Origin: Acidobacteriota bacterium
GTDB lineage: Bacteria > Acidobacteriota > Thermoanaerobaculia > Multivoradales > JAGPDF01
Direction: 5' to 3'
Assembly: GCA_017860005.1 (NCBI GenBank)
Contig: JAFNAE010000008.1
Coordinates: 1 to 34,110 of the forward strand
DNA length: 34,110 bases
Made by a program: the position numbers and the translations under genes. This document shows positions 1 through 34,110 of this stretch, one piece after another. Each line of letters starts with the position of its first letter. Position 1 is the stretch's first letter. The notes beneath the pieces are model-generated. The model was not told the origin of the DNA, searched no databases, and saw only the letters and a program-made list of their open reading frames with translations.

Positions 1-2
1 CC

Positions 3-2864
3 GACTTCGATCTGGAAGCGAGAGTCCGCTGCCAGGAGGCCCTCGAGAGGGTCTACTGGACTCACCGCAGCCAGGGCCGGCAGAGCTCGTTCGCGCAGGC
101 CGTCCCGCCCACCGTCGTCCGGCGCAACGCCGAGGACGCCGTGCTGAAGACCGAGGCGCTCCGGCGCTTCTGGGGCTTGACGATCACGCCGGTGCAGCTG
201 CAGGCCGAGCTCGATCGCATGGCCGCCCGCTCCCAGGCGCCGGCACGGCTGCGCGAGCTGTTCGCGGCGCTCGGCGACGATCCGACGAAGGCGGCCGAGT
301 GCCTGGCCCGTCCCCTGCTCGCCGACCGGCTCCTCCGGGCCTCCTACGCACGGGACGAGCGCCTGCACGCGGACGTCGGGGCCGTTGCCCGACGGGAGGC
401 GAGCGAGCTGCGCTCCGGAGCTGCCCCGCTCCGCACGGCCGGGGTCCGCACCGAAGCGGAGTGGCGGCGCGGACCCGGCGGCGCGCGGATCCCCGGCGCG
501 CTCGAGCTCGAGCCGGAGGAGTTCGACGCCCGCCTGCGGGAGCTCGGCGCGGAGATGGGCAGAGCGACTGCCGAGATCGTGCTCGACCGTCCGAGCCCGC
601 TGCGCGAGGACGAGACCCGTTTCTACGTCCTCTTCGTGCACGAGCTGGACGAACGCCACGTGCGCCTGGCGACGATCGAGTGGCCGAAGCGGTCCTTCGA
701 TTCGTGGTGGAACGAGACGCGAGGGACCCTGTCGCCCGAGCTCGCCGGCGCGACCTTCGACTTCCGGCTCCCGGCGGTCGCCGGCACGGCCTGCGCGGAC
801 GACACGTGGACGCCGACGCTGCAGCTGCTCGACCCGCGCTACTGGCACACGGCGGTGTGGACCGGCAGCGAAATGATCGTCTTCGGCGGCATGAGCTCCG
901 TGGGCACCATCTATGGCGACGGCAGCCGCTACGACCCGGCCACCGAGACCTGGACCCTCCTGCCAGCAACCGGGGCTCCCGGAGCGCGCCAGTCCCACGT
1001 CGCGGTGTGGACGGGCACGGAGATGATCGTCTGGGGCGCCCGCGCCGACGGGAGCGGTGGCCGCTACAACCCGGTCAGCAACACCTGGACGCCCACCTCC
1101 ACCGTGAATGCCCCCGCCCCGGCTTGGAACGCCAGCGTCGTCTGGACCGGCACGGAGATGATCGTCTGGGGCGGGGAGGGGTTGACGGGGCTTCTCAACA
1201 GCGGCGGCCGCTACGATCCGGCCAGCGACGCCTGGACGCCGACGGCTCCAGCGCCGCTCGCGCCACGGGCCTATCACACGGCCGTCTGGACCGGTTCTCA
1301 GATGATCATCTGGAACGGGTACAACGTCCACATCGGGCAGCTGTACGGCGACGGCGCGCGCTACAGCCCCGCCACCAACTCGTGGACGCCGGTCGCCACC
1401 GCCGACGCTCCCGACGCTCGCTGCTATCACACGGCGGTCTGGACCGGCACCGAGATGATCGTCTGGGGCGGCGCCAACGAACCGGCCTACGATCAGAGCG
1501 GCGGCCGCTACGACCCGGAGACCGACACCTGGCTGCCGACCAGTCTCGTCGATGCCCCGTCGCAGCGCTCGTTCCACGCCGCGGTCTGGACCGGCACCGA
1601 GATGATCGTCCAGGGCGGGAGCTTCAACGTCGTCGCGGGCGGCCGCTACGATCCTGCCACCGACACCTGGACGGCGACCAGTCCGGTGAACTCCGCCAAC
1701 AACGGTCAGGGCATCACCGCGGTCTGGACCGGCACCGAGATGATCGTCTGGGGCGGCCTCGACGACGACTTCCTATTTCACTACGACGGCGGCCGCTACG
1801 ACCCGCAGCTCGACCTCTGGCACCCGACCGGCACCATGAACGTTCCCGCTGCCCGCGGCCTGCATGCCGCCGCGTGGACCGGCAGCGAGATGATCATCTG
1901 GGGCGGCAGCGGCTGGGGAGGGAGCTTTGCCCCCGGGGCGAGCTACGATCCGGCGACCGACAGCTGGCAGGCCGTCAGCACGGTCGGGGCTCCCGCTTCA
2001 GCCGAGACGGCGGTGTGGACCGGTACCGAGGCGATCTTCTGGGGTGGCGGCCCGCTCGGCGGGCGCTACAACCCCACGACCGACAGCTGGAGCCTGATGA
2101 GCGAGACGAATGCCCCGGTCAGCGGCCCCGGGTACTCCATCGTCTGGACCGGCAGCGAGATGATCGCCTTCGGCGGCATTGGCACCGACACCGTCGCCAA
2201 GCGCTACCGCCCCGCGACGGACACCTGGGTCGATGCCACCACCGTCAACGCTCCCGGCGCCCGGGATCACCACGCCGCAGTCTGGACCGGCACCGAGATG
2301 ATCGTCTGGGGCGGCTTCATCAACGACGGGACCACCCCGACCGGCGGCCGCTACAACCCGATCACCGACACCTGGACCCCGACCAACGTCGCCGACTCTC
2401 CCATCACCCGCATGTGGCCGGTCGGGGTCTGGACGGGAACCGAGATGATCGTCTGGGGCGGGCACGAGTGGCTCTTCCTCGGCGACCTGGGTGACGGGGC
2501 GCGCTACGACCCGGCGACCGACAGCTGGACCCCGACCAGCCCGGTCGGAGCGCCCACGCCCCGCGTCGCGCAGGCCGTCTGGACGGGCAGCGAGCTGCTG
2601 CTCTGGGGCGGCGCGAACGACTCGAGCGGCGGACGCTACGACCCGATGACCGACTCCTGGCGTCCGACGACGCTGGTCGACGCGCCCCCGGTGCGCATCG
2701 GCGGGCGCTGGTCGACGGTCTGGACCGGCTCCGAGATGATCATCTGGGGGGGCATCATCGAGACCCAGCAGGGCAGCCGCTATTGCGCGGCACCGGGCAA
2801 CGGGATCTTCTCGGACGGTTTCGAGAGCGGCGACGCCTCGGCCTGGTCCCAGCTCGTTCCCTGA
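3..2864 (+). CDS. Secreted Kelch-repeat (galactose-oxidase-like beta-propeller) protein, 5'-truncated by the window edge
   Basis: Frame 3 stays open to the left edge (..DFDLEARVRCQEALERVYWTHRSQGRQSSFAQAV..VLKTEALRRFWG), so the GTG at 141 in the ORF track is probably internal. Repeats of VWTGTEMIVWGG...GRYDPATDTWTPTS; C-terminus IFSDGFESGDASAWSQLVP. Confidence 0.85.
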   Translation, partial: DFDLEARVRCQEALERVYWTHRSQGRQSSFAQAVPPTVVRRNAEDAVLKTEALRRFWGLTITPVQLQAELDRMAARSQAPARLRELFAALGDDPTKAAECLARPLLADRLLRASYARDERLHADVGAVARREASELRSGAAPLRTAGVRTEAEWRRGPGGARIPGALELEPEEFDARLRELGAEMGRATAEIVLDRPSPLREDETRFYVLFVHELDERHVRLATIEWPKRSFDSWWNETRGTLSPELAGATFDFRLPAVAGTACADDTWTPTLQLLDPRYWHTAVWTGSEMIVFGGMSSVGTIYGDGSRYDPATETWTLLPATGAPGARQSHVAVWTGTEMIVWGARADGSGGRYNPVSNTWTPTSTVNAPAPAWNASVVWTGTEMIVWGGEGLTGLLNSGGRYDPASDAWTPTAPAPLAPRAYHTAVWTGSQMIIWNGYNVHIGQLYGDGARYSPATNSWTPVATADAPDARCYHTAVWTGTEMIVWGGANEPAYDQSGGRYDPETDTWLPTSLVDAPSQRSFHAAVWTGTEMIVQGGSFNVVAGGRYDPATDTWTATSPVNSANNGQGITAVWTGTEMIVWGGLDDDFLFHYDGGRYDPQLDLWHPTGTMNVPAARGLHAAAWTGSEMIIWGGSGWGGSFAPGASYDPATDSWQAVSTVGAPASAETAVWTGTEAIFWGGGPLGGRYNPTTDSWSLMSETNAPVSGPGYSIVWTGSEMIAFGGIGTDTVAKRYRPATDTWVDATTVNAPGARDHHAAVWTGTEMIVWGGFINDGTTPTGGRYNPITDTWTPTNVADSPITRMWPVGVWTGTEMIVWGGHEWLFLGDLGDGARYDPATDSWTPTSPVGAPTPRVAQAVWTGSELLLWGGANDSSGGRYDPMTDSWRPTTLVDAPPVRIGGRWSTVWTGSEMIIWGGIIETQQGSRYCAAPGNGIFSDGFESGDASAWSQLVP
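845..2760 (+). repeat. 14 in-gene Kelch repeats (period about 135-155 bp) with near-identical DNA core gtctggaccggcaccgagatgatcgtctggggcggc
   Basis: VWTG[TS]EMI[VI]WGG-type motifs counted near nt 849, 999, 1134, 1278, 1430, 1576, 1712, 1864, 2005, 2138, 2272, 2425, 2571, 2713. Confidence 0.85.
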
Positions 2865-2934
2865 GGCCGGAAGCTCGCCATCCGCCTCCCCCGACGTCGC
2901 GGCACCGGCACGCAGGTCGACCCAGACGGTCGGC

Positions 2935-2940
2935 TAGGAT
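2935..2940 (+). promoter_or_regulatory. Candidate -10 element TAGGAT, 7 nt before GTG 2948
   Basis: ggcTAGGAT-gcttcgc-GTG; overlaps the alternative ATG start at 2939. Confidence 0.35.
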
Positions 2941-2947
2941 GCTTCGC

Positions 2948-3667
2948 GTGTCCGGCGCCGTGAGAGAAGCGCCCGTGTTTCGCGTGGAGGGACTCACGCG
3001 CAGCTATCGCGTCGGCGACGCCGACGTGCGCGCCCTCGCCGGCGTGGACCTCGAGATCGGGAGCGGGGAGCTCGTGGTCGTCGCCGGGCCGTCGGGGAGC
3101 GGCAAGTCGACGCTGCTCCACCTGCTGGGCGCGCTCGACGCGCCCGACGCCGGGCGCGTGTTCGTCGAGGGGCGGGACCTCGCAACGCTGGGCGAGCGCC
3201 AGCGCACGCTGCTGCGGCGCCGGCGGCTGGGCTTCGTCTTCCAGGCCTTCCACCTCGTGCCCGTGCTCGACGCCCTCGAGAACGTCGAGTATCCGCTGGT
3301 CATCGACGGCGTGCCGCGCGCCGAACGCCGGGCGCGCGCCGCCGCCGCGCTCGACAGCGTCGGCCTCGGCGAGCGCATGAGCCACCGGCCGGACCGCCTC
3401 TCGGGGGGCGAGCGCCAGCGCGTCGCCATCGCGCGCGCCCTCGTCCACCGGCCGCGCGCCGTGCTCGCCGACGAGCCCACCGGCAACCTCGATTCCGGCA
3501 ACGCGCTGCGCGTCTTCGAGCTGCTGGCCGCCCTCGGCCGCGAGCACGGCGCCACCGTGGTCGTCTCCACCCACGACCCCGAGCTCGTGGCGCGCGCGCC
3601 GCGCGTCGTCACCCTGCGCGACGGGCGCGTGGCGCGCGACGAGCGCCGGCCGGAGGCGGTCTCGTGA
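2948..3667 (+). CDS. ABC transporter ATP-binding protein, LolD/MacB type (ATG at 2939 is the alternative start)
   Basis: Walker A GPSGSGKST, signature LSGGERQR, Walker B AVLADEPTGNLDS, H-loop STHD; overlaps the downstream permease by 4 nt. Confidence 0.9.
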   Translation: MSGAVREAPVFRVEGLTRSYRVGDADVRALAGVDLEIGSGELVVVAGPSGSGKSTLLHLLGALDAPDAGRVFVEGRDLATLGERQRTLLRRRRLGFVFQAFHLVPVLDALENVEYPLVIDGVPRAERRARAAAALDSVGLGERMSHRPDRLSGGERQRVAIARALVHRPRAVLADEPTGNLDSGNALRVFELLAALGREHGATVVVSTHDPELVARAPRVVTLRDGRVARDERRPEAVS

Positions 3668-4917
3668 GCCCGCTCGAGATCGCGCGCCTGGCGCTCCGCA
3701 ACCTGGCGCGCAACCGGCGCCGCACCGCGCTGTCGCTCGCCGTGGTCGCCGCCGGCACCGCCGCGCTGGTGGTCACCGCCGGCTTCGTCCGCTTCTCCTT
3801 CGACGGCCTGCGCGCGGCGATGATCCACGGCGGTCTCGGCCACCTCGAGATCGCCGACGCCGCGGCGGCGGCCGCGCGCGGCGCCGCGCTCGACCGGCCC
3901 GCTTCCCCCGCGCTCGCCGACTGGCGCGAGGTCCGGCGCGCGCTCGAGGCGCTGCCCCACGTCACCGCGGTGGGCGCCAACCTCCACCTCATGGGTCTCG
4001 CGCAGAGCGCGGACGGACGCTCGGTCTCGTTCGTCGGCGTCGGCGCCGAGCCCGACCGCGAGCGGCGGATGGGCTTCGAGGTGCGGCTGCGCGAGGGCTC
4101 GGATCTGCCGGCCGCCGCGCCCGCGCCGGGCGCCGACGCGGCGCTCCTCGCGCGCGGCCTGGCCGAGTCGCTGGGCGTCCGCGCGGGCGAGGTCGTCACC
4201 CTGGTCGCGACCACTCCGGAGGGCACGCTCAACGCCCTCGACGTCACGGTCGCGGGCGTGGTCACCACCGGCGTCGCCGAGCTCGACACTCGCTTCCTCA
4301 AGCTGCCGCTCGCCTCCGCGCAACGGCTCGCCCAGACCGACTCGGTCTCCAACCTGCTGGTCGGCCTCGACGACACGCGCGCCACCGGCGCGGCGCTCGC
4401 GGCCGCGCGCGCCGCGCTCGCCGGCCGCGCGGCGCCGCTCGCGGTCACGCCCTGGAGCGAGCGCGCACCTTTCTACGGCCAGGTGCGGGACCTCTACCTC
4501 GGCATCTTCGTCTTCCTCGGCACGATCGTGGTCGTGCTGGTCGTGCTCGCCGCCTCGAACACGCTCGTGATGTCGATCATGGAGCGCGTGCGCGAGATCG
4601 GCACCCTGCGCGCGATCGGCACCGGCCGCGGCCAGATCGCCGCGCTGCTGGTCGCCGAGGCGGCGTGGCTGGGTGCGCTGGGAGCGCTCGCCGGCGCCGC
4701 GCTGGGGCTGGGTGCGGTGCTCGGCCTGAACGCCGCGGGCCTCCGGATGCCGCCGCCGCCGGGCGCCGTCGACCCGATCGACCTCCGGCTCGCGCTCGTC
4801 CCCGAGGCGTTCGCCGGGGGCGCCCTGCTCATGATCCTCGTGCTCGTCCTCGCCGCCCTGCTGCCCGCCGCACGCGCGGCGCGGCTGGCGATCGTGGACG
4901 CGCTCGGCCACGTCTGA
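3664..4917 (+). CDS. FtsX-like/LolC-MacB-type ABC transporter permease
   Basis: N-terminal RNLARNRRRTALSLAVVAAGTAALV, large periplasmic domain, C-terminal MSIMERVREIGTLRAIGTGRGQIAALLVAEA typical of FtsX permeases; paired with the ATPase. Confidence 0.9.
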   Translation: MSPLEIARLALRNLARNRRRTALSLAVVAAGTAALVVTAGFVRFSFDGLRAAMIHGGLGHLEIADAAAAAARGAALDRPASPALADWREVRRALEALPHVTAVGANLHLMGLAQSADGRSVSFVGVGAEPDRERRMGFEVRLREGSDLPAAAPAPGADAALLARGLAESLGVRAGEVVTLVATTPEGTLNALDVTVAGVVTTGVAELDTRFLKLPLASAQRLAQTDSVSNLLVGLDDTRATGAALAAARAALAGRAAPLAVTPWSERAPFYGQVRDLYLGIFVFLGTIVVVLVVLAASNTLVMSIMERVREIGTLRAIGTGRGQIAALLVAEAAWLGALGALAGAALGLGAVLGLNAAGLRMPPPPGAVDPIDLRLALVPEAFAGGALLMILVLVLAALLPAARAARLAIVDALGHV

Positions 4918-4927
4918 GGAGATCGCC

Positions 4928-5713
4928 CTGCGCCCGTCCCGATTCCTGCCGCTGCTCGCCGCGCTCGCCGCGCTCGACCCGTCGGGCGCGGCCCGGGCCG
5001 CCGAAGTGACCCCCGCGCTGGCGCGCCTGCTGGCGGCGAGCGACCCGTTCGCCGCCGCTCCCGCGGAGCTCCGGCTCGAGCTCTCCTTCGTGGGCGCCAA
5101 CGGGGCCGAGGTCCCGCTCGAGATCTGGCGCAGGGGCGACGATCTCGCGCTCGTGCGCTTCCTGGCCGAGCGCGACCTCGGCAAGTACGTGGTGCGGCGC
5201 GGCAAGGAGGCGTGGCTGCTCGCTCCCGGCGCGAAGAACCCGGTGCGCATGTCCCCCGCCCTGGCACCCGCCGGCGGCGCGGCGCTCGACGAGCTGCTCT
5301 CGCTGCGCCTGGCGCGCGACTACCGGGCCGTGTCCGCCGAGGAATCGCGGGGGGTGGTGACCTTCGAGCTCGAGGCGCTCGCGCCCGGCGTCGAGCCGCC
5401 GCGCGTGCGCTGGGCGGTGGACCGCGCGCGCGGCCTGCCGCTGCGCGCCGAGTTCCGCACCGCCGAGGACAAACCGCGCCGGCTGGTCGAGTTCAAGAGC
5501 TGGCAGGACGAGCGCAAGCGGGTGCCCGCCGAGATCGTCGCCAAGGACCTGCTGCGCACCGGATCCGCGCTCACGGTCCGCATCCGCGCGCTCTTCGACC
5601 TCCAGGACGCCAGCGCGCGCGAGGCCCTGCCGCCTCCCCCGGCGCCCGCGGCAGCGGCCCCCGCTCCGGGGACGGTTCCCTCCCCCGGCGCGAAAGACCA
5701 AAGACCTCCATAG
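4928..5713 (+). CDS. Outer-membrane lipoprotein-sorting (LolA-like) protein; probable CTG start
   Basis: In-frame extension upstream of the GTG at 5006 gives LRPSRFLPLLAALAALDPSGAARAAEV, a signal peptide; AGGAG at 4917-4921 lies 6 nt before CTG 4928. Body reads IWRRGDDLALVRFLAERDLGKYVVRRGKEAWLLAPG. Confidence 0.75.
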   Translation: MRPSRFLPLLAALAALDPSGAARAAEVTPALARLLAASDPFAAAPAELRLELSFVGANGAEVPLEIWRRGDDLALVRFLAERDLGKYVVRRGKEAWLLAPGAKNPVRMSPALAPAGGAALDELLSLRLARDYRAVSAEESRGVVTFELEALAPGVEPPRVRWAVDRARGLPLRAEFRTAEDKPRRLVEFKSWQDERKRVPAEIVAKDLLRTGSALTVRIRALFDLQDASAREALPPPPAPAAAAPAPGTVPSPGAKDQRPP

Positions 5714-5955
5714 AGGGAACGGCGGGCCGGCCGCAGGTGGCCACCCGGCTCAGCCTCTCGACGGGAGCCGGCGAACGGGAATGCCCGGGGCAGGTCGGAA
5801 AGCAGCTGGAGCCGGAACGAAGCTCCTCGCGAGCAGGCGCGACGGACCCGCCGACGCGGCGCTCGTCCGGTCTTTCCCTTCTATGGAGCTTCTCGCCTCG
5901 ACGGTGCGTGCTGCCTGGACGCGCCGGCTCGGTGTCGCTCGGGTGCGCCCCTGTC

Positions 5956-8148
5956 CTAGCGGGGGGCTTCGCTCGCGGTGGCCGGGCCGGCCGATTCGGA
6001 CGTCGTGCGAAGGCGGACCTCGATGCGCCCTTCGGCGAGCGGCTCGCCGACCCGGTCGCCGAACCAGGCCACGTCTTCGAGCACGAGATCGACCAGGACC
6101 CGGTAGGTGCCGGCGGCGGGAGGCGTCAGCGGCACCTCGAGCTCGAGTTGCTCGCCCGGGGCGACGGGCCGCGGCAATGGCACGCGCATCTCCACCGGCC
6201 GGGCGCTGGCGTCGAACGGAAGCCAGCGCACGCCGGCCTGGACCGGCAGGGCGTCGTCGGAGCGCCAGGTCCAGTCGCCTCCGTTGCGCACGCGCAGGCG
6301 GACGCGCGGCGCGGCCTCGAGCGGCACCGGGATCTCCTCCGGCAGGGTCACCGCCTCGACCTCGCGCGCGAAGCCGGTGGGCAGGCGCCGCCGCCCCAGG
6401 TAGCGCAGGCGCGCCGACGCGAATCCCCCGCCCGGCACCTCGAGCGCGAAGCGCACCAATCGCGCCCGCGCCGGACGGCCGTCCGACCACCAGAACGGGT
6501 GCACCCGCCAGGCCGGCGCGAGATCGACCTCCACCGGGCCGCCCGAGCCCGCGCCGTGCGCCGTGAGCGGGAACCGGCGGGTGCGCCGCCAGTCCGAGAC
6601 CACCAGCGTCGCGCGCGGCGCGTCGCAGGTCACCAGCCACGTGGTCGGATCCCCTTCCCAGACGGTCGCCAGCTCGATCTCGGCGGCCGGATCGCCCGCG
6701 GCGAGCTCGAAGCTCCACTCGTCGGCGCGCGCGTAGGGATCGACGAAGCGCACGAAGTCGCCCGACCAGTAACGGTCGCGGCGGCCGTCGATGTTGGAGG
6801 CGCTGGACTCGTAGGGCAGGAGCCGGAACAGGCCGGCGTGGGCGTGGCTCTGGCTGGTCGGGTCGAGCTCCCCGGCGCGCACCACCGAGGCGAGCGCCGA
6901 GGCGCCCGCGATCGCGGCCACCCCCCAGACCGCGGCCAGCGCCCGCCGCGAGGGCAGGCGCGGCAGGGCGAGCAGGAGGCAGGGGTAGGCGGCGAGCAGG
7001 TAGCGATTGCCGACGAACGTCTCGCCGCCGAAGTAGTTGGCGGGCCACCAGACGAGGTAGAAGGCGGCGAGGCCGGCGAAGCCCGCCAGGCCGGCCCATG
7101 CCACCCGATCGCGCGCGCCCAGGGCGAGCGCGCCGAGCAGCAGCGCGGCCGGGAAGTAGGCGATGAGCCCCGAGTGGCGGCCGACGAAGAAGTAGAGCAC
7201 CGCGTAGGCGGTGCGCTCGCCCTGCCAGACCGGGCGCACGTCGAGCATCGAGGTCGCCCAGGCCTCGTCGGTGCCGAAGCGCGCCAGGGCGCGCGCGGCG
7301 TCCTCCCCGGCCGGATAGCCGGTCGCGGCGTTGAACGTCGCGCGCTCGGCCTTGTAGGGGTTGAGCGCACCGGTCGTCGCCCAGGTCAGGGCGAGCACGA
7401 GCAGGTACCCGGCGGCGACCGCGGCGGCCGCCGCCGCGGCGCGCCGCCAGCGCCGGCCGCCGAGCGCCGCGAGCACCGGCACGGCCGCGACCGCCGCGTG
7501 CGGCTCGCGCAGGCCGATCAGCAGGCCGAGCAGGAGCGCACCCGCCAGGGGCGCGTGGCGCGCCGCGAGGAGGCGCGCCACGGCGCCCTGCGCGGGCCCG
7601 CTCGCGCCGCGCTCGGCGGCGAGCGCGAGCGAGAGGCCGGCGAGCGCGAGCGCGACCTGCAGCGTCTCGGCCATCCGCCAGACCAGGTAGGGGACGAGCG
7701 CCGAGGCACAGGCGAAGGTGAGCAACGCCTCGGTGACGCGCGCCCCCGCCGCGACGCGCACGAGCAGGGCGCGCGCGAGCAGCAGCGCCAGGCCCAGGAC
7801 GAGGAGGTTGAACGCGATCAGGCCCGCTTCCCCGGCGATCGCGAGGAAGGGCGCCGCGAGCAGCGGATAGAGGACCGGCTTCGAGTAGTGGACGCCGCGC
7901 GCCGTGCGCTCGAGGATCAGCGCCACGCCGCCGCGCGCCTCCGCCCAGCGGCGGTCCGGCGCCGCGAAGGCGAGGTCCCCGTCGCGCGCCAGGCTGGCCG
8001 CCATCGCCACGTAGGTGGCCTCGTCGCCGCGCAGCTCCGCGAGCGGCAGGCGGTGCGCACGGATCGCCGCGAAGAGGGCGAGCGCGGCCGCCGCCAGCAG
8101 CCAGAAGGGCAGCGTCGAGCTGGCGAAGCGCTGGAACGGGCCGCGCAT
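5956..8148 (-). CDS. GT-C/ArnT-like multi-TM glycosyltransferase-family protein with C-terminal Ig-like domain
   Basis: LRGDEATYVAMAASLARDGDL acidic motif after TM1, many hydrophobic segments, C-terminal GTYRVLVDLVLEDVAWFGDR. Confidence 0.8.
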   Translation of the reverse strand: MRGPFQRFASSTLPFWLLAAAALALFAAIRAHRLPLAELRGDEATYVAMAASLARDGDLAFAAPDRRWAEARGGVALILERTARGVHYSKPVLYPLLAAPFLAIAGEAGLIAFNLLVLGLALLLARALLVRVAAGARVTEALLTFACASALVPYLVWRMAETLQVALALAGLSLALAAERGASGPAQGAVARLLAARHAPLAGALLLGLLIGLREPHAAVAAVPVLAALGGRRWRRAAAAAAAVAAGYLLVLALTWATTGALNPYKAERATFNAATGYPAGEDAARALARFGTDEAWATSMLDVRPVWQGERTAYAVLYFFVGRHSGLIAYFPAALLLGALALGARDRVAWAGLAGFAGLAAFYLVWWPANYFGGETFVGNRYLLAAYPCLLLALPRLPSRRALAAVWGVAAIAGASALASVVRAGELDPTSQSHAHAGLFRLLPYESSASNIDGRRDRYWSGDFVRFVDPYARADEWSFELAAGDPAAEIELATVWEGDPTTWLVTCDAPRATLVVSDWRRTRRFPLTAHGAGSGGPVEVDLAPAWRVHPFWWSDGRPARARLVRFALEVPGGGFASARLRYLGRRRLPTGFAREVEAVTLPEEIPVPLEAAPRVRLRVRNGGDWTWRSDDALPVQAGVRWLPFDASARPVEMRVPLPRPVAPGEQLELEVPLTPPAAGTYRVLVDLVLEDVAWFGDRVGEPLAEGRIEVRLRTTSESAGPATASEAPR

Positions 8149-8164
8149 CGCCGCGCCGGCGCCC

Positions 8165-9550
8165 CTAGCGCAGGTAGCCGAGCGACCGCAGCTCTTCTTC
8201 GGTCTCGGCGTCGAGCGTGGTGTCGGCGGCGCCGATCGGCTTCAGGCCCCGGCGCCACTCGCGCAGCAGGTTCTGCATGGCGGCGAGCTCGCGCGGCCGG
8301 CTCTCCGCGAGGTTGGTGCGCTCTCCGGGGTCGCTCTCGAGGTCGTAGAGCTCCCACTTCTTCGACTCCGCCGTGAACACCAGCTTCCACTTCTCGGTGC
8401 GCACCGCGAGCATGCCGTTGGCCTCCCCGGCGACGTACTCGTAGGGCGGCTGCTCGGGTGCGCGGCCGAGCACCCAGGGCAGGAGCGAGGGGGCGCTCAC
8501 GCCCGGCACGGCGGGCTGGCCGACCAGGTCGAACAGCGTGGGCAGCAGCGAGCGCGTCTCGACCAGGGCGTCGATGCTGCCGCCGCGGCTCCTGCTCCAG
8601 GAGGCCGGCAGCTTCCACAGGAACGGCACGCGCAGGAGCTCGTCGTACATGGTGTGGCCGTGCTCGATGCCACCGCGCTCGGCGAGCTCCTCGCCGTGGT
8701 CGGAGGTCAGCACGACCAGGGTGTCGTCCCACACGCCGCGCTCCCGGAGCGCCGCGAACAGGCGCCCGAGCCCGGCGTCGAACGCCAGCAGCTCCTCGGC
8801 GTAGCGCGCGGCGAGCGCCTTGCGGTCCGCCGCCGAGAGCACGACGGCACCGGACCGGATGTCCTCGCGCAGCTTGCGCCAGTTGTCGCAGAAGCGCATC
8901 GCGTCCGGATTGGCGTCGAAGCGGCCGTAGGTCTCGGCGGGCGGGCAGTACGGCCAGTGGATATCGAGGTAGTGGAGGTAGGCGAAGAACGGCTGCGCGG
9001 GAGCCTCGTCCAGCCAGTCCAGGAAGCGCCGGTTGATCTTCTCGACGCCCATCGTGTTGTTGTTGAAGAAGTCGAAGCCCTGGTCGAGGCCGAAGCGCGG
9101 CGAGAGCTGCGCCTGGTAGGCGACCAGCGCCGTACGGTAGCCGGCCGCCTTCATGCCCTCGGCGAGCGTCGTCGCCTGGGGCGAAAGGGCCTGGCCCTGG
9201 ACCGCGCCGCCCTGGGCCACGAAGTCGCCGAGCCCGTGCTCCGCCGGGTAGAGGCCGGTGAGCAGCGAGGGCACGCTCGGCCTCGTCCAGGTCGCCTGGA
9301 CGAAGGCGTTGCGGAAATCGAGGCTCTCGCCGCCGAGCGCGTCGATCGAGGGCGTGGCCGGGATCGACGAGCCGTGGAGCCCGAGGTGGTCCCAGCGCAG
9401 CGCGTCGACCAGCACGACCAGGATCCCGCGCGGCGGCTCGGGCCGGCTCGGGGCGCAGCCCGCCGCCGCCAGCAGGGCGAGGACGAGCGCGAAGGGGCGG
9501 GCGAGTCGCACGGTGTCGGGAGGTACGGGGCGGCCCGCGGGAGCGGGCAA
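8165..9550 (-). CDS. Sulfatase-like (alkaline phosphatase superfamily) lipoprotein; start TTG 9550 or GTG 9511
   Basis: ILVVLVDALRWDHLGLHGSSIPATPSIDAL, VVLTSDHGEELAERGGIEHGHTMYDELLRVPFLWKLP; lipobox LAAAGC after RLARPFALVLAL. Confidence 0.85.
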   Translation of the reverse strand: MPAPAGRPVPPDTVRLARPFALVLALLAAAGCAPSRPEPPRGILVVLVDALRWDHLGLHGSSIPATPSIDALGGESLDFRNAFVQATWTRPSVPSLLTGLYPAEHGLGDFVAQGGAVQGQALSPQATTLAEGMKAAGYRTALVAYQAQLSPRFGLDQGFDFFNNNTMGVEKINRRFLDWLDEAPAQPFFAYLHYLDIHWPYCPPAETYGRFDANPDAMRFCDNWRKLREDIRSGAVVLSAADRKALAARYAEELLAFDAGLGRLFAALRERGVWDDTLVVLTSDHGEELAERGGIEHGHTMYDELLRVPFLWKLPASWSRSRGGSIDALVETRSLLPTLFDLVGQPAVPGVSAPSLLPWVLGRAPEQPPYEYVAGEANGMLAVRTEKWKLVFTAESKKWELYDLESDPGERTNLAESRPRELAAMQNLLREWRRGLKPIGAADTTLDAETEEELRSLGYLR

Positions 9551-9561
9551 AACGCCGGTGG

Positions 9562-9567
9562 AGACTA
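9562..9567 (-). promoter_or_regulatory. Candidate -10 element TAGTCT, 11 nt before TTG 9550
   Basis: minus strand gggaTAGTCT-ccaccggcgtt-TTG. Confidence 0.5.
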
Positions 9568-9609
9568 TCCCAGCCCCGGTCCGCGCCCAAGCGCGACCGC
9601 CCCCCGCGA

Positions 9610-9615
9610 TAGACT
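9610..9615 (+). promoter_or_regulatory. Candidate -10 element TAGACT, 10 nt before ATG 9626
   Basis: gcgaTAGACT-gcgccgacgc-ATG. Confidence 0.55.
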
Positions 9616-9625
9616 GCGCCGACGC

Positions 9626-11893
9626 ATGTCGCGCCCCTCCCGGTACGTCTTCCTCGCGCTCGCGCTCCTGCTCGTCGTCTTCCCGGCGACGATCGCGAAG
9701 CCCGGGCAGCCGATGAACCTCAAGTCCGACGAGCCCGCCTACTACCTGATGGCGCTCTCGCTCGCCCACGACCGCGACCTCGTCTGCGACGTGGGTGACA
9801 TCCGGCGCCTGGCAGTCGAGTTCCCCTACAACCTCGTCAACAACCTGATCCTGATGTCGGCCGACGGCTGGCAGACCGTCTACTTCGGCAAGCCCTGGCT
9901 GATCTCCCTGATCGCCGCTCCCGCCACGGCCCTGTTCGGCGCCGGCGGGTTCTTCGCCACCAACATGGCGCTGCTGCTCGCCGCCGTCTGGATGGGGGCG
10001 CTCTACCTGCGCCGCCACAACCCGGAGTGGCTCGCGCTGCTCTTCTCGGCCGGCTTCTTCCTGCTCTCCAACGCGTTCCCCTACGTGTTCTGGATGCACA
10101 CCGAGGTGCTGTGCATCACCGGCGTGACCGCCTGCCTCTATCTCGCCTTCACCGAGGCTCCGGTGGGGCCGGCGCTCACCCGCCTGGGCCGTGCCTGGGA
10201 GCGAGTCTGGAACGACGGTACGCGCCCGGCCTTCTCGGCCGCGGCGCTGGTCGCCGCGGCCTACAACAAGCCGATCCTCGCCCTGCTCGGGCTGCCGGCG
10301 CTGGTGGCCGTGGCGGGCCGCGGCGGGCGGCGGCGCGCCCTGTCCTGGCTCGCCGGCGCCGCCGTCGGCGGGCTCGCCCTGTGCGGAACCTCGCTCGCTC
10401 TCTCCCCCACCGCGTCGGCCTACCTCGGCGTCGAGCGGCAGGGCGTGCGGGTGGAGCGCTTCGACCAGATGCCGGAGCTGCCCGAGCCGACGCCGCCCGA
10501 TCCGATGTCCGGTCCGCGCAACGCCTGGAACTGGATCTTCCGCGCGCCCGAGATCGACGCGCGGCTGCTCGACAACTCGCGCTACTTCCTGATCGGCCGT
10601 CACACCGGCCTCTTCCTCTACGCGCCGTTCACCCTCCTCGCGCTCGGCCTGTTCCTCGCCTACGAGCGGCGCTCGGGTCTGCGCTGGCTGCTGCTCGCCT
10701 GCCTCGGCGGCGTGGCGCTGTTCTTCCTCACCCTGATCCCATTCAACTGGCACGGCGGCGGCGGCTTCGTCGGCAACCGCTACTTCGTCAACGCGCTGCC
10801 CGGTTTCCTCTTCCTGGTCACGCGCATCGCCCCCGCCTGGCTGCCGGTGGCCGGCTTCGCGCTGGGCGGGCTGTTCGTAGGTCCGCTCGTGTTCTCGCCC
10901 TACGGCGCCATCGTGCCCAGCCCGACGCTCCAGGCGCACACCCGCAACGCGCCCTTCCAGCTCTTCCCGCTCGAGACCTCGATCCAGGGCAACATCCCCG
11001 GCTACCGCGGCTACGGCGGCACCGCGGGCGCGTTCTTCTTCGGCCGCAGCGACCTCTTCCGGCCGGTGGGCGACGCGCTCTGGGTGGTCGGTGGCAAGAA
11101 GGTCGCGATCACCCTGCGCACGCTCGAGCCCCTGCGGCGGCCGGTGTTCCAGGTCGAGACCGTGACCGCGCCGAACCGTGTGCGGATCGCCCTCGACGGC
11201 GCCGCCAAGGAGCCGCACTTCCAGAGCCTCGAGCCGGGGGCGAACGTCACGCGCGTCGCGCTCGAGCCGCGCGAGCGCGCGCCGCGGATCGACTGGGAGG
11301 GCAACCGCTCCTGGGTCTACGAGCTGACCGTCAGGGCCTCGAGCCAGGCCTGGCACACCGAGGTCGTCTCCACCCGCAACCGGCGCGCGAGCCGCGAGGC
11401 CGCCGCCGGGGAGCCCGACGGCCCGGGCGCCCGTGTCGTACCGGCCTGGGAGCAGGAAGAGCTCGAGATGCTGGTCGGCGCCATGGTGACCTACCTGGGC
11501 GAGGAGGACGAGCTCGCCACCGACGTCTTCTCGGTCGAGTGGCTCGAGGCGCAGGTGCCCGCGACGCTCGGTCCGGGGGCCACGGTGCAGTTCCACGGCC
11601 GCGTGCGCAACACGAGCAGCGCGGTCTGGCGCGCGCGCGGCGGCAGCCGCGTCGCCCTCGCCTATCACTGGCTGGCGCCCGACGGCGCGCGGCTGGTCTG
11701 GGACGGCCTGCGCACGCTGCTGCCGGGCGACCTGCCGCCGGGCGGCGTCGCCGAGGTGAGCCTCGAGGTCGAGGCGCCCCGCCGGCCGGGCCGGTACGTG
11801 CTCGAGCTCGACCCCGTGCGCGAGCAGGTGGCCTGGTTCTCCGACCGGCGCCCCGGCAACACGCTGCGGCGCGACGTCGAGGTCGTGCCCTAG
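9626..11893 (+). CDS. GT-C-like multi-TM glycosyltransferase-family protein with C-terminal Ig-like domain; related in architecture to 5956..8148
   Basis: MSRPSRYVFLALALLLVVFPATIAKPGQPMNLKSDEPAYYLMALSLAHDRDL; C-term PGRYVLELDPVREQVAWFSDR. Confidence 0.8.
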   Translation: MSRPSRYVFLALALLLVVFPATIAKPGQPMNLKSDEPAYYLMALSLAHDRDLVCDVGDIRRLAVEFPYNLVNNLILMSADGWQTVYFGKPWLISLIAAPATALFGAGGFFATNMALLLAAVWMGALYLRRHNPEWLALLFSAGFFLLSNAFPYVFWMHTEVLCITGVTACLYLAFTEAPVGPALTRLGRAWERVWNDGTRPAFSAAALVAAAYNKPILALLGLPALVAVAGRGGRRRALSWLAGAAVGGLALCGTSLALSPTASAYLGVERQGVRVERFDQMPELPEPTPPDPMSGPRNAWNWIFRAPEIDARLLDNSRYFLIGRHTGLFLYAPFTLLALGLFLAYERRSGLRWLLLACLGGVALFFLTLIPFNWHGGGGFVGNRYFVNALPGFLFLVTRIAPAWLPVAGFALGGLFVGPLVFSPYGAIVPSPTLQAHTRNAPFQLFPLETSIQGNIPGYRGYGGTAGAFFFGRSDLFRPVGDALWVVGGKKVAITLRTLEPLRRPVFQVETVTAPNRVRIALDGAAKEPHFQSLEPGANVTRVALEPRERAPRIDWEGNRSWVYELTVRASSQAWHTEVVSTRNRRASREAAAGEPDGPGARVVPAWEQEELEMLVGAMVTYLGEEDELATDVFSVEWLEAQVPATLGPGATVQFHGRVRNTSSAVWRARGGSRVALAYHWLAPDGARLVWDGLRTLLPGDLPPGGVAEVSLEVEAPRRPGRYVLELDPVREQVAWFSDRRPGNTLRRDVEVVP

Positions 11894-11899
11894 GCCGCG

Positions 11900-13351
11900 A
11901 TGTCGACCGCGCGCGGACTGCTGCGCTCCGGCAGCGCCGCCACCGCCGCGCAGCTGGTGCGGCTGGTTTCGATCCAGGCCGCCCACGTGGTCGCCGGGCG
12001 CTTCGTCGCGCCCGACGAGTGGGGCGCCTGGGGCTGGCTGGAGGCGCTCTTCCTGCTGCTCGCCTCGGTGCGCGACCTGGGCGTCACGAACCACGTGATG
12101 CGCCTGCGCCCGATGCCGTTCGGGACCTTCCTGCGCCTCGAGCTGGTGTGGGGCACCGCGCTCGCCGCCGGCCTGTTCGTGGCCGCGCCGTGGATCGCCG
12201 GGGCCTACGCGGGCGCCGGCCCCGACCTCGTCGGCGGCATCCGGGTCATGACCGCCGGGCTCGTGCTCGAGGGCCTGGGCGCGGTGGCGCTGATCTGGTT
12301 CGAGGCCCGGCTCACCATCGAGCGCACCCTCTCGGCGGAGTTCCTGCGCGTTGCCGGCTACGCCAGCGGCGTCGTCGGCGGCAGCATCGCGGGGCTCGGC
12401 TTCTGGTCGTTCGTGGTCGGCACCCTCGCCGGCCAGATCCTGTTCGCGTTCGAGCTCTGGCGCGGCGCGCGCGGCGAGATCGTCCTCCACCACGCCACCG
12501 GCACCTCGCTGCGGCTGGTGGTCGAGAGCCTGCCGCTGATGGGGGTCTGGCTGCTCACCACCGCGGTCGGCTACGGCGACGCCTTCGTGGTCGGGCGCCT
12601 GTTCGCGGGCGGCCAGGTCGGCCTCTACCTGGCCGGCCTGGCACTCGCCTTCCTGGTCTTCCGCATCCTGCAGCAGCCGTTCGCGCGCAGCCTGTTCCCC
12701 GCGCTGGTCGGGCTCGCCGACCGCCCGGCGGAGCAGTTCCGGGTCTACCGGCTGGCGACCGTCCTGTTCAGCTCGATCGAGGTCCCGGCCGCGCTGCTCG
12801 TGGCCGCCAACGCCGAGCTGATCCTGCTCGTCATGCGCGGCGAGGACTACCTCGGCGCGGCGCCCTTCCTGCGGCTGCTCGCCTTCGCGCCCCTCGTCGA
12901 TCCGCTCGGCCGCTTCGGCGGTGAGTTCCTGGTGGCGCGCGGCCAGGACCGCGCGCGCATCGCGTCCCTCGCGCTCCAGCTCGCCGGGCTGGTGGCCGGC
13001 GGCGTGCTGCTCTGCCGGGCGCTCGCCTCGCCCCTCGGCATGGCGTGGGCGCACTTCCTGCCGCTCGGCGCACCGGTCGTCTGGCTGGCGCTCTGGCGGG
13101 CCGGAGGCGGGCGCACGCTCGGCCGGCTGCTGCGCGACCTGGTCGGGATCTACTGCGTGCCCCTGGCGCCGTTCGCGCTCGCCTGGTGGGCCGCGGGCGA
13201 GCGCCCCTGGCTCCGGCTCGCGCTCACCACCGCCGCCGCGCTCGCGGGCCTGGCGTGGAGTGTGTGGCGGCACGGCGCCGAGTTCCGCGCCTTCTTCGCG
13301 GGGCCGAAGGCGCCCGGCCCGGCCCCCGAGCCGCACCTGGAATCGCGCTGA
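11900..13351 (+). CDS. Wzx-like oligosaccharide flippase (PST/MOP superfamily)
   Basis: 483 aa, about 12 hydrophobic segments, GSAATAAQLVRLVSIQAAHVVAGRFVAPDEWGAWGWLEALF opening typical of O-antigen flippases; sits in a glycan locus. Confidence 0.8.
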   Translation: MSTARGLLRSGSAATAAQLVRLVSIQAAHVVAGRFVAPDEWGAWGWLEALFLLLASVRDLGVTNHVMRLRPMPFGTFLRLELVWGTALAAGLFVAAPWIAGAYAGAGPDLVGGIRVMTAGLVLEGLGAVALIWFEARLTIERTLSAEFLRVAGYASGVVGGSIAGLGFWSFVVGTLAGQILFAFELWRGARGEIVLHHATGTSLRLVVESLPLMGVWLLTTAVGYGDAFVVGRLFAGGQVGLYLAGLALAFLVFRILQQPFARSLFPALVGLADRPAEQFRVYRLATVLFSSIEVPAALLVAANAELILLVMRGEDYLGAAPFLRLLAFAPLVDPLGRFGGEFLVARGQDRARIASLALQLAGLVAGGVLLCRALASPLGMAWAHFLPLGAPVVWLALWRAGGGRTLGRLLRDLVGIYCVPLAPFALAWWAAGERPWLRLALTTAAALAGLAWSVWRHGAEFRAFFAGPKAPGPAPEPHLESR

Positions 13352-13366
13352 GGGCGCGGACCTCAG
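13348..13366. terminator. Bidirectional hairpin CTGAGG-GCGCGGA-CCTCAG at a convergent junction
   Basis: 6-bp perfect stem whose arms contain both stop codons (TGA 13349-13351; TCA 13363-13365). Confidence 0.5.
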
Positions 13367-14310
13367 TAACGCAGATCGGGCGGCGGCAGCCGGCGCGGCA
13401 GGCGGTGGACCAGCCAGCTGCGCAGGCGCTTCCAGGCGAACCAGGCGTTCGACACGAACGGACGGCCGCCCAGGCCGGCCTCGAAGCGGTCGAGACGGCG
13501 CGCGCGGGAGCGCGCGCGCTGTGCCTCGGGATCCATCCGGTCGCCGGCCTCCTCGCTCCAGAAGCGCTGGTAGTAACTCTGCTGGGGGATCACGTCCGCG
13601 CGCGCCCCCTCGACCCGCTCGGCGACGAAGAAGAGCGCCACCTGGCGCCGGCCGAACCCGCCGTAGGAGCAGGCGTCGAGCGCGCCCGGCGAGTAGCGCC
13701 GGATCCGCCACGGCGGCGAGGCGAACTTGGAGCGGAACCAGAACGGCTCGAACTCGTACCAGTACGCCGCCGGGACCTGCCAGCCGTTGGCCGTGTACCA
13801 GTCCCAGAACAGCGTCGGACAGAACATGTGGAAGCCGTGGTCGACGTGGTTGTGCGAGGGCGCCTGGCCGTGGACAGCGCGTCCGCCGGGAGCGAGCAGC
13901 GCGTGCACGTTGGCGAGCACGTTCGGCGTGTGGAAGACGTGCTGGATGGTGCCCGACTCGAACACGCAGTCGTAGCGCCCGTGCCACGCCTCGGGCACCG
14001 GCCGGTTCAGGTCCCAGACCCGGTCCGGCTTCTCCCAGTCCGACACGTCCAGGGTCTCGACGGTGGCGAAGCCCAGGCGCCGGAAGAAGGTGACGTCGGA
14101 GAGACACCCGAGCTCGGCCAGGCGCGGGTCGTGGGAGAGCTCGACGCGTTCGACCGGGGCGAGCTCGACGCGCTGCTCGCGCGCCCAGCCCGCCAGCTCG
14201 GCGTCGGTGGCGAAGATCGACATGCGGCCCAGCTCCAGCACCGCGCCCGAGAACGGCCGCCGCCTCGCCTCGTCGAGCAGCAGCCGGATGGTGCCGCGCG
14301 GCACGCCCAC
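13363..14310 (-). CDS. SAM-dependent methyltransferase-like protein of polysaccharide loci (paralog of 15254..16153)
   Basis: LSDVTFFRRLGFATVETLDVSDWEKPDRVWDLNRPVPEAWHGRYDCVFESGTIQHVFHTPNVLANVHALLAPGGRAVHG; aligns along its length with the neighbouring paralog. Confidence 0.75.
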   Translation of the reverse strand: MGVPRGTIRLLLDEARRRPFSGAVLELGRMSIFATDAELAGWAREQRVELAPVERVELSHDPRLAELGCLSDVTFFRRLGFATVETLDVSDWEKPDRVWDLNRPVPEAWHGRYDCVFESGTIQHVFHTPNVLANVHALLAPGGRAVHGQAPSHNHVDHGFHMFCPTLFWDWYTANGWQVPAAYWYEFEPFWFRSKFASPPWRIRRYSPGALDACSYGGFGRRQVALFFVAERVEGARADVIPQQSYYQRFWSEEAGDRMDPEAQRARSRARRLDRFEAGLGGRPFVSNAWFAWKRLRSWLVHRLPRRLPPPDLRY

Positions 14311-14312
14311 GC

Positions 14313-15212
14313 TCAGAGGCTCCCGGTCGCGCGCGCCGCACGGTACCAGGCGATGGTGCGCGCCAGACCCTCGTCGAGATCGACTTCGGGGCGCCAGCCC
14401 GCGCGCTCGAGGGTCGCCGCGGGTCGGGCTCGCCGCACCGTCTCCAGCGGCCGGTCCGGCAACGCCCCGACCTCGGGTCCTTCGACGCCCGTGGCGCGGC
14501 AGATCCTCTCGACCACCGCGCGCACCGTCACCAGCTCGCCGCTGCCCAGGTCGAACGTCCCGCCCTCGACGCCCGTCGCCCGCGCCAGCGCGAGCAGGCC
14601 CCCCGCCACGTCCTCGGCGTAGATCCAGTCGACCTGGCGCGTGCCCGAGGAGATCGGCGGCCGCCGGCCCTCGAGCGCGGCGAGGATCGAGGCCGGCACC
14701 ACCTTGGCGAGATCGCGTTGCGCCGGCCCGTAGGCCATGAACACCCGCGCCGTGACCACGGGCGTCTCGTAGACAGCACGGAAGAAGCGCGCGTAGAGGC
14801 TCGACGCGCCCTTGGCCGCGGCGTAGGGCGAGGCCGGCGCCTCGCCCGGCTCCGGCTCCTCCATCGACCCCGCGAGCACGACGCGACGGCAGCCAACGCG
14901 CGTCGCGGCGGCGAGCACGTGCACGGCGGCGGCGAGATTGCTGCGGAAGGTGGGCACCACGAGCTCGAGCTCGCGGCGCCCGGTGACCAGGCTGGCGAGG
15001 TGAAAGACGACCTCGGGACGCTCCTCGTCGAGCGCGCTCTCGACCGCGTCGAGACGCTCGAGATCGACCGCGCGCCAGCGCGCTCCCGGCGTCTCCGCGC
15101 GCGGCCGCCGCGAGAGGGCGACCGTCTCCGCCCCCTCCCGCGCCAGGGCGGCGAGCAGGTGGTGACCGAGGAAGCCCGAGGCTCCGGTGACGAGGCAGCG
15201 AATTCCCTGCAA
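14313..15212 (-). CDS. NAD-dependent epimerase/dehydratase (extended SDR); TTG start
   Basis: CLVTGASGFLGHHLLAAL Rossmann motif, SPYAAAKGASSLYARFF YxxxK, GGTFDLGSGELVTVRAVVERI. Confidence 0.85.
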   Translation of the reverse strand: MQGIRCLVTGASGFLGHHLLAALAREGAETVALSRRPRAETPGARWRAVDLERLDAVESALDEERPEVVFHLASLVTGRRELELVVPTFRSNLAAAVHVLAAATRVGCRRVVLAGSMEEPEPGEAPASPYAAAKGASSLYARFFRAVYETPVVTARVFMAYGPAQRDLAKVVPASILAALEGRRPPISSGTRQVDWIYAEDVAGGLLALARATGVEGGTFDLGSGELVTVRAVVERICRATGVEGPEVGALPDRPLETVRRARPAATLERAGWRPEVDLDEGLARTIAWYRAARATGSL

Positions 15213-15221
15213 GCGGGCGCG

Positions 15222-15227
15222 AGTCTA
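15222..15227 (-). promoter_or_regulatory. Candidate -10 element TAGACT, 9 nt before TTG 15212
   Basis: minus strand gcgaTAGACT-cgcgcccgc-TTG. Confidence 0.5.
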
Positions 15228-15253
15228 TCGCCCTTCGCCGCGCGACGCGGCCG

Positions 15254-16153
15254 CTAGTAGCGGCCCGCGAGCCGCGGCCGGGGCCCGGCCGCGAGCCGTC
15301 CCAGGCGGCGGCGCCAGCGCTTGATCAGGCGCGCCGCCGCCTCGAGCGGCGCCGGCAGGGAGCCCGCCGCAGGCGGCGGCCCGGCGCTGCGCGCCGGGGC
15401 GGGCGCCGGCGGCCGCGAGCAGCCCTGGAGCGGCGTCCGGTCGGTGCTCGCGCCGGGCAGCTTGGTCGCCACCACCCAGGTCGCCGCGGGCCGGCTCCCG
15501 AAGCCTCCGATGCCGAGCGTGTCGAGCGCGCCCGGCGCGTAGTCCCAGGCGAGCCAGAGCGGCGGCTCGAAGCGGCCGCGCCACCAGAGCGGCTCGAACT
15601 CGCAGAAGCGCAGCGTCTCGACGCGCCAGCCGTTGGCGGCGTAGAAGTCGGCGAACAGCTGCGGCGAGTGCATGTAGAGCCCGACGTCGACGTGATTGGT
15701 CGACGGCACGTAGTGGATCGCCCGCCCGCCCTCGCGCACGGCGAGGCCGAGGTTGCGGAACGCCGCGCGCTGGTCGAAGACGTGGATCAGCGTACCGGTG
15801 TCGAAGACGACGTCGAAGCGGCCGGCGAGCCCGCTCGGCAGCGGCTGGTTGAGGTCGTGGACGTGGGTGGGCGCCTCGTCGGCGAGCAGGTCGAGGCTCT
15901 CGACCCGCTCGAAGCCCAGCGCGCCGAAGAAGGCGCGGTCCGAGAGGCACCCCCGGGCGGCGAGGGCGGGATCGTGCGAGAGCTCCTCCGGCGCGCCCAC
16001 GGCGAGCCGGAAGCCGTCGCGCCGCGCCCAGTGACCGAGCTCCTCGCGCGTCAGGTAGACGTAGCAACGGCCGAGCTCGAGCACCGACCCGGCGAAGGGA
16101 CGACGCCTGCCCTCCTCGAACAGGAGGCGCGCGACCGGACGCGGGATTCCCAC
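15254..16153 (-). CDS. SAM-dependent methyltransferase-like protein (paralog of 13363..14310); GTG start
   Basis: MGIPRPVARLLFEEGRRRPFAGSVLELGRCYVYLTREEL...ALGFERVESLDLLADEAPTHVHDLNQPLPSGLAGRFDVVFDTGTLIHVFD. Confidence 0.75.
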   Translation of the reverse strand: MGIPRPVARLLFEEGRRRPFAGSVLELGRCYVYLTREELGHWARRDGFRLAVGAPEELSHDPALAARGCLSDRAFFGALGFERVESLDLLADEAPTHVHDLNQPLPSGLAGRFDVVFDTGTLIHVFDQRAAFRNLGLAVREGGRAIHYVPSTNHVDVGLYMHSPQLFADFYAANGWRVETLRFCEFEPLWWRGRFEPPLWLAWDYAPGALDTLGIGGFGSRPAATWVVATKLPGASTDRTPLQGCSRPPAPAPARSAGPPPAAGSLPAPLEAAARLIKRWRRRLGRLAAGPRPRLAGRY

Positions 16154-16163
16154 CCTGCCGGGG

Positions 16164-16169
16164 AGCCTA
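16164..16169 (-). promoter_or_regulatory. Candidate -10 element TAGGCT, 10 nt before GTG 16153
   Basis: minus strand gggaTAGGCT-ccccggcagg-GTG. Confidence 0.5.
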
Positions 16170-16190
16170 TCCCACGCTCCTTCAGCATGA

Positions 16191-16196
16191 TAGCGT
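16191..16196 (+). promoter_or_regulatory. Candidate extended -10 element TGaTAGCGT, 12 nt before ATG 16209
   Basis: catgaTAGCGT-cgctcgcgaccc-ATG. Confidence 0.45.
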
Positions 16197-16208
16197 CGCT
16201 CGCGACCC

Positions 16209-17417
16209 ATGCGGCTCCGCAGCCTCCCTGGCCGCGCCGCGCGCACGTTCGAGCGCGAGCTCCGCAAGCTGCGCAGGATCGACGAGAAGGTGGTCCGGGT
16301 GCCCGCCGCCGTCGATCCGCCGCGCGGGCGGGCGATCCTCTCGTACATCGTCGATCCCTTCCTGCTCCCGCCCGGTGCTCCCGTCCCGCACAGCCACACC
16401 CACGACTGGGAGTCGCTGACCATGGGGCGCACGCTCGCCGCGCTCGGCTTCGAGCTCGACGTGGTGCACTGGACGAACCGCACGTTCGAGCCGCGCGGCG
16501 ACTACGACCTGCTGGTCGACGTGCGCCTGCTGCTCGAGCGGCTCGCGCCCCGGCTCGGCCCGGGCTGCCTCAAGGTGATGCACGCCGAGACCGCCCACCC
16601 GTCCTTCTACAACCCCGCGCAGCGCGCCCGCCTCGACGCGCTCGCGGCGCGCCGTGGCATCCGCCTCGCCCCGTTCAAGCTCCTCGACGACAATCGGGCC
16701 ATCGAGCACGCCGACGCCGCGACCATCCTCGGCAACGAGGCCACGCAGGCGACTTACCGCTTCGCGGGCAAGCCGCTCTACCCGGTGCCGATCTCCCAGC
16801 CCGTGCTCTATCCCTTCCCGGAGGAGAAGGACTTCGCGGCCGCGCGCAGGCGCTTCCTCTGGTTCGGCAGCGGCGGCATGGTGCACAAGGGGCTCGACCT
16901 CGTGCTCGAGGCGTTCTCGGGGATGCCCGAGCTGGAGCTCGCGGTGGCCGGTCCGGTCGAGCGCGAGCGCGACTTCGAGCGCGCCTTCGCGCGCGAGCTC
17001 TACCGGACCCCGAACATCCGCGCCCTGGGCTGGGTCGACGTCGCCGGGCCCGCCTTCACCGCGCTCGCCGGGCGCACGCTCGGCCTCGTCTACCCCTCCT
17101 GCTCGGAGGGCCAGAACGGCGGCACCGTCTCCTGCATGCACGCCGCCCTGATCCCGCTCGTCACGCGCGAGGTCGGCGTGGACGTCGCGCCCGGGTGCGG
17201 CGTCGTGCTGGGCGAGCCCACGGTCGAGGGCATCCGCGCCGCGGTGCGCGCGCTCGCCGCGCGTCCGCCGGCGGAGCTCGCGCGCATGGCGCGCAGCGCC
17301 TGGAGCCACGCCCGGGAGCACCACACTCGCGAGCGCTTCGCGAGCGTCTACCGCCAGCGCGTGCTGGAGATCGTCGGGCGCTTCCGGCCCGCGCTGCGCT
17401 CCCGCCTGCTCGCCTGA
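16209..17417 (+). CDS. Glycosyltransferase family 4-like protein
   Basis: FLWFGSGGMVHKGLDLVLEAFSGMPELELAVAGP donor-site region and VYPSCSEGQNGGTVSCMHAALIPLVTREVGVD. Confidence 0.8.
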   Translation: MRLRSLPGRAARTFERELRKLRRIDEKVVRVPAAVDPPRGRAILSYIVDPFLLPPGAPVPHSHTHDWESLTMGRTLAALGFELDVVHWTNRTFEPRGDYDLLVDVRLLLERLAPRLGPGCLKVMHAETAHPSFYNPAQRARLDALAARRGIRLAPFKLLDDNRAIEHADAATILGNEATQATYRFAGKPLYPVPISQPVLYPFPEEKDFAAARRRFLWFGSGGMVHKGLDLVLEAFSGMPELELAVAGPVERERDFERAFARELYRTPNIRALGWVDVAGPAFTALAGRTLGLVYPSCSEGQNGGTVSCMHAALIPLVTREVGVDVAPGCGVVLGEPTVEGIRAAVRALAARPPAELARMARSAWSHAREHHTRERFASVYRQRVLEIVGRFRPALRSRLLA

Positions 17418-17421
17418 GACC

Positions 17422-18177
17422 GTGACCGACCTGCTCGTCCTCTCGCCGCATCTCGACGACGCCGTGCTCTCCTGCGGCGGCCGGATCGCCGAGACCACCG
17501 CGCGCGGGGGCGACGTCCTGGTCGTCACGGTGTTCACCGCCGACGAGCCCGCCGTGCCGCCCTCGCGCCTCGCCGCCGACCTGCGCCGCTGGTGGCGGCT
17601 GCCCGCGGGCGAGGTGATGGCGGCGCGCCGGCGCGAGGACGCCGAGGCGCTGGCGCGCCTGGGGGCCGGCCTGCTCCATCTCGGCCTCCCCGAAGCGCCC
17701 TACCGCCTCGCCGCCTCGGGCCGTCCCTTCTACGACCAGCTCGCGCACCTGTTCGGCGAGCCCGAGCCGGAGGATCGCGACGCGCTCGCCGGCGCGCTCG
17801 GCGCGCACCTGGCGCAGCTTCCTCGCGCGGAGCTCCTGCTCGCTCCGCTCGCGGTGGGAGGGCACGTCGATCACCGGCTCCTGCGCGCCGCCGTCGAGGC
17901 GCAGGACGGGCCCGCCGCGTACTACGAGGAGTTTCCGTACGCGGAGTGGAAGTGGCTCGCCCTGCGCCGCGCGCTCGGCTCGCGGCGGGCCTGGAGCGCG
18001 GAGACGCTGCCGCTGTCGAAGGAGACCTTCGAGCGCCGGGTCGGCGCGATCCTCGCGTACGAATCGCAGGTGCCCGCCATGTTCCGCAGCGAGGCGCGCC
18101 TGCGCAAGCAGCTGCGCCGTTATCTGCGGCGCGCCGGCGGCGAGCGGGTCTGGCGCCGGCGGAGGGAGCGGCGGTGA
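17422..18177 (+). CDS. PIG-L/LmbE family deacetylase
   Basis: LLVLSPHLDDAVLSCGGRIAETTARGGDVLVVTVFT; GHVDHRLLRAAV second metal-binding motif. Confidence 0.9.
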   Translation: MTDLLVLSPHLDDAVLSCGGRIAETTARGGDVLVVTVFTADEPAVPPSRLAADLRRWWRLPAGEVMAARRREDAEALARLGAGLLHLGLPEAPYRLAASGRPFYDQLAHLFGEPEPEDRDALAGALGAHLAQLPRAELLLAPLAVGGHVDHRLLRAAVEAQDGPAAYYEEFPYAEWKWLALRRALGSRRAWSAETLPLSKETFERRVGAILAYESQVPAMFRSEARLRKQLRRYLRRAGGERVWRRRRERR

Positions 18178-19109
18178 GGATCCTGGTCACCGGCGGCGCC
18201 GGGTTCATCGGCGGCCACCTGGTCGAGCGCCTGGCCGGGGAGGGCCACGAGCTGCTGGTGGTCGACGATCTGTCGACCGGCAGCGTCGAGCACCTGCCCC
18301 CTCCGGCGCGGCTGGTCGAGAGCGACTTCGCCGCGCCCGCCGCGCTCGCTGCCGTGGCCGCCTTCCGGCCCGCCGCGATCGTCCACCTCGCGGCGCAGAT
18401 CGACGCCGCCGCGAGCGTGGTCGACCCGCTCGCCGACGCGCGCACCAACGTGCTGTCGACGCTCGCGCTGCTCGAGGCCTGCCGCGCGCTCGAGGCGCGC
18501 CCGCGCGTGGTGTTCGCGAGCTCGGCGGCGGTCTACCCCGAGGGCGTGCCGCTGCCCGCGCGCGAGGCCGCGGCGGGCTCGCCCGCGACGCCCTATGGCG
18601 TCGCGAAGCTCGCGGTGGAGCACTACCTCGCCTGCTACCGGAGCGCCCACCGGCTGTCGAGCCTCGCCCTGCGCTTCGCCAACGTCTACGGCCCCCGCCA
18701 GGGGGCGCGCGCCGAGGGCGGCGTGGTGGCGATCTTCGCCCGCGCCCTGGCCTCGGATCGCCGCGCGCGGATCTTCGGCGACGGCCGCCAGACGCGCGAC
18801 TTCGTGCACGTCGCCGACGTCGTCGATGCGCTCGTGCGCGCCCTCGGCAGCGCGGCGCAGGGCAGCTTCAACGTCTCGACCGCGGTCGAGACCGACGTGC
18901 GCACCGTCTTCGCGCTGCTCGCCGGCCGGCTGCGGCCGGGCGCCGAGCCGGAGCGCGCGCCGCCGCGCCCGGGCGACGTGGCGCGCTCCGCGCTAAGCTA
19001 CGACGCGGCCGCTTCCGGCCTGGGCTGGCGCCCGACGGTCGCGCTCGCCGAAGGGCTGGCCGGCACCGCGGACTGGTTCCTCGGCAGGTCGGGAAAGGAC
19101 CCGAGATGA
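18174..19109 (+). CDS. NAD-dependent epimerase (UDP-glucose 4-epimerase/GalE-like extended SDR)
   Basis: GTG start overlapping the upstream stop; MRILVTGGAGFIGGHLVERL, FASSAAVYPEG, TPYGVAKLAVEHYL, FGDGRQTRDFVHVADVVDAL. Confidence 0.88.
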   Translation: MRILVTGGAGFIGGHLVERLAGEGHELLVVDDLSTGSVEHLPPPARLVESDFAAPAALAAVAAFRPAAIVHLAAQIDAAASVVDPLADARTNVLSTLALLEACRALEARPRVVFASSAAVYPEGVPLPAREAAAGSPATPYGVAKLAVEHYLACYRSAHRLSSLALRFANVYGPRQGARAEGGVVAIFARALASDRRARIFGDGRQTRDFVHVADVVDALVRALGSAAQGSFNVSTAVETDVRTVFALLAGRLRPGAEPERAPPRPGDVARSALSYDAAASGLGWRPTVALAEGLAGTADWFLGRSGKDPR

Positions 19110-19915
19110 CGAAGCAGCCCCTGGACAAGCGGAAGCTGCCGGTGGTGATCCTCTGCGGCGGTCAGGGCACCCGGCTGCGCGAGCACACCGAGTACGTGCC
19201 CAAGCCGATGGTCGAGATCGGCGAGCAGCCGATCCTCTGGCACATCATGAAGATCTACGGCAGCGCGGGCTTCGAGCGCTTCGTGCTCTGCCTCGGCTAC
19301 AAGAGCTGGGTGATCAAGGAGTACTTCCTGCGCTACCACGAGATGCGCCGCGACTTCACGGTCGCGATGAAGGGCGATCCGCCGCAGGTCGCCTTCCACA
19401 ACCAGGTCGGCGAGGAGAACTGGCGCGTCACCTGCGCCGAGACCGGTGCCGAGAGCGGCACGGGCGGCCGCCTCATGCTGGTGCGCCCGTACGTCGACAC
19501 CGGCACGTTCCTGTTCACCTACGGCGACGCGGTGGGCAACGTCGATCTCGACGCGCTCCTCGACTTCCACCTGCGCTCGGGCCGCATCGCGACCGTGACC
19601 GGCGTGCACCCGACCTCGCGCTACGGCGAGATGAAGGTCGCGGGCGGCAAGGTGCTGGAGTTCAACGAGAAGCCGACGGTGGCCGAGGGCGTGGTCTCGG
19701 GCGGGTTCTTCGTCTTCCAGCGCGAGGTCTTCGACTACCTCGGCGACGACCCGCGCGCCTTCCTCGAGCTCGAGCCGCTGCAGAAGCTGGCCCGCGACGG
19801 CGAGCTCTCGGTCTTCATCCACGAGGGCTTCTGGCACCCGATGGACACCTACCGCGACTGGCAGCACCTCAACGAGGTCTGGAAGTCGGGCCGGGCGCCC
19901 TGGAAGATCTGGTAG
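19106..19915 (+). CDS. rfbF: Glucose-1-phosphate cytidylyltransferase
   Basis: LPVVILCGGQGTRLREHTEYVPKPMVEIGEQPILWHIMKIYGSAGFERFVLCLGYKSWVIKEYFLRYHE is characteristic of RfbF. Confidence 0.92.
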   Translation: MTKQPLDKRKLPVVILCGGQGTRLREHTEYVPKPMVEIGEQPILWHIMKIYGSAGFERFVLCLGYKSWVIKEYFLRYHEMRRDFTVAMKGDPPQVAFHNQVGEENWRVTCAETGAESGTGGRLMLVRPYVDTGTFLFTYGDAVGNVDLDALLDFHLRSGRIATVTGVHPTSRYGEMKVAGGKVLEFNEKPTVAEGVVSGGFFVFQREVFDYLGDDPRAFLELEPLQKLARDGELSVFIHEGFWHPMDTYRDWQHLNEVWKSGRAPWKIW

Positions 19916-19960
19916 CCCGGTGCCGGCCCCGCTCCGCGCGCCGACGCCCTCGCCGCTGCC

Positions 19961-20713
19961 GTGACCGCTCCCGACATCTCGTTCGTCGTCCCCCTCTACA
20001 ACGAGGAGGAGAACCTCCCCGAGCTCGCGGCCGAGATCCGCGCCACCATGGCGCGGCTCGGACGCCCCTACGAGGTCCTGTTCGTGGACGACGGTTCGAC
20101 CGACGGCTCGCTCGAGGCGTTGCGTGCGCTCGGCGCCGCCGATCCGCACCTCCGCATCCTGCGCCACCGCCGCAACGCCGGCCAGTCCGCGGGCCTGGCC
20201 ACCGGCTTCCGGGCCGCGCGCGGGCGCATCGTCGTCACCCTCGACGCCGATCTCCAGAACGACCCCGCCGACGTGCCCCGCCTGCTCGACGAGCTCGAGC
20301 GCGGCTACGACGTGGTCTCCGGCGTGCGCGTGGAGCGCCACGACAGCTGGACGCGACGGTTCTCGTCGCGCGTCGCCAACAGCGTGCGGAACTGGGCGAC
20401 CGACGAGCGCATCACGGACGTCGGCTGCTCGCTCAAGGCCTACCGGCGGGAGTTCCTCGACCACCTGCCGATGTTCGGTGGCATGCACCGCTTCCTGCCC
20501 ACCCTGGTGCGCTGGAACGGCGCCCGCGTCACCGAGGTCCCGGTGCGCCACCGCCCGCGTCTCCACGGGGTCGCCAAGTACGGCATCGGCAACCGCCTGT
20601 TCCGCGCGCTCGCGGACCTGTTCGCCGTGCGCTGGATGAGAACGCGCTGGATCGACCCCCGCAACGCCGAGGAGGTCGCCGTGCGCCCGGCGCGGACGCC
20701 GGAGGGCGAATGA
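19961..20713 (+). CDS. Glycosyltransferase family 2, dolichol/undecaprenyl-phosphate sugar synthase-like (ArnC/DPM1-like, no C-terminal TM pair)
   Basis: SFVVPLYNEEENLPELAAEIRATMARLGRPYEVLFVDDGSTDGSLEALRAL...HRRNAGQSAGLATGFRAARGRIVVTLDADLQNDPADVPRLL. Confidence 0.88.
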   Translation: MTAPDISFVVPLYNEEENLPELAAEIRATMARLGRPYEVLFVDDGSTDGSLEALRALGAADPHLRILRHRRNAGQSAGLATGFRAARGRIVVTLDADLQNDPADVPRLLDELERGYDVVSGVRVERHDSWTRRFSSRVANSVRNWATDERITDVGCSLKAYRREFLDHLPMFGGMHRFLPTLVRWNGARVTEVPVRHRPRLHGVAKYGIGNRLFRALADLFAVRWMRTRWIDPRNAEEVAVRPARTPEGE

Positions 20714-22341
20714 GCCGGGGCGACCGCCTGCTGCTCGTCTTCCTCGCGCTCGCCATCCTGCTGCCGGGCATCGGCGCCCGCGACCTCTGGAACCCCGACG
20801 AGCCGCGCTACGCCGAGGTGGCGCGCGAGATGCGCGAGGACGGGCACTGGCTGGTGCCGCACGTCAACGGGCGGCTCTACTCGGAGAAACCGCCGCTCCA
20901 GTTCTGGGCCATCGCGGTGGCGTCGCTCGTGACCGGCGGCGTCGACGAGGTCTCGGCCCGCCTGCCCGCGGTGCTGGCGGCGGTGGCGACCCTGCTCCTG
21001 CTCTTCGGCCTCGCGGAGCGGCTCTTCGACCGGCGCGTCGCCTGGTGGTCGGCGCTGGTCTTCCTGACCGCGAGCAAGATCCTCTGGCAGGGTCGCATCG
21101 GGCAGATCGACATGCTCCTGATCGCGCTGGTGACCGCCGCGATGTACTGCTTCGTGCGCGGCCTGGTCGAGGAGCGCCCCGGGTTCTATCGCCTGTTCTT
21201 CGTCTTCACCGGGCTCGCCACGCTCGCCAAGGGACCGGTCGGGCTGCTGCCGCCGCTGCTCGCGATCCTGGTCTGGGGATTCGCCTCCGGCCGGCGCGAC
21301 GTGCTGCGCGCGATGCGCATCCCCACCGGCCTGCTGATCTGGGCCGCGGTGGTCCTCGTCTGGCTCGGCCCGGCGATCGCGGTCGCGGGGCGCGAGTACT
21401 TCGACGTCATCGTCTTCCGCCAGAACCTCACCCGCTACGCCGAGCCCTGGCACCACTTCCAGCCCTGGTACTACTACCTGACCGTCGTCCCGGCCGACTT
21501 CTTCCCGTGGTCGTTCTTCCTGCCCGGCGCGATCTGGATCGGCTGGCGGCGGGTGTTCGGCGCCGCGCGCCGGGGCGTGGGGCTCGCGCTCGCCTGGATG
21601 CTGGTCACGCTCGTCTTCTTCAGCCTCTCGCCCGCGAAACGGACGGTCTACGTGCTGACCATGTACCCGGCGATGGCGCTGCTCGTCGCGGCGTCGTTCG
21701 CGGAGATCGAGTCGAGCTGGCCGCGCCTGCGGCGATGGCTGACCGTGCCGGCGGGCCTGCTCGCCCTGGTGGCGACGGCGGTGCCGGTGGCCGGCCTGGC
21801 CGCGGTACGCCTCGGCCACGCGCGGTGGGCCGACCGCCTGGCCGAGCTCGAGCCGCTCGGCCCCGGCCTGCTGCCCATCCTGCTCGCGCTCGGCATCGTG
21901 CTCGCCGCCGCCGGCCAGCTCGCCTGGCTCGCGGCGCGGCGCGGGCGCCCGCGCGCGCTCGTCCACGCCTGGGCCCTCGGCATGGCGGTGGCGGCCGTCG
22001 CCGCCTGCGTGCTCGTCCTGCCGCGCTTCGATGCGCTGAAATCGGCGCGTCCCCTGGCCGGGCGACTGCTCGAGCTCGCCCCCGCCGGCGAGCCGTGGGC
22101 GATCTGGCCCCGGCTCGACGCTCCGTTCGTCTTCTACACGCGGCGCTTCGCGGTCGAGCTCGAGGGCGAGGCGGAGCTCGCGGCCTTCGCGCGCCGGCCG
22201 GAGCGGGTCTGGCTGCTGATCACCAAGCCCGAGCTCGAGCGCCTGGGCGCCGGCCTGCCGCTGGTCGAGGTGGCGCGCGACGAGGACCGCCGCGAGGGCT
22301 ACGTGCTGCTCGCTTCGAAGCCGCCGCCCGCGCCCGCCTGA
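20710..22341 (+). CDS. GT39/ArnT-like integral membrane glycosyltransferase
   Basis: NPDEPRYAEVAREMREDGHWLVPHVNGRLYSEKPPLQFWAIA matches the ArnT/PMT first loop; overlaps the GT2 by 4 nt. Confidence 0.88.
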   Translation: MSRGDRLLLVFLALAILLPGIGARDLWNPDEPRYAEVAREMREDGHWLVPHVNGRLYSEKPPLQFWAIAVASLVTGGVDEVSARLPAVLAAVATLLLLFGLAERLFDRRVAWWSALVFLTASKILWQGRIGQIDMLLIALVTAAMYCFVRGLVEERPGFYRLFFVFTGLATLAKGPVGLLPPLLAILVWGFASGRRDVLRAMRIPTGLLIWAAVVLVWLGPAIAVAGREYFDVIVFRQNLTRYAEPWHHFQPWYYYLTVVPADFFPWSFFLPGAIWIGWRRVFGAARRGVGLALAWMLVTLVFFSLSPAKRTVYVLTMYPAMALLVAASFAEIESSWPRLRRWLTVPAGLLALVATAVPVAGLAAVRLGHARWADRLAELEPLGPGLLPILLALGIVLAAAGQLAWLAARRGRPRALVHAWALGMAVAAVAACVLVLPRFDALKSARPLAGRLLELAPAGEPWAIWPRLDAPFVFYTRRFAVELEGEAELAAFARRPERVWLLITKPELERLGAGLPLVEVARDEDRREGYVLLASKPPPAPA

Positions 22342-22367
22342 GCCGGCGCGTCGGCGCGCCGCTCAGG
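22337..22367. terminator. Bidirectional hairpin CCTGAG-c-CGGCGCG-TCGG-CGCGCCG-CTCAGG at a convergent junction
   Basis: 13 bp with one bulged C; arms contain both stop codons (TGA 22339-22341; TCA 22363-22365). Confidence 0.65.
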
Positions 22368-25182
22368 GCTCCGCCAGGCTCCAGCGCGCGGTGTCACCGG
22401 TGTCGAAGCCGTCCAGGAAGAGCGCGCCCGCATCGGCGCAGACGGCCAGCCGCACGTCGTCCACCCACCAGCCGAGCGTGCTGCCCCAGCAGTAGTCGGA
22501 GCCGAACTCGAACCGCAGCCGGAAGGGCTGGCCGGGCGCCACCAGGACCGAGAGGTCCACGATCGACCGGCCCCAGCTCCCGGAGTTCGAGCCCTCGTCG
22601 GTGCCGTGGAAGGCGCCCTCCCCGGCGAGCGGGTTGCTGCTCAGCTGGGTCCCGAACAGCGGTCCCGGGTAGGCGTTGAAGCGGAAGGCCTCGGCCGGGA
22701 CCAGGGCCCACGCTCCGTCGGCCACGCGCAGCTTGACGTTGCCCCCGTCCCAGTCCTTCTCGGTCGCGGCGTAGTGATCGAAGGTCAGGCGCGCCGGCCG
22801 GCCGACCGGGATCACGAGCTGCGGGCTCTCGAGCACCAGCACGCCCGATTCGTCGTCGCCGCGGTTGCCCGTGGCGCACTCGCCGTTGCGCGGATCGGGG
22901 GCGAAGAAGGCCTGCCCCGGCCGGCCGTCGGGCAGCGCGCCGACGCGCGTCCAGTCACGCGCGTCGAAGGTGGCGGGGTCCGCGACGTCGCGACGCGACG
23001 CGCTCCAGCCCTGGGCGCCGGTCTCGAAGCCCCAGATCCCGAGGGCGTAGCCGTCGTCCGTCGCGCAGGCGGGCGGCGGCGCGGGCCGGAGCATCGGCTC
23101 GAAGTCGCACGGCACCGGAGCGCGCAGCTCGACCGCTGCGATCGCCTCCGCCAGCTGCGCGCAGTGGAACGCGGTCAGCGTCACTTCGGGACCGCCGCGC
23201 GGATCCGGCAGCGGTGCGCCCACCAGGTCGTCGCAGGCCGCGCTCAGGGCGTCGGCGTGGTCCTCGAAGTCCGAGGTCGGCACCTGGTAGACCGTCTGCG
23301 CCCGCCAGTAGACGTGCGCCGCGCGCGCGAGGCCGAGACCGGCCACGGTGCGACCGTTGAAGGTGCCGCCGTCGGCGAGCAACGCGAAGGCGTGGTTCGG
23401 CACGCCCGAGTTGACGTGCACGCCGCCCGCGTCCGAGGCGGCGCAGTGGTACTCGGGGTCGGAGGTCCGGCCCGGCGCGCCGAGGCAGCGCGGGTTCCAC
23501 ATGTCGCGCGCGACGCCGAACGGCCGCACGTCCTCGCCCAGCAGCCAGCGCACGGAGTCGTCGGCCCCGGAGTTGGCGCCGGGCTGGATCGCGGCGCCGA
23601 CGTACTCCGGGAAGACTGCGCGCAGCGCGTCGGCGTCGGCGCGCGCGAGCGACACCGCCGGGATGGTGATCGCCGGGTCGCAGGCGAAGACCGGATCGCA
23701 CCCCATCGCGGGCGGCCGCTCGGGGTCGGGGCTGGCGGCCGTGTTGCCGACCACGACCCCGATCGCGCCCGCGGCCTGGGCGTGGCGGGCCTGGGTCTGG
23801 AACGGGCACCCGCCGCGGTCGAGGAAGACGAGCCGGCCGGTCAGCCGGTCCGGATGGAGGAGCGGCTCGCAGCCGTCCCCGGGGTCGGCGCCCGCGCCGT
23901 CCTCGCCGCGCACCAGGCGGCGGATCGGGTTCACCCAGGCCGGAGCCCCGAACGAGGCGAGGCCGACCGCGTAGTTGCGCGCCACCGGCTCCGGCGTGGC
24001 GACGCGCAGGCGCACCGCCTGGAACGCGGAGCACGCCTCGTCCGCGCGCCGGTCGGGCGGCTCGTCGGTGTCGTGGAATCCCCACAGCTTGGCGCTCTGG
24101 TCGAGGGACTCGCCCCACACGTCCGAGAACGACTCGCTGAGCGCTCCCGACTGCCACCGGTAGATCAGGCTGTGCGTGTACTGCGTGTACGCGTGGGCCC
24201 ATTCGTGGGCGACCACGTCGTGGTTCGGGAAGCCGGCGCAGAAGGAGGCCAGGCGGCCGTTCCACGACGCGTTCGGACAGCCGGTGGCGTGATTCCAGGA
24301 CAGGTCCAGCACGTGACCGGCGCCGTCGTAGGAGTCGCGTCCGAGCGCGGCGAAGTAACCGTGCACGTCCGCGGTGGCGGCGAGCGCGGCGTCGAGCTCG
24401 AAAGCGCCGGACGGGAACGGGTCGCCCTCGACCCAGTCCGGGTCGGCGGGCCAGGAGTCGGGGATGCCGTCGTAAGGGGCCTGATCGACGCCGCTGTAGG
24501 CCCGGCGCGCGAGGTCGTCCTGGATCTCGGACAGCCACTCGATCGCCTTGCCCAGCGTGGCGTCGACGAAGACCCGCCCGCGCACGCGCCCGCCGTTGCC
24601 GACCGGGACGTCCCACACCAGCCGCGGCGGTTCCGCCGGCAGGCCGCGGCCGAGACCGGGCCGGAAGACCTCGAGTCGCGGCTGCTCGGCGAGCGCCCCG
24701 GGACCGCCCGGGTCGAGCTCCGAGGCGACCCAGGCCAGGGCGCGCGCGCGGGCGGCCTCCGGCGAGACGCGCGGGCGCACGTCGAGATCGAGGTCCGGCA
24801 CGAACGTCCCGTGGACCGCGCGCAACCGCCCCTCGCGATCGAAGTGGGCGCGCAGGACGCCGGCGAACACCGGCACGCCGCGGTGGAACTGCCGGTACTC
24901 GAGGTGGCGGAAGCCGAGCGCGTCGACGGTCTCGCCGACGAGCGCCAGCTCGCGCTCGGCGTCGCGCACCCCGAACCGGGCGCCGGACCCGGCGAGGAAG
25001 CTCCGCACCCGCTCCGGCGCGCTGGCCGCGCGCCCCGGCGCCAGGTCTCCCGCCGTGCCCGCGTCCGCGCGCACCCAGCGCGCGACGCCGGTGTCGCGCG
25101 CGATCGAGACCTCGACCGGCGAGGCGGAGGCCGCCTGGAGCAGCGAGGCGATCAGGGGCAGCAGGAGCGGGAGCGGACGCAT
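22363..25182 (-). CDS. Secreted M4 (thermolysin-like) metallopeptidase with FTP propeptide, inserted PA domain and C-terminal jelly-roll/MAM-like domain
   Basis: Signal peptide MRPLPLLLPLIASLLQAASAS; HDVVAHEWAHAYTQYTHSLIYRWQSGALSESFSDVWGE; VHVNSGVPNHAFALLADGG; PA-like LVFLDRGGCPFQTQARHAQAAGAIGVVVGN; C-term ALFLDGFDTGDTARWSLAEP. Confidence 0.88.
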   Translation of the reverse strand: MRPLPLLLPLIASLLQAASASPVEVSIARDTGVARWVRADAGTAGDLAPGRAASAPERVRSFLAGSGARFGVRDAERELALVGETVDALGFRHLEYRQFHRGVPVFAGVLRAHFDREGRLRAVHGTFVPDLDLDVRPRVSPEAARARALAWVASELDPGGPGALAEQPRLEVFRPGLGRGLPAEPPRLVWDVPVGNGGRVRGRVFVDATLGKAIEWLSEIQDDLARRAYSGVDQAPYDGIPDSWPADPDWVEGDPFPSGAFELDAALAATADVHGYFAALGRDSYDGAGHVLDLSWNHATGCPNASWNGRLASFCAGFPNHDVVAHEWAHAYTQYTHSLIYRWQSGALSESFSDVWGESLDQSAKLWGFHDTDEPPDRRADEACSAFQAVRLRVATPEPVARNYAVGLASFGAPAWVNPIRRLVRGEDGAGADPGDGCEPLLHPDRLTGRLVFLDRGGCPFQTQARHAQAAGAIGVVVGNTAASPDPERPPAMGCDPVFACDPAITIPAVSLARADADALRAVFPEYVGAAIQPGANSGADDSVRWLLGEDVRPFGVARDMWNPRCLGAPGRTSDPEYHCAASDAGGVHVNSGVPNHAFALLADGGTFNGRTVAGLGLARAAHVYWRAQTVYQVPTSDFEDHADALSAACDDLVGAPLPDPRGGPEVTLTAFHCAQLAEAIAAVELRAPVPCDFEPMLRPAPPPACATDDGYALGIWGFETGAQGWSASRRDVADPATFDARDWTRVGALPDGRPGQAFFAPDPRNGECATGNRGDDESGVLVLESPQLVIPVGRPARLTFDHYAATEKDWDGGNVKLRVADGAWALVPAEAFRFNAYPGPLFGTQLSSNPLAGEGAFHGTDEGSNSGSWGRSIVDLSVLVAPGQPFRLRFEFGSDYCWGSTLGWWVDDVRLAVCADAGALFLDGFDTGDTARWSLAEP

Positions 25183-25237
25183 GGGTCGAGGCCGGTGCCG
25201 GGGGTCTGGCCGCAGTGTAGCGCGACCGCCCGCGCGC

Positions 25238-25254
25238 GGCGCCGGCAGGGCGCC
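25238..25254 (-). terminator. Candidate hairpin GGCGCC-ggcag-GGCGCC downstream of the GT2 gene
   Basis: 6-bp stem 9 nt after the GT2 stop; no U-tract. Confidence 0.3.
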
Positions 25255-25262
25255 TCGCGACC

Positions 25263-26132
25263 TCAGTCGCTCGGCGGCCGCCGCCAGGTCGTGGACGACT
25301 CGTCGAAGGAGGGCAGCTGGATCGCCTCGCCGCGGCGGTCCCGGATGCCGTACTCCCAGAGCCGCGCGTACTTCAGGAAGACGCCGAACGCCTGCAGCGA
25401 GCAGAGCACGAGGCCGTGCTTGCCGTCGAGGAAGCCGAGTTGCAGGAAGAAGGTGCGCACGAAGCGCCAGACGGGACGGAAGACGAGCTCGATCACTCCC
25501 GCGCGGCGCCCGTCCCGGAAGGCCTGTGCCGCGCCCCACTCGGCGTAGTTGAGGAACTTCGGGAAGTACTGGTCGAAGGTCCGGAAGGTGTAGTGCAGGA
25601 AGGCCGCGCTCAGGACCGGTACCGGGCCCTCGATCTCGAGGTCGGCGTGGACGCGCCGGTTGGGATAGCGCCCCTTGTCGCGCCGGAAGAGCCGCACCAC
25701 CTTGTCGGTCGACCATCCCGAGTGCCGGATCACCTGGTCCACGAACAGGTTCTCGCGCCGGATGTAGTAACCGTTGGCGACCGGCTGCGACGCGAGCAGG
25801 GCCAGGATCTCCTTCGCCAGGTCGTCCGGCACGCGCTCGTCGGCGTCCACGATCAGCACCCAGTCGTGCTGCACGCGGTCGATCGCCCAGTTCTTCTGCG
25901 CCGCCGAGCCGAAGTACTCGCGCTGCAGCACGGTCACCGGGAACTCGCGCGCGATCTCCACGGTGCGGTCCGCCGAGAAGGAGTCGACGAGCAGGATCTC
26001 GTCCGCCCAGAGCGCCGACCGGATGCAGTCGGCGACGTTGACCTCCTCGTTGAAGGTGGTGATGATGACCGAGAGCTTGACCCGGTCCGGGGCGAGACGG
26101 AGCTGCTCGAGCGTCGGGGTCCGGCCGGCCAT
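25263..26132 (-). CDS. Glycosyltransferase family 2 (WaaE/KdtX-like)
   Basis: KLSVIITTFNEEVNVADCIRSALWADEILLVDSFSADRTVEIAREF...AAQKNWAIDRVQHDWVLIVDADERVPDDL...NRRVHADLEIEG. Confidence 0.88.
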   Translation of the reverse strand: MAGRTPTLEQLRLAPDRVKLSVIITTFNEEVNVADCIRSALWADEILLVDSFSADRTVEIAREFPVTVLQREYFGSAAQKNWAIDRVQHDWVLIVDADERVPDDLAKEILALLASQPVANGYYIRRENLFVDQVIRHSGWSTDKVVRLFRRDKGRYPNRRVHADLEIEGPVPVLSAAFLHYTFRTFDQYFPKFLNYAEWGAAQAFRDGRRAGVIELVFRPVWRFVRTFFLQLGFLDGKHGLVLCSLQAFGVFLKYARLWEYGIRDRRGEAIQLPSFDESSTTWRRPPSD

Positions 26133-26134
26133 GC

Positions 26135-26923
26135 TCACTCCTCTCCGTCGGCGACCAGCAGCCTCTCGATCGATCGCGCGCGCCCGGTCGCCTCGTCCAC
26201 GTCCACGACCGCGGCGGCGAGCCGGACGTCGCGCTTCGCGACCTCGAACGAGATCGGCGTCTGCAGCAGGAAGCGCTGGAGCACGCGCTCGGCGCGGAAT
26301 CCGATCACGCCCTCGTAGGGCCCGGTCATGCCCACGTCGGTGACGAAGGCGGTCCCGCCCGGCAGCACGCGCTCGTCCGCGGTGGGCACGTGCGTGTGGG
26401 TGCCGAGCACCGCCGAGACGCGGCCGTCGAGGAAGAAACCCAGCGCCTGCTTCTCCGACGTCGCCTCGGCGTGGAAATCGACCACCACCACGCGCACCTC
26501 GCCGCCCAGCGAAGCGAGCAGCTCCTCGGCGCGCCGGAAGGGCGAGTCGAGCTGGCGCATGAAGACCTGCCCCTCGAGGTTGATCGTCGCGACCCGCGCG
26601 CCGCCCGCCGTCTCGCCGACGTGGAGGCCGCGCCCGGGGTTGCCCGCCGGGTAGTTGGCCGGGCGCAGCAGGCGCGGCTCGCGCTCCAGCAAGTCGGCCG
26701 CCTCGCGCTTGTCCCACACGTGGTTGCCGGTGGTCATGCAGTGGATGGGCAGCGCCGAGAGCTCGGCCAGCACCTCGGGCGTCACGCCGAAGCCCCCGGC
26801 CGCGTTCTCGACGTTGACGATCACGTAGTCGGCGCTGCGCTCGTCGATCAGGCGCGGCAGCAGGCGCGTGAGCGCCCGGCGGCCCGGCTTGCCGATCACG
26901 TCGCCGACGAACAGCACCCTCAT
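26135..26923 (-). CDS. ymdB: YmdB-family metallophosphoesterase
   Basis: [106 protein letters not shown]. Confidence 0.93.
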
Positions 26924-28482
26924 TTCGCGTACTCGACGGCGCGCATCTCGCGGATCACGGTGACGCGGATCTGGCCCGGGTAGGTCAGCTCCTGCTCGAT
27001 CTTGCGCGCGATGTCCTTCGACAGCCAGAGCGCCTGCTCGTCGCTCGTCTTGCCGCTGTCGACGATGACCCGGATCTCGCGCCCGGCCTGGATGGCGAAG
27101 CTCTTCTCCACGCCCTTGAACGCGGACGCGATCTCCTCGAGCTTCTCGAGCCGCTTCACGTAGGTCTCGAGCACCTCCCGCCGGGCGCCCGGTCGCGCCG
27201 CGGACAGGGCGTCGGCGGAAGTCACCAGCACAGCCTCGACCGTGCGCGGGTCGTAGTCGCCGTGGTGGCAGGCCATGGCGTGGACGACCTCCTCGCTCTC
27301 GCCGTACTTGCGCAGCAGCTCGATGCCCAGCTCGAGATGGGTACCGTCGACCTCGCGGTCGATGGCCTTGCCGATGTCGTGGAGGAGCCCGGCGCGCTTG
27401 GCGACGTTGACGTTGACCCTGAGCTCGCCCGCCATGATCGCCGCCAGCGACGCGACTTCCTTGGAGTGGTGCAGCACGCTCTGGCCGTACGAGAAGCGGA
27501 AGCGCAGGCGCCCGAGGAGCTTGACCAGCTCCGGGTGCATGCCCGGGATCTTGAGCTCGAGCAGCGCCGCGTCACCTTCCTGCTGGATGCGCTGGTCGAA
27601 CTCGGCCTTGGTCTTCTCCACCACCTCTTCGATGCGCGCGGGGTGGATGCGCCCGTCCGCGATCAGCCGTTCGAGCGCCACGCGCGCGATCTCGCGCCGG
27701 AACGGATCGAATCCCGAGAGGATCACCGCTTCGGGCGTGTCGTCCACGATCAGGTCCACGCCGGTCGCCGTCTCGAGCGCGCGGATGTTGCGCCCCTCGC
27801 GGCCGATGATGCGGCCCTTCATCTCGTCGTTGGGCAGCTCGACCACCGAGACCGTGGTCTCGGAGACGAAGTCGGAGGCCAGACGCTGCACGGCCATCCC
27901 CATCAGCCACTGCGCCTTGCGCCCGCCCTGCTCGCGCGCCTCGTCCTCGATGCGCTTGACGATGTGCGCCGCCTCGAGCCGTGCCTCGTCCTCGAGCCCG
28001 CGCACGAGCTCTTCGCGCGCCTGCTGCGCGGTCAACCCGGCGAGCTGCTCGAGGCGTATCCGCTGCTCGGCGGTCAGGCGCTCGAGCTCCTGCTCGCGCC
28101 CGGCGGTGGCCTGCTCGCGGCCGGCGAGCGTCTTCTCGCGCCCGGCCAGCTCCCTGTCGCGCTGGTTCTGCTCCTCGAGCCGGCGGTCGAGCGCCTCTTC
28201 CTTCTGGCCCAGCCGCTTCTCCAGCGCCTCGAGCTCGGTGCGGCGCTTGCGCGATGCGGTCTCGAACTCGCTCCGGGCCTGGAGCAGCTTCTCCTTGGCG
28301 GCCAGCTCGGCCTCGCGGACGCGCGCCTCGCCCTCCCGGCGCGCCTCCTCGAGCGTTCTCTCGGCGCTTCGGCTCGCGTCCACGAGCACCGCTGCGGCCC
28401 GGCGCCGGACGAAGATCCAGGCGACCAGCGCGGCGACCAGCACCGCGGCGAGGCCGCCGATGGTCAGCATCGTGTTCGTCAT
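26920..28482 (-). CDS. rny: Ribonuclease Y
   Basis: N-terminal TM, long coiled coil, KH-domain [66 protein letters not shown] domain [21 protein letters not shown]. Confidence 0.96.
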
Positions 28483-28564
28483 GCGCTCCGTCTCCCGCGG
28501 CAGCAGCGAGGAGAGGGCGAGGAGAGGGACACCGGAACGGGCGCCCCCCGAGTGGCCGTGCGAG

Positions 28565-28745
28565 CGTTGCGTTTAGAACCTGAAACGCGTCAGGTGGGTG
28601 TCCTCACGGCGGGCCTTCAGCGTCCCGGTCCAGGCCGGGCAGGCACGGGCGCGCAGGATTCGGACTCCCGGCATACGTATGTTGGTTCTACGGTGCGTCG
28701 GCTCATCACGTGCCACTCAGGGGGTTCCCTGAATCTTCGAGTCTC
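28565..28745 (-). ncRNA. ssrS: Candidate 6S RNA (ssrS) between zapA and rny; ends approximate
   Basis: Non-coding spacer of about 285 nt directly downstream of zapA. Minus strand reads ...CCCCCTGAGTGGCACGTGATGAGCCG...CCGGGAGTCCGAATCC...GAGGACACCCACCTGACGCGTTTCAGGTTCTAAACGCAACG, resembling 6S 3' segments such as E. coli GACACATTCACCTTGAACC; zapA-adjacent location is classical for 6S. Confidence 0.7.
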
Positions 28746-28768
28746 CTGCCGGCCGCCTCCGCACCGGG

Positions 28769-29092
28769 CTACTCGACGTCGAGCGCCGCGGTCAGTCGGT
28801 CGGCCAGCTCCGTCACCCTCGCCTCGATCTCGCCCCGTTCCCCTTCGTAGTGCCTCCGGTTCCGGGACAGCTCGTCCGCCAGGTTGAGCGCCGCCAGGAT
28901 CGCGAGCCGGCCGGTCTCCGCGTTCGGGAGATGTCCGGCCAGCTCGCGCATGCGGTGATCGACCTGCGCGGCGAGCTCCGTCAGATACTCCGGCTCCTGG
29001 CCTCCCCGGATCACGTAGGTAGCGCCGAAGATCTCGACCTGGGTCGAGGTGACCGTCTCCGCTTCGGGCACCGCTTCGTTCTTCCGTCGCAC
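28769..29092 (-). CDS. zapA: Cell division protein ZapA
   Basis: STQVEIFGATYVIRGGQEPEYLTELAAQVDHRMRELAGHLPNAETGRLAILAALNLADELSRNR; GTG start. Confidence 0.88.
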   Translation of the reverse strand: MRRKNEAVPEAETVTSTQVEIFGATYVIRGGQEPEYLTELAAQVDHRMRELAGHLPNAETGRLAILAALNLADELSRNRRHYEGERGEIEARVTELADRLTAALDVE

Positions 29093-29118
29093 CGGGGCGC
29101 CAGGGCTCTCCGCGGCTC

Positions 29119-29124
29119 CAATAT
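29119..29124 (-). promoter_or_regulatory. Candidate extended -10 promoter TGcTATATT upstream of zapA/6S
   Basis: minus strand gggTGCTATATTggagccgcgg, 26 nt before GTG 29092. Confidence 0.5.
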
Positions 29125-29127
29125 AGC

Positions 29128-29145
29128 ACCCACCCCGCCGGGTGG
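29128..29145 (-). terminator. Candidate hairpin CCCACCC-CGCC-GGGTGGG after the infC-to-zapB-like operon
   Basis: Perfect 7-bp stem starting 4 nt after the ZapB-like stop; no U-tract. Confidence 0.45.
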
Positions 29146-29149
29146 GGCG

Positions 29150-29374
29150 TCAGGCCGAGAGCAGCGTTTCGAGCCGCGCCGCGAGCTTCTCGACCCGCCG
29201 GCGCAGCTGCTCGCGCTCCTTCGACCAGGCGGTCTCCCCCGCGCTCCGGCTCGTCGCGCGCTCGAGCTCCGCCACGCGCGCCGTGAGCACGGCGTTCTGT
29301 TCGCGCAGCTCGGTGAGCCGGTCGCCGGCCTCCTTGACCCGCTGTTCGAGGACGTCGAGGAATTCGAAGTTCAT
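29150..29374 (-). CDS. Small coiled-coil protein, ZapB-like cell division protein (74 aa)
   Basis: MNFEFLDVLEQRVKEAGDRLTELREQNAVLTARVAELERATSRSAGETAWSKEREQLRRRVEKLAARLETLLSA; ATGA overlap with pheT stop. Missed as a separate ORF in the track. Confidence 0.75.
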   Translation of the reverse strand: MNFEFLDVLEQRVKEAGDRLTELREQNAVLTARVAELERATSRSAGETAWSKEREQLRRRVEKLAARLETLLSA

Positions 29375-31563
29375 CGCGGCTCCTCCCGGGCGACGCCGAA
29401 CCGGCGCTCGAGCTCGGCGGCGAGCCGGCTCTGGCTCTCGTTGACCTCGTCCTGCGTCAACGAGCGCTCGCCGGCGTTGTACTCGAAGGTGATCGTGGTG
29501 GCCACCGCGCCGGCGGGTACGCCCTCGCCCCGGTAGCGGTCCTTGATGCGGAAGCCGACCCGGCGCGGGTCGGGCGCGGCGTCGATCGCCGCGGCCAGCA
29601 CGCTCCAGGCGAGGTCGAGCGGGTGCGTGAGCGTGAGATCCGCCCTCACGCTCGGCAGCCGCGACGGCGCCACCACCCGCCGCGGCCGCGGCTCGACCGC
29701 GAGCCGCGAGAGCAGCAGCTCGCCGGCGAAGAGCTCGAACGGGACGTCGGCGCTGGCGACCCGGCCGAACCAGCCGACCACGAGGTTGCCCGGTGCCAGC
29801 CACTGCGCTCCGGTCCCGGGCGTGACCCCGGGCAGCTCGCTCGCGCGCGCCTCGAAAGGTCCGGCCGGAAGCTCCGCGAGCAGCGCGTCGAAGATCCCCT
29901 TCAGTCCGAGCAGGTCGCAGGGCGCGGGTCCGTCCCAGGGCCCGCCGGCGGGCCCGCCCGCGACCGCGGCGACGGCCTCGATCTCCTCGGCGGCGCCCCC
30001 CGGGAAGAGCCGGCCGACCTCGAACAGGCGCACACCGGGCGCGCCGTGCCGGGCGTTGAACTCGGCGGCCGCGACCAGGTTGGGCACCAGCGACCGGCGC
30101 AGGATCGCGTAGCGCTCGGAGAGCGGGTTGGCGAGCGCCAGCGGCGCGCCCGCGCGCACCACCACCGGCAGGCGGTCGTCGGCCGCCTGATCGTGGAAGG
30201 CGTAGTGGATCCCCTCGGCGAAGCCGAGCCCGGCCAGCGCCCGCTGCACGCGGCCGCGCAGCGCATGGCCCGGATTCACGCCCGCGTCGACGCCACCCAG
30301 CCCGGGCAGGGTCGGAGCCACACGTGCGAAACCGACGTGGCGCAGGACCTCCTCGTAGAGGTCCTGCGGGTAGGCCTCGCCCGGAGCGCCGGCCGGCGCG
30401 GCGGTCGCCGGCCGCGGCCGTCTCGGCTCGAAGTCCGCGGCGCGCCAGGGCGGCACCTCGCCCTCCCAGAGGCCGTCGCCGGCGGCCCGCGGCGCGAAGC
30501 CCAGGCCCGACAGCACGCGCTCGATCGAGCTCGCGTCCACGTCGGCGCCGGTGAAGCGCGCGAGATCCGCCCCCGCGAGTCGCCAGGCGACCGGTCGCGG
30601 GCGGCGTGCAACGGCGTCCACGGCCGGCTCCTCGACGACGCCGCCGGCGAGCTCGGCGAGCAGCGCCGCGCAGCGGCGCGACGCCTCGTCGCAGACGCCG
30701 AAATCGGCGCCGCGCTCGAATCGGTGCGAGGCGTCGGTGTGCAGCCCCAGCCGCTTCGCGGCGATGCGGATCCGGCGTTGGTCGAAGTGCGCGCTCTCGA
30801 GCAGCAGGTCGGTGGTCGCCGCGGTGACCTCGGTCGCCAGGCCGCCCATCACGCCCGCGATCGCGATCGCGCGCTCGCGGTCGGCGATGACCAGCACCTC
30901 CGGGTCGAGCTCGCGCTCCTTGCCGTCGAGCGTGACCAGGCGCTCGCCCGCGCGCGCCCTGCGCACGCGCACCTCGCCGCCGGGCAGGGTCCCCAGGTCG
31001 AAGGCGTGCAGGGGCTGGCCCATCTCCCAGAGCACGAAGTTGGTGGCGTCGACGACGTTGTTGATCGAGCGCTGCCCGATCGACTCCAGGCGCCGCCTGA
31101 GCCACTCCGGCGACGGCCCGACCTTCAGCCCGCGAATCACTCGCGCGACGTAGCGCGGACACCCCTCCGGGTCCTCGAGCACCACCGCGCCCGAGGAGCC
31201 GTCCGACGAGAGGCTTCCATAGAGGGGGATCGAGGGCGGCCGGAGCGTCGACTCGAGCGCCACCGCCAGCTCTCGCGCCAGCCCCAGGTGACACATGCAA
31301 TCGGGCCGATTCGAGGTGACCTCGACCTCCAGACCGGGCTCGCCGGCGCCGGAAGCTGCCCGCCCGCCGCCGTCGAAGGTCTGAACCGGATAGCCCTCGA
31401 CCGCCAGGCCCACCGAGGTCAGTTTTTCCCCTATCTGGGAGGCCTTTCGCTGCGCGGCCTCGGTGATGCGTCGCGTCGAGTGCCGGCCGGCCGGATCAGT
31501 TTCGAGCTCGAGACCTTCGCCGAGATCGACGTAGTCGGCGAGCCAGGAGAGGGAGAACCTCAT
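29371..31563 (-). CDS. pheT: Phenylalanine--tRNA ligase beta subunit (short form)
   Basis: VTSNRPDCMCHLGLARELAVAL, QRSINNVVDATNFVLWEMGQPLHAFDL, DASHRFERGADFG, C-terminal ferredoxin-fold anticodon-binding region PSRLPSVRADLTLTHPLDLAWSVLAAAI. Confidence 0.95.
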   Translation of the reverse strand: MRFSLSWLADYVDLGEGLELETDPAGRHSTRRITEAAQRKASQIGEKLTSVGLAVEGYPVQTFDGGGRAASGAGEPGLEVEVTSNRPDCMCHLGLARELAVALESTLRPPSIPLYGSLSSDGSSGAVVLEDPEGCPRYVARVIRGLKVGPSPEWLRRRLESIGQRSINNVVDATNFVLWEMGQPLHAFDLGTLPGGEVRVRRARAGERLVTLDGKERELDPEVLVIADRERAIAIAGVMGGLATEVTAATTDLLLESAHFDQRRIRIAAKRLGLHTDASHRFERGADFGVCDEASRRCAALLAELAGGVVEEPAVDAVARRPRPVAWRLAGADLARFTGADVDASSIERVLSGLGFAPRAAGDGLWEGEVPPWRAADFEPRRPRPATAAPAGAPGEAYPQDLYEEVLRHVGFARVAPTLPGLGGVDAGVNPGHALRGRVQRALAGLGFAEGIHYAFHDQAADDRLPVVVRAGAPLALANPLSERYAILRRSLVPNLVAAAEFNARHGAPGVRLFEVGRLFPGGAAEEIEAVAAVAGGPAGGPWDGPAPCDLLGLKGIFDALLAELPAGPFEARASELPGVTPGTGAQWLAPGNLVVGWFGRVASADVPFELFAGELLLSRLAVEPRPRRVVAPSRLPSVRADLTLTHPLDLAWSVLAAAIDAAPDPRRVGFRIKDRYRGEGVPAGAVATTITFEYNAGERSLTQDEVNESQSRLAAELERRFGVAREEPR

Positions 31564-31578
31564 CGCCGTCGCTCCCCT

Positions 31579-32637
31579 TCAGCCCCGGACCTGCCGCAGC
31601 AGGCGCTCGTCGCTCTCGAACAGCGAGCGGATGTTGGGGATCCCCCACTTGTTCATCGCCACGCGGTCGAGCCCGAGGCCGAAGGCGAAGCCCGAATAGC
31701 GGTCGGGGTCGAGATCGCAGTTCTCGAGCACGCGCGGATCGACCATGCCGGCGCCCAGGATCTCCATCCAGCCCGTGCCCGAGCAGGTCGGGCAGCCGGT
31801 GCCGTGGCAGAGCTGGCAGCTGATGTCGACCTCGCACGACGGCTCGGTGAACGGGAAGTAGCTGGGGCGCAGGCGCACCTTCGTGTCGGAGGCGAACAGG
31901 CGCGTGAGGAACGCCTCGAGCGTGCCCTTGAGGTCGCCGACCGTGATGCCCTCGGCCACGCACAGTCCTTCGACCTGGTGGAACATCGGCGAGTGGCGCA
32001 GGTCGTTGTCGTTGCGATAGACGCGACCGGGGCAGATGACCCGGATCGGCGGCCGGCGGGCGAGCAGCGTGCGGACCTGGACCGGCGAGGTGTGGGTGCG
32101 CAGGAGACGCCCGTCCTCGAGGAAGAGCGTGTCCTGCGCGTCGCGCGCCGGGTGGTCGTCGGGGAAGTTCAGGAGGCCGAAGTTGAAGCGGTCCTCCTCG
32201 ACTTCCGGCCCTTCGGCGACGCTGTAGCCGAGGCCGCGAAAGATCTCCTCGATCTCGGCCAGGACCAGGGTGACGGGGTGCAGCGAGCCGGTGGGCGGAC
32301 GGCGGCCGGGCAGGGTCACGTCCACGCGCGCTTCGCTCGCGCGCGCCGCGATCTCGGCGCGGGCGAGCTCCGCGTCGCGTGCCTCGAGCGCCGCCTCGAC
32401 GCGTGACTTCAGCCGGTTGAAGGCCTGTCCGAACATTTTGCGGTCGGCGGCGCGCGGGATCAGCGCCTGGAGCTCGCGCAGCCGGCCCTGGCGCGCTCCC
32501 GCCCAGTGGACGCGTACGGCCTCCCACGCGGCGCGGTCGCCCGCCGCCGCGATCGCGGCCTCGGCCTCCCCGGCCAGCCGCTCGAGCTCCTCGGGAGTCG
32601 GGACCGCGCCGCCGGAAGTCGTCCCCGCCCCGGACAC
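31579..32637 (-). CDS. pheS: Phenylalanine--tRNA ligase alpha subunit
   Basis: GSLHPVTLVLAEIEEIFRGLGYSVAEGPEVEEDRFNFGLLNFPDDHPARDAQDTLFL...FAFGLGLDRVAMNKWGIPNIRSLFESDERLLRQ. Confidence 0.96.
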   Translation of the reverse strand: MSGAGTTSGGAVPTPEELERLAGEAEAAIAAAGDRAAWEAVRVHWAGARQGRLRELQALIPRAADRKMFGQAFNRLKSRVEAALEARDAELARAEIAARASEARVDVTLPGRRPPTGSLHPVTLVLAEIEEIFRGLGYSVAEGPEVEEDRFNFGLLNFPDDHPARDAQDTLFLEDGRLLRTHTSPVQVRTLLARRPPIRVICPGRVYRNDNDLRHSPMFHQVEGLCVAEGITVGDLKGTLEAFLTRLFASDTKVRLRPSYFPFTEPSCEVDISCQLCHGTGCPTCSGTGWMEILGAGMVDPRVLENCDLDPDRYSGFAFGLGLDRVAMNKWGIPNIRSLFESDERLLRQVRG

Positions 32638-32642
32638 GGAGG

Positions 32643-33032
32643 TCAGGTCCGGGCCGCGGTGGCGCCGCTGGTCCGGTCGAGCGCCTGGCGCGCGAGGTCG
32701 ACCAGGTTGGCGAACGGCTTGCGATCCTCGGCCGCCGCCAGCTCGGCCAGGACCTTGCGATCGAGCGCGCAGCCGGCGAGCTTCAGCCCCTGGATGAACC
32801 GGTTGTAGGAGAGGCCGTGCTCGTGGACGGCGGCATTGATGCGCACGATCCAGAGCGACCGGAACTGCCGCTTCTTGGCGCGCCGGTCCCGGGTGGCGAA
32901 CTTGCCGGCCCGTTCGACGGCCTGCTTGGCCATGCGGTAGGCATTCGACTTGACGCCGAAGAAACCGCTGGAGAGCTTGAGGACTTTCTTGCGTCGCTGG
33001 GCGCGCTTGGGACCACGCTTGGCGCGGGGCAT
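32643..33032 (-). CDS. rplT: 50S ribosomal protein L20
   Basis: MPRAKRGPKRAQRRKKVLKLSSGFFGVKSNAYRMAKQAVERAGKFATRDRRAKKRQFRSLWIVRINAA. Confidence 0.97.
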   Translation of the reverse strand: MPRAKRGPKRAQRRKKVLKLSSGFFGVKSNAYRMAKQAVERAGKFATRDRRAKKRQFRSLWIVRINAAVHEHGLSYNRFIQGLKLAGCALDRKVLAELAAAEDRKPFANLVDLARQALDRTSGATAART

Positions 33033-33054
33033 CTTCGAACCTCGTTATCTCGTT

Positions 33055-33093
33055 CCCGGCTCGCTGCCGGGCCCGGGTAAGAGCCGACGGGGC
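33055..33093 (-). promoter_or_regulatory. Two hairpins in the rpmI-rplT spacer (CCCGGC-TCGCT-GCCGGG; GCCG-a-CGGGG..CCCCG-CGGC)
   Basis: Direct reading of inverted repeats at 33055-33071 and about 33073-33094 in a 131-nt spacer. Confidence 0.45.
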
Positions 33094-33163
33094 AGGCCCC
33101 GCGGCTTCCGCCGGGCCGGACAGGTTCGTTTCCGGCCGCGGACGGAGGGTTGAACGGAACTCG

Positions 33164-33358
33164 TCAGGCGATCATCTTCCGGATCGCGCGCGCCAGGGCT
33201 CCGTGCTGTTCGACCTCGTGCCGGAGGCGGCGCTTCCGCGACTGCTTCTTCTTGGTCAGGATGTGGCGCTTCATCGACTGGTGCCGCATCACCTTGCCGG
33301 TGGCGGTCAGCTTGAAGCGCTTCTTGGCGCCCTTGTGGGTCTTCTTCTTCTGGGCCAC
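33164..33358 (-). CDS. rpmI: 50S ribosomal protein L35 (GTG start)
   Basis: (V/M)[63 protein letters not shown], 64 aa. Confidence 0.95.
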
Positions 33359-33369
33359 GGGTGCTTCTC

Positions 33370-33942
33370 CTATCCGTTTTCCGCCGACGGCGCGTTCTCC
33401 GCGGCGGAGGCCGGCCGCTTGGCGGCGGACGGCTTCTTCGTGGGGCCGAAGATCAGGTGCATCCGGTTCCCGGCCATCTCGGGAGTGCCCTCGGCGGCCC
33501 CGTGCTCGCCCAGGTCGACGGTGAACTTCTTGAGCAGCTTCAGGCCCAGCTCCGGCTTCGACATCTCGCGCCCGCGGAACTGGACGGTCGCCTTGACCTT
33601 GTCGCCCTCGTCCAGGAAGCGGCGCGCGTTGCGCATCTTGAAGTCGTAGTCGTGATCGTCGATGTTGGGCCGGAACTTCACTTCCTTGACCTGGAACTGC
33701 TTCTGCTTCTTGCGCGAGTCGTGCGTCTTCTTCTTCTGCTGGTAGAGGAACTTGCCGAAGTCCATGATGCGGCAGACTGGGGGACGGGCCTCCGGTGCCA
33801 CTTCGACCAGGTCGAAGGCCTGTTCCTTTGCCATGCGCAGCGCCTGCTCGATGGGCACGACCCCGACCTGGGTGCCGTCCCCGTCGATCAGGCGGACTTC
33901 CCGGACCCGAATCGATTCGTTGATGCGTGCCGTCCTGTCGAT
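33370..33942 (-). CDS. infC: Translation initiation factor IF-3 with probable ATC start
   Basis: [57 protein letters not shown]; in-frame upstream [35 protein letters not shown] contains the conserved IF3 N-terminus; AGGAGG at 33957-33952. Confidence 0.93.
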
Positions 33943-33966
33943 GCGCCGCTCCCTCCTCCGGAGCCC

Positions 33967-34025
33967 CAGGAGCCGGATTCCAGTGCGCCCGCGCGCGGAC
34001 CATCCGCTCGCGGGGCCGGCTCCTG
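33967..34025 (-). promoter_or_regulatory. Structured infC leader: perfect 10-bp inverted repeat CAGGAGCCGG/CCGGCTCCTG with nested GCGGA-TGG-TCCGC hairpin
   Basis: Arms at 33967-33976 and 34016-34025, 39-nt interior, ending about 10 nt before the SD of infC. Confidence 0.55.
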
Positions 34026-34043
34026 ACCCGCAGAATCCGGCAA

Positions 34044-34067
34044 AGTCTATTGCAAATCGCCCGGAAC
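34044..34067 (-). promoter_or_regulatory. Candidate infC promoter: TTGGCG (about 34068-34073) - 18 nt - TAGACT (34049-34044)
   Basis: minus strand ctTTGGCGgttccgggcgatttgcaaTAGACTttg; leader to infC start about 95 nt. Confidence 0.45.
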
Positions 34068-34110
34068 CGCCAAAGCCGCCGTCCGCTCCCGGGCGCGCCC
34101 GGCCAGCCAG

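Follow-up and report, generated by a model that had tools for sequence, protein, structure and literature searches.

How are two divergent genes expressed when their start codons, at 9511 on the minus strand and 9626 on the plus strand, stand back to back across a gap of 114 bp, and does each message begin directly behind its promoter? The locus lies in a window of 34,110 nt, the whole stretch of DNA that was analysed, which is contig 122 of a 3.28-Mb Acidobacteriota MAG of 319 contigs with a GC content of about 72% (sampled part). A preliminary description had proposed a divergent pair of leaderless promoters, with the start of the minus-strand gene moved from GTG 9511 to TTG 9550. We consider it likely that the gap instead holds two back-to-back sigma-70-type promoters, of which the plus-strand one is near-leaderless and the minus-strand one yields a leader of about 44 nt ending at GTG 9511.

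The divergent gap and its neighbours

The sulfatase-like gene (Table 1) is flanked by two paralogous GT-C-like membrane proteins, encoded at 5956-8148 (-) and 9626-11893 (+). The latter shows a weak NCBIfam match to the LA_3751/LA_3752 family of putative glycosyltransferases (E 2.5e-5), has homologues in 39 of 40 relatives, and its nearest named relatives are found in Acidobacteriota MAGs. The window also encodes a 6S RNA at 28541-28726 on the minus strand (RF00013, 69.5 bits); a 16S gene, sought for its anti-Shine-Dalgarno (SD) sequence, was not found in the MAG.

Table 1. Coordinates of genes and proposed promoter features at the divergent locus
Feature	Position	Strand	Basis or remark
Sulfatase-like lipoprotein gene	8165..9511	-	Gene call; Pfam Sulfatase PF00884, E 1.8e-44
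Predicted leader, about 44 nt, no SD	9512..9555	-	Predicted transcription start (about 9555) to GTG 9511
TTG, earlier proposed as leaderless start	9548..9550	-	Unsupported: 11 nt not enriched; no equivalent in G002 or G003
GATAGTCT	9562..9569	-	-10 hexamer TAGTCT at 9567-9562
TTGGGC, -35-like hexamer	9585..9590	-	17 bp upstream of TAGTCT; overlaps the expected plus-strand -35 place
GATAGACT	9608..9615	+	-10 hexamer TAGACT at 9610-9615; G two bases upstream (position -14)
Predicted transcription start region	9622..9626	+	Sigma-70 geometry and sharp 6-10 nt enrichment; leader 0-4 nt
Membrane GT-C-like glycosyltransferase gene, 755 aa, ATG start	9626..11893	+	Gene call

On the plus strand TAGACT precedes ATG 9626 by 10 nt, and on the minus strand TAGTCT precedes TTG 9550, a codon sharing the reading frame of GTG 9511, by 11 nt. 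Inspection of the upstream sequences revealed no SD-like purine run ahead of either start (for ATG 9626 this sequence is gcgccgacgcATG), so that motifs, strands, spacings, reading frames and the lack of an SD all agree with what had been described. GTG 9511 has no SD either. The two hexamers lie 42 bp apart, and the minus-strand -35-like hexamer overlaps the plus-strand -35 region (about 9587-9592), where no -35-like hexamer is present at 17 bp from TAGACT. A DNA search with the 101-bp region returned no true orthologue, because only the motifs are conserved.

Both hexamers fall within the pattern GATAGNCT, which the window contains four times, where dinucleotide shuffles predict 0.67; all four sites stand 9-11 nt ahead of an in-frame start (9550, 9626, 15212 and 16153). 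A second divergent pair is located at 16153-16209, with GATAGGCT on the minus strand 10 nt before GTG 16153 and GATAGCGT on the plus strand (16189-16196) 12 nt before ATG 16209.

Start codons behind a -10 element across the genome

In order to place these motifs in their genomic context, about 1.38 Mb of sequence was sampled, roughly 42% of the fragmented MAG, in which gene starts were assigned by a home-made gene finder. TANNNT is found 6-10 nt before the start of 117 of 634 operon-first genes (18.5%), while dinucleotide shuffles give 5.9 ± 2.4 with a maximum of 16; the enrichment near starts that had been anticipated is thus borne out. Resolved by distance, 34, 23, 19, 23 and 18 of these 634 genes carry the hexamer at 6, 7, 8, 9 and 10 nt, against a background of 3.7 per position, and at 11 nt the enrichment is gone (6 observed against 3.7, p 0.17). 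TANNNT is the most enriched among all 64 XYnnnZ classes. It precedes just 3.6% of the tightly packed downstream genes, and an SD is present in 6% of the TANNNT operon-first genes vs 46% of the others. As part of the sample had been picked for GATAGNCT, the count was redone on contigs lacking any such site, where TANNNT is retained in 64 of 349 genes (18.3%) and the anti-correlation with the SD is seen again (Fisher p = 7e-8).

The start codons themselves point the same way: in-frame ATG is enriched 5.2-fold and GTG 3.3-fold at 6-11 nt after TANNNT, and CTG is depleted. The genomic consensus reads GnTAGnnT, with G at position -14 in 70% and G as third base of the hexamer in 60% of cases; the leaderless promoters show a slight rise of TTG at 17-18 bp (4 and 4 of 117, with 0-1 elsewhere). 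Over the whole genome GATAGNCT occurs at 38 sites, compared with 80 for the reversed pattern. None of these 38 lies on the sense strand within a predicted gene, and about half stand 4-11 nt ahead of an in-frame start. TANNNT, including its form GATAGNCT, is a -10 element, and this genome does use leaderless starts placed next to it. Roughly every fifth operon-first gene in the lineage, a little-studied branch of the Acidobacteriota, appears to lack a leader, and gene prediction based on the SD will therefore misplace many starts.

Two promoters with different leaders

The ATG at 9626 is strongly supported by sequence comparison as a leaderless or near-leaderless start that is conserved across the order. 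Among 20 orthologues sampled at the levels of genus, family and order, 18 have TANNNT, mostly as TAGACT, 6-11 nt ahead of the ATG or GTG that opens the protein. The script itself counted 19 of 20; one case, G038 with a TTG at +18, was left out as a probable error, because 12 nt separate its TAGACT from an ATG. Flanking sequence, spacing and the choice between ATG and GTG differ among the orthologues, and what is kept is the hexamer and its nearness to the start. The next-best class, ATnnnC, reaches 10 of 20 and overlaps the TANNNT motif, and the class after it reaches 7. The 10-nt spacing at this locus is within the enriched range (18 observed, 3.7 expected), and the leaderless reading proposed for this side is supported. 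Transcription would begin 0-4 nt before ATG 9626, the outermost predicted position, 9622, lying 7 nt beyond the final T of the -10, and the GT-C-like protein would be made from an mRNA with no SD and little or no leader.

For the minus strand, comparison with two congeners, G002 and G003, suggests that the promoter is real and that its mRNA is probably leadered. (A MAFFT alignment of the three congeners misplaced the motifs and was left out of the comparison.) GATAGGCT occurs at the corresponding place in both. In G003 it precedes the ATG of the sulfatase orthologue by 74 nt and in G002, whose minus-strand promoter is followed immediately by a GT-C paralogue with no sulfatase gene between, it precedes the ATG of that paralogue by 45 nt; neither genome offers a nearer in-frame ATG, GTG or TTG. 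GTG 9511, at 50 nt from the minus-strand -10, is in line with these distances, and a start there gives the protein a standard lipoprotein signal peptide, (M)RLARPFALVLALLAAAGC. A -35-like TTGnnn at 17 bp accompanies the minus-strand -10 in G000 and in G003 (TTGTTC), not in G002, this being a comparison of three genomes only. Because of the congener spacings, the signal peptide and the lack of enrichment at 11 nt, we keep GTG 9511 as most probably the start and read the promoter as leadered. With TTGGGC at 17 bp, transcription would begin near 9555 and the message, with a predicted leader of about 44 nt, would most probably be read from GTG 9511.

That both promoters are leaderless, with the sulfatase-like protein beginning at TTG 9550 and gaining 13 residues, is unlikely. 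The codon is in frame and 11 nt past a real -10, in-frame TTG is in slight excess 6-11 nt after TANNNT (10 vs about 4.5), and a leaderless TTG is plausible for an epimerase gene at 15212 (see below). Yet a spacing of 11 nt falls outside the enriched range of 6-10 nt, the conserved -10 stands 74 nt (G003) and 45 nt (G002) before the start with no closer candidate in frame, the added stretch would put a proline-rich segment ahead of an otherwise normal lipoprotein signal peptide, and among 40 relatives bulk enrichment of TTG after GATAGNCT is absent. The re-annotation to TTG 9550 is accordingly not supported, as neither its start nor its spacing is kept in G002 and G003. From the divergent leaderless pair of the preliminary description we retain both promoters and the leaderless plus side; a leaderless minus side, where the same -10 is probably used in a leadered way, is not supported. 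Proximity of a -10 to an in-frame start codon is thus insufficient for a leaderless call, as TTG 9550 illustrates, and it is the comparison of orthologues that distinguishes leaderless from leadered use of one -10.

On the preferred reading, a leaderless or near-leaderless plus side and a leadered minus side, the gap would carry two divergent promoters of the ordinary -10 class of this genome (GnTAGnnT, with a weak or absent -35). Since their -35 regions overlap, the two would probably not be occupied by RNA polymerase simultaneously. It is unlikely, and somewhat less probable than a TTG start, that the arrangement forms a coupled regulatory device, built on a single operator lying between the two promoters or on a mutual exclusion balancing the two genes. 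The overlap of the -35 regions and the retention of both -10s in G002 and G003 would suit such a device, but the interior spacing between the -10s varies (42 bp here; congeners 55 and 66 bp) and, of 145 divergent gaps, 16 hold a divergent leaderless pair, where the binned independence expectation is about 19. As the spacing is not conserved and such pairs are no commoner than independence predicts, no special coupling is claimed; a shared operator is not supported, no inverted repeat being reported between the two -10s. Elsewhere, at L001 10409-10539, the divergent gap of two TANNNT-led genes contains a long inverted repeat (CCGGTGTCAGAGCACCGGTTTC / GAAACCGGTGCTCTGACACCGG). It is very improbable that the motifs arose by chance in a GC-rich spacer while the true promoters lie elsewhere: although a consensus scan detected no TTGACA/TATAAT-type promoter, with a partial -35 on the minus strand and none on the plus strand, the genome-wide position effect and the conservation in orthologues with diverged flanks speak against this view.

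A TTG directly behind a -10 deserves separate consideration at the NAD-dependent epimerase/dehydratase-like gene at 14313-15212 on the minus strand (region to 15229), where TTG 15212 follows TAGACT by 9 nt and the Rossmann motif begins a few residues later. At the aligned start G004 and G006, orthologues from another genus, have TTG, 9 and 6 nt downstream of TAGGAT, and G002, G005 and G007 have ATG; all have TANNNT 6-9 nt upstream. UUG may thus be a natural leaderless start, and we lean towards the view that leaderless mRNAs of this Acidobacteriota family can begin with it. In 40 relatives, TTG lies 6-9 nt after GATAGNCT in 264 matches, compared with 256 at 16-19 nt, and this lack of excess implies that leaderless TTG is not a bulk phenomenon. 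Another candidate, at L122 6864-8150 (+), has its TTG 9 nt after TAGACT and would encode a 428-aa protein beginning LSLHVALVGP.

Relation to known leaderless systems

The plus-strand promoter belongs to an already known kind. TA-led (TANNNT) leaderless genes were predicted in Acidobacteria in three of three genomes, at a mean frequency of 13.3% (9.7-19.4) (Zheng et al., 2011; PMC3160421), and our case resembles them in its high-GC genome, in the absence of an SD and in a TANNNT that precedes the start by about 10-12 bp. The frequency found here is about 12% of all sampled genes and about 18% of operon-first genes. What sets it apart from that study is a preference for TAG in the hexamer together with G at -14 (GnTAGnnT), and a check by conservation among orthologues, not in one genome alone. 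An experimental map of transcription starts in Acidobacteriota with leaderless genes was not found in the literature searched.

In Deinococcus-Thermus, -10 motifs adjoin about 30% of ORFs, and the arrangement has been tested experimentally in Deinococcus (PMC12340547). The likeness to Deinococcus that the preliminary description had drawn is apt as a mechanism, since there too a TANNNT immediately ahead of the ORF, at a constrained distance, acts as the promoter of a leaderless mRNA; the host, however, is an acidobacterium, a group in which the TANNNT signal had already been reported (PMC3160421). The two cases thus differ in phylum, in frequency (about 12% against about 30%) and in that the arrangement is inferred here and tested there. 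Leaderless transcripts of mycobacteria likewise have their start codon at or a few nucleotides from the 5' end and no SD, but are reported to require ATG or GTG at that end (PMC4633059), whereas the Acidobacteriota genome described here holds one conserved candidate for a leaderless TTG, at 15212.
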